A stretch of DNA of 64,000 nucleotides from Lucinisca nassula (Eukaryota > Mollusca > Bivalvia > Lucinida > Lucinidae): the NCBI GenBank assembly GCA_963580285.1, contig OY757014.1, forward strand, positions 103,108,072 through 103,172,071, written 5' to 3'. Both the position numbers and the translations under genes were made by a program. Positions 1 to 64,000 of this stretch are shown piece after piece. Each line of letters starts with the position of its first letter. The first letter of the stretch is position 1. The notes beneath the pieces are model-generated. The model did not search any database, was not told where the DNA came from, and worked only from the letters and a program-made list of their open reading frames with translations.

Positions 1-615
1 GAAACGTTTCCAGTATAAATTTAAGTCTGTCCGCCATTGTTCTTTGTTAAACCAGATAAATAAGACTCAGAGTACATTTGCATCCACTGAAGTTTGTAGT
101 CCGATATATGGTTAAGTCACTTTCTGCTCTTTTTATTCCAATCTAACACAATTATTCATTCGTTTTGTTGAAGGGATAAAAAGTTCTCAGGAGAACAGCT
201 GCAACATGTATCACATCTTGATGCAGTACGCATATTCATAAGCCTGATGCGGGCACCCTTGTCAGAAAACCGCCAAAGACCTGGCTTAATAATTTTTGGT
301 CAGTGCCAGAGCGATCTTGGCTCTGATTGGCTAGCACAACACACCCCACAGACACCATGCGTGTTCCTGGAAGAGGCCGTGTGCAAAACTCAGTATTTGA
401 ATAGTTTTGGATGCTAAAAACAGATTTCTAGGAAGTCCAGCCTAATATGGCTTGCAGCCAAAACAAGTGTGCCTATCTACCGAGACAAAACGAGACCCTG
501 GGAAAGGTCAAGGATATTGTTGGAATCAGCTGATTCAAAACAACACAGGCCAAATCACACTCACACTTTAAAACAAGATTAAACCTTAATCTCTCTATAA
601 TATATGGACTCGGAT
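1..615. other. No gene recognised
   Basis: Stops are frequent in all frames and no repeat family seen elsewhere in the window was recognised here. The final bases include the left target duplication (actcggat, 608-615) of the SINE that follows. Confidence 0.5.
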
Positions 616-930
616 CGGGACCGGCCTCGGTAGCTCAGTCGGATGCGCGTCTGACTGGTGATCAGGAGGACGCGGGTTCGATACCTGCCGGGGTCGGCAA
701 CATTCTTTCGTAGAGATTGATCATGAAATCTTTTCTACGGTCATTCTCTCCCTTCCGCTGATTCAAGAAGGGCAGCTGTCAGTTTCTGGCGAAAGAATGT
801 GCACTGTACTGGTTAACCGCTTACGTTTTAGCCTGCCCAGGAAAAGTGTGAATAGGTAAACTGATCGGCTCAAAAATGACCTAAAACAGCGTTGACTGGG
901 TCGTTAAACTCCAATACAAACAAACAAAAA
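616..930 (+). mobile_element. SINE-beta: tRNA-headed SINE with 8 bp target duplication
   Basis: The head (623-698) can be folded as a tRNA: a 7 bp acceptor stem with G-T pairs, an anticodon arm with loop ctggtga (apparent anticodon GGT), and a T-arm gcggg/cctgc. The body runs through 'ggttaaccgcttacg' and 'gcctgcccagg' to a tail 'gcgttgactgggtcgttaaac' type sequence followed by acaaacaaacaaa. The copy is flanked by actcggat at 608-615 and 931-938. A bona fide tRNA gene is less likely because of the SINE body, the caaa tail and the duplication. Truncated relatives lie at 12.75, 23.6 and 48.2 kb. Confidence 0.85.
631..685 (+). promoter_or_regulatory. RNA polymerase III A and B boxes of SINE-beta
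   Basis: The A box is tagctcagtcgg (631-642) and the B box is ggttcgatacc (675-685). Their spacing matches an internal Pol III promoter inherited from the tRNA ancestor. Confidence 0.75.
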
Positions 931-1004
931 ACTCGGATTTGGCGTCCCTCTCCGTTGGTACCACAAATAACATAGAGTATTACAGAGGACATCAATACAA
1001 TGCC

Positions 1005-1307
1005 TAGGCCCCCGCCCATAGGGGCTTGAAGAAATATATGGGCTGCACGATGCTTCCACGCAGAGCTGAATCCGGCCCGCACACTAGTAGTGGTAAACCG
1101 CTTGGAGGATCTAAGCCTGTCCAGGAACCGCGGTGCGAGGCGGACCGTCCATGCTAATAAACCCTATTGGTTTCATTGGGCGACAGGGCTTTGAGATGTC
1201 ATTTCATCTCAGTGTCGGGTAAAAGTCCCACAAAATTGGAAGCAACGTCTCCAAAGTGACCTTTGCAGTGTTGACGGGGACGTTAAACCTCAAATCAAAC
1301 AAACAAA
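1005..1307 (+). mobile_element. SINE-alpha copy with 14 bp target duplication
   Basis: This is a nearly complete copy. It runs from the GC-rich head (cccgcccataggggcttgaag) to the tail (gacggggacgttaaacctc, then caaacaaacaaa). The sequence atcaatacaatgcc occurs at 991-1004 and again at 1308-1321, a perfect 14 bp target-site duplication. No tRNA A or B box is evident in the head, so the origin of the 5' part is unknown. The duplication and tail indicate LINE-dependent retroposition. Confidence 0.88.
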
Positions 1308-1382
1308 ATCAATACAATGCCAAACACATTCACTTTACTTCTGTAATACTGCGGTACAATACACATGTACTGTGTTTAACCC

Positions 1383-2252
1383 GGGTCGGTCTAAAACGCT
1401 GAATTTCTTGCTGAATTCAGCGACCTGCTGATCAGCTTATTGGGTCTAAAACGCTGAATTGCTGATATGCTGAATTTTATTATTTACAAGTTTTTCACGG
1501 CGTATTTTGCTTGGGTTTTGGGATTTTTTATTATGCAGTCCATAAATATAGTAAGCAATGATTAAGAGAAATGATTATTTTTTTATTATTTTGTTTTCCG
1601 GAAGAGCGACTGAAAATAGCCATAAAACTCGCAGTCAGCTGCAGGTACCCCAAAATTTTAAATGACTATTTGCAGTCATTCTATTTGACTGCAACTTACA
1701 TTTATCGGCCCCCCGACCATCGGGGCTTGAAGTAATAGATGGGCTGCATGATGCTTCCACGCAGAGCTGAAACCGACCCGAACACGAGTATTGGTAAACC
1801 GCTAAGATGATCTAAGCCTGCCCAAGCAATGCGGTGCGAGTCGGACCGTCCATGCTTATAAACCCATCTCAATGTCGGGTAAAAGTCCCACAAAATTGGA
1901 AGCAACGTCTCCAAAATGACCTATACTATGTTGACGGGACGTTAAACTTCTAATCAAACAAATGCGCCATCGAAGACTCGGATCAGGCTGCGCATCTAAG
2001 CAGTCTATTCATAATATGCATGGACGCTCAGCATGAAAACATGCCTATATATTTTTGACCTCATCGAACCCCACTTTTATATATTAAAATCGGGGATTGG
2101 AGGGCTAATAATTATTTTTCTTATTTCTGATCTAAAACATAGGTTGTGTGTACTCGTTAGAACCGCTTCCAGTCTAGGTTTTGTGCAAAAACAAGAAAAT
2201 ATTTTAATTTTTTAATTTAATTTTTTATCTGGAATTGTCCATTCTGTAAGTA
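1383..2252. repeat. Outer long inverted repeat, left arm
   Basis: Its reverse complement is found at 7615-8220 with roughly 90% identity by eye. The arm carries two 'tctaaaacgctgaatt' segments, a 'ctgaaaatagccataaaa' block, a 'gactcggatcaggctgcgcat' type block and a half-copy of FB-1. A SINE-alpha (1707-1963) interrupts this arm and is missing from the other. Confidence 0.85.
1707..1963 (+). mobile_element. SINE-alpha copy inside the left outer arm
   Basis: It has the canonical head, middle (gtaaaagtcccacaaaattg) and tail (gacgggacgttaaac), but about 50 bp are missing between 'cttataaaccc' and 'atctcaatgtcg'. It is absent from the right arm, so it inserted after the arms were duplicated. A clear target duplication was not seen. 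Confidence 0.8.
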
Positions 2253-2401
2253 TATTTTAATATGCCAAAACAAAGTATGTACATGTATTTTTATGTTGCA
2301 TGCTTGGTTGTTTTGTTGGATTTGGGGTGAACAAGCTAAAAGCGGAATAAATAAATATATAAATAAATCTTGACGTATAATTAATGACAACCGCTCTGTG
2401 A

Positions 2402-2576
2402 CTCAATAACCGGTAGCTTGATAATCGTTTAACGAAGCCGTTGAGTGGTTATTGGAATGTCAGTTGTTATCGATAAATACATTATAGGATTTCAATAAAC
2501 GGTACCCCGATAATCGATTAACTAAGGCGCTGAGTGGTTATTGACATGTCATTTGCTATCGATAATTGCATTATAG
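2402..2576. repeat. Tandem dimer of an ~88 bp unit
   Basis: The units at 2402-2487 and 2491-2576 share 'gataatcg', 'gagtggttattg', 'atgtca' and 'atcgata...cattatag' in the same order with about 80% similarity. No further copy was seen. Confidence 0.7.
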
Positions 2577-2689
2577 CTCTACAATCACAACCACAAAAAG
2601 GTATACATGTTTCTGTGGTACCTAAGAAAAACATAGGAATTGCATCCAGAAAACTTACTTTATGCATTTAAATTCTTAAATCCCACTTT

Positions 2690-2830
2690 AATACAGTTAA
2701 TCTGGGGGTTTACAGGGTATGCATTATTTTTCGTATTTTTGCTCACAAATGGATTGTGGGTACCGAGGCTGTTCTATCGAGTTCCCACAATCTTTGTTTT
2801 GAGCTGAACTGAATAAAATGTAAAGTTCAA
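2690..2830. repeat. Degenerate FB-1 foldback
   Basis: It contains 'gggtttacagggtatgcatta', 'attgtgggtaccgaggc' and the inverse 'cgagttcccacaatct', recognisable as the arms of FB-1 with a decayed centre. Confidence 0.55.
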
Positions 2831-2931
2831 TTGATGCACGGCTGCGCGACTGAACAGATTGATATGCCCGGGTACAGGCAAAGGCGAGACACAGAATTTC
2901 TTAAGAAAACCCCGACTGCTTCCTTACGTGG

Positions 2932-3141
2932 CCCCCGCCCATAGGGGCTTGAAGAAATATATGGGCTGGATGATGTCTCGTTTCCACGCAGAGCTGAATC
3001 CGGCCCTGGTTTAACTAGTCGACAGGGCTTGAGATGTCATTTCATCTTAATGTCGGGTAAAAGTCCCACAAAATTGGAAGCCACATCTCCAAAATGACCT
3101 TTACAGTGTTGACGGGGACATTAAACATCAAATCAAACAAA
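2932..3141 (+). mobile_element. SINE-alpha copy, internally deleted
   Basis: Head and tail are present but about 90 bp of the middle (the 'gcacacgagtactggtaaacc' region) is missing. It is flanked by tccttacgtgg (2921-2931) and tccttatgtgg (3142-3152), an 11 bp duplication with one mismatch. Confidence 0.8.
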
Positions 3142-3174
3142 TCCTTATGTGGCTGAATAAGCTAGGAATTGAGG

Positions 3175-3625
3175 GAAGACACTATGTATAGGTCATTTTG
3201 GAAACGTTGCTTCAGATTTTGTGGGACTATTTTTACCCGACATTGAGATCTCAAGCCCTGCCGTCTAATGAAATGAACAGGGTTTATATGGATGGACTCG
3301 CTCAACTTTGTGTTGCGTAAAATTTTGTGGGTCCCACCAATCGAGACTTTAAGAATTAGATGGGCTGCGTGATGCTTCATCGCAGAGCTGAAACCGACCG
3401 CACAAGAGTACTGATAAACCCCTTATAGGATCCAAGCCTGTCCCGTCAAACCGGTGCGAGTCGGACCGTTAATGCTTAAAAAACTTTATTGGTTTCATTG
3501 GGCGACAGCGCTTGAGATGTCATTTCATCTCAATGTCGGGAAAAAGACCCACAGAATTGGAAGCAATGTCTCCAAAATGACCTATACAGTTTTGACGGGG
3601 ATATTAGGCCCCAATCAAACAAACT
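3175..3625. mobile_element. Two SINE-alpha copies in inverted orientation
   Basis: A minus-strand 3' part (about 3175-3310) is followed directly by a plus-strand copy (about 3338-3625) ending in gacggggatattaggcc and caaacaaac. Both are diverged. Confidence 0.7.
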
Positions 3626-3769
3626 ATCATGTTTTGTTGGACTATTACCAAACATTGACGTTGCAGGCAATGATCATGTAGCCATTCTATTTCTTTTGGT
3701 TTTGGGGGTTGCGTTAGTCTTCTAATTTCTATTTCAGTACACGGGTTGTGGGTTGTCGTTTTACTCATG

Positions 3770-3870
3770 TTGCTAGTCAAAATATGGATTGTGGGCGCTA
3801 GAAAGAACCACTTTGGTAAGGTGGTACTAATAAGAATCCACAATCTTTGTTTCTGGACAATAATCAACAG
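3770..3870. repeat. Degenerate foldback related to FB-1
   Basis: It shows 'caaaatatggattgtgggcg' and the inverse 'aatccacaatctttgtttc' around a decayed centre. Confidence 0.45.
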
Positions 3871-4565
3871 GGTATTATGATTATAACCCCGTAACGCCCC
3901 ATTCTTCTCTATACAAAGTGATATTCATTGCTTATGCTTGTTTTTTTTTCGTGGGGGAGGGGGGGTCTACACCTAGTGTCCCCTTTTAAGAGAACACCTT
4001 TTTGACTGTTCAAAGGGGTCTTGAAGACCACTTAAAGGGGTATTGAAGACCATTTAAGATCAGTTGGTCAGTCCCATAGGTGGTTTTCATAAAGAAATTT
4101 ACTAGTTCTGTATTTTGTCAGTGGCTGAACATTTAACATGTACGCATCAGAATGGGGGAGTCATTTTAAGTCCGTTACTTTGTTTCCTGTGATTTGTTTC
4201 CGCGCACCTTGGACACTATGTAGATTACCCGGATCAGACTATTTTCTACAAGAGTATACACAAACTTGACATCCCACTTTAATTGGCAATGGATCACTCA
4301 GAAATTATTATTGGGAAGATAGTATTGTCCTATATGTGTTAATTCCATTAAGTATTAAAGTGTGCGGTGGACCTGACGGCAATTCACACCTACAAATAGG
4401 ACAATTCACACCTACAAGTAGGACAATAGTAGTTAATCCTATTATTTAGATAAGTGTATTGTTAAAGAATCTGATACAGTAGTTAATCTACTCGAACGCT
4501 TATCTACCACCTTTGTTTTTGAACAGAATTGAGAGAAATATTGTTTAGCACAGCAAACCTTATTT

Positions 4566-4814
4566 GTGAATGGTGTCCTTATATATACGGAAAACCCCAG
4601 TTTTCTCTATAAAAATTGGGGTTTATGGTGGATGGGAACACCTTCAGGAGAGCACCTTTTGTCTCCAATGTCAGCAGGGGTCAACTCTTTAAGAGTAGAC
4701 CCCATTTTCAGTAGGACAGGGCTTATAAAAAAGCGAACAGGAAGTCCAGAAAGTTGTCTCCCTTTGAAAAATGGCAAAACATATGTCAGGTGTTCTCATT
4801 CCCATTAAAGGGGT
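4566..4814. mobile_element. FB-1 end plus R4 MITE
   Basis: Bases 4566-4630 match the 'ccccagttttctctataaa' end of FB-1. Bases 4630-4814 match R4 ('gggaacaccttcaggagag', 'aggggtcaactctt', 'acagggcttata', 'ccctttgaaaaatgg'). Better R4 copies are at 18294-18682 and 20011-20287. The long plus-strand frame here is a by-product of the repeats. Confidence 0.6.
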
Positions 4815-4919
4815 AAACGTTGCACGGACTTGTAGGATGTTGATCAGAAATAAGAAAATTAATGGTTAACCCTGATATATTTAAGGGCAACGCGAAATAG
4901 CCATAGAAAAAAACAAACA

Positions 4920-5160
4920 CCACAAAATGAAATATAGAAAATTCTGATATTATCCATATTTCTGCTCAAAATATAGACTGTAGGAACTCGTTAGAACCTC
5001 TTCGGGGATGCGGTTCTAACGAGTACCCACAATCTATGTTGTTGTCTTTTAAGAGAAACAAAGAAAGATTATGTGCACCCCAAAACCCAAGTTTTACTAT
5101 GTAAAAGTGGAGTTTATGGTGGTCATATTTTATATGCGTGTTTTCGTGATGTATTCGGTG
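4920..5160. mobile_element. FB-1 foldback
   Basis: Arms run from 'atatttctgctcaaaatat' to 'acgagtacccacaatctatg' around the palindrome centre near 5008. The right flank 'gtaaaagtggagtttatgg' ends at the typical 'atgcgtgttttcgtgatg' terminus. Confidence 0.7.
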
Positions 5161-5164
5161 CGAA

Positions 5165-5775
5165 GCGACGCTCCAGATCAGTATGTCTGATCCAGGTTTA
5201 CATGTTTATGCAGAAGTTTTGGGGTCTATGTATAAGCGTATTTCTTTCATTCTTAAATAAGTATTGCAGGATTAACTGCTAAGTTGTTGTTTGCCAGCTG
5301 TCTGTTGCAAATTTTCAAATGGAATCTTACACGGCACTTATTTTGTTTTTCTTTATTTTTCCCTGTTTGGCTAGTATATAGAGTTTAATGGCCCAGTCAA
5401 GATTATTAAATAATCCGGAATTAATGTTACACAGAACAAAAAGTGGTTCAGCTTGCTATTCTGCATCAAGCAGTTATGCACATCATTCTAGCTGACATTT
5501 AATTAAGCAAGTCCATGTAATGGGTACAGTACATGGGTTGTACGTGCGCATACATGATATTTGATGTCTGTTCAAGATTTGACGGTTCTCTTTAGAATTG
5601 CTTCATTGTGGCTCATTAGAATAGTCTAGAAGAGTGTTCACACGAGCGGAAATAAGAAAAAACAAACATGTATCTAAATTTTTCACCTTAATCTCATGTA
5701 TAGAGGCACCCGTATATAGGCATATTTGCCTGATTGGCTATGTTCAGAGTTAAGTCTCAGACTTAACGGGCATCC
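5165..5775. other. No gene or known repeat recognised
   Basis: The stretch is AT-rich and stop-rich in all frames. I see no motif beyond short simple sequence. Confidence 0.45.
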
Positions 5776-6465
5776 ACACGGGTGGTAATCAGGGGAACTA
5801 GCTCGAAAATGAGTCAATGGCAATTTGTTCCCTCGACACATCCGGGAACTCTCGAGCTAGCTCCATCACCAAGAAACTCGTAAACAAAGGTTGGTCTCGA
5901 AGAGTTTTATCACCATTTTTTTCTTTGTAAGCTATTTATAAAGAAATCCGGCAATGCAGTTCCACATGGAAATGATTTAACTTTATACCCCGCTAGAATT
6001 TGCCATGGAAATTTGCAGCGCTGGAGTATAAATGAAAGTCAACTTTTTATCACGGACCTGAAAAATTGTCAATTTATGTCATCACGGAGATTTTGGCCGG
6101 TGGTTTTTCATTTTCCGTCAAAAGTACGCCCTTCACACCCACAGAAACAACATCCCTGGTGAAATGAAACATGGAAAGTTTGAAATAAGCGAAAAAAAAA
6201 TGGCCGTGATTAAGTAACTTGCGACTTATGACGAAATTACTGTCCGAGCTAGTCTTCTCGACAAGGAGCTAGTTCACTCGACATGGAGATAGTCCCCTCA
6301 AAGAAAGAAAGAAAATAAAACATTCATCAGATTCGATGTCTTTCTATGGTCCCACCCAGGTTATCCAACTGGTTTCTTTACCTCTGGCTAGTTGGGTAAC
6401 AAGATGCTATGCCCCAAAGGCGTCCCCCAGTCGTTTCTCCCGGTTCGTTTCGCCCCAATTTTGCC
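5776..6465. repeat. Inner long inverted repeat, left arm
   Basis: It pairs with 6838-7556 at well over 90% identity by eye. Shared landmarks are 'gggtggtaatcaggggaact', 'catccgggaactctcgagct', 'gcaatgcagttccacat', 'ccgagctagtcttctcgac' and 'atgctatgccccaaaggcg'. Small differences include poly-A/T tract length. The enclosed loop is about 370 bp. Confidence 0.9.
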
Positions 6466-6548
6466 GGTAGGAATCAAATACTTCATTTATTTAATCAATC
6501 CTTCAACGACACTCGCATTTGTGTGCATATATATTTTCTTTCTTTTTC

Positions 6549-6735
6549 CATCCATCCTTCCATCCATCTACCCACCGACCCATCAATCCATCCGTCCGCC
6601 TGTCTGTCCGTCTATATGCTCCTTCGTCCATCCGTCCTCCAATGGACCAATCCATCCAAATACCCACTCATCCCTTTCTGTAGTGTACCCATCCATCCAT
6701 CCATCAATCATACCATCCTTCCATCTATCCAGAAT
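6549..6735. repeat. Degenerate (CCAT)n simple repeat
   Basis: Repeats of ccat, tccatc and cccatc fill the loop of the inner inverted repeat. Open frames of 100-120 codons here on both strands come from the stop-poor repeat and are not credible genes. Confidence 0.85.
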
Positions 6736-6837
6736 CCATTGATCGGCTCCAAATGGGGGGGGGGGCGAAGCAACTAGGTGGGCGAAATGACTAAGGGGGC
6801 GAAAAGACCAGGCTCTGTTGGCAAACAAGTAGGGGTT

Positions 6838-7556
6838 CAAAATGGGGGCGAAACGAACAGGGAGAAACGACTGGTGACGCCTTTGGGGCATAGCATCTTG
6901 TTACCCAACTGGCCAGAGGTAAAGAAACAAGTTGGATAACCTGGGTGGGACCATAGAAAGACATCGAATCTGATGAATGTTTCATTTTCTTTTCTTTTTT
7001 TTTTTTTTTTTTTCTTTTTTTTGAGGGGACTATCTCCATGTCGAGTGAACTAGCTCCTTGTCGAGAAGACTAGCTCGGACAGTAATTTCGTCATAAGTCG
7101 CAAGTTACGTAATCACGGCCAAATTTTTTTTTTTTTTTTTTTTTTTTGCTTATTTCAAACTTTCCATGTTTCATTTCACCAGGGATGTTGTTTCTATGGG
7201 TGTGAAGGGCGTACTTTTGACGGAAAATGAAAAGCCACCGGCCAAAATTCCCGTAATGACATAAATTGACAATTTTTTAGGCCCGTGATAAAAAGGTTAC
7301 TTTCATTCATACTCCAGCGCTGCAAATTTCCATGGCAAATTCTATCGGGGTACAAAGTTAAATCATTTCTATGTGGAACTGCATTGCCGGATTTTTTTAT
7401 AAATAGCTTACAAAGAAAAAACATGGTGATAAAACTCTTCCAGGCCTACCTTTGTTTACGAGTTTCTTGGTGATGGAGCTAGCTCGAGAGTTTCCGGATG
7501 TGTCGAGGGAACAAATTTCCATTGACTCATTTTCGAGCTAGTTCCCCTGATTACCA
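6838..7556. repeat. Inner long inverted repeat, right arm
   Basis: This is the reverse complement of 5776-6465. It holds two poly-T tracts (near 6997-7022 and 7125-7147) where the left arm has shorter purine tracts. It almost abuts the right arm of the outer repeat, so 6838-8220 is nearly continuous inverted-repeat DNA. Confidence 0.9.
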
Positions 7557-7614
7557 CCCGTGATCCACATAATGAAAACACGCCTATTCAAACAGTGAAA
7601 ATTTAATTGCCTAA

Positions 7615-8220
7615 AATGAACAATTCCAGATAAAAAATAAAATATTGTCCTTGTTTCTGCACAAAACCCAGATTGGAGGCGGTTCTAACGAGTACACACA
7701 ACCTATGTTTTAGATCAGAAATAAAAATAATGATTATCCCTCCAACCATCCCCCTCCCCCCCCCCCCCCATACACGTTTACAATATAAAATTGGGTTTCC
7801 AGGGGGTCAAAATATATAGGCATGTTTTCTTGATGAACGTCCATGAATATTATGAATAGACTGCTTGGATGCGCAGCCTGATCCGAGTCTTCTAATGCGC
7901 ACATGTTAGTTGCAGGAATATAGAATGACTGCTAATAGTCATTTAAATGTTTTGTGGGTACTTGCAGTTGACCATTTTATGGCTATTTTCAGTCGCTCTT
8001 CCGTAAAACAAAGAAAAAAAGGTATATAATCATTTCTTAATCATTGCTTACTATATTTATGGACTGCACAATAACAAATCCCAAAACCCAAGCAAAATAC
8101 GCCGTGAAAAACATGTAAATAATAAAATTCAGCATATCAGCAATTCAGCGTTTTAGACCCCTAAAGCTGATCAGCAGGTCGCTGAATTCAGCAAGAAATT
8201 CAGCGTTTTAGAACGGCCCG
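7615..8220. repeat. Outer long inverted repeat, right arm
   Basis: This is the reverse complement of 1383-2252 without the SINE-alpha. It includes a long C tract (about 7755-7768) in the FB-1-like part that the left arm lacks. Confidence 0.85.
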
Positions 8221-8487
8221 TTTAACCCATTGTATACTAGTGGACTCTTCCATTGCTATATGTTGGACAAGTCCATTTGTCATATAAGCCTATTTTTTCG
8301 TTTTTATTTTATTTTTGACAGAAAACTCTGTGAGCAAATAGCGTAGGTCCTGACTGGTCTGGGCCTGCACTGTTCGCCAAGGTACCCCTATACGGGTTTC
8401 CGACATGCAATGGGTTAGTGTTTTTATGGCAGAAGAGAAAGTGCATACGTTTAGAAAGTGATGTATGATAGGAGAGACGTTTGGAAA

Positions 8488-9487
8488 TACGAGGGCAACT
8501 CAATAAGTAACCAGCCTATCCCATTTCCAATTGACTGAAACAACCAAGATTTTTAGGCCTTGTTTCAATACATGTTTTAGGCATGAGGGCAAAATTGCAC
8601 CCTTGTCGTATTATTCACTCAAAAGATATTGTACGTCTGGCATGGCTAGCGATGCAAAAGCAAGCTTTTAGTCAAATGTTTAGTACCGTGTTGCATTTGA
8701 AAGGGAAAACAGGTTAGGTCAGGAAATTTCTGCTCCGTCGTGTGCGTATAAATAGTTTAATTTTGGGTTGGGGAATTCAAGCGCGGTAGAACGTCTTTAG
8801 AATACGAAACCAGATCTGGACGCCCATCAGATGCCACCGATGATGAAATTTGGAACAAAGTGCGGAATCTGGTGTACTCTTATAGTCGAATTAAGATGAT
8901 GCATTATACATTTCAACATTTCACGTGGTAGCGTTTCACAATTTTACATGATCGCTTGGGTATGCTCAAGCTAACAGCCCGTTTGGTCCCAAAATCCCTT
9001 AGCGACGAGCAAATGACAACCAGAGCATCAGTAGGCAGCGGTTTAGATCAAAGGAAGATGATTTTCTTTCACGTCTGATGGTTGTAGATGATACCTGCGT
9101 CCATTATTATGAGCCAGAGAATAAAACTCCAAGTCGCCAGTGGGTAGGGCCGGGTTCTCCGAGGCCAAAAGAGTTCAAAATGCAACCCTCTGCTGGCAAG
9201 GTGATGGAAACTGTATTTTTGGACACACAATGCGTCATTATGTTAAGACTTCTTAGCAAAGAAAAGTACAATATGCAGATTTGCTCGACCAACTGAAAAC
9301 TACGATCCGTGAAAAACGCCGAGGTAAACTCTCCAAAGGGCTTCTTCAGTTCTTGGCTGATGGCACTGGAACAGCGTTGGTCCAAGTGTATCATTCTAGA
9401 GGGCAATTACATAGAAAAAAGAAGAGAGCGATCTCACCCAGAAATAAGTTAAGTGGATTCATTTATTTAATATTTAACTTTGCTTGA
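8488..9487 (+). pseudogene. mariner transposase remnant (copy 1)
   Basis: A cut-and-paste transposase relic of the mariner group. The left end tacgagggcaactcaataag resembles a mariner inverted repeat. Weak traces of the helix-turn-helix half (e.g. 'MPPMMKFGTK', 'FNISRGSVSQF') precede a better-preserved block at 9078-9296 with VDDTCVHYYEPENK, the 'GSPRPKEFK' stretch and 'PSAGKVMETVF'. That block contains the first catalytic Asp (VDDT). The frame then shifts to 'LLDQLKTTIREKRRGKLSKG' (about 9283-9342). It jumps to a C-terminal-like segment, so the region with the last two catalytic Asp residues is deleted. No right inverted repeat was found. The element is dead. Confidence 0.8.
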
Positions 9488-9840
9488 ACAGTATACACAG
9501 GGCTCTCGAAAGTGAGAGTCAGGATTGATTTCCAGACCGTTTCATTTGCAGACAGAACTCTCCCACCCGTAGTCAGCACCAACTTGCTGCAGCACGATAC
9601 AACAAACTACTGGAAGTTCGGGAGGAAGGGGCATACATAGCCACTTCTCACATATCCCATCGGGCACACAACGCGCACTCAAGACGTTGTATCGACGTCG
9701 ATACGGTATAGCAACTTTCTAGTGTGAATCTTTGTGACTCGAAAAGCACGGTCAAATCATGAGAAACGTCACATACCGCATAACGAACAGCAACGGGTCA
9801 GACGAACCTGCGCATTACGTAAACTCGCCCAAACAAATGC
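9488..9840. other. No gene recognised
   Basis: I see no repeat family here. A short open frame at 9759-10016 runs into FB-1 and is a chance frame. Confidence 0.4.
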
Positions 9841-10060
9841 ATTGTAAATTTTACCACCGAAAAAAAAACGAAACTTTTAAGATGAAAAATTGTCATATTT
9901 TTCTTATTTCTGCTCATAATATAGATTCAGGCGGTTCAAACAAGTACCCACAAAATTTTAGAGCAGGCATAAGAAAAATAAGATTTACACCTGTAAACTC
10001 CAGGTTTACTATATAAAAGTGGGGGTTCAAGGGGATCAAAATTATATGGGCCCCGTCAAG
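9841..10060. mobile_element. FB-1 foldback, centre deleted
   Basis: It has 'atttttcttatttctgctca' on the left and 'agcaggcataagaaaaata' on the right, with the central palindrome mostly lost. Outer ends resemble the 'tatataaaagtgggg...attatatggg' subfamily. Confidence 0.65.
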
Positions 10061-10074
10061 CGATTTTGGTACTT

Positions 10075-10300
10075 ATCGCCTATGCGAGCAGCGAAGGTTC
10101 AGTCGAGCCTGCGCATCCGCGCAGTCTCGCCAGAACCTTCGCTGCTCGTTCATACAAGCAGTGAACTAAGAGGAACCTTCAGACAGAAAGCCATATCCCT
10201 AGCCCCTCTGAATGGCTGGGCATGCGCAGTTAAAATTTGTCATTACGGAATGCTCGAAGACACAAATTCGCTTGGCGGGGCTCATATATGTATGTTTTCG
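10075..10300. repeat. Short hairpin and dispersed repeat
   Basis: The 15 bp arms gagcagcgaaggttc (10086-10100) and gaaccttcgctgctc (10133-10147) form a perfect inverted repeat. The following 10175-10290 ('cccctctgaatggctgggca', 'atgctcgaagacacaa') recurs at 48593-48705 at about 95% identity. Confidence 0.75.
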
Positions 10301-10369
10301 TGATGGCAAAAGCGCAGAGCCTTTGCTGCTCGCAGACATGAAGTTGATACATGTATCTGAAAGTTTTCG

Positions 10370-10666
10370 GCCCCCGCCCATCGGGGCTTGAAGAAATAGA
10401 TGGTTCCCCTCAGAGCTGAAACCGACCCGCACACGAGTACTGGTAAACCGCTTACTGGATCTAAGCCTGCCCAGGCAAAGCGGTGCGCACGAGTCGGACC
10501 GCCGATGCTTATAAACCCTATTGGTTTCATTGGGCGACAGGGCTTGAGATGTCATTTTATCTCAATGTCGGGTAAAAGTCCCACAAAATTGGAAGCAACG
10601 TCTCCAAAATGACATTTACAGTGTTGACGGGGACGTTAAACCTCAAACCAAACAAACAAAGACATG
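10370..10666 (+). mobile_element. SINE-alpha copy with an unusually long flanking duplication
   Basis: A full-length copy. The left flank 'gacatgaagttgatacatg' (from about 10333) and right flank 'gacatgaagtggatacatg' (from about 10661) are similar over about 34 bp with a few mismatches, longer than the 11-14 bp seen at other copies. Confidence 0.85.
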
Positions 10667-10989
10667 AAGTGGATACATGTACCTAAAATTCTTGCATCTA
10701 GCTCTACTAACTGGCTGCGCATGCGCATTTGAAGAATCATAACTTGAGGAATTATATGGTCTTTTTCTCATGCACCGTCTCAATTGATTAGCCATTGTTA
10801 TAACAGGTAGATTTTGATACTTTATGCATACTGAAACACTGGAAGCTGTTGCATACATAACTTGTCGATTTCTTTGCTTGCAATATAAGTAAGTATATTT
10901 TTAATTTAAAATTGCTTTCAACCTGGACAGCTTTAACTTGATGTGGTGATTTTAAGTTACATTGAAGCTAGAACTGCCACTATTTCGAG

Positions 10990-10997
10990 TTTTATTT

Positions 10998-11031
<34 letters not shown>

Positions 11032-11255
11032 GTTTTGGGTTTACGGCCCTTTCAAGATTATTTCACTCATATCGAGCCGATCGTTAACAGAGGTGGGCGA
11101 AATTCGGAGTACCCGAAGAAAAAAACCACCTGACCTTTCGTTGCAGAACTTGGCGTCTCACATGTGACCCGAGCAAGGCTCGAACCACAGCGGTGAGTGA
11201 CCTAATGATCAAGAGTCAGCGCTCTTAACCACTAGGCCACGGAGGCCCGTTTCGA
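10990..11255 (-). mobile_element. tRNA-headed SINE, minus strand
   Basis: On the minus strand the head reads gcctccgtggcctagtgg, then a 'ttaagagcgctgactc' arm and a B box ggttcgagcc. The T tract at about 10998-11030 is the 3' A tail of the element. The head resembles SINE-gamma (gcctccgtggtgcagtgg), but the body differs. Confidence 0.75.
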
Positions 11256-11274
11256 GTTTTAATGGTCAATGAAC

Positions 11275-11552
11275 GATAACACACCCGTACGACACAGTGC
11301 ATTTTTCACTTCTACGAAATGGCTACTTTTCTGATGAAAAAAATATGTGATAGTTTTACTTATTAATGCTCAAAACATAGGTTGTGGGTGCTCGTTAGAA
11401 CCGCCTCATTGAGGCGGTTCTAACGAGTACCCACAACCTATGTCTTGGAGCAGAAATAAGAAAAATAATGTATACACTCGTAAACCTCAGTTTTCTCTTA
11501 TAAAGTGGGGTTTAGGGGGTGTTCATTTCACGGACTTGTTCATGTGATGATA
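11275..11552. mobile_element. FB-1 foldback, near-complete
   Basis: The central palindrome is intact: ggtgctcgttagaaccgcct / cattgaggcggttctaacg, extending to 'acccacaacctatg'. Left end 'cacacccgtacgacacagtg'; right end 'gtgttcatttcacggacttg'. This is the subfamily ending in 'cacggacttgttcatgtgatg' sequence. Confidence 0.85.
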
Positions 11553-11984
11553 TGGAAAATGCAAACTTTATGTTGCATTATTTTGTTCAGGAAGACGCTA
11601 ATGACAGACGTGCGTAAATAACCATTTCTCGTAAAATTTATTGCTGACAGATGTCTGTCAATTACCGATTCTCGTAAAATTTGCTGCTTATATGAGGCCA
11701 CAATTTTCTTTTTTTTATAACAGTTTTATTAATGATATCAACATTGGACATAGGGTTAAATGATGATTATTTGCTAAAATGATTCAGTTTGTTTGATAAA
11801 ATGAAAGTTTAAGTTGAAATTTATTTAGAATGCATTTTATATAGTCAACTTCAGAGGCTATTTTTTTAGTTTGATTATTTATTTTTGTTTGTAACCATAC
11901 TAATTTCACACTCGCCGGAAAAAAACTGTAAAACACTTTCGTTAAGCATTTTACATCACGAAATAACGACTGTATAATTTTAAC
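11553..11984. other. No gene recognised
   Basis: The stretch is AT-rich, with a duplicated short motif 'tctcgtaaaattt' (about 11628 and 11675). There is no convincing coding potential. Confidence 0.4.
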
Positions 11985-12115
11985 CCCTCCCCCATACCCC
12001 TGAACCTCAGTTTTACGAAGTAAAACAGGTGTGTACCTGATTAAATCTTATTTTTCTTATTTCTGCAAAAAAACTATAGACTGTGGGTACTCGTTAGAAC
12101 CGCCTATAAGCATTA
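11985..12115. mobile_element. FB-1 half-copy
   Basis: Only one arm is present, from 'cccctgaacctcagttttac' to 'tactcgttagaaccgccta', ending exactly at the palindrome centre. Confidence 0.65.
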
Positions 12116-12167
12116 GGAAACTCGCCAGATGTCGATATAAATTTCAGCCCCTTAAACCCAATAGTTT

Positions 12168-12462
12168 GCAGTCCCCGCTCATCGGGGCTTGAAGAAATAG
12201 ATGGGCTGCATGATGCTTCCACGCAGAGCTGATACCAACCCACACACGAGTACTGGTAAACCGCCTAGAAGATCTAAGCCTGCCCAGGCAAAGCGGTGTG
12301 TGCTTATAAACCCTATTGCTTTCATTGGGCGGCAGAGCTTGAGATGTCATTTCATCTCAATGTCTGGTAAAAAGTCCCACAAAATTGGAAGCAGCGTCTC
12401 CAAAATGACCTTTATAGTGTTGACGGGGACGTTAAACCTCAAATCAAACAAACAAAAACAAA
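12168..12462 (+). mobile_element. SINE-alpha copy
   Basis: Head (ctcatcggggcttgaag), body and tail (gacggggacgttaaacctc, caaacaaacaaaa) are all present. Confidence 0.85.
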
Positions 12463-12544
12463 AGAAAATTTTCGGGTAATTTTTCAGCTTAAGTTTTATG
12501 GCTTGAATTAGAACATTTTCGTGTAATTTATGAAACCAATGAAA

Positions 12545-12712
12545 CCAAAAGGGTTTATAAGCATGGACGGTCCGACTCGCACTGCTTTACCTGGGCAAGC
12601 TTAGAACCTCTCAGCGGTTTACCGGTACTCGTGTGCGGTCGGATTCAGCTCTGCGTGGAAGCATCATGCAGCCCATTTATTTCTTCAAGCCCAAATGGGC
12701 GGGGGGGGGGGG
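12545..12712 (-). mobile_element. SINE-alpha 5' half, minus strand
   Basis: It runs from 'gggtttataagcatggacgg' to 'cttcaagcccaaatgggcg' plus a G tract. The tail half is missing. Confidence 0.75.
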
Positions 12713-12749
12713 GCGAAACAAAAATTTACACGAAGGTTTGTTTATTCAA

Positions 12750-12955
12750 ACCATAACATTATAGCTGCAAAAGAGCACGAAAATGACATTTTTCAAGCCA
12801 TTAAGCTAGAAAAGCAGTTGTCAGTTCGGGCAAACAAATGCGCACTCTCCTGGTTAACTATTTGAGCATGTATAAGCCTTCACATGAAAAATGTGGTTCG
12901 GTGTACTGATTGGAGTGTTGATTGGGCCGCTAAAGTTTAAAACGTCATAAAACTG
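12750..12955 (+). mobile_element. SINE-beta 3' fragment, diverged
   Basis: It shares 'gttgtcagtt', 'gcgcactctcctggttaac', 'ataagcct' and 'gtgttgattgggccgctaaa' with 760-915. The tRNA head is gone. Confidence 0.55.
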
Positions 12956-12968
12956 AGGTTGTATTATA

Positions 12969-13159
12969 CAGTACAATTCCGTTATTAAGCCACCTAAAAT
13001 TAAGACTGAAACTGCTTTAAGAAGCTTATATTGGAGTTCTTTATCTTTTCTGGCCACAGTGTCCTCTGGTGAGGGACTACCTTTGGGACTGTTCAAAATT
13101 GGTCTTTAAGACCACTTTTGAACCGTCCCAAAGGTGGTCCTAACAGAGGAATTTTACTG
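12969..13159. mobile_element. pogo-type MITE
   Basis: Terminal inverted repeats are cagtacaattccgttatta and, on the other strand, cagtaaaattcctctgtta. The interior 'acctttgggactgttcaaa / ggtcttTAAGACC' block matches 18768-18972. The left flank is TA; the right flank aa has lost it. No transposase is encoded. Confidence 0.75.
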
Positions 13160-13289
13160 AATATCCTTTGTACATGTACATTCTGCTAATAGTTTAATAT
13201 TTTTCCACAGGAGATGGGGAGTTTCCACATCATTCTGATTGTTCTGTCCATTGGAGTACAGTAAGTATTTAACGCCATAGCTGCCGTTA

Positions 13290-13605
13290 ACAAGTCGGTC
13301 TACACCTAGATCCTTGAAGAAATAGATTGGGCTGCATGATGCACTCACACAGAACTGAAACCGACCGCACATGAGTACTGGTAAACCGCTCAGAGGGCCA
13401 AAACCTGCCCAGGCAAAGTGGTGCTAGTCGGACCGTCCGTGTATATAAACTCAATTGGTTCCATCAGGTGGCAGGGCTTGAGATGTCATTTCATCTCAAT
13501 GTCGGGTAAAAGTCCAACAAAGTTGGAAGCAACGGCTCCAAAATGACATATTTAGTGTTGACGGGGACGTTAATCCTCAAATCAAATAAATAAACAAACA
13601 AAACC
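13290..13605 (+). mobile_element. SINE-alpha copy, head decayed
   Basis: Body and tail (gacggggacgttaatcctc, caaataaataaacaaac) are clear; the 5' hairpin is diverged. Confidence 0.75.
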
Positions 13606-13715
13606 TTGATCCTCACCCCACCAGACTTTCGGATGAGTCTTTAAACCGAGGTCCCGTCTCCGTATGACCTTAGCTGTTGGTGAGTCGTTAAACACTCACT
13701 CACTCACTTCTCACC
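13606..13715 (+). mobile_element. SINE-gamma 3' fragment
   Basis: It carries 'agactttcggatgagtcttt', 'cccgtctccgtatgacctta' and an actc repeat tail, as in 18423-18585. The tRNA head is missing. Confidence 0.75.
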
Positions 13716-13789
13716 CCACACCTCCCTCCCTATAAGGAAAGAAACGACTCTGTCGAACTGTACTGCCATTGAAGATTTCACATGTTTAT

Positions 13790-14003
13790 GACATTACTAC
13801 AAAAGACTATTATGACACAAGATTATGATACTATCATTTAAGACAGTGCTATTTATGTCACATGTTTATAATCCCAGCAGGCACTCGACGTTGATTGAAC
13901 GTTACAGCAACTTCTTTATACTCTTATCAAAGACAGCACTAAGTGACATCATTATGATACGACCCTTAAAACAGCACTCTGTCACATGATTGTGATGTTT
14001 TGT
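13790..14003 (+). repeat. Outlier of the 38 bp minisatellite
   Basis: Diverged units such as 'cacatgattgtgatg', 'gacagcactaagtgac' and 'cattatgatacgac' match the main array at 27.7-31 kb. Confidence 0.65.
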
Positions 14004-14510
14004 TTTATTTGAGGTTTAACGTCCCCGTCAACACTGTAAAGGTCATTTTGGAGACGTTGCTTCCAATTTTTTGGGACTTTTACCCGACACTGAGATGAAA
14101 TGACATCCCAAGCCCTGCTGCCCATTGAAACCAATAGGGTTTATAAGCATGGACAGGCCGACTCGCACCGCTTTGCCTGGGCAGGCTTAGATCCTCTGAG
14201 TGGTTTACCAGTACTCGTGTGCGGGTCGGTTTCAGCTCTGCGTGGAAGCATCATGCAGCCCATTTATTTCTTCAAGCCCCGATGGGCGGGGACCGAACAC
14301 ATGATTGTTTTGTTTGTTTGATTTGATGTTTAACGTCCCCGTTAACACTGTAAAGGTCATTTTGGAGACGTTGCTTCCAATTTTGTGGGACTTTTACCCG
14401 ACACTGAGATGAAATGACATCTCAAGCCCTGTCGCCCAATGAAACCAATAGGGTTTATTAGCATGAACGGTCCGCCTCGCACCGCGGTTCCTGGACAGGC
14501 TTAGAACGCA
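14004..14510 (-). mobile_element. Two SINE-alpha copies in direct order, minus strand
   Basis: 14004-14297 is full length (aggtttaacgtccccgtcaa at its start to cgatgggcggggac). 14308-14510 is only the 3' half, ending at 'ggttcctggacaggctta'. The gap 'acatgattgttttg' is a scrap of the 38 bp minisatellite. Confidence 0.8.
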
Positions 14511-14829
14511 CCTGCGGGAATCCCATGATTGTGATACTCCTATAAACGACATCACTGCCACCCAGAAAGTATACGATAATTGTCATTGTACGAGACAACC
14601 CGGTAATCGACAGAGCGTTTGTTTCCGGTATTCTGTAACGTTTGTAGGCAGTAAATCGAAGTTTTGAACCGTTTGTTACAACAAGTTGGCTGCTTTTAAA
14701 AGGCATCCAATAGGTTTGGTCTCTTCGGTCTGAGTTATGTTGTCATCCATCATCTCAAACTTTATCCACTAAATGTTTTTTTTGTTGTTAATATCCTAAA
14801 ACATTATTAAAAGGACTTTAAAATAAAAC
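14511..14829. other. No gene recognised
   Basis: The first ~50 bases retain minisatellite-like sequence (catgattgtgatactcc). A minus-strand open frame of 82 codons (14458-14706) overlaps the SINE and has no recognisable family. Confidence 0.4.
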
Positions 14830-15140
14830 TTACGGCCCCGCCCATTGGGGCTTGAAGAAATAAATGGGCTGCATGATGCTTCCACGCAGAGCTGAAACCG
14901 ACAGCACACGAGTGCTGTTACTTCGCTTAGATGATCTAAGCCTTTCCAGGAAAAGCAGTGCGAGTCGGACCGTCCATCCTTATAAACCATATTGGTTTCA
15001 TTGGGCGGCAGGGCTTGAGATGTCATTTCATGTCAATGTCGGGTAAAAGTCCCACAAAAAATTGGAAGCGACGTCCCCAAAATGACATATTTAGTGTTGA
15101 CGGGGACGTTAAAAATCAATCAAACAAACAAACAAACAAA
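14830..15140 (+). mobile_element. SINE-alpha copy
   Basis: It runs from the head (ccgcccattggggcttgaag) to the tail gacggggacgttaaaaatc followed by five caaa units. Confidence 0.85.
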
Positions 15141-15462
15141 ATAAAACTTACGAAGCTGTGACCTTTGTATCACAATGAAGTACAAGAATGAAAAAAATGG
15201 AAAAGTTAATAAAATGATCATTTGCAAAGTCCCTATAAAGAAGCATTTGGGATAAGATGGAATTTTGAAAACTGCGCGCGATAGGGTAAATATATGTAAA
15301 AACAAAAAAAAGTTTTGGTCTAGCGTTTAAACGTGAAGCTGATTGTGAACTACCATCAAGAGGTAAAAACCCGTTTCTTTCTATGGGGAGCATTAAAGTT
15401 GATCCGGAGGGGGTCGTAAAACTGTTGGATAAGCTGAACATATATAATGTATCTGGGCCTAC
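15141..15462. other. No gene recognised
   Basis: Two overlapping minus-strand open frames of 61 and 97 codons lie here, but I recognise no domain. Confidence 0.35.
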
Positions 15463-15568
15463 CCAGTAAGCATTCTACATAAATCTACAGCGGGCCGTTA
15501 GCGGCCCGTCAGGGTAGCTGACGGGCCGCTAACGGCCCGCTGTAGATTTATGTAGAATGCTAGCAGGG
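15463..15568. repeat. Perfect 43 bp hairpin (small foldback element)
   Basis: The arms begin agcattctacataaatctac and end with their exact complement, meeting at a 7-base loop gggtagc. Each arm itself holds the near-palindrome gggccgttagcggcccg. An imperfect extension (accca/agggt) adds about 10 bp on each side. It sits just upstream of LINE-B. Confidence 0.9.
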
Positions 15569-15589
15569 TTAATGACCTGAATGTCAGGG

Positions 15590-16050
15590 TACGTAAGGCA
15601 TGTAGTGCTGAAATATCTCGTCTGCTGGCCTTTATCTTCAATGAAGCACTTGCTCAGGGCACTGTACCAGATGACTGGTGACTCCGGTATTTATGATGCA
15701 GCTAATTACTGACCGATGTCGATCATGTGCATCTGTTGCAAAATCCTAGAGCATATATTAGTTAGCAACACAAACAACCACTTAGCCACTGAAAGCATTC
15801 TTGCTGACTGTCAGCAGGGTTTCCGAAGTCGAAGGTCTTGCGAAGCCCAACTAGTCCTATTATACCATGGCATAGTGAGCAATCTGGATGAGGCCATTAA
15901 CCGTGGCCAAACACAGACTGATCTAATTATCATGGACTTCGTCAAGACCTTCGATAAGATACCTCACCGGAGGCTATTTTATAAATTGGATTATTATGGG
16001 ATAAGACGATCCAAACTCAGGTGGATTAGCTCATAGCTCTCTGAGCGCAT
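15590..16050 (+). pseudogene. LINE-B reverse transcriptase fragment (Jockey-like)
   Basis: A central fragment of a non-LTR retrotransposon reverse transcriptase, which would copy element RNA at a nicked target. After a decayed 'LAQGTVPDDW' stretch, the 15716-16036 frame shows the motif series of Jockey/CR1-type enzymes: MCICCKILEHI, then DCQQGFRSRRSCEAQL, then IIMDFVKTFDKIPH (motif A, catalytic Asp in 'MDFVKTFD'), then LDYYGIRRSKL. A tgg-to-tag type stop truncates it after 'RWISS'. Motifs from YxDD onward are missing. The 3' side joins a MITE fragment. No endonuclease or tail was found. Confidence 0.8.
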
Positions 16051-16067
16051 TTCCCACAATTTGCATG

Positions 16068-16216
16068 TGCCTCCAGCGAAGACTAAGATCATCTTGCGCA
16101 TCCACGCAGTCTGATCAGAATCTTCGTATAGCTGAGGGCTCAATGCTCCTTCATGCAGCAAGAGAAGTCTCAGGTCAGACTGTAGGGATGCGCAAGCTGA
16201 TCTGGTTGTAGGAAAT
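16068..16216. mobile_element. Fragment of the gagccagcgc-TIR MITE
   Basis: Internal matches to 60772-61004 include 'gcgcatcc.cgcagtctgatcag', 'cttcatgcagcaagag' and the right terminus region ending in ggctcaaat. The left end is partial (ccagcg). Confidence 0.65.
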
Positions 16217-16639
16217 GCTGGGTCCCGGCTCAAATATCATCGGAAAGCGCGAAGGAAAATATTCCCTGGGTATTGTTTTCTTTCCAGAACTCGTCTTTCT
16301 GTTCTAATTTATTTGTAAAAGATAATTAGCATGTTAAGTTTTTAGAACTTTTCTGAAGTTCCATCCTCATCCTAATACTGTCATGTTTGGGTCTTAAGGA
16401 CTATTTTTAATAAGTGTATGTTGGAAGAAGCGGAAGCGCTGTAGTTGGGTCCAGTACCGGAAGTAGAATTGCGTTGACATATAAACTTGATAAAAGTATC
16501 AACTTTCAACTTTCAAAAATATAACAAATTTTCGTAAGAAAAGTAACCATTTTGGATACATGAAAGAATGCGCTGTGTCGCACGGATATGTTTTCCTAAT
16601 CTGACTATTGGAGCCAAGCAACGCAAACGCTGTTCAACA
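16217..16639. other. No gene recognised; short FB-1-like end
   Basis: Near 16530-16600, 'agaaaagtaaccattttgga' and 'gcgctgtgtcgcacggatatg' resemble one outer end of FB-1. The rest is unassigned. Confidence 0.4.
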
Positions 16640-17380
16640 TGGTGTTTTCTGTCATGTTCACAGATGTTTTCAACGATGGTTACAATAGTTTACCTAAAAG
16701 GTACGCTTTGATAGGCAACTTTTCAACCTAAAAATCCAAGTTGCAGGCAAAGGTTTTAGACGAGTTCCCTTTTGCTGATGAAAGGCCAACTGAAAAGATG
16801 CAAAGAAATACCTAATTGATTGACAGCTATGATGATTTCACAATCAGTATAAAAAGCCAAAGGTAAAATATCAGCCAGCACCTTGAAAGCCTTACAAGGA
16901 GACTACCATCACAGTGAAAGGTCAACGACTGCAAGTTGTAGACAAGGTCGCGTACATTGGGAACACATAGTCAAAGAGTTGTGCACATGGATGATGAAGT
17001 CAATGCCATGACTGCTAAAGCTAGCGCAGCATGTGACCGACTAATCCTCTATGGAGAACTAGATGTGAAAAAACGCACCCTTGATAGTCAGAAGAAGCGA
17101 TAGAAGAACCACCTCAAAGACAACCTTCAAGGAATTCAGCATTTCCAACTTAGTCGAAGGAACAAACTGCACAGGACCGAACAAAATGGCAAGGCCTATT
17201 ATAAGAAAGGGTTTTGGTGAGCAAAAGCAAAACAAATCAGTGAAGCCGAACCGAAATGTGCTCAGTGGAAACCTAAGGCATCAGCAACCATGTTCTTTCA
17301 GCACTGCGACATTCAGATCGCTCTTATCAGCCATCACAGAACACATCAACAGTAGAACATTACGAAATCATGCCTAAACA
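16640..17380 (+). pseudogene. LINE-A 3' half: reverse transcriptase end and zinc knuckle
   Basis: A degenerate non-LTR reverse transcriptase of the same family as the minus-strand copy at 31-34.8 kb. The catalytic region reads LDEFPFADE (about 16760), where LINE enzymes have YADD or FADD, so the second catalytic Asp is Glu. Next come 'ITVKGQRLQVVDKVAYIGNT' (about 16910-16970), several stops, then 'YGELDVKKRTLDSQKKR' and a C-terminal 'IALISHHRTHQQ' (about 17317-17352) matching the end of the post-RT zinc finger. The thumb region is partly deleted between 'SAACDR' and 'LYGEL'. Non-functional. Confidence 0.8.
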
Positions 17381-17389
17381 TATGCATTG

Positions 17390-17632
17390 TAAACTTTTCC
17401 GCCGGAAGAACGAACATTTTATGATAAATATTGTGATATGTTTCTTATTTCTGCTCAAAATATAGATTGTGGGTTCTCATTAGAAACGCATCATCGAGGC
17501 GGTTCTAACGAGTACCCACAACCTATGTATTGGAGCAGAAATAAGAAAAAGTAATGTATACCCCTGTAAACCCCAGCTTTACTGCATAAAAGTTGGTTCA
17601 AGCCACGGTGGTCAAAACTATATAGGCGTGTT
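17390..17632. mobile_element. FB-1 foldback
   Basis: The arms surround a centre reading gcatcatcgaggcggttcta (near 17488-17507). Flanks are of the 'attgtaaacttttccgcc...tatataggcgtgtt' subfamily. Confidence 0.8.
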
Positions 17633-17784
17633 AATCTTTCTTTTCTTTTGGTCTAGTTGTTGTGTACATGTTTTGTTTTGTTTTTGTTTTGTTTTTTCGG
17701 TTTGTGTGTTTATATTGATGTCACTATGTCTTTCGCGACGGTTTGTTTCCATGGCTAAGGATAGCCGGTTATTCACACAAACAG

Positions 17785-17960
17785 CATGTGTTTAAAAGCC
17801 CCCCTGTTGTGGTGGTTATAATACTAGCCATGTTAACCAGGGGTCGAAGGGTCGATTCCAGGCTTCTCCAGACTTTCGGACGAGTCTTTACAACGAGGCA
17901 TCCGTACGATCTTAGCTGTTGTTGAGACGTAAAACTCAAACATTCACTCACTCACAGACA
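17785..17960 (+). mobile_element. SINE-gamma copy, diverged
   Basis: The head 'tgttgtggtggttataatac' and B box gggtcgattccagg are followed by agactttcggacgagtcttt and an actc tail. Confidence 0.75.
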
Positions 17961-18293
17961 GCACCTGACAACTATGAAAACAGATTGTTCATTTCTTCAT
18001 GCTGTCATGCATAATTGTACCTTTAATAATTGGCCTACCGTCAGGCGCAGATCAAGTTCGTGTCGATTTTAAGTAATAATCCCTTATACAGCCGAAAGTG
18101 GTAATTTTTGTTTCCAGCTGATAAGTTTTTATGATCAGGTTTCTTTATAATTATATGGCTCTTCAAATACAGGTTGACCAACAAAAACATGCTGAAATCG
18201 AAAAGTAATATGAGAACTTTACCGCAGTTTTTACAAGCGTCGTAGCTTCTGGTAGACACGCAAATCAGACCAACTTGGGTTTCAATGTATAAA

Positions 18294-18682
18294 TTAAGGG
18301 TAATGGTAACACCTGGCAGATTTTTCCGCCATTTTACGAAGGGAGATAACTTTCGGGACTTCCTAAAAGTTCGCTTTTCTATAAGCCTCGTCCCACCGAA
18401 AAAGGGGTCTACTCTTAAAGAAAGAAGCCTCCGTGGTGCAGTGGTTACGCTACTCGCCTTGTAAACCAGGGATCGCAGGATCGATCCCGGGCTTCTCCAG
18501 ACTTTCGGATGAGTCTTTAAACCGAGGTCCCGTCTCCATATGACCCTAGCTGTTGGTGGGACGTAAAACTAAAACTCACTCACTCACTCTTAAAGAATTT
18601 AAGAATTGACCCCTATTGACGTGGGAGACAAAATACTTTAGCAGGAGTTGCCTCCCCTGAAGGTTTTTCCATTCCCCTTAAG
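18294..18682 (-). mobile_element. R4 MITE interrupted by SINE-gamma
   Basis: It is the inverse of 20011-20287, starting 'taagggtaatggtaacacc' and ending 'ttccattccccttaa'. SINE-gamma sits inside it at 18423-18585. Confidence 0.8.
18423..18585 (+). mobile_element. SINE-gamma copy with 12 bp target duplication
   Basis: The tRNA-like head gcctccgtggtgcagtgg and B box ggatcgatcccgg lead into agactttcggatgagtcttt and an actc tail. The sequence actcttaaagaa is at 18411-18422 and 18586-18597. The internal Pol III boxes suggest past transcription competence. It lies inside an R4 MITE, so R4 is older. Confidence 0.88.
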
Positions 18683-18699
18683 TTTGAGTAGAATCCCGC

Positions 18700-19045
18700 G
18701 GACAAGTACGTGAAATGAACACCACTTTATACGCAACTTTATAGACAGAAAGCGGGGTTTACAGCTACAGTAAAATTCCTATATTAAGACCACCTTTGGG
18801 ACTGTTCAAAGGTGGTCTTTAAGACCACTTTTGAACAGTCCAAAGGTGGTCTCTGACCAGAGGACACAGCATGCAGAAAACACAAAGAAAGAATAACTAC
18901 AACCTACTAAAAAAGCTTTTAAAAACAGAATTAGTCTTTATTGTAGGTGGTCTAAATAGCGGAATTTCGCTGTATATACACAGTTTTCCTTAATTTTGCT
19001 CAGAAACAGAGACTGCGGGTTCGTATGATACAGAAATAAGGAAAA
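18700..19045. mobile_element. FB-1 copy split by a pogo-type MITE
   Basis: The left part (gtgaaatgaacaccacttta...agcggggtttacag) and right part (tatacacagttttccttaat...gactgcgggttcg) are one FB-1 arm once the MITE at 18768-18972 is removed. The second arm is almost gone. Confidence 0.7.
18768..18972. mobile_element. pogo-type MITE with TA duplication
   Basis: Termini cagtaaaattcctatatta and (other strand) cagcgaaattccgctattt are flanked by TA at 18766-18767 and 18973-18974. An internal hairpin is built on 'gggactgttcaaaggtgg / ccacttttgaacagtcc'. CAGT ends and a TA target are typical of Tc1/mariner-pogo elements. It encodes nothing. Confidence 0.85.
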
Positions 19046-19732
19046 ATATCAAAAAGTTGGTGAGAAATGTCAGACCTCGTCATTTATGTCTACTAGGAGG
19101 AGCTTGACCGTTTGAACTCGGCACTGAGGGTAACTGGTTCGAGCTGTTTGAAACCCCGGTTTCGCTTTGTAGGGGTGTTCCATGATGCGTTTTTGGGCCG
19201 ATTGTTTGTCAGTCGGTCCAAAGTTATAAAACGCAGTAGCTTTTCACTGCTGAAGTCCATTTGACTGTCACTGACTTGTAGGAAATCTAAACAACGGCAA
19301 AGACCTTTAAAATGTAACTAAGCCCAAGTCTGGCAAAATCTCACACTTATTCTCCTGGTTTACGTAGCCTGTTTTTAGCCAGTAGAACTTTTAAATGGTA
19401 TGAGATATGGTGCTAGACAAATTTTATTTCAAAATATGATTTGTAGTGCTCTGTAGTCGATATTTTAAGATGATGTAAATGGAAAAAATTCTCAGTTTAC
19501 AACTTTATTTCACTGAGTACACATGCACAGTGATTCACGAGAGATTGCGAGATTTCAGCTAAGCTGCCTACCCTGGTATTTTATAAGTCCTTATAGAAAA
19601 TAGCTACGGTATTCTTATCGCGGTGAGTCTTATCGCTGTGAGGCCAGAGTGTTGCGTTATCTGTGATATACGGTTCGGTTCGGCAAAGGGTGTAGTTCCA
19701 GAACGGACGTCGCAGAACGCGAAGTCTGATCA
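19046..19732. other. No gene recognised
   Basis: I found neither a repeat shared with the rest of the window nor a convincing reading frame. Confidence 0.4.
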
Positions 19733-19978
19733 GGGGCCAGTTGTGCAAAGCATCGTTAGCTTAAAGAGCTCGTTATTGGTCATATTGTTGACTGTTCTAG
19801 CAAGTATAATATCAAAAAAAATGTTAATTTTACTGAAAAATGTTAGCAGCTTTTGCATCTGCAAAAATTGCTCACATTTTTTTTTCAGCAAAAATATTAG
19901 CGTATTGGCCATATTTAATGATCAAAGTTTAAACGATACGTTAAGTAACGACGTCGTTAGTTTTGAACAACCGGCCCC
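19733..19978. mobile_element. 246 bp TIR MITE (ggggccagttgt ends)
   Basis: It starts ggggccagttgtgcaaagc and ends with the complement of ggggccggttgttcaaaa. A second copy at 60712-61180 shares 'gttagcttaaagagc', 'actgttctag.aagta' and 'ccatatttaatgatca'. Open frames on both strands are incidental. Confidence 0.75.
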
Positions 19979-20010
19979 AAGTCTATACGGTTTGCTTTAA
20001 ATACTTGAAT

Positions 20011-20287
20011 TTAAGGGGAATGGGAACACCTTCAGGAGAGGCAACTCCTGCAAAAAATATTTTTGTCTCCCATGTCAATAGGGGTCAACTCTTACTGGAA
20101 AGAATTTGCTCCGGGGGGGGGGGGTGCACATTCTTTCCTTTAAGGGTTGACCCCTATTACAGTGGGACAGGGCTTATAGAAAAGCAAACAGAAAGTCCCG
20201 AAAATTGTCTCCGTTTGAAAAATGACGGAAAAATCTGCCATGCAGGTGTTTCCCTTTGAAAAATGGTGGTTTTCTCATACCCCTTAA
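20011..20287. mobile_element. R4 MITE, best copy
   Basis: It starts ttaaggggaatgggaacacc and ends with tctcatacccctta. It holds the internal blocks 'ggagaggcaactcctgc', 'aggggtcaactctt' with its inverse 'agggttgacccct', and a G tract at about 20112-20123. Confidence 0.75.
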
Positions 20288-20399
20288 GTGTTAAATAAAA
20301 CAGTCTAAATCTCAGTTCAAGACTATTTTTCACAGACTACCCACGGAGACAATCGACCCACAAGAGCTGTCAGTGCTTTGATTTCTACATTACGAAGAC

Positions 20400-20895
20400 A
20401 CCCCTATACAAATACATTGTAAACTTTACCTCCGAAAAATCGAAATTTTTAGATAGAGGATTGTTATATATTTCTTATTTCTGCTCAAAATATAGATTGT
20501 GGGTACTCGTTGAAACCGCCTCATCGGGCCTGTTCTAACGAATACCAACAATCTATATTGTAGAGCAGAAATAAGAAAAATATGGTTTATCCCTGTAAAC
20601 CAAAGTTTTACGATATAAAAGCTATTATTTGAGTGGGTGCATCGCTTATATTATTTTGCTTTGGATAGCCAATTGGCCATTTTGTGGGAAAGCAACCGTC
20701 CTTTTGGCTTTCCGCTAGTGATGTTTCCATTAGGGTCTAGTTGTTTCATGTTTGTGTTTCTTTTCCTTGGTGTCTCTGATCGGAGCCGTGGGTTAATTGT
20801 ATCGATTCCGGATTATTGCCTTCACTTCTATTTTTCAAAGGGGGGGGGGGGGGGGGGGGCGGGTCAAAATTATATAGGCGTGTTTTCGTGATGTA
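20400..20895. mobile_element. FB-1 copy split by a PLE 3' fragment
   Basis: Left end to centre: 'cttatttctgctcaaaatat', 'actcgttgaaaccgcctcat', 'cgggcctgttctaacg', 'aatctatattgtagagcag'. The outer right end (gggtcaaaattatataggcg, tgttttcgtgatg) is displaced to 20862-20893 by the PLE fragment and a G tract. Confidence 0.8.
20622..20838 (+). mobile_element. PLE, 5'-truncated 3' tail
   Basis: It matches the PLE 3' region from 'tgggtgcatcgcttatatta' through 'ggccattttgtgggaaag' to 'ttgccttcacttctatttt'. It lies inside FB-1, so FB-1 was already in place. Confidence 0.8.
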
Positions 20896-21261
20896 TAGGG
20901 AAACCTTTTAACGTTAAGTTGGAGTGAAGAACAAAGAAAAGAAAATTAAAGTATCTTTTGATATACTTGTGTGATCTGGGATTTCTTGAGAGGTGACATG
21001 GTGCGATTTGACTGCTCGATGATGCTCTGAAAGCGTAATAACTATATTTCACGGAATTGCTCGGAAAGTAACAGCATGGCTAATAAATACATGTATTATT
21101 TCACAGGAACCAATATAGATCATTATTAGAAATCGCTTAATGTGTTCCATTGTTTATGTTGTAAAACTTGCGGAAATGACTTTTAGGTCTAGAAGTTTAC
21201 AATATGATATTTTTCACAAACTGATTTTTTCACCATATAGAAACCCTTTTTATTTCGGTAA

Positions 21262-21460
21262 TTGTTTGTTTGAATTGAGGTTTAACGTCCCCGTCAAAAC
21301 TATTTAGATCATTTTGGAGACGTCGCTTCCAATTTTGTAGGACTTTTACCCGACATTGAGATGAAATGACTTCTCAAGCCCTGTCGCCCAATGAAACCAA
21401 AATGCTTGTATGCAATGGATGGTCTGACTCACTCCTCTTTGCCTGGGCAGGCTAAGTATT
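21262..21460 (-). mobile_element. SINE-alpha 3' half, minus strand
   Basis: It starts 'aggtttaacgtccccgtcaa' and fades out after 'tttgcctgggcaggcta'. Confidence 0.75.
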
Positions 21461-22385
21461 CGGTAAATACAGGAACCACTTTTTCACTATTTAGGTACAC
21501 TGTTTTCGGTAATTGCGTGAGCCACGGTTCGGAATAACCTGATTGGTTTTTCAGGTGGTTTATCAGGTCACGTGCCCCTCCATGGATCAATTTAAATTTG
21601 GTTATTAGACCCGGTTTGCTCGCCTCATGGCGACCAAACCAAAAATCTTGGAAGAGTCAAAACGAATAACAATATATGGAAGAACTTGTCAAATGAGTCT
21701 ATAATAGTCATTCCGGACTTATACGGACCTGACCTTTCTCAGCTGTGCTGATAATCAAGGGAATCAACGCGAACAAGACAGAAAATAAATAGTAATCTCC
21801 CAAAGGACTCAACTATCCAGGTCACTTCCAATCCTTTCGCTGACCATATGTGCAAATTGCCACAGGCAAATTGTAACGCGTACCATTTTAGAGACACCGC
21901 TTTTATGTACTATAAAGCTCACTGTTATAATTTAAGAAAGTGGAGATCGTTTTATGATGTATCTTGAAAAAAAAAATCAAGAAAAAAAAAAACACAAAAA
22001 CAACAGCAACAATTGAATAAAAAATAATAAACATAGCTGATGTATACGATTTCAAATAATATCTTCAAGTGTCAAATATATCAAGTGTACTTAGCAAAAT
22101 AAATACATAAGTTGACAAGCCAACAGTATAAAATGCAACAAGGTTTTGAACATTTTCTAATGCGCAACATAAATTTTCAAGAATGGCTGAAATGAAAAAT
22201 GATGTAAAATAAAATACAAAAATAAAACCATCATTAGCGTAGGCTCAAGAAACGCAAAGTTGTTAAACACAGCATGACTAGTCCGACGAAAATGATCTAA
22301 TTATCATGTTTGTTTGTTTGTTTGTTTGTTGTTTTTTTTTTTGTTTTTTGTTTTTTTTTTTTTTTTTTTTTCAAAATATTTCTGT
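21461..22385. other. No gene recognised
   Basis: The stretch is AT-rich with poly-A (about 21967-22000) and poly-T (about 22305-22372) tracts. The poly-T lies just before a PLE tail and yields a spurious Phe-rich frame. Confidence 0.4.
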
Positions 22386-22935
22386 TGTTAATTCTAAGCG
22401 CAAATGAGGTTTCTGTCTCTGGTCGGGCCCATCAGAGTCTAACTGTTGGTTTTCTTTTGCTCCAGCATTTCAGTGTTTTCTTGCTGTCGAGTCCTCACCG
22501 TTGTCTCACCTCTCTGGTTCTTTGATTTTTTTTTGTGTTCACGGAGATGTTGCACTGATGAGTTAGGAGGCCTTCATGCGGACTGAACAAATTATTTGTC
22601 TAAATCGCGACGGAGGTAAGGGCGAGGGTTGTGGCCACGTAAAATCGATTTAAGCCCCCCAGTGGAAATCTTTCCACTGACCGTTCCGAGGCGGTTCTTC
22701 TTTGGCGATTTGTTTATGTTGTTGATTGTTACTAACTGTGTGTAACACTTGTGTCTTTTAATTTTGGATGGCCATATGGCCATTTTGTGGGAAAGTAACT
22801 GTCCTTATGGCCTTCCTTTGTTTAGGTTTCCATTATGGTCTGGTCGCTTGGTGTGTGTATTTCTTTCCCTTTGGTGTCTTTGGTGGGTGGAGTAAGTTAA
22901 TTGTATCGATTCCTGATCTTTGTTTTACTTCAGCT
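22386..22935 (+). mobile_element. PLE 3' region, 5'-truncated
   Basis: It begins at 'aaatgaggtttctgtctctg' and runs through 'gcactgatgagttaggagg', 'ctaaatcgcgacggagg' and 'ggccatatggccattttg' to 'cctgatctttgttttacttc'. It contains no coding sequence. Confidence 0.85.
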
Positions 22936-23599
22936 TTTCAAATTACTTGTGAATCGTCTGCAGCAAACGATTCGCGCGAAATGTGAAGCCTGATACGCGT
23001 TGGAAAATAATAAAAAAATATCTGAAAGTGTCGTCTCCTACTTATTCCTAAAGAATGGTGTATAGTAGTGCTTCTCAACTGAAGATGGTAATTAAATTGA
23101 ATAATATTTAGCCGATCAATCGAAAACGCAATCTGTGTGAAATTCTTCATCGGGTCTCTGTGATCTCCCTTCAGGCGAATTAAACAGACCCAGGCCAGAC
23201 TGCATGTATTCGCAAACTGACCCCAGTCTTTGTTGATTGCATATAAGGTCATAATATTGAGCCGGAACCCATGATTTAGTTTTTGTGTGCTTTGACAGTC
23301 CAATGACTTATTACACTATCCGAGAGCATCAGGAAAAGAAATAAATAAATGCAAGAAAACAAGCTAGACGATTGCTGTCTATTCATTTAATCAACGAGTA
23401 ATAATAGGTGATATTCTTATATCGTAAGAACATATTTAGTTAATATGTGTTACAGCTGCCTTGGTAAGGCGGTCCACAGTCTATCTTCCCCCCTGTAAAA
23501 TCCACCGTGACTTCGCGATATTACGCAGTGTTTAACAGGGATTTATATAATCATTGATCACTATGGTCCAAAGGACTTGTTTATTGCAGTCCATCAGAC
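22936..23599. other. No gene recognised
   Basis: A minus-strand open frame of 121 codons (22938-23303) has no motif I know and overlaps the PLE boundary. Confidence 0.35.
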
Positions 23600-23785
23600 A
23601 GGCCACCCCTTTTATATAGAGAAAAAAATGTGTCTTTAACATTTTTTCGCCAGAATGTTAACCGCTTACGTATAAGCCTGCTCAGGATTAGTGTGGATAG
23701 GTAAACTGACCGGCTCAAAAATGACCTAAATAGTGTTGACAGGCCGATAAAATCCATTACAAACAAAGAGTCAAACAAACAAATA
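23600..23785 (+). mobile_element. SINE-beta 3' fragment
   Basis: It carries 'gttaaccgcttacgtataag', 'gtgtggataggtaaactgac', 'cggctcaaaaatgacctaaa' and a caaacaaac tail. The tRNA head is missing. Confidence 0.75.
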
Positions 23786-23804
23786 AAATCACTATAAATG
23801 CAAA

Positions 23805-24035
23805 TTATCTGTTAAAAATTACGTAATTTTCTAATTTCTGCTCAAAACATAGTGTGTGGATACTCACCAGAACCGTTTTTGGGTACTCGTTAGAACTTCT
23901 CGGCGATTCAAACGGGTACCCGCAATCCATGTTTTTAAGCAGAAAGATGCGTACAACAGTAATCCACAGTTTTACTACATAAATGTGGGGTTAAAGGGGG
24001 TCGAAATTATGTAGCGTGTTTTTATGATAGTCAGG
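23805..24035. mobile_element. FB-1 foldback, decayed
   Basis: The arms 'ctaatttctgctcaaaacat' and 'gcaatccatgtttttaagca' enclose an eroded centre. The outer right end is 'cgaaattatgtagcgtgttt'. Confidence 0.7.
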
Positions 24036-24108
24036 CCAAACCTCGAACAATGTAACAAACACATTATTCCATGTCAAACTATTAAATAAACCAGTGCTTC
24101 AGCTGAAG

Positions 24109-24870
24109 TGCACGACCCGCCGGATGCTTTTAGCTTTATGAGTGTTACCATGTATGGTTATGGCGGCCATTTTGGTCATGTGACCTGGACCTAAGACGGT
24201 TCCCCCAATAAATGCGCCTTATCGTAAGGAGCAAAAATATATTATATACTTTAGTACTGTATTCTGAATCGTTTGCAGGATAAATGCATTCTCACTTTTC
24301 CAATACAAAAGCATATGTGTCAAAGTTTGACCTAGGCACAAAGAAGGTCAAGGTCAACCCAGGGTCACCATTTTAGCATTTTATGATGGGCCTACGTCCC
24401 AGATGCTATTTATCAAGTTTCGTGGAAATCTGCCCAGTGGTTCTGGAAAAGACTATTTTGTAAGGGTTTTTACCATATATGGCTTGGCGGCCATTTTGGT
24501 CATGTGACCTGGACCCCATGAGCAAATTGTGGTTTCCTCCATCGTATAGAGGCTCCATATGAAATTTGACTTCAATCGGCCCAACGGTTTCCGAGGAGAA
24601 GCAGTTCGAAAATTTTCAAATTTTTCGCCTCGGCTAGGCTATACTAAATGGAATGTAATGTTTCGCAAGTTTATTGATTAGATCTCATTGATATCTATCA
24701 GTATGCCAAAAAGTGTTTAAATATTCCAAGCGGTTAAGTCACTATCACCAATTTTCACAAACGGGTAACGGACGGACAGACTGACAGAAAGACAGAATGA
24801 CACGGTGATTTTAGGGCACTCTTAGAAAATCAACCGACTTCGGTCGGTCGCTTTTTCTGCGGGTCGTGCA
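24109..24870. mobile_element. 762 bp non-autonomous element with short TIRs
   Basis: Terminal repeats are tgcacgacccgc and gcgggtcgtgca. Inside, 'ggccattttggtcatgtgac' occurs twice (about 24169 and 24488). Near the right end are cggacagactgacag and a small hairpin aaccgacttcggtcggt. No transposase frame was found. Confidence 0.75.
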
Positions 24871-25116
24871 ATCTATGTATTAACTTTAACCGACTGCAGT
24901 TACCTGGATGTCCTTTAAAGTTCGACATGTTTGCCCCCCACCCCACCCCAGCAAAGGGGATGCAGCACAGGGGATGAGTAACTATTATAGACTATTTGGC
25001 GAGACATTCCATATGTTTGACCTATAAAATTTTGACGGGGACGTAAAACCTCAAATCAACCAACCATTCCATATGTTTTACTAACCCTTATCCTGCTGTT
25101 CACGACAACCCCTATC

Positions 25117-25190
25117 TTTGCAAACAGTGTAGATCCAGATCAGATGGCTTCTGAAGAAGCCATCTGATCAGGAGCTACACTGTTTGACAT
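25117..25190. repeat. Hairpin element
   Basis: The arms 'aaacagtgtag' plus 'agatcagatggcttc' and 'gaagccatctgatc' plus 'ctacactgttt' pair around a three-base centre. A second copy of this element at 44.09 and 46.42 kb is split by a PLE. Confidence 0.85.
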
Positions 25191-25494
25191 TCACTTTATG
25201 AATTTGTAGAAATAAATTACTTCAAGTAATCTGATGGGTTCAAAGTCAGAAACGGGTGTGGCTAAACTGAATATTCAGCAAGAGAAAGGTTAAGTACATC
25301 ACTAAGTACAGACAAAACTGTGACTAAAGTTTATGAGCTTGACTTCATTAACATGTACAGGCTCCAAAAAACTGTCTAATTTGTATCAAATTTAGATGGT
25401 CTGCATCTTGTCTCCAGAATGAATGTATATGTATGAACTGTGGTATAGCATATCAATACAATCTATACAGTATGTAACAACAACCTTCGAGCAT

Positions 25495-25768
25495 TTGCCC
25501 ATTACGCGACATAGTGCATATTTATCATCTCCGAAATGGCTACTTTTCTGATTAAAATCCCTGATATTTTTCTTATAAATACTGCAAACATAGGTCGTGG
25601 GTGCTTGTTAGAAACGCCTCATTGAGGCGGTTCTAACGAGTACCCACAACCTATGCCTTGGAGTAAAAATAAAAAAGTAATGTATACCCCCGTAACCCCC
25701 CCCCCCCATTTTCTCTATATAAAGTTGAGTTTAGTGGGGTCCTAATTTCAGGGACTTCTTCACGTGAT
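25495..25768. mobile_element. FB-1 foldback, near-complete
   Basis: The centre reads acgcctcattgaggcggttc. Ends: 'gacatagtgcatatttatc' and 'ttcttcacgtgatg'. It belongs to the same subfamily as 11275-11552. Confidence 0.8.
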
Positions 25769-25771
25769 GTG

Positions 25772-26015
25772 ATCGGGGCTTGGAGACATAGATTGGGCTG
25801 CATGGCAATGGTGCTTTCACGCAGAGTTGAAACCGACTGCACATGAATACTGGTAAACCACTTAAAGGATATATGCCTGCCCAGGCGAAGTGGTGTGAGT
25901 CGGACTGTCCATGCATACCCTACTGGTTTCATTGGGCGGCAGGGCTTGAGATGTCATCTCATCTCAGTGTCAGGTAAAAGCCCCACAAAATTGGAAGCAA
26001 CGCCTCCATAAAAGC
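25772..26015 (+). mobile_element. SINE-alpha copy, both ends shortened
   Basis: It runs from 'gatcggggcttggagacata' to 'ttggaagcaacgcctcc'. The gacgttaaac tail is missing. Confidence 0.75.
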
Positions 26016-26089
26016 TAAGCCACAGGCCAAGTATCTCCCGACGTTTGAAATGTCAGTATGTGGAAACTGTCTATAATATATATGCCGTT

Positions 26090-26990
26090 AACCATGTTTT
26101 GGGAGCTGCGGAAACAAGCATTTCTATTGATAAAATGGATAAAACAGACAAAGGGCCATAACTCTGGTAAAAGTCAGTCGAGCATGACCTCGACGAAATA
26201 TGACCATCTACAGGTCAAGGGATCAATAACTGGAAAGTTTCATTAAAATCCCTTAAAATTGTAGGAGTTACAGAGAACTTTTATTGATAAAATGGCAAAA
26301 ATGGACAAATGGCCATAACTCTGCCAAAAATCAGTCAAGCATTACCTCGATAAAATATGATCGTCTTAAGGTCATGGTTACATTTATCCAAGTCCCGTGG
26401 TAGACAAGAAGTTCTACTGATAAAATGGCAAAAACTGACAAAAGACCATACTCTGTTAAAAATCAGTCGAGCATTACCTCGATAAAATCCGATCATCTTA
26501 ACGTCATGGGAACAATAACAGTTACTGTAAAAGTTTCATCAAAATCCCTTGAAAAATGTAGTAGGAGTTGCGGAGACAAGAAGTTCTATTGATAAAATGG
26601 CAAAAACTGACAAAGGACAATAACTCTGGTAAACATTAGTCGAGCATTACCTCGATGAAATATGATCATCGTCAGGTATTGGGAACAATCACTGGAACGT
26701 TTCATCAAAATCCTTTGAAAACTGTTGAAGGGTTTGCGAAGAAAAGAACTGTTGATAAAATGGCTTAACTGAGAAAGGGCCATAACTCTGGTAGAAGGAG
26801 TTGCGCAGACAAGAACTTATGTTGGTAAAATGGCTAGAAAAGACAAACGTCCATAACTCTGGTAAAAATCAGTCGAGCATGACCTCGATAAACATGATCA
26901 TCTTCAAGTCATGGAAACAATAACTGGCAAGTTTCATCAAAATCCCTTGAAAACTGTAGGAGGTGTTGCGGAGACAAGATTGTGTCTACG
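26090..26990. repeat. Tandem array of a ~135-175 bp unit
   Basis: About six units contain, in order, 'tgataaaatggcaaaaactg', 'ggccataactctggta', 'agtcgagcattacctcgata', 'gatcatct', 'aataactgg' and 'tttcatcaaaatcccttgaa'. Unit starts are near 26127, 26283, 26417, 26589, 26752 and 26822. A cggacgg run follows at 26992. Confidence 0.85.
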
Positions 26991-27049
26991 GACGGACACA
27001 CTGACGGACGGACGGACGAACCCATTACAAAAGTCCACCTCGACTAACG

Positions 27050-27110
27050 TCGGGGGAAAAATGGCCTAAATTGTGTTGGCGGGGGCGTTAAACCTCGAAT
27101 CAAACAAAAC
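27050..27110 (+). mobile_element. SINE-alpha-like tail scrap
   Basis: It shows 'gtgttggcgggggcgttaaa' and 'cctcgaatcaaacaaaacc' only. Confidence 0.6.
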
Positions 27111-27304
27111 CAACGACCTTCATGAGATTGTACTGGTCTTAACCTAGTTTTCAAGATTACAGGCTTCCATAAAAAGTTAAACTTGTTCCAAAATTAGCTT
27201 TCTACTCAACTCATAAATGGTAATTGTAGGCAAATTTGATACAATTTACCCAATACTTGATTGGGTTCTGCTGACGCTTTCGCTGACTTTGCCACACAAG
27301 TATA

Positions 27305-27600
27305 AAGGTTGTGCTGCACACTGCCCATCGTGGCTTGGAGAAATAGATTGGGCTGCAACATGCTTCAATTGAAACCGACCGAATTTGAGTACTGGTGGAC
27401 CGCTTAAGTCTAAGCATGCCCAGAAAAAGGTGATGCTAGTCGGACCGCTCCTTTAACCCTAGCGATTTCTATGGGCAATAAGGTTTGAGATGTCATTTCA
27501 TCTCTATGCCAGGTAAATGTTCCAATAAATCTGAAGCAACGTCTCCAAAAAGATTTACATAGTGTTGACGGGGACGTAAACCTCAACACAGCTAGACAAA
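27305..27600 (+). mobile_element. SINE-alpha copy, diverged
   Basis: The complete order of blocks is present but with many substitutions; the tail is gacggggacgtaaacctc. Confidence 0.75.
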
Positions 27601-27734
27601 ATAAAATTGACCCATTGCATTCTGCTGTATGTCTTCTGGACCAAAGGATGGCCTCTACTCAAATTTGGTCTATTATCACTGAGTTCAACACACAAAATAC
27701 TTGACTAAATTTTGGTGGCCATGACTGATTGTGT

Positions 27735-28680
27735 CACATGATTATGATATTACAATAAAGATAGTACTGTGTCTCATGATTATAACATTACAATAAAGAC
27801 AGCACTTTGTCAGATGATTATGATATTACAATAAAGATAGTACTGTGTCCCATGATTATAACATTACAATAAAGACAGCACTGTGGCACACGATTATGAT
27901 AATATAATAAAGCTAGCACTGTGCCGTATGTTATGATACTACCATAGAAGACAGCACTGGGTCACATGAATATTATAATACAATAAAGATAGCACTTTGT
28001 CACACGATTATGATATAACAATAAAGATAGTACTGTGTCTCATGATTTTACATTACAATAAAGACAGCACTGTGCCACATGATTATGATATTACAATAAA
28101 GATAGTACTGGGTCTCATGATTATAACATTACAATAAAGACAGCACCGTGGCACATGATTATGATAATACAATAAATATAGCACTGTGCCGTATGTTATG
28201 GTTCTACCATAGAAGACAGCACTGTGCCACATGAATATGATAATACAATAAAGATAGCACTTTGTCACACGATTATGATATAACAATAAAGACATCACTA
28301 TGGCACATGATTTTGATATTGCAATGAGGATCATGGTTTAATATTAACAGATATGTTAGTACTTCGTCACACGATTATAATATTACAATGCAGATAGTAC
28401 TGTGTGACATGATTATGATATTACAATAAAGATAGTACTGTGTCACATGATTATGATATAGCAATAAAGATAGTATCGTGCCACATGATTATAAAATTAC
28501 AATAAAGATAGTACTATGTCACATGATTGTGATGATATAATACAGAGAGCAATGCGTCACATGATTTTAATACTACCACAGAAAACAGCACTGTGTCATA
28601 TAATTATGATATCACAATATAGCACTGTGTCACATTATAATGATACAACCCTAAAGACATCACTGAGTCGCATGATTTTG
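27735..28680 (+). repeat. 38 bp minisatellite, main block (~25 units)
   Basis: The unit reads approximately cacatgattatgatattac followed by aataaagatagtactgtgt (38 bp). Alternating variants (tagcactgtgcc, gacagcactgtgt) suggest a higher-order period of two to four units. Further blocks lie at 29046-29160, 29838-30132, 30590-30975 and 43045-43235. Weakly open frames here are incidental. Confidence 0.92.
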
Positions 28681-28684
28681 CTAT

Positions 28685-29045
28685 TTGTTAATATGACGTC
28701 GCGTTCTGATAATGCCTTAACGTCAATTAATAAAATGAGTAATCCACTTGTGGATTAGATATGCAAATTAGTTAGATAGGTCCCGCAACGTTGCACGTAC
28801 GACGTCCTTAACGACGTCGCGTATACTAAGGGCGGAATATTGACAGTTTTGTGAAAAAAAAAATCGTTAATTAAATGCGTTTTGAATATCATATGATAAT
28901 TAGAATCTTGCATCCGTGCTCACTTATTATTGAATTGAGTAACATGGATATATGCTCGGCGAAGCCTCGCATTTCATCGCTTTTCCTGAGCTTGTTTTAA
29001 TAAATTCAATAATACACGATCACTCATGTAAAATCCTCTATATAA
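28685..29045. mobile_element. Insertion in the minisatellite, shared with 43.5 kb
   Basis: It contains 'aatccacttgtggatta', 'aatattgacagttttgtg', 'gcgaagcctcgcatttcatcg' and 'taataaattcaataataca'. The region 43535-43835 is an inverted relative. Confidence 0.65.
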
Positions 29046-29160
29046 ATACAGACAGCACTTTAACACATGATTATGATATTACAATAAAGGCAGCGCTATG
29101 TAATATGATCATGATACTACCATCGAAGACAGCACTCTGCCACATGATTGTGATATAGCG
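29046..29160 (+). repeat. 38 bp minisatellite, second block
   Basis: Three units, resuming after the 28685-29045 insertion. Confidence 0.85.
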
Positions 29161-29162
29161 GA

Positions 29163-29837
29163 TATTTGATTTTTTCAGTGTAAGATCGAATTTTATTTCA
29201 TCGAATGAACACCAAAACTGTTATTTTTACGAGTGGCGTAGCCACGAGTGAAAATAGCAGTTTTTGGTGTTCATGAGTGAAATAAAATTTGATCTTGCAC
29301 TGAAAAAATCAAATTTTCTGTTTCTTACATGCTTCAAAAGGCAATATTTAGCGTCTTTAATGGTGTCGCTTACATTCGGCGAAAATTATCTTTGTTCCTG
29401 TTTGTTTCGCGTCAATTTAGTGTTGTCCATCGTGTTTAGTGGGTATACTATTGGGTGTAAACCTGAAGTTTGCATCTGAGAAATGGCCTGGGATGGTATT
29501 ATTATGAATGATTAATGAAATAATTGGAGAGAGTAGTTTTCCAAAGAAGTTGCTGGCAAGTCTAACGTCGCGCGACAAAAGACGTGACATCAGCGTCATA
29601 AATGACGTCAGTAACGTCCCCGTCACACATGAACGGGCTATGCGTCAATTAGAACACATTTCAATATTGTCCAGTTATCTGACAAAGATAAAATTGAAAT
29701 TAGAGTTAGATTTGAAGAAAAAAGTAGTCCCAAACCGTGAAAAATAAAAAATCGTATTTTCACTGTTTGAAACAGTGAAAATATCGATTTATATTTCACT
29801 GATAAATCTCTATCATTCATTGAAAAGCATGTAAGAA
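29163..29837. mobile_element. Palindrome-bearing insertion in the minisatellite
   Basis: The left 150 bp fold on themselves: 'gattttttcagtgtaagatc' ... 'cgagtggcgtagccacgag' ... 'gatcttgcactgaaaaaatc'. The remainder is bounded by tttcttacatgctt (about 29321) and aagcatgtaagaaa (29824-29837). I see no transposase. Confidence 0.65.
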
Positions 29838-30132
29838 AGCGCTTTGTCATATGATTATGATACTACCATCGAAGATAGCACTCTGTCACATGATTATGAT
29901 ATACCAATAAAGGCAGCACTATGTCACATGATCATGATATTACCATCGAAGACAGCACTCTGTCACATGATTATGATATACCAATAAAGGCAGCACTATG
30001 TCACATGATCATGATATACCAATAAAGGCAGCGCTATGTCATATAATCATGATACTACCATCGAAGACAGCACTATGTCACATGATCATGATACTACCAT
30101 CGAAGACAGCACTCTGTCACATGATAATGATA
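29838..30132 (+). repeat. 38 bp minisatellite, third block
   Basis: About eight units. The variant gatataccaataaaggcagc is common here and is the exact target of the pogo-type MITE that follows. Confidence 0.88.
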
Positions 30133-30134
30133 TA

Positions 30135-30484
30135 CAGTAGAACTTCAATGGCTCGAACACCTTTGGGACCTTGAAAATCTGTTCGAGACAGGGGTAGTTC
30201 GAGCCACTGAGGGCTTATACCAGGGGGCATAACGACATACCTAAGGACATCTTTTTCTGGGTTCTATAATGAAAAATGTATGCTGTGTGTACTCATTAGA
30301 TTCGCCTCATCGAGGCGATTCTAATGAGTACACAAAGCATACATTTGCCAGATAAAAGACGAAAATATCCTAATTTTTACCCTCCCTATTTCTTATGTAC
30401 AGAAATTCCCTAGGGACGCAAAAACGGGTTCGACTCAGCCATGGTAAACGAGCCATCGGTGTTCGAGCCATCGAAGTTCGACTG
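30135..30484. mobile_element. pogo-type MITE with a captured palindrome
   Basis: Termini cagtagaacttcaatggctc and (other strand) cagtcgaacttcgatggctc extend to about 27 bp. TA flanks it at 30133-30134 and 30485-30486. Removing element and one TA restores gatataccaataaa, a normal minisatellite unit. Inside, 30267-30345 is a separate palindrome centred on cgcctcatcgaggcg. Confidence 0.92.
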
Positions 30485-30539
30485 TACCAATAAAATAGAA
30501 GTGAAGGCAATGAGCATTGAGTTACATGATAATGCTATT

Positions 30540-30975
30540 ATAATATGTTTGAATTCAGGTCTAACGTCCCGTCAACAATATTTAGGACAATACAGACAGC
30601 ACTGTGTGACATGAATATGACATTTCAATAAAGACAGCAGTGTGTCACATGATTATGACATTGCAATAAAAGAAAACACCGTGTATCATGGTTCAATACT
30701 AACATAGATGATAGCACCTCGTCACATCTTTATGATATTGCAATGAAGATAGTACTGGGTCACATTATTATAATACGAGTATTACAATAAAGACAGCACT
30801 GTGTCACATGATAATGATAACACAATAACACTGTTTCACATGATTATAATACTACTATTGAAGACAGCACTAAGTCATATGGTTATGATATTACAATAAA
30901 GAGAGCAAGGTGGCACATGATTATAATGCTACTATATAGAACAGCACTATGTCGCATAATTATTATATTACAATA
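30540..30975 (+). repeat. 38 bp minisatellite, fourth block with a SINE-alpha scrap
   Basis: A fragment 'ggtctaacgtcccgtcaac' (30559-30577) of a minus-strand SINE-alpha tail precedes about ten diverged units. Confidence 0.75.
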
Positions 30976-31357
30976 TAAGAAATAATAGTTCGCCTGTCAT
31001 TAATGACAATAACCAATCTTGATCACATTTGAAAAATGCCATTGTTTGTATTTTCTAAGATGACTGATTAGACCGATTCCAGCTCTAAACAGTCCGTTGC
31101 ATATAGAACAACAGAGATCACAGTAACACAGCTCTGCTGTTGATGCCTTAGTTCTGGCTTTGCACTGTGTAGGTTTCTGCTCAGCTTGCTTCGCTAATAC
31201 GTTTTGCCTCGTATTCACTAGCACTTCTCCTAATGAGGCCTCTCTACTTGCTGTTTGTTCCCACGAGTCTTTTGAACTGTTGACGTCATTGAGGGAGGCT
31301 TTGAGGGTGTCTTTGTATCTCTTGACCGCCATGGGAACGTTTGCCCATTTCTAGTTC

Positions 31358-31744
31358 TCAATAGAGTATTTTATATGGCAAACATTCCTCAGGCATCCTG
31401 ATAACATGGCCGGTCAATCTTAACTTTGCCAGTTTCAGAAGAGAATGTACACTCTGTATCCCTGCCCTTTTCAGGACATTTGTGCTCAGAATCCTGACTT
31501 GCCACTTAATCTTTAAGAGTCTTCTAAGACAGCTTGTATGGAAGTGGTTCAGTGTTTTTGCGTACCGTTTGTAAACTGTCAATGCTCTGTATCCATATAA
31601 TAGTGTTGTCAGCACCACAGCTTTGTAGACACCCAGCTTTGTATCAAGCTGTATTCCACTTCGATCCCAAACACTACCACATAGTCGCCAAACTGCTGCA
31701 CTTGCTTTGGAAATCCTGGCAATGACTTCATCATCAATGTGCAC
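31358..31744 (-). pseudogene. LINE-A thumb/connection fragment
   Basis: The longest open piece of the LINE (128 codons). It begins MHIDDEVIARISKASAA and includes 'VYKAVVLTTLLYGYRALTVY' followed by 'LTGHVIRMPEECLP'. These are hallmarks of post-palm sequence in endonuclease-bearing LINEs. The next segment (31000-31332) continues with VKRYKDTLKASLNDV and the zinc knuckle, in which the second His is replaced. Confidence 0.88.
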
Positions 31745-32310
31745 GACAATGTGCTTCAGTCATTGACCTTTCACTGTAATGGTGGATTTTCCTTGTAAGG
31801 TTTTCCAGGTGTTGGTTGAACAACCACTTCGTTCTTTTGATGCTGATTGTGAGGTCATAGCTGTCACAGACGTCAGATACCTGATCTACACCTTTTTGCA
31901 TCTTCTCTTTTGTTGAGCGCCTTTTTCCTTGTCGTTAGCAAAGAGGAACTCGTCTAGCACCTCTGTCTGCACCTTGGATTTGGCTTGCAACTTTCTTAGG
32001 TTGAAATGTTTCCCATCAAAGCGATAGTAATAGGTATACCATTGTCACCATCTTGGAAAGCATCTGTGAGCGTGGCAGGGAATATCACTCTGAATAGCGT
32101 TGGGGCTAGTACACAGCCTTGCTTGACGCCAAGTTGCCACAGGGAATGGATCAGAAAACTCACCCTCATTTTGGAACCGTTTAAGCATACCATCGTCGAA
32201 TTGTGCTATAAACTTGGTCGAACAACCGAACTTTCCATTTTTTTTTCGCCCAAACACCCTCACGACTGACAGTGCCAAATGCTTTGGTGGGGCCATTAAA
32301 GGTGACGTAG

Positions 32311-32607
32311 TCGCCCCCGCCCAAAGGGGCTTGAAGAAATATATGGGCTGCATGATTCTTCCACGCAGAGCTGAATCCGGCCCGCACACTAGTACTGGTA
32401 AACCACTTAGAGGATCTAAGCCTGTCCAGGAACCCCGGTGCAAGGCGGACCGTCCATGCTAATAAACCCTATTGGTTTCATAGGGCGACAGGGCTTGAGA
32501 AGTCATTTCATCTCAATGTCGAGTAAAAGTCCCACAAAATTGGAAACAACGTCTCCAAAATGACCTTTACAGTGTTGACGGGGACGTTAAACCTCAATTA
32601 AAACAAA
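32311..32607 (+). mobile_element. SINE-alpha inserted in LINE-A, 14 bp target duplication
   Basis: The head is tcgcccccgcccaaaggggc and the tail gacggggacgttaaacctc plus aaaacaaa. The sequence taaaggtgacgtag is perfect at 32297-32310 and 32608-32621 and belongs to the interrupted LINE coding sequence (minus strand 'YVTF' before motif A). This fixes both ends of SINE-alpha and shows it is younger than the LINE. Confidence 0.95.
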
Positions 32608-32671
32608 TAAAGGTGACGTAGAGATCCCGGTTCTGTTACTGGTATTTCTCTTGAAGCTTCCTTGCTGTGAA

Positions 32672-32955
32672 CATTACGAGAACACGCCTATATAATTTTG
32701 ACCCCCTCATACCCCCTTTTTTATAGTGAAACTGGGGTTTAGGCGGTATACATTATTTATCTTATTTCTGATAAAAACGTAGATTGTGGGTACTCGACAG
32801 AACCGCCTCGTGGAGGCGGTTCTATCAAGTCCCCGCGATCTATGTTTTGAGCAGAAATAAGAAAAATATCACAAATTTTCATCTTAAAATTTCTATTTTT
32901 GGGCCAAAAAATTGGCAATGTATTTGTATAGGTGTGTTTTCCTAATGAGATATTT
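32672..32955. mobile_element. FB-1 inserted in LINE-A
   Basis: Termini cattacgagaacacgcctat and (other strand) cattaggaaaacacaccta. The centre is ccgcctcgtggaggcggttc (about 32804-32823). LINE coding sequence lies on both sides. A short duplication could not be assigned with confidence. Confidence 0.88.
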
Positions 32956-33379
32956 GTCAATTGTTCCTCTTCTTGAACCCACATTGACTTTCTGGTAGAG
33001 GCCTTGACTGTTTAAGGTGTTCATTCTTTCCGTTAAAAAGAACTATTGCAAGAACCTTCCCAGAAATTGACAAAAAAGAGATGCCACAATGATTGTCACA
33101 TAACTGAGGATTCCCTTCCCGTTTGAATAGGCGGATAATTGAGGCATCCTTGAATTCTTGAGGAATGGCCTTTTTCTCCACATAGTGTGAAATTTTCTTT
33201 GCAACTGGGGTATCTCCTGCTCTGTAGATCACAGCAGGTATTGCTTCTGATCCTGAACCCTTGCCAGGTGATAGAAGTTCTGTTCTTGCACACCAGACAA
33301 GGAAATCCGTCATTTTACCCTGGGATAGAAATTTATGTTCTGACCCTGGTGTTCCGACCCCAAATCGAATATAATCGCG

Positions 33380-33760
33380 TGTTTGATAAATGCACTGGTT
33401 GATTACAACCTCATGTGCGGCGTCGTCATGCGTTACGTCACTAAACATTCCTGTTGTGTCATCACAAAATAGCGGACGTCGGTAACCGAAGTGACAACAG
33501 CATTAAAAATTCGCAATGGAAATGGAAGGTATGCAAGAAAAAGAATCCAATATGGGTGTGAGGGGTGGATAGAAAAATCCGTCCCTCGGGATCACTGCCC
33601 GGCATCACTCGGCAAGCCTCGTGATGCCGGACAGTGTCCCTCGGGACGGATGTTTCAATCCACCCCTCACACCCATATAAGATTCTTATATTGCTTTCAC
33701 TGTTTCAGAGACGGTTGTGAACTCGTACTCGTGCAGCTGCAGATTACATTCCATCTCTGG
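33380..33760. mobile_element. Hairpin MITE within LINE-A
   Basis: Between LINE segments lies a strong inverted repeat at 33542-33694. Arms of about 68 bp carry 'gggtgtgaggggtggat', 'ccgtccctcggga', 'cactg.ccggcatcac' and their complements around a six-base centre. Flanking 33400-33541 is unassigned. Confidence 0.75.
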
Positions 33761-33767
33761 AAGTCTT

Positions 33768-34050
33768 TTCATCACGAAAATACGCCTATATAATTCTGAC
33801 CCCATTCAACCTCACAGTTATATAGTAAAACTGGGGTTTACAGGGATAAGCCTTATTTTTTCTTATTTCTAAAATACAGATAGTGGGTACTCGTTAGAAC
33901 GGATGAGGCGGTTCTAACGTATACCCAAAATCTATATTTCGTACAGAAATAAGAAAAATATCACAATTTTTTATCTTAAAATCCTCGGGTTTTCTTTTTT
34001 GTAGTAAAACTTGCAATGTATTTGTATAGGCGTGTTTTCGAAATGTGATG
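33768..34050. mobile_element. Second FB-1 inserted in LINE-A
   Basis: Termini catcacgaaaatacgcctat and (other strand) catttcgaaaacacgccta. The centre has lost part of one arm (tagaacggatgaggcggttc). Confidence 0.85.
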
Positions 34051-34969
34051 GTGTTGTCATTGATAGATAATCACCGATTTAGAACACTAACAAAGTTCTT
34101 AGTCCATCTTTTCAAGATAGCCCCTTTGTCAGTCAGAAGACTAGTTCCATCTGCACTTGGGAGAGGGGTGGTTTGGAGACCATAAGCTTTGGGGACCATA
34201 AACTGTTTTCAGTGCATCAAAGAACTTCTTCATAGCCTTTATATCTGCTAAGAATTGGATTTCATCAGCCTTGCTGCTCAGCAAGGAGTCTTGCATATCT
34301 CTAAGCCTAGTTTTGACTGTTTTAGATAGGTGGCCTTATTAGATACTGAGCTGGTATCGCTGAGGTATGCCTTGTGTTTTGGGTGTTTCTCTTCAAGGAG
34401 TCCATGGATTTCTTTGTTAGTCTCGTCAAACCAGTCTTGGAATTTACGAGAGGGATAAGTGAACATTGTCTCTGATCCTTCTAGATCGTCTGCACTAAGT
34501 TCCATTGCATCTAATCTACTACCGATATCATTGGTGAAGGCCTCTTGCTGTCTTATTTAAGCTTGAGAGACACCCAGTCTCTTTGGCACTTTCTAACCTT
34601 GTGGTCGCCGTGCAGGCTCGGTGTGCATGTCCAGTTTCCTGACAAAAAGCCTGTGATCTGTCCAGCAGTCTGTACCATATATACGAGGTGAATGATATGT
34701 TGTGAGCCTCGTACTGAAGGAGGAACGCAGCGATTTTTTTTGTTAAGTTCTACTAATCTCTGACTATATAGGGCCGTGTACCCATGGACTGGTCTCATTT
34801 GGTCAGTTTATATCGTCGAGGTAGCACTCTTAAGTAAACAAGACAAGCAGTTTTTGCAAAATGGTCAAAATCGGTGAAAGGTCAACGATCCAATAGTTGC
34901 ATATAAAGGGTTTAACATCTATGGATATCCATATTGACATGATAGCAACACCGGGGAAAGATGCCCCAT

Positions 34970-35845
34970 TCATATGCTACAATGAAAAGGTGGGTGGCTG
35001 AATTTAAGCGCGGCAGACAGAGCCTTGGGGTAGACCCCGTTCTGAAAGGCCTGTCAGTGTTGCAACCCAAGCTATGGTCAATTAAGTCTCTGATATTATT
35101 ATGACTGACAGTCGAGTGACAGAAAGGTAATTAGCCAGTAGAGTTGGCATTTCACAGAAAAGAGTACATTCAATTCTGACAGAGGATCTTGCAATGAGAA
35201 AGCTTTCGGCCCGATGGGTACATTATCGCATGCTAATTTTATCCTTTGACGAAGATCCTGCCAACTTTTTCAGAGATTTGTCGCTATGAATGAGACATCG
35301 GTCCATCATTTTACGCCAGAGGCCAAACAACAATCGAACATCGGAAGCACCATGGCTCACTGCAAACAAAGAAGACAAAGTCTGTTCCATCAGCTGGGAA
35401 GGTTATGGCCTCGATTTTCTGCGACGAGATAGTATTCTGCTGATAGATTATCGCCAAAAGGGACAAACAATCAATGGCGCACACTATGCTTCTCTTCTGA
35501 CGCAGTGATTGGAAAATATTAAACTTAAGCACCGTGAAAAGCTCACTAAAGGTGTGTTGTTCCATTTGGAAATGCTTCTGTTCACAAGTCTGCAATTGCT
35601 ATGGCTGCCATTCACGATTGTTGCTTTAAATTGTTTGAGCACCCGCCTTATTCACCTGATCTCGCTCCATCAGACTTTCATCCATTTCCAAAACTGAAAA
35701 CAGCTATTTTAGGCACACACTTTCTGTCCGATGATGACGTCATATATGTAGTTGATGACTTTCTGAACAGCCAAGAAAAGAAGTTATATAAAAGTGGCAT
35801 GGAGGCCCTTAAACACCGTTGGCAAAATAATTAGATACTGAAGGG
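34970..35845 (+). pseudogene. mariner transposase remnant (copy 2)
   Basis: Degenerate mariner transposase in shifting frames. N-terminal traces are 'VAEFKRGRQSLGVDP' and the HTH-end 'KRVHSILTEDLAMRKLSARW' (about 35160-35220). The first catalytic box reads MNETSVHHFTPEA (about 35287), with Asn where mariners have Asp. 'LLIDYRQKGQTINGAHYASL' follows at 35440-35500, then 'EKLTKGVLFH'. The C-terminal part at 35601-35834 is open and includes 'PPYSPDLAPSDFHPFP' with the last catalytic Asp, and 'SGMEALKHRWQNN' at the end. The region of the second Asp has drifted. No clear terminal repeats were found. Confidence 0.85.
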
Positions 35846-35889
35846 GATAATGTTGAATAATTATAAAACATGTCCGACAAAATTCAAAG

Positions 35890-36600
35890 CCTTCAATATG
35901 AGGCTCACAACATATCAATCAGCCCTCGAAGGTTTTAGTTGGCCATCCAAACCACGAAAAAATACTTCTGATGGCAAAATTGAGTAGAGTTTGGCATCCA
36001 TGCTAATTGTGTTCTTTAGTGTGTTGCAAAAGTGATAGGGGTGGATGCCACTTCTGAAAATGCCCCTAAGCCTCAGAATTAGGTCAAAGGTCAAATGAGT
36101 GCAAAAATACAATAAAATTTGTACATACTGGTATTTGTACACTCTCTGTTTCTAAACAGACCAAATAAAGTTAATAAAAACACCAGCAATGTACTTAGGA
36201 CATATTACTGATGCATTATATGTGAGAAAAGGAGTTATATCATAAATTTGGTCAGGGTCAAAGGTCATTTAAGTACAAATTTTCTTTAAATATGCACCAA
36301 TATTAATTGTACAAAGGGATATCTAGTATGTCAACTGAAACAAAGTCACATGAGTTGCCATTTCCTTATCTAGGAAGCATAAAACCCAAACATTATACAA
36401 ACAGCATAATGGCCAACCTAATCGGCCGTAGGTCAAAGGTCATTTAAGTACATATTTGGCAAAATATGTTTATTTTGCAAAATACGTTGATTCTTCACAT
36501 GTCATACATTATTATAAGTAACATTCCAAATCGTCTGAGTTCTTCCTAAACGTCACAATGATATTTCAAGGATATAGTATATGATGAAGATATATCTAAT
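35890..36600. repeat. Dispersed repeat rich in 'ggtcaaaggtca' motifs
   Basis: 35925-36110 is the inverse of parts of 39710-40090 and 40600-41065 (shared 'aggggtggatgccac', 'gtcaaatgagtgcaaaa'). 'gtcaaaggtcatttaagtac' occurs at about 36258 and 36429. Confidence 0.7.
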
Positions 36601-37499
36601 AATAACGAAACTGGGTCATCATCAAAGGCCAAGTGCAGCTGCCGTAAAACACTTATTTTGGCGTCATTTTACTTTGGCGCTATTTGCAGTCAAGGAAAAC
36701 AAAACGCCAAAATAAAAATCCGCCAATAAATCTTAAAATAGTGCAAGAGAAGATATTCTACACATCACAATTATGATGTGTCAGTCGGTCATAGGCATCA
36801 TCGGTGACAAAAGAAAAAGTGTATTTACTTCTTTAGAAGTCGAATTAAAGAAAGACAATGTCCTAGTCAAAAGACATCTCAAAACAGCTGAATGAAAACA
36901 AACACACCTTGAGAGTTATTGTCAAAATTGTGGATATAATTGGTAATTGATTGATGGCTTTAACTGTGAGCTCAATAGGATGAGCAAACCAATCAGATTA
37001 GAGCAAAGTGATACACCTCCAGACAGACATTTGGATTGTCAAGGTAGCACATTAGGTTAATCATGCGGTGAACACAACACTTTTAACTAATTACTACAGT
37101 TTCTGCATGATGCTGTTGATGATCAACTCCGATGATTTTTGTCATCCTACAGGGCTTTGGAGTTTCAACCGATTTTTTTTCTTCGGAAATCGAAAATCCG
37201 CCTAAATATAAATCCATGAAAAGGTCTACTCATAAAAAGCGTTAAAATTTGTGGCTGCTTAATTTAAGTGTTTAACAGTATTCAAAGTTTTTATTTTACA
37301 AGTAAGAGCCGTTCAGATCACTACAATGTAAAGGGTAACAGCTCGCGTTTGCGCCCATATGATTGTGTGTTTTTACTTCAACATTGACAAGTCTATGCAA
37401 TGCAAACCAAATAGGGGTTCTCCGATATCACTGATACGAGCTTTCTTCCGCATAATCTTAAAATGATAGACCTAGTCATATATAAATAACAAGTCATTT
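36601..37499. other. No gene recognised
   Basis: The sequence is AT-rich; no domain or shared repeat was identified. Confidence 0.4.
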
Positions 37500-38096
37500 G
37501 AAATTCATAGCTCGACTTCTAGATATTTTGATGATTTATTAAATATTGACAATACCTATTTCGATGGTTTGATCAATCAAATTCACCTCCAGAACTTCAG
37601 TTAAATAAAACATTTTTTTTTCTGATACCGAGGCCCAATTTTTGGATTTACATCTGTCTATTGTTACACGTAGATGGGTTTGTTTCCTGCAAAATTTATG
37701 ACAAACGTGATGATTTTGAATTTGAGATTGTAAATTTTCCTTTGTTGGTCGGTGATGTTCCTCGTGCGGCATCCTATGGCGTTTATATTTCTTAAATAAT
37801 TCGATTTGCCCGAGTGTCTAGTCATGTAACTGACTTCAAAACTCGTAATAAATTGTTAACTGCTAAATTTCTTAATCGGGGTTTTCCGTATCATGAACTA
37901 TGCAAAGCCTTGTCAAAATTTTATTGACGTCATTCCGATTTAATTTCAAACTCGATGTTGGACTTAATCTCTTGTGCAACAAGGTCTATCCGAACACGAA
38001 TTTTATGGTGACTTAGTGTGTAAAATCAGAAAAAAATATAATTGCAATGACTTCAGCACCCAATTTCGTTAAACAATTCTTCGATATAAAAGAAGA

Positions 38097-38785
38097 TTTT
38101 TCTTAGGTTTAACGTCCCCGTCAACACTGTAGAGGTCATTTTGGAGACGTTGCTTGAGGTGAAACGACACCACAAAATAGAAGTGGAGGCAATGATCAGG
38201 AATCGATATAATCAACCCACAGCTCCCATCAGAGACACCAAAGGGAAAGAAACACAAATGTGAAACAACAGACCTAATGGAAACATCAAAAGCGGAAAGC
38301 AAAAAGGACAGTTACTTTCCCATGAAACGGCCAATAGGCTATCGAAAATAAAATAATATAAGCGACACAAACACCCAAAGACAAACCCTAACAAAAATAA
38401 ACTGCGACAGAAGGACATACTTGGACAGATCAGTGGAAACGAATTCCACTGGGGGGGGGAGTTGGGGGGTTAAATCCTCGCCCTTACGTCCGTCGCGATT
38501 TAGACAAATAATTTGTTCAGTCCGTATGAGGCCTCCTAACTTATCAGTGCAACATCTCCATGAACACAAATAATCAAACAACCACAGAGATGACAAGCCA
38601 TGTCGCCCAATGAAACCAATAGGGTTTATAAGCATGGACGGTCCGACTCGCACCGCTTTGCCAGGGCAGGCTCAGATCCTCTAAGCCGTTTACCAGTATT
38701 CGTGTGCGATTGGTTTCAGCTCTGCGTGGAGGCATCATGCGGCCCATCTATTTCTTCAAGCCCTGATTGGGCACAACAAACATGT
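38097..38785 (-). mobile_element. SINE-alpha split by an inverted PLE 3' fragment
   Basis: SINE pieces 38097-38162 (aggtttaacgtccccgtcaa) and 38586-38775 (ccaatagggtttataagcat to cttcaagccctgattggg) flank 38165-38585, which is minus-strand PLE from agaagtggaggcaatgatca to the 'gttgcactgataagttagg' region. Confidence 0.8.
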
Positions 38786-38881
38786 TATACGACAGACTGC
38801 ATGCATGGTTTTGAACCCAATCACGGTTGGCAACTTTGCTTCCCCCTTTAATTGTATGTTGGTGGGTCAGGCCTCAGATTC

Positions 38882-39011
38882 TATACATTGCTTCCAATTG
38901 TGTGGGACTTTGCCCGACATTGAGATGAAATGCAGTCTCAAGCCCTGCCGCCCAATGAAACCAATGTAGGGTTTATATGCATGCATGGTCCGACTCGCAC
39001 AACTTTGCTTT
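38882..39011 (-). mobile_element. SINE-alpha fragment with 8 bp duplication
   Basis: The fragment 'acattgcttccaattgtgtg...ttggcaggcctaa' is bracketed by gattctat (38875-38882 and about 39012-39019), a sequence that is single in other PLE copies. Confidence 0.7.
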
Positions 39012-39709
39012 GGCAGGCCTAAGATTCTATGACGGTTCCAGCGTAAAGGCTTACTGACAATTAGAAAGAATTTAATTTTATGTAATGTTGGTTGGTGCCC
39101 GATGCTCTGTCTCTGGTCGGGTCCATCGGAGTCTACCTGTTGGTTTTCTTTTGCTCCAGCATTTCAGTGATTTCTTGCTGTCCAGTCCTCACCGTTGTTT
39201 CATCTCTGTGGTTGTCGGCTTTTTGTGTTCTTGGAGATTCTGCACTGATGAGTTAGGAGGCTTTCGTGCGATGCGGAGGGAACAAGTTATTTGTCTAAAT
39301 CGCGACGGAAGTAAGGGCGAGGATTGCAGCTGCATAAAATCGATTTAACCCCCCGCCAGTTGAATTCGTTCCACTGACCATTCCAAGGCCGTTCTTCTGT
39401 TTTTCATTTGTCTTTGAGTGTGTGTATTGCTTATATTATTTTGTTTTGGATAGCCAATTGGCCATTTTGTGGGAAAGTAACTGTTCTTTTGGCTTTCCGC
39501 TATTGATGTTTCAATTCGGGTCTAGTTATTTCATTTTTGTGTTTCTTTCCCTTTGGTGCAATTGATGGGAGTTGTGGATTAATTGTACCGGTTCCTGATC
39601 ATTGCATTCAATTCTATTCTATAAGAGAAGTGTATAACTGTCTAACAGCCATCTTTGATACCAACTTAAGGAATTCAAATCTGTCTTTGACAATCAAATA
39701 CACGTAACA

Positions 39710-41065
39710 AATGTATTTTTAATTTTTTGATAATAAATACTTGTCATCAACACATCCTTGTGCTAAATATGACAAAATTTGATTAGCAAACATCCATTTT
39801 TCACGAGTTTTGTTCTTAAATGACCCCTGACCTATAAGACTGACATACTTTGAGGGCACATTTAAAACAATTTTCCATTGTTCACTACACCTGAAAACGC
39901 ACGTTAAAAGAGAGCTATGAGTAGGTTCATGTTTATTTTGCACTCATTTGACCTTTGACCTACTTCTGAGCCTTGGACACATTTCCAGACGTGGCATCCA
40001 CCCCTATGATTGTTGACACACATCAAGGATTACATTTAGCATGGATGATATACTCTACTCAATTTTGCCATCAAAAGTAAAAATATCCATCTGTTTTGCA
40101 TCTGCTTAGTCACGCATAAAGTTTGTCAATTGGTTTATCTATTGCCGATTATCCGAGATGCGACATTTTAATTAAGGGGATAAGGTTAAAGTTTGATGTT
40201 TAATTGTCTTATACGAAGAAGTGTGTAAAAATCGGTCCTGCTCATAATAGAGTAACAGTTTAATGCTTGTAAAATCGTATTATATCGCCTTTTCTGTTTT
40301 AGCAATGGCTGTCTATGTTGTAAAAGATAAATCATGATAAAAACCGGCCTGGCGACCCGGTTCAGTCAGCTGGGGGTGGGGACTGACTAAAAAGACCTGT
40401 CGACGGACAGGATAGCTCACCGGAAGTCGCGCTTTGACTTAGTTGCGCAAAGGCAATGTTTCAGACCCATGGCAGAAACAAAGTCACAAAGAAAGAATCC
40501 AGCGATATATCAATATTGTGGACCATCAATGATTCAAGTCTGTAACATTAGTATCCCTTTTTATCCCATTTAACCCATATCCATGTACTCAGGCAGATTT
40601 TCTAATCAAATAAGCGTAACAAATGTATTTTTTAATATTTTGATTATAAATACTGGTCATTATCACATCCTTATACTGAATATGACAAAATTTGATCAGA
40701 AAACATCCATTTTTCACGAGTTTTGCACTTAAATGACCCCTGACCTATAAGACTGACATACTTTGAGGGTACATTTAAAATAATGTTCCATTGTCCGCTG
40801 CACCTGAATAGTTTTGTGGGGATTTTAAGCAAGAAATTTCCCCAAATATGTGCTAAAAGAGAGTTATGAGTAGTTTTATGTTTATTTTGCACTCATTTGA
40901 CCTTTGACATACTTCTGAGCCCCAGACACATTTCCAGACGTGGCATCCACCCCTATGATTGTTGACACACATTAAGGATTACATTTAGCATGGGTGCCAT
41001 ACTCTACTCAATTTTGCCATCAAAAGTAAAAATATCAATCTTTTTAGAGATTGGATGGCCAACTA
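39710..41065. repeat. Two direct copies of a ~400 bp dispersed repeat
   Basis: 39710-40090 and 40610-41065 share 'tttttcacgagttttg', 'gacccctgacctataagact', 'tttgacctttgac', 'ggcatccacccctatgattg' and 'actcaattttgccatcaaaa' at about 90% identity. The second has ~50 extra bases after 'cacctgaa'. The minus-strand frames in each are related to each other only because the DNA is; no domain was recognised. 40091-40609 is unassigned. Confidence 0.75.
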
Positions 41066-41369
41066 TTTTGTCACTGAGCCGCCCGCCAATCGCCGCACAG
41101 GTTTCTAGTGTAGCCTTCGTATGTGTGCTTGCTGTAACTGCGTGTATAATTACTTAAGATGACATGCGCTGTGCAATTGGATTATAGTGATGGACAGGCG
41201 AGCAGAGTCAATTTCACCCTCTAAGCTGGATCAAGAGGCAAGACAGTGTCAAGATATCTGAAGCTTAGTCCGAATGCAGTGGATGACCATGAATTCTTTT
41301 TCTTTATGCTCCACGACATGCTCCTGCATCGCCGTTTGGGTCGTTGAATCAGAGAATTAATTTCTTACG

Positions 41370-42890
41370 CCCAGCTGCCGAAGCAGAATGCTTTTTTCAC
41401 TTCTGAAGAGCATAAAAATTATATTTTATGGTCATGTCAGAAAGTGTGTGAAGCTGTCACCTTTCCACTGTATTTGACAAACTTTACATAACATTTGGTA
41501 CTAAGTTATTTAGACAAATTGTGGGTATTCCGATGGGTAGAAATTCTGAATGCTTTGTGGCTGATCTATTCTTGTTTTCTAAAGAAAGAGACTTCATAAT
41601 GTCCCTTTCCGTTGAGAACCAATCTGGAATCATTGAAGCTTTCAGCGTGACTTCCAGATATTTGGATGATTTACAACACTTAGTCGAAGGTTTGATAAGT
41701 CAAATTTACAACCCCCCCCCCCCCCCCACACACACACACACACACACACAAACTTCAGTTAAATAAAGCAAATTCTTCTGATACCGAGGCCCCGTTTTGA
41801 AATCTAGATCTATCTATTGTAGATGGGTTTGTTTCCTGCAAATTTTATGTTAAACGCAATGATTTTGGTTTGAGATTGTACACTTTCCTTTCTTGTATGG
41901 TGATGTTCCTCGTGCGGCATCATATGGCGTTTATATTTCGCAATTTATTCGATTTACCAGAGTGTCTAGTCATGTGACTGACTTCAACACTCGTAATAAA
42001 ATGTTAACTGCTAAACTTCTTAATCAGGGTTATCGGTATCATAATATACGCATAGCCTTTTCAAACAAAAAATTATAGACGTCATTCCGATTTAATTTCA
42101 AAACACATTGTTGGACTTAATTCTCTTCTACAACGAGCTTTCGGAACGATTTAGTATATAAATTAAGAGAAATATATACATAAATTTTATACCATAAACT
42201 ACATGCATGGTAGTTAACCCTATCACGGTTGACAACTTTGCTTCCCTCTTTAATTGCACGCCGGTGGGTCAGTCCTCAGATTCTATGACGGTTCCAGCGT
42301 AAAGGCTTACTGAGAATTAGAATTTAATTTTATGTAATGTTGGTTGGTGCCTGATGATCTGTCTCTGGTCGGACCCATTGGAGTCTAACTGTTGGTTTTC
42401 TCTTGCTCCAGCATTTCAATGGCTTCTTGCTGTCGAGTCCTCATCGTTGTTTCATCTCTGGGGTTATGTGGTTGTTTGATTTTTGTGTTTTCGGAGATGT
42501 TGCACTAATGAGTTAGGAAACCTTCATGCGAAGTGAACAAATTATTTGTCTAAATCACTACGGAAGTAAGGGCGAGGATTGCGGCCTCGTAAAATCGATT
42601 TAAGCCCCTAGTGGAATTTGTTTCATTGTCCATTCCAAGGCGGTTCTTCCGTCGTGGTTTATTTTTGTTATGGTTTGTCTTTCAATGTGTGCATCGCTTA
42701 TATTTTGTTTTGTTTTGGAGAGCCAACTGGCCATTTTGTCGGGAAGTAACTGTTTTTTAGACTTTCGCTATTGATGTTTTCATTAGGATCTTGTTATTTC
42801 ACGTTTGTGTTTCTTTCCCTTAAATGTCTCTGACGGTAGATGTTATTTGTATCTATTCCTGATCATTGCCTTCACTTCTGTTATACATTC
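41370..42890 (+). pseudogene. PLE copy, degenerate
   Basis: The region encodes the PLE reverse transcriptase from the 'FFTSEEHKNYILWSCQKVC' equivalent. The frame 41521-41766 carries GIPMGRNSECFVADLFLF (where better copies have GTNCAPLVADLFLY) and the catalytic SRYLDDL box. It then runs into a C tract and (CA)n at about 41710-41750 that breaks the frame. Later pieces include 'RAASYGVYISQFIRF' and 'HVTDFNTRNKML' (41893-42078). The 3' region (42190-42890) ends 'cctgatcattgccttcactt'. It is clearly older than the copies at 44 and 57 kb. Confidence 0.85.
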
Positions 42891-42899
42891 GTAGCTGGA

Positions 42900-43240
42900 G
42901 ATATTTATTTTTCGTTTGAAGTTGCCTTCTCCTATATAAACTGCTGACCAGGACTTGAGGGTTCTGACCTGAATATTGCTACAAGGGTTCAGTTAACAGC
43001 TATACGGAAGCAGTAACAACAAGTGCCTTGTGCAGCGGAATAATAAAATATAGCACTGTGCCAAATGATTATGGCATTTCCATAAAGTTATCACTATGTC
43101 AAATGATTATGACACTACCATAGAAGACAGCACTGTGTCACATGATTAGGATATTACCACAAAGACATCATTATGTCACATGATAATGATACCACCATAG
43201 AAGACACCATTATGCCACATGATTATGATATTATCAGTTG
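42900..43240 (+). repeat. Unassigned spacer, then outlier minisatellite block
   Basis: 42900-43040 is unassigned. 43045-43235 holds five units of the 38 bp repeat (catgattatgatattatc, gaagacagcactgtgtcaca). Confidence 0.75.
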
Positions 43241-43387
43241 TCCCCTATATTAGTTGCATTGTAGCACAATGATCGGATAAAGATACGCTTTCTCAGGACA
43301 AGTGAGCCTTATCACGGCATCGTGACATTGCACTTTTATGAATGAACGGGACTGCTAGAAAAATTGGCAAAAATGTTATTTTTTTGG

Positions 43388-43530
43388 TTTGTTTGATTTG
43401 AGGTTTAACGTCCCCGTCAACACTGTGAAGGTCATTTTGGAGACTTGCTTCTATTTTTGTGGGACTTTCATCCGACATTGAGATGAAATGACATCTCGAG
43501 CCCTGCCGCTCCATGAAACCAATAGGTTCA
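43388..43530 (-). mobile_element. SINE-alpha 3' half, minus strand
   Basis: It runs from 'tgatttgaggtttaacgtcc' to 'atgaaaccaatagg', where the next element begins abruptly. Confidence 0.8.
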
Positions 43531-43838
43531 TGTATTACTGAATTTATGACTGAATTTATTAAACTCGTTGAGGAAAAGGGATAAAATGCGAGGCCTGCCG
43601 AGCATTTTATTCCTTTTCCTCAATGAGTTTAATAAATTCAATAATACATGAACACGTCTGCAAGATTCTTTTTATCATATGTCATTTAAAATGCATTTTA
43701 TTCTCGAGTGTTTTACAAAAATGTCAATATTCCGTCATTAGTAACTAATTTATATTTAATCCACTAATGTGGATTATCAGATTTATTAAATGGCGTTATT
43801 CCATTCTCAGACACGACGTCATATGATTAAACTGTATT
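43531..43838. mobile_element. Hairpin-bearing element related to 28.7 kb
   Basis: A strong hairpin: 'tcatgtattactgaatttat ... ggaaaagggataaaatgcga / cattttattccttttcc ... ataatacatga'. It is followed by 'gtcaatattccgtcattagt' and 'aatccactaatgtggatta', the inverse order of 28685-29045. Confidence 0.75.
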
Positions 43839-44096
43839 CGAAATTGCCATTCGGGGATTTACTGTCGTAAAACTCGTTTTACGGTGACTTACCAGCGGAT
43901 CCGTAAAACTGACTTTGCGACCGTTAAACCGACGATTTACTCTCCAACCACCCCACCCCCCTCACACCGCCCCCCCCCCCCCACACACAGACCATTTTCT
44001 AAATAGTTATCCCCATTCTAATGCACTTATTCGGTAGTTTTGTTGACTCTGACCATGCTTTTCACGACAACCCGTATCTTTGAAAACAGTGTCGAT

Positions 44097-46412
44097 GGTG
44101 TAAGCGAGATTATGTTGAGCATAAAGCCCTTAAGGACTGGAAACTAAGCATTTTAAAACTTGTGAATAAACGCATTTCTGTCTATTCTCAAAATACTAAC
44201 TTATTACCCCCTAAGCCTAAGACGTCTTTACGTCATCTAAAACTAGGTATTCAAGAATTTTATAAGAAGTTTGTTTTGGCCCCTGCAGACAAGGCCGCTA
44301 ACAACGTCGTCGTTGTGTGACGGCTCCACTATGTTAACACGCTTTAGCAGGAGCTTGGTGGTACTAAGGCCTATGAACTTCAGCCTTTAGCTGAAGAGAG
44401 AGTTATAGTAGATAAACATTTTTGTCATTCAACCACCAAGTTTGCTGTGTGTGTTACCGAAGGCCAAGACAAGCTTCCTACGCTATACTTGTTACCAAAA
44501 CTTCATAAAAGACCTTACAAAGCACGGTTTATTGCAAATTCTAGCTCTTGCACTACCACTGAACTTTCTTAATTATTAACTTCCTGTCTTACTGCTATTA
44601 AAACGCATGTGATTAAATAGTGTGATAAAGTCTTTGAAAGATCAGGAAGAAATCTGTTTTGGTCTATAAAAAATTCGAATGAGGTTTTAAATAAATTGAA
44701 ATCCAGACATTTTCGTGCTTCAAGTCTGTCTACTTACGATTTTTCCACTCTTTACACTACACTTCCTCATAATCTTATAAAAGAAAAACTTAATGATTTA
44801 ATTGAATGGGCTTTTCACAGAGATGATTCTCTCTATCTTGCATGTAATGTCAGAAATGCATTTTTCACTTCTATAGAGCATAAGAATTATACACTTTGGT
44901 CATGTCAGAAAGTGTGTGATGCCCTCACCTTTCTACTTGACAATATTTATATTAGATTCGGTACTAAGTTATTTAGACAAATTGTGGGCATTCCGATGGG
45001 TACGAATTGCGCACCTCTTGTGGCTGATCTATTCTTGTATTGTTATGAAAGAGACTTCATGTTGTCGCTTTCCATTGATAACCAATCTGATATATTTGAA
45101 GCTTTTAGCTCCACTTCTAGATATTTAGATGATTTATTAAATATTGATAATACCTATTTCGATGGTTTGATCAGTCAGATTTACCCCCCAGAACTTTAGT
45201 TAGATAAAGCAAATTCTTCTGATACCGAGGCCCCGTTTTTGGATTTACATCTATCTATTGTAGATGGGTTTGTTTCATGCAAAATTTATGATAAACGCGA
45301 TGACTTTGATTTTGAGATTGCAAATTTTCCTTTTTTGGATAGTGATGTTCCTCGTGCACCATCCTATGGCGTTTATATTTCGCAATTAATTCGATTTGCT
45401 AGAGTGTGTAGCCATGTAACTGACTTCAACACTCGTAATAAATTATTAACGGCTAAACTTCTTAATCAGGGTTATCGGTACCATAAACTACGCAAAGCCT
45501 TTTCAAAATTTTATAGACGCCATTCTGATTTAATTTCAAAATTCAATATCGGACTTGAATCTCTTCTGCAACAAGGTCTATCGGAACCCGAATTTTATGG
45601 TGACTTAGTATATAAATTCAGAACAATATATAACCGCAATGACTTTAGCACCCAATTTCGTAAAATCATTCTTCGATATAAAAAGATTGGGTACAACATT
45701 GATATTATACGACAGACTGCATGCATGGTAGTTAACCCAATCACGGTTGGCAACTGTGCTTCCTTCTTTAATTGCACGCCGGTGGGTCAGGCCTCAGATT
45801 CTATGACGGTACCAACGTAAAGGCTTATTGAGAATTAGAGAGATCTAATTCAAGGTAATGTTGGTTGGTGCCTGATGGTCTGTCTCTGGTTGGGCCCATC
45901 GGAGTCTAACTGTTGGTTTTCTTTTGCTCTAGCATTTCAGTGGTTTCTTGCTGTCGAGTCTTCACCGTTGTCTCACCTCTGTGGTTCTTTGATTATTTGT
46001 GTTCACGGAGATGTTGCACTGATGAGTTAGGAGGCCTTCATGCGGACTGAACAAATTATTTGTCTAAATCGCGGCGGAAGTAAGGGCGAGGATTGTGGCC
46101 ACGTAAAATCGATTTAAGCCCCCCCCCCCCCCCCCCCCCCAGTGGAAATCTTTCCACTGACCGTTCCAATGCGGTTCTTCTGTGACGATTTATTTGTTAT
46201 TGTTTGTTACTTACTGTGTGTATCACTTGTGTCTTTTAATTTTGGATGGCCATATGGCCATTTTGTGGGAAAGTAACTGTCCTTATGGCCTTCCTTTGTT
46301 TAAGTTTCCATTATGGTCTGGTCGCTTAATGTTTGTATTTCTTTCCCTTTGGTGTCTTTGATGGGTGGAGTAAGTTAATTGTATCGATTCCTGATCTTTG
46401 TTTTACTTCTAC
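44097..46412 (+). mobile_element. PLE copy with 6 bp target duplication
   Basis: A 5'-truncated copy, from ggtgtaagcgagattatg to the terminus gttttacttcta + c. It is flanked by gtcgat at 44091-44096 and 46413-46418. The interrupted sequence is the hairpin element otherwise seen intact at 25117-25190. The 3' non-coding region spans about 45821-46412 and contains a C tract at 46118-46140. Confidence 0.92.
44110..45820 (+). pseudogene. PLE reverse transcriptase (copy at 44 kb)
   Basis: The reverse transcriptase of a Penelope-like element, the enzyme that copies element RNA. It reads 'ALKDWKLSILKLVNKRI' then FVLAPADKAANNVVVV, a TGA (44318-44320), 'LPTLYLLPKLHKRPYKARFI', motif A 'YDFSTLYTTLPHNLI' (44726-44770), 'GIPMGTNCAPLVADLF', the catalytic YLDD box (45122-45133), 'PFLDLHLSIVDGFVSCKIYD' and a C-terminal part to 45820. 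Besides the TGA there are at least four in-frame stops, including one at 45197-45199 after YPPEL. The longest open pieces are 44696-45199 and 45239-45820. No GIY-YIG nuclease is present. The copy is about 97% identical to that at 57-60 kb. Confidence 0.88.
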
Positions 46413-46419
46413 GTCGATA

Positions 46420-47016
46420 TAGATCAGATGACTTCTGAAGAAGCCATCTGATCAGGATCTACACTGTTTGACATTCAATTTATGAATTTGTAGGAATAAA
46501 TTGCATCAAGTAATTTGATTGGTTCAAAGTCAGAAATGGGTGTGGCTTAACTGAATATTCAGAAAGAGAAGGGTTAATACTGCACTATTTTGATCAAAGC
46601 CGATAGCGCTATAAGCTGCAGAAAACCAAATGCTCCCCAATGAAAAGCGACGTTACAGGATGACGTCTGGTTTTCGACAATAACTCAAATTTTTGACATT
46701 ATCCAATAAACGATACATCAGCCTGAGAAGTAACTCAGTTATTATACGGCCTCCTCCGCCCACATGGAGAAATTCTGAGTCGCGAGGCGGTTCCAAAAAG
46801 TTTTCACAACACATGTTATAACGCCATGAAAATAAGAAAAAGAAAAGAAACAAAAAAAAAAGAAAATGTTTTATCATTTCAGGTTACCAACTGTGGCCAG
46901 TGATGCAGTTTCTACTTTGAGGTCCACAATAAAAAATAGTGGAAATACCGCACAAGAGTAAGTTTTACGAGATTCAGGAGAGGTATCTGCCTAATCAATA
47001 CCTAAAACAATATAAT
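46420..47016. other. Right half of a hairpin element, then unassigned DNA
   Basis: 46420-46560 continues the element of 25117-25290 (gaagccatctgatcagg, gggtgtggcttaactgaata). 46561-47016 shows no recognised feature. A poly-A/G run near 46830-46865 makes a spurious Phe/Leu-rich minus-strand frame. Confidence 0.6.
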
Positions 47017-47687
47017 ACGGAACCCAGGAAGGGACATGAATTTTTTTATATAAGTTGTGCGCACAAGATAATATCTTGTGCGGACAACTTCCCAAGATCT
47101 ATGTTGTGCAAACAAGATATTATGTTGTGCGATAAGGTATTATCTTGTGCGTACAAGATAATATCTTGAGCGCACAAGAAATTATATCTTGTTCGCACAG
47201 CATATTATCATGTGCGCACAAGATATTTAGCTGTGCAAACAAGATATTATCTTGTCTGCACAAGATAACACCCTGTCCGAACAACATAGATCTTATGCGA
47301 GCAAGATACTATCTTGTGCGCAACAGATAATATCTTGTGCGGACAACATAAAATCTTGTTCGCACAAGATAATGTATTGTTCGCACAACTTCCCAAGATT
47401 TATGTTGTGTAAACAAGATAGTATGTTGTGCGAACAAGATAATATATTGTGTGCACAAGATACTAAGTTGCGCAAACAAGATATTATCTTATGCGCACAA
47501 GATAATATGTTGTCCACACAAGATAAATTATGTTGTCTGCACAAGATAAAATCTTGTGCGCACAACATATTTTGCAGACAACATAATTTATCCTGTGCGG
47601 ACAACATATTATCTTGTACGCACAAGATAATATCTTGTTGCACAACATATTGAAAATAAAATTGAATGTCCCTTCCCTGGTTCCGAC
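47017..47687. mobile_element. TIR element filled with palindromic 21-mers
   Basis: Inverted ends (47019-47050: ggaacccaggaagggacatg...; 47654-47686, complement ggaaccagggaagggacatt...) enclose 47055-47650. The interior is a tandem array of about 28 units. The unit is the 17 bp palindrome acaagataatatcttgt joined by the palindromic spacer gcgc. Variants change the palindrome centre or swap acaag for acaac. A longer variant with 'cttcccaagat' recurs at about 47088 and 47388. Because the unit is self-complementary, both strands stay open (133 and 180 codons). These Ser-Cys-Ala-rich frames are not credible proteins. Confidence 0.88.
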
Positions 47688-47759
47688 ATAAATCTTTTGT
47701 CCCCGGTAGCGATAGTGAGGACAACATGTTTTTGCCCTGTATGTTTGTTGGTTGATCAA

Positions 47760-48055
47760 CTTTAACATTGGTTATAACTTTTGAACCGTTTGAGATAGAG
47801 CCTTCAATATTAAGCATGTGGGTTCCTTGTGACAAGGGTTTTCCCCTCGAACAAATAACAACGCCCCACCCATTCTACCCTTACTTGCTGTAAGGACAGC
47901 AGGCCATGCCCAACTATAAGCCAATATCAGTTGGACGCCCCAGTGACGTCACATTGGCCTCACCCAACCACCCCAGGTCATAACTTTTGACGCTTTGAGA
48001 TAGACCCTTCATATTTGGCACGGTGGTCCCGTGTGACAAGGACTTCCCACACATA
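47760..48055 (+). repeat. Direct repeat of an ~80 bp block
   Basis: 'aacttttgaaccgtttgaga' to 'gtgacaagggttttccc' (about 47773-47846) recurs as 'aacttttgacgctttgagat' to 'gtgacaaggacttccc' (about 47981-48051). The stretch between is unassigned. Confidence 0.65.
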
Positions 48056-48592
48056 CAAAAATTTTGACATTGCCCTGTGACCTACTTTAAAGGAAAATTT
48101 GACCTTTCCTCAAGGACATGTTCGTATTCCACAAACACATCTATTTTTTGTGGGGGGGAGGGTTGGTGTGGGGGGGGGGGGGGTTAAGCGTCCAGTCAAC
48201 ACTATTTATGTAACATCGAGCGGGTCAGGTTACCTAACCTAACCACACCTTTCTTTGGCATGCTTATTCATAGGCGGTTAGATTCTTTCGCCACAAAATG
48301 ACATCAGCGGAAGGGAGAGAAGATTCATCGCTTGACCAAGTCCATGAAATGAACACCCCCTAAATCCCACTTTATATAGAGAAAACGGGGGTCACGATAA
48401 TTACGTCATGTGCCTGCTGGGATGTGACCATTTGACTTTAGCGTAAACCTAGATTCATCATTTGAATAAATTACCAATGACCAGTCCCATGCAATTTGCC
48501 CAATGGTTAGAGAGACAAAGATTTTTGAAGATTCTTTATTATACATGGTTATGGAGGCTATCTTGGACATGTGACCTTGACCAGTTATCTCC
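48056..48592. other. Repeat fragments, no gene
   Basis: It contains a G tract (about 48173-48183), a minus-strand SINE-beta fragment (about 48225-48330, 'gcttattcataggcggtta') and an FB-1 end (48330-48395, 'catgaaatgaacacccccta'). Confidence 0.55.
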
Positions 48593-48705
48593 AGACAGAA
48601 AGCCACACCCTGGCCCCTCTGAATGGCTGGGCATGCGCAGTTAAAATTTGTCATGACGGAATGCTCGAAGACACAACTTCGCTTGCCGGGGCTCAATTAA
48701 AGATG
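48593..48705 (+). repeat. Second copy of the 10.2 kb dispersed repeat
   Basis: 'agacagaaagccacaccctg' to 'ttcgcttgccggggctca' matches 10175-10290 at about 95%. It lies immediately upstream of the Gmr1-like Gag, where a 5' LTR would be expected. Confidence 0.75.
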
Positions 48706-48794
48706 AAGGAACTCGAACTCCAGGGTCAAGATAGGGTGAAACCTACCCCTGTTTTTGACTGGTAGTTACTTTGATGCCACAAAGCACATCAGAT

Positions 48795-49683
48795 GAGTTC
48801 CGCCATTTCAGGAGAAAAGGTAGAAAAGTATTTTTTGCATTTTGAAAAAGTTGCAGAAAATTTAAAATGGCCAAAAGAGCATTAGACCTTACTTTTGCAA
48901 AGCTTTGTTGTCGGGAAGGCTCGAGACATTTACACTCAGCTGACTGTCGAGCAAAGCTCAGACTATGATTTGGTTGGGGAATATTTTCTTAAGGCATATG
49001 AATTGGTCCCTGAGGCTTACAGGCAGAAATTTAGGAATTGTAAAAAAGGCATTTCCCAGACCCATGTAGAATTTGCTCGAACAAAAGAACAGTTATTCGA
49101 TAGGTGGTGTTCTTCTTAAAAGAAGACTCTGATCATGAAACACTTAGACAGCATGTCCTTGTTGAAAAGATCAAACGGTGCATAAATTCAGACATAAAGT
49201 CTTTTCACGATTGGAGACAGGTTGAAACTCTGGGGGAAGCTTCTCGTTCGGCAGATGATTATGCTTTGACTCATAAAGTAGAAGTAAAACAAAGATCAAG
49301 AATCGGTCCCATTTGTGAACAGGCCTTATCCTAGAAAACCTTATAATCCACAGACAGGTCCAAGATTCTATCCCAGTAATCCATCTGGCAGTTTTAGCCA
49401 TACATCTAGAACTATGCCAAAACTTTCTGGAGAAAATAAAAGCCAGAATCCTTCCAAACCTTCTGGTGAAAATAGAAGCCAGAATTTTTCCAAACCTTCT
49501 GGTGAAACCAAACACCAGAATCTCTTATCTCAAACGCAAGTAATTTGTAACTATTGCAAAATTACAGGTCATTTGATCTCTGAATGTTTAAAATTAAAGC
49601 GAAGAAAAGAAAGGGAAAGACAAGAGGAACATAAGCCTGCGGGCTTGACTTCTATAAGGCCAAAAAACCACAGTCTTGTGTAA
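48795..49683 (+). pseudogene. Gmr1-like Gag (SCAN-like capsid and CCHC knuckle)
   Basis: The structural protein that would package element RNA. From a Met at about 48794 the frame reads KYFLHFEKVAENLKWPKEH, an in-frame tag at 48883-48885 (likely an old Trp codon), then 'LLLQSFVVGKARDIYTQL' and 'AYRQKFRNCKKGISQTHVEF'. The spacing of this helical stretch resembles the SCAN-type capsid domain of Gmr1-like Gags. A one-base shift near 49118 and another near 49315 lead to a Pro/Ser/Asn-rich linker with three 12-residue repeats (SGENRSQNFSKP type, 49425-49523). The zinc knuckle CNYCKITGHLISEC follows (49546-49587). It is disabled by the stop and two frameshifts. Confidence 0.8.
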
Positions 49684-49687
49684 GGGA

Positions 49688-50063
49688 GGAAACTCTTTCT
49701 GATACCAAATTATCTGAGACTGATTCAGTTATAGAGATTTATGAACCATTCTTATCAGACGGTTTTGTGTCACTAAATGGTGACAGTTATGCCCATTCTA
49801 CCCCTATTAAAATCTTACGACGAGATACTGGAGCTTCTCAATCTCTTATTCTAGTAGATACTCTGCCTTTTTCTATGGGTAAAAGTGTCCTTATTCAGTG
49901 TGTGGAATGTGGATTGGTTGATGTTCCGCTTCATTACGTTTATTTGTCAACAGACTTGGCATCCGGTTCAGTGACTGTTGGTATTAGACTTCCTTTACCT
50001 TTTAAAGGTGTTCAATTATTGCTAGGCAATGACTTAGCTGGAGATAAGGTTGTGGTAAAATAG
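49688..50063 (+). pseudogene. Gmr1-like aspartic protease
   Basis: A retropepsin-type protease that would cut the element polyprotein. It carries the active-site triplet in RRDTGASQSLIL (about 49821-49856) and the C-terminal 'LLLGNDLAGDKVVV' (about 50020-50057) typical of this family. It is open without a stop from about 49688 to the PLE junction at 50061. The frame is shifted relative to the Gag end. Confidence 0.85.
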
Positions 50064-50640
50064 AACCGGAGGCAATGATCAGGAATCGATACAATTAACC
50101 CACAACTCCCATCAGAGACACCAAAGGGAAAGAAACACAAACATGAAACAACAGACCCCATTGGAAACACCAATAGCGGAAAGCCAAAAGGACAGTTACT
50201 TTCCTACAAAATGGCCAATAGGCTATCCAAATAAAATAAATATAAGCGACACAAACACCCAAAGACGAACCATAGCAAAAATAAACCGCGACAGAAGAAC
50301 CGCCTTAGAACGGTCAGCGAAAAGGAATTCCACTGGGGGGTGGGGTGGTCGGGGGGCTTTAATCGATTTTACGTGGCCACAATCCTCGCCCTTTCTTCCG
50401 TCGCGATTTAGACAAATAATTTGTTCAGTCTGCATGAAGGCCTCCTAACTCGTCAGTGTAACATCTCCGTGAACGCAAATAAACAACCACAGAGATGAAA
50501 CAACGGTGAGGACTCGACAGCAAGAAACCACTGAAATGCTGGAGCAGCAGAAAACCAACAATTAGTCTATGATGGTCGGCCAGACCAAGATAGACTCATC
50601 AGGAACCAACCAACATTACCTTGAATAAGAGCTCTCTAAT
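50062..50640 (-). mobile_element. PLE 3' fragment A inside the Gmr1-like element
   Basis: Minus strand: it starts near 50640 (ttattgagaattagagagc) and ends at 50062 (attgcctccggttcta). This is the 5'-truncated non-coding tail, with a G-rich tract at 50334-50356 (C-rich in the sense strand). It is normal in base composition compared with fragment B. Confidence 0.88.
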
Positions 50641-51412
50641 TCTCAATAAAATAGAAGTGGGGGCGACGACCAGAAACTGACACAACCAACCCACATCCCC
50701 ACCAGAGACACCAAAGGGAAAGAAACACAAACAAGAAACAACAGACCCCAACGGAAACACCAACAGCGGAAAGCCAAAAGGACAGCCACCCTCCCACAAA
50801 ACGGCCAACAGGCCATCCAAAACAAAACTACACAAGCGACACAAACATCCAAAGACAAACCACAACAAAAATAAACCGCGACAGAAGTACCCCCCACCCC
50901 CCGGAACGGCCAACGGAAACGAACCCCACCAGGGGGCCCAAATCGATCCCACGCGACCAAAACCCTCGCCCCACCTCCGTCGCGACCCAGATAAACAACC
51001 CGTTCAGTCCGCATGAAGGCCTCCTAACTCATCAGTGCAACATCTCCGTGAACACAAATAACCAAACAACCACATGGACGATACAATGGCGAGGACTCGA
51101 CAGCAAGGAACCACTGAAATGTTGGGAGCAAAAGAAAACTAACAAGCAGACCACGACGGGCCCGACCAGAGACAGAGCACCAGGCACCAACCAACATTAA
51201 ATTGAATTAGATCTCTCTAATTCTCAATAAGCCTTTACGCTGGAACCGTCATAGAATCTGAGGCCTGACGCACCGGAGTGCAATTAAAGAGGGAAGTAAA
51301 GTTGTCAACCGTGATTGGGTTAACTACCATGCATGCAGCCGGTCGTATAACATTTATGTTGTAACCAATCTTTTTATATCGAAGAATGATTTTACGGAAT
51401 TGGGTGCTGAAA
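50641..51412 (-). mobile_element. PLE 3' fragment B, hypermutated
   Basis: Minus strand: it starts near 51412 (ttcagcacccaatttcg) with the last ~55 codons of the PLE protein (VVNPITVDNFTSLFNCTP), then the 3' tail to 50641. B and A are head to tail. From about 50650 to 51000 the sense strand is saturated with A-to-G changes relative to all other copies; outside that window the density drops sharply. Confidence 0.9.
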
Positions 51413-51417
51413 CCCAC

Positions 51418-52580
51418 TTTTGACTTTTAATCCTTGCATAGACAAACCGCCTGATCCAACTGAGCAGGGAATTCCTTATCCTTATCCCTCTTGTGCCGTT
51501 ACAAGGGCTATGGCACGATAGGCCAAGCAAACTGATTGGAAACAAGATTTTCATTTCACTTATACCTTTTTGGGTCAGTCTTTTAATGATGAGATAACAA
51601 GGTCTCTGTCTTCAAACCTGCCTGATAAGCAGACAGATTTTCATGAGAATAACTCATCTTTCGCTCTAGGCCATGACAAAATGTCCGGGTCACAACTAGC
51701 TATAGAACAGCACAAGCATCCTGAAATTTATTTGATCAGGAAGTATCTCAGGTCCCAGTCTGTTATTATGTCAAAAATGACATTATTATGAGAAAACGGC
51801 GTCCACCAGACGTCTAGGCAGAAGACGAGTGGACTGTCAACCACGAGATAGTAGTTCCACGGGTTTACCGTCCCGAAATATTAAACTCTGCACATGAAAC
51901 TCCAATGTCAGGACATTTAGGTGTAAATAAAACCTATCACATGACTGTTAAACTTTTTTACTGGCCAGGGTTAAAATCTGATGTTTCTCAGCATTGTAGG
52001 TCCTGCCATACATGCCAAATGGTAGGAAAATTCAATCAGACAATACCTAAGGCTCTTTTGGAGTCTATACATGCTTTCGATGAACCTTTCAGTCGAATAA
52101 TTATAGACACTTATAGACTGTGTAGGTCCCTTGCCGAGAAATAAGTTTGGATTGTGAATATCTTTTGACTATTTTGTGTGCTTCCACACGTTTTCTTGAA
52201 GCCATTCCACTCAGAAATATCCAAACTAAGACAATTGTCAAGGCCTTAGTGAAGTTTTTGCACATTTTTTGGGCTTTCCAAATCTATTCAATCAGGCCAA
52301 GGCTCAAATTTTATGTCTGGAATATTTCAACAAGTAATGTATGAGCTAGGCATAGTACAGTATAAATCATCAACCTGTCATCCTGAAAATCAAGGTGCCC
52401 TTGAGAGATTCCATCAAACATTGAAAAACATGATCAGATCTTATTGCTTTGACACAGAGAAGGATTGGGATGAAGGCATCCATTTGCTTTTATTTGTTGT
52501 TACAGAATCTGTGCAAGAATCTCTTGGCTTCAGCCCTTTGAATATGTATTTGGCCATACTGTTCGTGGTCCTTTGAAACT
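51418..52580 (+). pseudogene. Gmr1-like integrase
   Basis: The DDE integrase that would insert element cDNA. A linker with 'CAVTRAMAR' (an in-frame tag follows) leads to the HHCC domain: HETPMSGHLG and HCRSCHTCQMVGK (about 51890-52032). Catalytic core: first Asp in RIIID (about 52093-52107), followed by a ~10-base tandem duplication (ttatagacac type) that shifts the frame. The second catalytic position in 'SIQSGQGSNFMSG' is Gly (ggc, 52295-52297) instead of Asp. The Glu is in NQGALERFHQTLKNMIRS (about 52388-52441). C-terminal sequence continues with shifts to about 52920. Catalytically dead. Confidence 0.88.
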
Positions 52581-53109
52581 TCTGAAAGAGAAATTTCTCT
52601 CTAATAATGACACCTCCTTAAACTTACTTCAGTGTGTATCTGACTTCAAAACGATTCTAAAGCTTGTGAGGCTGCTCGAACCAATCTTCAGTCAGACCAA
52701 AGAAAAAGGAAACAACTGTATGACACAGGTACCAAAGAAAGGAATTTTGAACCAGGGGATAAGGTACTTGCTCTTTTGCCTATTCCTGGAAAGTCTTAAC
52801 ATGCCAGGTATTATGGTCCATACAATGTAGACAACAAGATGATGTAAATTACATAATAACACTCCTTTGAGCCGCAAGCTAAAGCAGTTGTGTCATATTA
52901 ACATGCTTAAGGGATACATTGGTAGGGACAATGCATCTTTAACATCAGTCAATCTAGTTAGCTCTCTTCCACTTAATTCACGTGACATTGACTTTGAGGA
53001 TATCAATTCAGTGAAATCTGATCCCACATCATCAAAATTTCAGAATTCTGACATTCTAAGGAATCTCGGTCAGAACCTGTCACATCTAGAGCCAAAGCAG
53101 CGGAATGAA
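52581..53109 (+). pseudogene. Gmr1-like integrase C-terminus and linker to RT
   Basis: Shifted pieces include 'EKFLSNNDTSLNLLQ', 'FEPGDKVLALLPIPGK' (in a third frame near 52748) and 'LKQLCHINMLKGYIGRDN' (52867-53130). The last resembles the end of an integrase C-terminal module that contacts DNA. It then runs into a charged linker with 'LSHLEPKQRNELKQLIF' before the RT. Confidence 0.7.
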
Positions 53110-53985
53110 CTGAAACAGCTGATTTTTTAATATGAACACTTATTTCCTGACATTTTAACACGGACAGACAAAAATTCACAAAATATTTCACGATGTGGAC
53201 AAATGGTTCAAAACCTGTTAAGCAACATCCATACAGAATGAATCCTATGAAACAAAATATCTTTAAGAAGTTCAATTAGACAATAACTTTATTGAACCAA
53301 GCCAAAGTGAATGGAGTTCTCCTTGTATTCTTGTACCAAAACCTGATGGGACATATCGTATGTGTACAGATTTTAGGAAAGTTAATTCCTTAAGTAAAAC
53401 AGATAGCTGTCCAGTTCCAAGAATGGAAGGCTGCATTGATAACATCGGGAATGCCAAATACATAACGAAATTCGACCTTCTGAAAGGATTTTTGCAAATT
53501 CCACTCACAGATAGAGCAAAGGAGGTGTCGGCATTTACTTCATCAGATGGATTATTTAACTATAAAGTCATGCCATTTGGAATGAAAAACCGGCATTGTA
53601 GGGCTGGAAGGCTTCATTGCTTATATTGATGACGCTATCTTATACAATGACCAGCAGAATCAACATCTTGGGACTATTCAAGCATTCTTTGATAGAATGA
53701 TTAATGCTAAATTAACAATAAATCTTGCTAAAACTGAATTTTGCCATGCAAGTTTGACATTTCTAGGTCATGTTGTAGGTCAAGGTCATGTGACACCCAT
53801 TGATGCTAAAATTGAGGCTATCGCAAATGTTCCCGTACCTACGTGCAAAAGACAACTGATGCGATTTCTTGGTATGGCTGGTTATTACAGAAAGTTCTGT
53901 AATAATTTTTGTGTCATTGCTGAGCCTTTGACAAATTTGCTCAGCAAAAGAACACAATTTCATTGGAATGAAATATGCCAAAATG
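53110..53985 (+). pseudogene. Gmr1-like reverse transcriptase
   Basis: The polymerase domain. Early motifs are in broken frame; then 'WSSPCILVPKPDGTYRMCTD' (about 53311-53370), 'FDLLKGFLQIPLTDRAKE' (motif A, catalytic Asp in FDL, about 53470) and YKVMPFGMKN. About 40 bases that would encode the APATFQ-type segment are missing at about 53591. After the resulting shift comes the catalytic YIDD box (53622-53633), intact, then 'KLTINLAKTEFCHASLTFLG' and 'MRFLGMAGYYRKF'. The long open piece 53697-54170 covers thumb, connection and the start of RNase H. Confidence 0.88.
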
Positions 53986-54424
53986 CTTTCGATAAGCTTA
54001 AAGCCATACTAAAGAGTGAGCCATTTATCTTAGCACCAAACTTTGAAAAGGAGTGTAAGCTAGCTGTAGATGCTAATGACGTAGGTGCAGGTAGTGTTCT
54101 TTTGCAGGAAGATGATAATGGTGTGGATCATCCACTTTGCTTCTTTTCCAAAAAGTTTAATAAGCATTAGAGAAATTACTCTACCATAGAGAAAGGGTCT
54201 TGTCTCTGATTCTTGCTCTGCAACATTTCGAAGTTTATCTTACTTCTACTGCTGCACCGATTGTCGTTTTCAGTGATCACTTTCCACTGACTCTCATACA
54301 TAAAATGAAAAACAAAAATCAGCGGTTGCTCAGGTTGAATTTTATGCTACAAGAGTATAATTTAGACATAAGATATGTCAGAGGGAGAGATAACTTTATC
54401 CCTGATGCCCTTTCAAGAGCTTGA
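53986..54424 (+). pseudogene. Gmr1-like RNase H
   Basis: It would degrade the RNA of the RNA-DNA hybrid. It carries LAVDANDVGAGSVLLQ (first catalytic Asp), 'CFFSKKFNKH' followed by tag at 54168-54170 (a Gln in relatives), 'YSTIEKG', then after a shift 'LILALQHFEVYLTS' and VVFSDHFPLTLI (a further Asp). The end is 'YVRGRDNFIPDALSRA', the usual C-terminus of Ty3/Gypsy Pol, with a TGA at 54422-54424. Confidence 0.88.
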
Positions 54425-54555
54425 GCAGTGTCGGGAATTGTGTTTTTTCTTTCATACTGAAGTGGATTGTAAATACATGTAATTTTAAAAGTTATGTTCA
54501 TTTTTTATTATTCAAAAAGGAATAGAAAACTTTATTACATAAATCTTTCTTTTCC

Positions 54556-54569
54556 CCAAAGAGGGGGAG
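54556..54569 (+). promoter_or_regulatory. Polypurine tract of the Gmr1-like element
   Basis: ccaaagagggggag directly precedes the LTR start. This is the expected primer site for plus-strand synthesis. Confidence 0.8.
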
Positions 54570-55112
54570 TGTAATGCATAAGAATTTATTTTTCTGATTC
54601 CCACTTTCACCCCACTGGGTGACCTAATAATGCTATTAATACTTTGTTTATTCTTCTTTCTGGAAAAATAAGTCACAGATTAATTTCATTAGGTAAACAA
54701 CTTGTTTACAAGGAAAAGTACTTTGGAATCTTCCAGAAAGTTCGGGGTTGCATTATTTTTAGAAAATTACCTAATCTTATTCCACAGTCCTCTGGAACGT
54801 TCTAAAGAAGTCTTTAGGTCTAAAAAAGAGCTTGATTTTTTTCTTTGAGTCAGACTTTGGAGTTTGAAGTTTGGGTTTGTAAGAAAAGTTATTTCTGAAT
54901 TCTGTGTTGGATTGTTTAAGGATATTATTTTTCATTTCGGACTGTGAATTCTGTGGGATCAAGACAAATAGATTCATTCAAGGATATTTCATAACAGAGC
55001 TTAGTAAAACTTTCTTACTTCTACAGGTTAAAGATAGTTTGTAAATAAATTTCGTTAAATATTTCCAAACGGCTTGTTTGCTTTTTCTTTCTGCTACGCC
55101 TGGCTCGTAACA
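54570..55112 (+). repeat. 3' LTR of the Gmr1-like element (543 bp)
   Basis: It begins tgtaatgcat right after the purine tract and ends ctcgtaaca, giving TGT...ACA ends. A plausible polyadenylation signal lies in 'gtaaataaatttcg' (about 55040). The end position is inferred from the terminal bases because no second LTR is available for alignment. Confidence 0.7.
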
Positions 55113-55294
55113 CTCTTCTAACTTTTAATATATTCTTATAGAAAGGGATTTCTGATTAGTTTAATAACTTGATGGCAAACAGTGTACATGTCGATTATGG
55201 CGAGACGTCTCGCTACGTGCCGTTTTATCTGGATCTACAAGGTTTGCATGGATACAATATATTTCCACCTTGGCGTCTGCTTTTGTTCTGTGTG

Positions 55295-55665
55295 TTTGAT
55301 TTTAGGTTGAACGTCCCCATCAACACTGTATAGGTCATTTTGGAGACGTTGCTTTCAATTTTGTTTTGTTATGTTTGATTTGAGGTTTAACGTCCCCGCC
55401 AACACTGTAAAGGTCATTTTGGAGACGTTGCTTCCAATTTTGTGGGACTTTTACCCGACATTGAGATGAAATGACATCTCAAGCCCTACCGCCCAATGAA
55501 ACCAATAGGGTTTATAAGCATGGACGGTCCGACTCGCACCGCCTTGCCTGGACAGGCTCAGATCCTCTAAGCGTTTTACCATTACTCGTGTGTGGGTCGG
55601 TTTCAGCTCTGTGTGGAAGCATCATGCAGCCCATCAATTTCTTCAAGCCCCGATGGGTGGGGCAA
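55295..55665 (-). mobile_element. SINE-alpha copy plus a partial duplicate of its tail, minus strand
   Basis: A short tail piece (55295-55365) abuts a full-length copy (55372-55665), from 'tgatttgaggtttaacgtcc' to 'cttcaagccccgatgggtgg'. The full copy keeps an open antisense frame of 66 codons, which is a shadow. Confidence 0.85.
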
Positions 55666-55920
55666 GGTTGAACGGGTTAAGAAGCTGTGAGTAAACGAAC
55701 AATCCATTTTAAGCATAAAGCTAAGACTTTGATCATATGCGGACTTTTTTAAACAAATCACACTCGGGGAGGGCTAGCCTATTAGAAAAGCTGTATAGGC
55801 CATACCCTTTGAAAAGAAAAAAAGGTTTATAAGAAGCAAATTGCTTCTACATCGACCCCTCTCTCGAAGAAGTTGACTTTTCAGGCAAGCAAGCAAAAAA
55901 TGATGTGAGTTATCGCCATT
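55666..55920. other. No gene recognised
   Basis: No repeat or domain was identified. Confidence 0.4.
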
Positions 55921-56013
55921 AACACACCCTTGTAACATAGTGCGTTCTTTCATATCCCGAAAATATCGATGAAAAATTGTGATAGTTTTCTTATTTCTAC
56001 GTGGGTGCTCGTT

Positions 56014-56750
56014 AGTATATCCTGTAGTTGCTTTAAACACAGGAATTAAAACTGAACGAAATAGTCTGTACTTAATTCCCGTTCAGGCCCATCTTCCAAG
56101 GGTACACTCATGGACAATTACGATGACAAATCCGTGCTTCATAATGCATTTTTTTTACATCTCCAAAATGGCTACTTTTCTGATGAAAATCTGTGATATT
56201 TTCTTATTTATACTTCAAACAGGTTGTGGGTGCTCAATAGAACCGCCTCATTGAGGTGGTCGTTAGAACCGCCTCATTGAGGCGGTTCTAACGAGACCCA
56301 CAACCCATGTCTTGGAGCAGAAATAAGAAAATTATGTAAACCCCCGTAAAGCCCTACAAAAATCAAAGCACTGAAAGTACTGGCGGGTTGATTGCATCAC
56401 GTGAACAAGTCCGTGAAATGAACATCCCCTTAAACCCCACTTTCTATAGAGAAAACGAGGTTTACGGGCGTGTTCATTATTTTTTATTTATTTCTGCTCC
56501 AATACATAGGTTGTGGGTACTCGTTAGAACCCACAACCTATGTTTGAAGTATAAATAAGAAAAATATCACAGATTGCCATCAGAAAAGTAGCCATTTTAG
56601 GGATGTAAAAAAATGCACTATGTAGCACGGGTGTGTTATCGTAATTGTCTCTGAGTGTACCCTGGAAAGATGGGCCTGAACGGGAATTAAGTACAAACTA
56701 TTTCGTTCAATTTTTAATTCCTGTGTTTAAAGCAACTACAGGATACACTA
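56014..56750. mobile_element. Inverted-repeat element containing FB-1 copies
   Basis: Arms of about 97 bp (56016-56112 'atcctgtagttgctttaaac...agggtacactca' and 56654-56746, its complement). Inside are an FB-1 near 56140-56340, with a duplicated centre (cgcctcattgaggtggt / cgcctcattgaggcggt), and another near 56400-56650 whose centre is deleted. An outer FB-1 arm piece is also present at 55925-56013. Confidence 0.8.
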
Positions 56751-56984
56751 TTTGCCAGTACCCCGCATATGCGCTCGGGCGATGACAGTTTGTTTGATTT
56801 GAGGTTTAACGTCCCCGTCAACACTGTAAAGGTCATTTTGGAGACGTTGCTTCAAATTTTGTGGGACTTTTACCCCACATTGAGATGAAATGACATCTCA
56901 AGCCCTGTCGCCCAATGAAACCAATAGGGTCTATTAGCATGGACGGTCCGCCTCGCACCGCGGTTCCTGGTTCCGCGGTTCCTG

Positions 56985-57289
56985 TAAATAGCATTATTAT
57001 ACAACCAGTCGAAAAACTTTATTACGATGCAAATTCTACATCTAGATTCAAAATCATCAAAAGACATGAGGCTGAACTGAAATGGATAGAATTTTTACAG
57101 ACCCCTTTTCCACTGGGATTTAATGACAACATTTATCATGAGGGTAATATTTCCAGAATGCCGGACTTTGATATTTTCTCGCTCCTGGAATGTCGAAAAC
57201 GCAGAACTAGATCTCACGGCACCAGGAAAAATGGTAACTTTAAACGTAAATCACGTGCGTTTAAACGAAACAATACTAGACTGAAGTGA
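56985..57289 (+). pseudogene. PLE 5' module: end of a probable GIY-YIG domain
   Basis: The frame reads through 'EAELKWIEFLQTPFPLGFND' (about 57070-57130), then NIYHEGNISRMPDFDIFSLL and a basic stretch (RKRRTRSHGTRKNGNFKRK). A 'WI..L.T.FP.G.ND.I' motif marks the C-terminal end of GIY-YIG nucleases in related elements. The GIY-YIG and catalytic residues themselves would lie upstream and are cut off by the truncation. The frame ends with TGA at 57287-57289. Confidence 0.6.
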
Positions 57290-57325
57290 CAGTCAATTAT
57301 ATTATTAAATCATGGACGCCACTCT

Positions 57326-58763
57326 ATGCTTTCATTTTTAAGTTCATTACCCGTTTCTGTTTTACGTCTTCTGGACACCGAGGCGAATAAATTCTACGAT
57401 AGTTCTAATCAGTTATATGATGCGGCTCTCTTAACTAGAGGCTATACTCAGCATACTCTCCGTCCTTACATTGATTCTGAAATTAATCATAAACGCCATT
57501 TCTTCAAAATATCCTTCATTAATAAGGGTATGGATTTTATAGATTTGCCCAGTATCTTCCGTGAGATATCGGTGCTTTCTTCCATTCCTGCTTATTTTCA
57601 AAATACTGACACGCCTATAATTTGCTATAAATATAACAAACCTGTTAGATCTATCATTTTTAATTTCAATAAACTTGTTTCAGATCTTGATATTGATACT
57701 AATACTCCTGATTCATGTGATTGTAAAAACTCAGTGTATTGCTGGTCATGTAATTACTGGCAATTTGAAAATTTTTCCTGATTCTAGGATAAGGAATATA
57801 ATTTCTAAAGGACCGAAATATCGGTTTCCTTCTAAAATTGATTTCAGTAAATGTAGAGATGAAATCGCTGCTTCCTTGAATGAATTCGGTAATCGATGGT
57901 GTAAGTATGTTGAGCATAAAGCCCTTAAGGACTGGAAACTTATCATTTTAAAACTAGTGAATAAACGCATTTCTTTCTATTCTCAAAATACTAACTTATT
58001 ACCTCCTAAGCCCAAGACGTCTTTACGTCATCTTAAACTAGGTATTCAAGAATTCCATAAGAAGTTTGTTTTTACCCCTGCAGACAAGGCCGCTAACAAC
58101 GTCGTCGTTGTGTGACGGCTCCACTATGTAATCACGCTTAAGCAGGAGCTTGGTGGTTCTAAGCCCTATGAACTTCAGCCTTTAGCTGAAGAGAGAGCTA
58201 TAGTAGATAAACATGTTTGTCATTCAGCCACCAAGTTTGCTGTGTGTGTTACCGAAAGCCAAGACAAGCTTCCTACGCTATACTGGTTACCAAAACTTCA
58301 TAAAAGACCTTACAAAGCACGGTTTATTGCAAATTCTAGCTCTTGCACTACCACTGAACTTTCTAAATTATTAACTTCCTGTCTTACTGCTATTAAAACG
58401 CATTTGATTAAATATTGTGATAAAGTCTTTGAAAGATCAGGAAGAAATCTGTTTTGGTCTATAAAAAATTCGAATCAGGTTTTAAATAAATTGAAATCCA
58501 GACATTTTCGTGCTTCAAGTCTGTCTACTTACGATTTTTCCACTCTTTACACTACACTTCCTCATAATCTTATAAAAGAAAAGCTTAATGATTTAATTGA
58601 ATGGGCTTTTCACAGAGAAGATTCTCTCTATCTTGCATGTAATGTCAGAAATGCATTTTTCACTTCTAAAGAGCATAAGAATTATACACTTTGGTCATGT
58701 CAGAAAGTGTGTGATGCCCTCACCTTTCTACTTGACAATATTTATATTAGATTCGGTACTTAG
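57326..58763 (+). pseudogene. PLE RT-upstream domain and reverse transcriptase, N-terminal part
   Basis: 57326-57781 encodes 'MLSFLSSLPVSVLRLLD', 'LRPYIDSEINHKRHFFKISF' and the Cys cluster in SCDCKNSVYCWSCN. A frameshift near 57750 leads to HVITGNLKIFPDSRIRNI, 'FVFTPADKAANNVVVV' and TGA (58113-58115). The same frame continues through 'LPTLYWLPKLHKRPYKARFI' and motif A 'YDFSTLYTTLPHNLI' to a tag at 58761-58763 (RFGT). The TGA occupies the place where relatives have Cys and is shared with the 44 kb copy. Confidence 0.85.
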
Positions 58764-59475
58764 TTATTTAGAAAATTGTGGGTATTCCGATGGGTACGAA
58801 TTGCGCACCTCTTGTGGCTGATCTGTTCTTGTATTGTTATGAAAGAGACTTCATGTTGTCGCTTTCCATTGATAACCAGTCTGAAATTATTGAAGCTTTT
58901 AGCGCCACTTCTAGATATTTAGATGATTTATTAAATATTGATAATACCTATTTCGATGGTTTGATCAGTCAGATTTACCCTCCAGAACTTCAGTTAAATA
59001 AAGCAAATTCTTCTGATACCCAGGCCCCGTTTTTGGATTTACATCTATCTATTGTAGATGGGTTTGTTTCGTGCAAAATTTATGATAAACGCGATGACTT
59101 TGATTTTGAGATTGTAAATTTTCCTTTTTTGGATGGTGATATTCCTCGTGCGCCATCCTATGGCGTTTATATTTCGCAATTAGTTCGATTTGCTAGAGTG
59201 TGTAGTCATGTAACTGACTTCAACACTCGTAATAAATTATTAACGGCTAAACTCCTTAATCAGGGTTATCGGTACCATAAACTACGCAAAGCCTTTTCAA
59301 AATTTTATAGACGCCATTCTGATTTAATTTCAAGATTCAATATTGGTCTTAAATCTCTTCTGCAACAAGGTCTATCGGAACCCGAATTTTATGGTGACTT
59401 AGTATATAAATTCAGAAAAATATATAACCGCAATGACTTCAGCACCCAATTTCGTAAAATCATTCTTCGATAAAA
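58764..59475 (+). pseudogene. PLE reverse transcriptase, C-terminal part
   Basis: After a one-base loss, the frame 58778-59473 starts at 'GIPMGTNCAPLVADLFLYCY' and includes the catalytic SRYLDDLL box, 'PFLDLHLSIVDGFVSCKIYD', 'APSYGVYISQLVRFARVC' and the SEPEFYGDLVYKF block. It ends early at ILR where 'cgataaaaaaaaag' has replaced cgatataaaaag. The 44 kb copy continues another ~50 residues. Confidence 0.88.
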
Positions 59476-59479
59476 AAAA

Positions 59480-60193
59480 AGATTGGGTACAACATAGATG
59501 TTATACGACAGACTGCATGCATGGTAGTTAACCCAATCACGGTTGGCAACTTTGCTTCCCTCTTTAATTGCACGCCGGTGGGTCAAGCCTCAGATTCTAT
59601 GACGGCTCCAACGTAAAGGTTTATTGAGAATTAGAGAGATCTAATTCTTGGTAATGTTGGTTGGTGCCTGATGCTCTGTCTCGGGTCGGGCCCATCGGAG
59701 TCTAACTGTTGGTTTTCTTTTGCTCCAGCATTTCAGTGGTTTCTTGCTGTCGAGTCCTCACCGTTGTCTCACCTCTGCGGTTCTTTGATTTTTTGTGTTC
59801 ACGGAGATGTTGCACTGATGAGTTAGGAGGCCTTCATGCGGACTGAACAAATTATTTGTCTAAATCGCGACGGAAGTAAGGGCGAGGATTGTGGCCACGT
59901 AAAATCGATTTAAGCCCCCCAGTGGAAATCTTTCCACTGACCGTTCCAATGCGGTTCTTCTGTGGCGGTTTATTTATGTTGTTGTTTGTTACTTACTGTG
60001 TGTATCACTTGTGTCTTTTTATTTTGGATGGCCATATGACCATTTTGTGGGAAAGTAACTGTCCTTATGGCCTTCCTTTGTTTAGGTTTCCATTATGGTC
60101 TAGTCGCTTAATATTTGTGTTTCTTTCCCTTTGGTGTCTTTGATGGGTGGAGTAAGTTAATTGCATCGATTCCTGATCTTTGTTTTACTTCTA
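59480..60193 (+). repeat. PLE 3' region (reference copy)
   Basis: Conserved in at least nine places in the window. Landmarks: gacagactgcatgcatgg, 'gttggttggtgcctgatg', 'gcactgatgagttaggagg', 'ctaaatcgcgacggaag', 'ggccattttgtgggaaag', 'tttctttccctttggtgtc', terminus gttttacttcta. All insertions keep this end, which fits reverse transcription starting at the 3' end. Confidence 0.88.
59809..59871 (+). ncRNA. Hammerhead-like fold in the PLE 3' region (weak)
   Basis: gttgc (59809-59813) can pair with gcgac (59867-59871) as stem I. CTGATGA matches the 5' core strand, gtt/gac closes stem II, and acaaa-tta-tttgt is a short stem III followed by C, giving a GTC cleavage triplet. The 3' core strand is 'tgaa' where an active hammerhead needs 'gaaa', so this copy would be inactive or the match is chance. 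Confidence 0.35.
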
Positions 60194-60371
60194 CTTTAGA
60201 TCCTCTAAGCGGTTTACCAGTACTTGTGTGCGGGCCGGATTCAGCTCTGCGTGGAAGCATCATGCAGCCCATATATTTCTTCAAGCCCCTATGGGCGGGG
60301 GCCGACGGGCGATGACAGATAACACACCCTCTAAACTCCAAACAATGACGTCACAGATCCGGCTCCCGCTC

Positions 60372-60608
60372 ATGGATGGGCTGCACGATGCTTCTACGCA
60401 GAGCTGAAACCGACCCGCACAAACCGCTCAGAGGAAACACGGTGCGAGTCGGGTCGTCCATGCATATATACCCTATTGATTTCATTAGGCGACAGGGCTT
60501 GGGATGTCATTTAATCTCAATGTCAGGTAAAAGTTCCACAAAATTGGAAGCAATGTCTCCAAAATGATCTATACAGTGTTGACATTAAACATCAAATCAA
60601 ACAAACAA
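60372..60608 (+). mobile_element. SINE-alpha copy, internally shortened
   Basis: The head is partial (atggatgggctgcacgatg), the middle lacks the 'gagtactggt' region, and the tail is gtgttgacattaaacatc with caaacaaac. Confidence 0.75.
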
Positions 60609-60711
60609 GCAATGGCGTCACAGAGTCAAGAATACGGGGGTTGTAGATAATCCTTTTGTACATGGTCATCGATAACTATGTGGACATAATTCAGCGATCC
60701 ACATCTGGGGG

Positions 60712-61180
60712 CCATTAGCTTAAAGAGCGTGTTTGTAGTCAAACTGTTAACTGTTCTAGTAAGTACAAAATGAGCCAGCGCATGACAAAACCAACAGTAA
60801 GACATGTGTGCCCAACGAAGTCTCAGATCAGCCTGCGCATCCGTGCAATCTGATCAGAGTCTTCGTTGAGCGCTCTAAGGATAGCTAAGGGCCCAATGCT
60901 ACTTCATGCAGCAAGAACAGTCTCTGGTTAGACTATATGGATCCGCAGGCTGATTTGGGTCTTTTTGTAAATGTCTTATTTTAGGCTTTGTCGTGCGCTG
61001 GCTCAAATCTAATACTCTGGCATTTTTCTGAGAAAAAAATCTTAGCAACTTTTACGTTTGCAAAAGCTGCTCTCATTTGTTTCTGCAAAACCATTAGTAT
61101 ATTTGCCATATTTAATGATCATAGCTTTAACGAACGATTCGTTGACTTAAACAACTTGCCCCTGAGCATAGTAAATAACT
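60712..61180. mobile_element. TIR MITE (family of 19.7 kb) split by another MITE
   Basis: The outer element matches 19733-19978 and is interrupted at 60772-61004. Confidence 0.75.
60772..61004. mobile_element. 233 bp MITE, gagccagcgc termini
   Basis: The terminal repeats gagccagcgcatgacaaa and tttgtcgtgcgctggctc match at 16 of 18 bases. Flanking aaat on both sides is a possible 4 bp duplication. The interior has 'gatcagcctgcgcatccgtg' and an inverted 'ggatccgcaggctgat'. A fragment lies at 16068-16216. Confidence 0.85.
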
Positions 61181-61555
61181 TCGACATGCCGCGATTCTTC
61201 AATAATAAAAATTAAAAATGAGTTCCTTTAAGAGCAATGAAAACATTCATAAGAAAGAAGATGGGTCATACTACGTAGTTTCGGCTAATAAAGCCTCATC
61301 AGTGACCTTATAATGATCCGGCAAAGAAAGCCAGAGGAAACATACTGCAATTTTGCAAATTTCGAATAGGCAGTCGATACAAAGACTGATATAAATCAAA
61401 TTGGGGTCCAAAAAAATTAAAAACCTGTCTAGAATATGAGTCTAAACCAAAAATTTATTTCTGATTTCTCAGAATATTCACGCTGATCTCAAAGGACCAA
61501 AAGTAAAATATAAACTACACTATGGTTGAAATAACTTCTTTTTGCTTCGTGTCGT
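61181..61555. other. No gene recognised
   Basis: AT-rich, no motif identified. Confidence 0.4.
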
Positions 61556-61690
61556 TTTTAGCTCACCAGAGCCGAAGGCTCCGGGGGAGCTTATGGGATA
61601 GGCAGTTGTCCCTTGTCGTCTGCGTCTGCTTCGTCTGCGTCGTATTCACCAGATTTGCATTATTTGCTGGCTCCCAGCCTGCACATTGTC
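61556..61690. repeat. Hairpin plus (gtctgc)-rich repeat end
   Basis: 'agctcaccagagccgaaggc / tccgggggagctt' forms an imperfect hairpin, followed by repeats of cgtctgcgtctgcttcgtc. Confidence 0.6.
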
Positions 61691-61695
61691 AATAT

Positions 61696-61769
61696 TGGAA
61701 AAACAGGTAACCAGACCCCCCTGACCTTTCAATGTCAGGGAGGGGGGTCTGGTTACCTGTTTTTCCAAC
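61696..61769. repeat. Near-perfect hairpin
   Basis: 'ggaaaaacaggtaaccagac' and its complement gtctggttacctgtttttcc are separated by a smaller nested repeat (ccctgac / gtcaggg). Confidence 0.88.
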
Positions 61770-61899
61770 TCCGATAACCTTCAGACTAGGAACCAGCAGA
61801 TAATGCAAATAAGATGAATATCTGTCGTCAACACATTCAAACGACATCTTCTCTGAGGTCACTGGGCCGATTGGGCCAAAATTTAATCTGTAGCATCCT

Positions 61900-64000
61900 T
61901 TGGCTGGGGGATTGAAAGTTTTTTTGTTTTTTTTTATGAGACTCGGCTCATTAGTTTGGTTGCTATGGCAACTTAGAGTTTCCGTAGACTTATAATGAAG
62001 AAAGTTAAAAAATGGCATTTACTGCCAAGCCTCTGCAGATATTTTGACAAAATTTTCATAGAAATGTTCCTTACGCAATCTACTATCTGCCAAATGATTT
62101 TTGGCCTACTGCTCATTTTTATTGGTTGCCATGGAAACCAAAATGCATAAAAAATAAAAAAAAGAAGAAAAAAAATCGTCTTCTCAGCAACCATATGCTC
62201 TAGGAGGCAAAGACTTAATGAAAATATTCAACATATCTGCCTTTACAGGTTTTCTGTTTTTTGTGTGTTTTTTTGTGTGTTTTTTTTTTTTATGAAATTC
62301 GGCGCTTTAGTTTGGTTGCTATGGCAACTTAGATTTTCCATAGACTTATAGTGGCGAAAATTGTAAAAATAGAATAAACTGCCAAACATCTGCAGATATT
62401 TTGACACAACTTTTATAGAAATGTTCATTAAGCAATTTACTACCTGCCATATAGTTTTAGGCCTATTGCTCATTTTTACTGGTTGCCATGGAAACCAAAA
62501 TAAAAAAAAAGATAAAAATAATACTTAAACAATCATCTCATCAAAAACCAAACGCTCTATTAGGCTGAGAGTTTATGGAAATATTCACTATATTTGCTTT
62601 TACAGTTTTTTTTTTTTTTTTCTTGTTTTTTTTTTTTTTCTTTTTTTTTTATGAAATTCCTTTCCTCAGTTTGGTTGCTATTGCAACTTAGAGTTTCCAT
62701 TGACTTATAATGGTGAAAATTGAAAAATAGCATTAACTGCCAAACATATGCAGATATTTTGACACAACTTTCATAGAAATGTTCCTTAAGCAATCTACCA
62801 TCTGCAATATGATTTTAGGCTTATTGCTCATTTTTACTGGTTGCCATGGAAACCAAAATGAAAAAAAAATGAAAAAAAAAATCATCTCCTCAGAAACCAT
62901 ATGCTCTATGAGGCTGAGAGTTTATGGAAATATTCACCATATTTGCCTTGACAGGTTTTGTGTTTTTTTGTTTTTTTTTTTATTGTTTTTTTTTTTTTAT
63001 GAAATTCCTTTCCTCTGTTTGCTTGCTATTGCAACTTAGAGTCTTTTATGGGTGGAGTAAGTTAATTGTATCAATTCCTGATCTTTGTTTTACTTCTACT
63101 TTCCATTGACTTATAATGGGGAAAATTGAAAAATGACATTTTCTGCCACGACTTTTCAGATATTTTGACAAAACTTTCATATAAATGTTTCTAAAGTAAT
63201 CTACCATCTGTCATATAGTTTTAGGCCTATTGCTCATTTTAACTGGTTGCCATGTAAACCAAAATGAAAAAAAAATAAAAAAAAAAAAAAAAAATACTTT
63301 AAAAAATCATCTCCTCAGACACCGTATGCTCTATGAGGCTGAATCTTTATGAAAATATTCACCATATTTGCCTTTTCATGTTTCGTGTTTGTTTTATAAA
63401 ATTCGGCTATTTAGTTTGGTTGCTAGGGCAACTCAGATTTTCCATAGACGTATAGTGGGGAAAATTGACAAATGACATTAACTGCCAAACCTCTGCAGAT
63501 ATTTTGACACAACTTTATAGAAATATTCCTTAAGCAATTTGCCACCTGCCATATGATTTTAGGCCTATTGCTCATTTTAGTGGTTGCCATGGAAACCAAA
63601 ATAAAAAAATAGAAAAAGAAATATTTAAAAAATCACCTCCTCAGAAATCATATGAGCTATGAGGCTGACAGTTTACGGAAATATTCACAATATTTGCCTT
63701 TACAGTGTTTGAGTGTTTTATGAAATTCGGCACTTTAGTTTAGTTGCTATGGCAACTTAGATTTTCCATAGGCTTTTAATGGGGAAAATAGAAAAATGGC
63801 ATTAACTGCCAATCCTTTGCGGACATTTTGACACAACTTTCAAGGATTTTACGCTTATTGCTCATTTTACTGGTTGCCATTGAAACCAAAATGAAAAAAA
63901 ATACATAAAAAAAATCATCTTCTCAGAAACCATATGCTCTATGAGGCTGAGAGTTTATGAAAAGCCTTAGTAGATATTTTAGCAAAACATTGATAGAAAT
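61900..64000. repeat. ~350 bp tandem array, at least six units, continues past the window
   Basis: Unit landmarks: 'tttggttgctatggcaactt', 'ccatagacttataatggggaa', 'taactgccaaacctctgcag', 'attttgacacaactttcata', 'ggttgccatggaaaccaaaa', and 'accatatgctctatgaggct'. Unit starts are near 61937, 62294, 62650, 62999, 63394 and 63719. Each unit has a poly-A tract and, in most units, a poly-T tract. All open frames here are artefacts of those tracts. Confidence 0.9.
63042..63100 (+). mobile_element. PLE terminal stub inside the tandem array
   Basis: 'tcttttatgggtggagtaag' to 'gttttacttctac' matches only the last ~57 bases of the PLE. It separates 'gcaacttagag' from 'tttccattgac', which are adjacent in the other units. 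Confidence 0.88.

Follow-up and report, generated by a model that had tools for sequence, protein, structure and literature searches.

Recurrent, strand-specific, ADAR-like A-to-G hypermutation in copies of a putative Penelope-like retroelement in the genome of Lucinisca nassula

Among the retroelement fragments on contig OY757014.1 of Lucinisca nassula is one, here called fragment B, in whose core most adenines of the element's sense strand read as guanine. This raises the question of what process could have written a single class of change so densely into one piece of chromosomal DNA, and whether it did so only once. The first-pass annotation of the 64,000-nucleotide stretch analysed here (the window) had compared the window's copies by eye and proposed that double-stranded RNA of the element was edited by ADAR before reverse transcription. 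We find that the tract is real, and that the phenomenon is larger than that annotation described: recurrent, strand-specific, ADAR-like A>G hypermutation is present in the genome.

Fragment B is a copy of the 3' unit of an element whose ORF ends just before that unit, and the element's sense strand is fixed by the orientation of the 59621-60182 copy behind its ORF. The element is abundant: searched with fragment A, the neighbour of B, the genome gave 11138 first-look candidate places. Relatives of the ORF likewise run to thousands (7999/7999 scored candidates matched), and the second open frame of the coding stretch preceding the 59.6 kb copy has close protein relatives with E-values down to 1e-157. 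We recognised motifs in the ORF that we take to be Penelope-like. Partial copies also stand head to tail, as B and A do in the window and as others do at L060 and L053, and such an arrangement is a trait of Penelope-like elements. From these motifs and head-to-tail copies, the Penelope-like label given by the first-pass annotation appears plausible. Domain searches on 15 relatives gave weak Pfam matches to RVT_1 in three (best E 0.014) and matches to DUF4250 in four (best 3.6e-5). The model of the predicted reverse transcriptase had a pLDDT of 40.9, too poor for structure search, and no significant solved-structure relative of the reverse-transcriptase-like protein was found. Many Penelope-like elements have a hammerhead ribozyme, and some branches are without the GIY-YIG endonuclease. 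Here, no Rfam match to the hammerhead was seen up to E=1 in window 38000-60500, and no GIY-YIG endonuclease in the three coding pieces scanned.

We scored fragment B against a majority-rule consensus of 27 other copies, namely fragment A, six other window copies (the 20.6 kb piece was omitted) and 20 genome copies, the last being 20 of the best 40 genome matches to fragment A and leaning unedited because they were chosen as best matches to an unedited fragment. Across 575 scored sites B carries 78 substitutions, of which 51 are A>G; the others are 7 G>A, 5 C>T, 4 T>C, 4 G>T, 3 T>A and 4 of further kinds. Expressed as rates, A>G affects 51/94 A sites, while T>C (4/231), G>A (7/146) and C>T (5/104) stand at background level. 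The 27 comparison copies have 0-10 A>G apiece, and at their pooled rate of 0.0328 the chance of 51/94 is about 10^-49. For all classes except A>G, B is an ordinary copy, with a divergence of 4.7% against a mean of 4.8% for the others. At 26 of the 51 changed sites G is absent from all 27 copies, and it reaches 37% at one site; the diverged copies at 39 and 42 kb keep A at most of the 51 (see table). The by-eye count in the 75 bases after 'gcggactgaac', originally 16 of 19, becomes 17 A>G among 21 scored substitutions.

The first-pass annotation had placed the tract between about 51003 and 50650, in a fragment with normal flanks. The position holds for the core, in which one site beyond the 54 that read A or G is a T. 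The flanks are normal only in part: the island adjoining the core and the stretch 51228-51197 (0/14 A changed) are clean, and between them lies a weaker block that is also A>G-rich. At the island, a similar stem-loop is predicted in four of six copies folded and a different fold in the others. B also belongs to a larger insertion at about 51411-50056, in which an ORF tail with 3 A>G among 53 A relative to the 59 kb copy is followed by B and then by unedited fragment A. The inverted pair at 38.2 and 39.1 kb, which had been proposed as a source of duplex, consists of two unedited copies.

Features of the retroelement in the window (window coordinates; A>G is given in the element's sense strand)
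Feature	Coordinates	Strand	Evidence
Fragment B, 3' unit of the retroelement	50647..51230	-	blastn to fragment A and seven other window copies
Core A>G hypermutated tract of fragment B	50655..51003	-	44/54 A sites are G
Unedited island adjoining the core tract	51004..51061	-	0/12 A changed at 51059-51004
Weaker upstream block	51062..51180	-	7/12 A sites A>G at 51180-51062, other substitutions mixed in
ORF tail of B's insertion, unedited	51231..51411	-	92% identical to copies at 45644 and 59438
Fragment A, head-to-tail neighbour of B, unedited	50056..50649	-	3 A>G/94 A sites
Unedited 3' piece	20628..20834	+	1 A>G/27
Diverged copy, not hypermutated	22412..22922	+	10 A>G/78 A sites
Unedited copy, inverted relative to 39051-39621	38174..38593	-	blastn
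Unedited diverged copy	39051..39621	+	blastn; A at 44/51 sites changed in B
Unedited diverged copy	42307..42885	+	blastn; A at 45/51 sites changed in B
Unedited copy after ORF	45825..46400	+	blastn
Reverse-transcriptase-like coding stretch of the 59.6 kb copy, two separate open frames	58116..59473	+	
Unedited copy after ORF	59621..60182	+	blastn

Fragment B is one of many such copies. A genome search with its 354-base tract gave 6241 first-look candidates, and from the best 40 places we fetched 30 loci, one of which is B. Counting a copy as edited when it has at least 12 A>G and more than 14% of its A sites changed, we found an A>G-rich copy at 28 of the 29 other loci, the exception being L056 (8/62). 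Including B, and with two segments at L044, this makes 30 edited segments. Two pairs of loci, L039/L054 and L049/L057, are chromosomal DNA duplications with flanking DNA common to each pair, which leaves 28 non-redundant edited copies. In these, A>G affects 749/2147 A sites (0.349), compared with 84/5551 for T>C (0.015), 114/3495 for G>A (0.033) and 88/2620 for C>T (0.034). Equal rates among the transition classes, named by the first-pass annotation as the pattern that would speak against editing, are thus not what the copies have. The other changes at A are 65 A>T and 10 A>C among the same 2147 sites. Position, length and density of the tracts vary from copy to copy.

The same asymmetry appears when the search sequence is not B. 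We prepared matched baits by script-converting 42 random bases of one unedited genomic copy, either from A to G or from T to C, and for each looked at the next 20 places in rank below the base copy (20/40 others for A>G and 20/39 for T>C). The A>G bait drew out copies with A>G at 269/1043 sites and T>C at 23/2821; 15/20 have at least seven A>G, and the remaining 5/20 have 2 to 4. In the 20/39 matches examined for the T>C bait we saw ordinary copies only, with T>C at 36/2854 sites, at most 6/143, and A>G at 18/1114. Four of the 20 A>G-bait matches had previously been found (the loci of L040, L037, L049 and L031). Six of the newly examined copies reach 12 A>G (L102, L103, L105, L107, L109 and L110), a count in which duplicates are not sorted out. 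The place of L109 was already among the matches of the B-tract search.

Two broader scans covered 195 kb from 50 loci. Among 125 aligned segments, 35 are hypermutated at p<1e-5, all of them A>G and none in the other eleven classes, although 35/125 is not a frequency, since L030-L063 were chosen with B, coding and 3' segments were counted apart, and both members of each duplicate pair were counted. An all-against-all scan of the same sequence gave 268 of 7492 HSPs with a strong single-class bias, and these resolve into 19 intervals, every one of which lies in this element and is A>G in its sense strand. Thirty copies were not search seeds, one of them being the reference copy. Among the other 29, hypermutation is seen in a single copy, which stands in tandem next to a seed, and edited copies are therefore a small minority.

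Some tracts are much longer than that of B. At the L051/L059 locus, 142 of 366 A sites are A>G over 1249 reference ORF bases (T>C 20/433), and the L059 tract continues from the ORF into the 3' unit for about 1.6 kb in total; against L019, 81 of 98 mismatches are A>G in a 444-column alignment. Several loci are mosaics. L060 consists of two head-to-tail copies that are both edited, L036 has a lightly changed copy (8/81) followed by a heavily edited one (50/81) within one array, and L061 has an edited block within an otherwise clean ORF piece. In both L061 and L062, short plus- and minus-strand pieces of the element are nested in one array, with edited and unedited pieces mixed. Inverted copies lie near edited ones at several loci, L036 and L061 among them. 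The inverted neighbour at L036, about 70 bases from the edited copy, has no T>C excess (10 T>C against 9 C>T over 560 sites), and on this ground we reject a hairpin formed in place at that locus. Adenine makes up 0.28 of the first 50 bases beyond 27 edited copies and 0.11 inside them, which supports an editing stop at the insertion boundary only weakly, because the unedited element itself has only 0.16 A (94/575) and most tracts end before the 3' end. Editing is sparse at about positions 505-594 of the 3' unit in most edited copies, B being an exception; perhaps these last ~90 bases were unpaired or protected at the RNA 3' end.

The bases preceding the changed adenines bear on the agent. In the core of B, a 5' G stands before 9/44 changed and 6/10 unchanged A (Fisher p=0.02; within 51003-50740, p=0.0014), these and the following p-values being guides only because sites are not independent. 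In ORF stretches covered by no query (nine segments from six loci, polarised on one reference copy), the A>G rate is 0.225 after G, 0.346 after C, 0.361 after A and 0.426 after T (p=0.00019), which places the 5' neighbours in the order T > A > C > G. Of the copies found with B, 27/28 show less change after G (Wilcoxon p=3.7e-8), a figure that is inflated and to be discounted because B, the search sequence, itself has a pattern that disfavours a 5' G. Among the 20 copies brought out by the randomly converted A>G bait, 12 have a lower rate after G, 7 have a higher one and 1 is tied (pooled 48/204 vs 181/563, p=0.025). Six copies have tracts in the upstream 3' unit, and at its positions 35-226 they show no such effect (34/60 vs 46/75, p=0.60). 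The neighbour preference that the first-pass annotation had put forward as a check on ADAR is thus present in B and in the ORF stretches and missing from the upstream 3' unit, and the test would appear mostly, but not wholly, to favour ADAR.

Candidate enzymes are present in the same genome. We found 20 matches to exons of the adenosine-deaminase domain (A_deamin), on contigs C12 (two places), C15, C9 and C16/C130. The two C12 exons retain FHAE, PCGD and SCSDK, which we read as ADAR-type deaminase motifs, and by this prediction the genome encodes ADAR-type deaminases. Two of the genes are very similar and lie in opposite orientation about 300 kb apart, at C12:39384709-39387478 (-) and C12:39691323-39702336 (+).

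Very probably, RNA of the element was edited by ADAR in double-stranded form and then reverse transcribed and inserted, and this happened many times. We infer ADAR as the agent, double-stranded RNA as the substrate and editing before reverse transcription, as the first-pass annotation had proposed; the class of change, its polarity and the observations set against the competing readings below all support this sequence of events, and the 5'-G depletion does so in part. Under this model, transcripts of this abundant retroelement would pair with an antisense transcript or an inverted copy into long double-stranded RNA, and ADAR would deaminate many sense-strand adenosines to inosine. The element's reverse transcriptase would then copy the edited RNA, reading inosine as guanosine, and insertion of the cDNA would leave a strand-specific A>G tract in the chromosome. 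The process would have been repeated many times on different copies, and the mosaics could have come from partial duplexes or template switching. It is the polarity that places the deamination on sense RNA: A>G in the sense strand points to deaminated sense RNA, and an enzyme that edited first-strand cDNA or an R-loop's template strand would leave T>C instead.

A sister subfamily that inherited its G positions by descent would also give copies with A>G sites in common, and this was the other pattern that the first-pass annotation named as contrary to its reading. Common sites exist. L039/L054 and L049/L057 have the same A>G patterns within each pair, and L043 and L033, which may be related, have 9/22 other derived changes in common. 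The two pairs, however, share flanking DNA as well and are DNA duplications. Over all pairs of edited copies, the fraction of other derived changes held in common has a median of 0.056. Between fragment B and any one of the other edited copies, 11-34 A>G sites coincide but only 0-2 of 12-27 other derived changes, which is the pattern that independent hits on the same adenines would leave and descent would not. This near-absence of shared changes leads us to reject a sister subfamily for B, and inheritance as the general account has almost no chance of being right. Equally little credence is due to a sequencing or assembly artefact. We saw no support for one in these data, and it is opposed by the restriction to a single class, by a polarity fixed to the element on both genome strands and on many contigs, and by the two DNA duplications, whose members carry the same tracts.

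The remaining alternatives retain a real mutational event and change its chemistry. In diversity-generating retroelements, mutagenesis turns a template A into any base; we reject such a mechanism here, given 749 A>G, 65 A>T and 10 A>C among 2147 sites. APOBEC-type editing, which would appear as G>A in the sense strand, is rejected as well (114/3495 in the edited copies and 0/125 segments). Misreading of template A as G by the element's own reverse transcriptase, without any deaminase, would likewise yield sense-strand A>G tracts before insertion. We consider it quite unlikely, since A>T and A>C stay low, 28/29 non-seed copies of the same element are not hypermutated, edited and unedited blocks meet sharply within one array, and the 5' neighbour bias in the ORF is of the ADAR kind. 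A further reading has adenine deaminated in DNA, for instance where ADAR meets an RNA:DNA hybrid in the course of reverse transcription or in an R-loop, and draws on the finding, given in passages of PMC12925331, that ADARs deaminate deoxyadenosine in such hybrids in vitro. A hit on the cDNA or template strand would, however, leave T>C in the sense strand, and no such copy was among the 20/39 T>C-bait matches examined, which makes this route very improbable. ADAR editing of element RNA ahead of reverse transcription therefore remains the reading that we adopt.

Tracts of this type have precedents in retroviruses. Passages of PMC12925331 describe clustered A>G changes ascribed to ADAR in Rous-associated virus and avian leukosis virus, with nearly 50% of A changed, and passages of PMC8025556 report at least seven A>G within a window of ~70 bp of the LTR in three integrated proviruses of bovine leukaemia virus. 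Our tracts are similar in being clustered, A>G and ascribed to ADAR in a reverse-transcribing element. Unlike those infections, they lie in a chromosomal retroelement of high copy number, in which we count 28 edited copies after removal of duplicates and tracts of up to ~1.6 kb, where the bovine leukaemia virus case comprises three proviruses and a short window. Inserted retroelements can also carry strand-specific, clustered deamination scars of APOBEC DNA editing, as passages of PMC2873906 describe; those scars are G>A, and ours are A>G. The same passages report that, among traces of high quality, those of RNA have an A-to-G/T-to-C excess and those of DNA have none, and attribute to ADAR hyper-editing of repeat RNA clustered A>G sites that are seldom preceded by G (PMC2873906). 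We see such clusters, and in B and the ORF stretches the 5'-G depletion too, there in RNA and here in the genome. In the open-licence literature, subscription journals being mostly outside its scope, we came across no description of fossil A>G tracts of the ADAR type in a transposable element of the chromosomes. The event that we describe is known in kind and new in its setting, the precedent that we noticed being retroviral.

ADAR editing is usually viewed as a transient mark on RNA. Given dozens of copies with similar tracts, it seems that chromosomes have repeatedly received DNA copied from edited RNA, so that in this element ADAR editing was apparently made heritable many times. It is an evenly balanced question whether RNA editing acts as a recurrent germline mutator, in which ADAR, on meeting double-stranded RNA of the element, would write A>G into new insertions and inactivate them. 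Such a process would be akin to RIP or APOBEC but would act one step earlier, on RNA. The genome would then preserve the traces of former editing, in which one could recognise earlier ADAR preferences and the transcripts that formed dsRNA, and the tracts would be a fossil record of germline double-stranded RNA. On a practical level, copies rich in A>G can be mistaken for subfamilies in repeat libraries.

Other repeats share the window with the element. At 47112-47631, an inverted-repeat array gives below-cut-off matches to several unrelated microRNA models on both strands and has the look of a repeat that forms hairpins. Reverse transcriptase and RNase H domains (PF17919, PF00078 and PF17917), which we take to belong to a Ty3/gypsy-like element, lie at 53586-54170 (+), some 2 kb from the B-A insertion. 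Self-comparison of the window also brings out a repeat of ~300 bases, at 1007-1312 and elsewhere up to 60612, with about 14 copies among the matches listed, in both orientations and roughly 70-97% identical.
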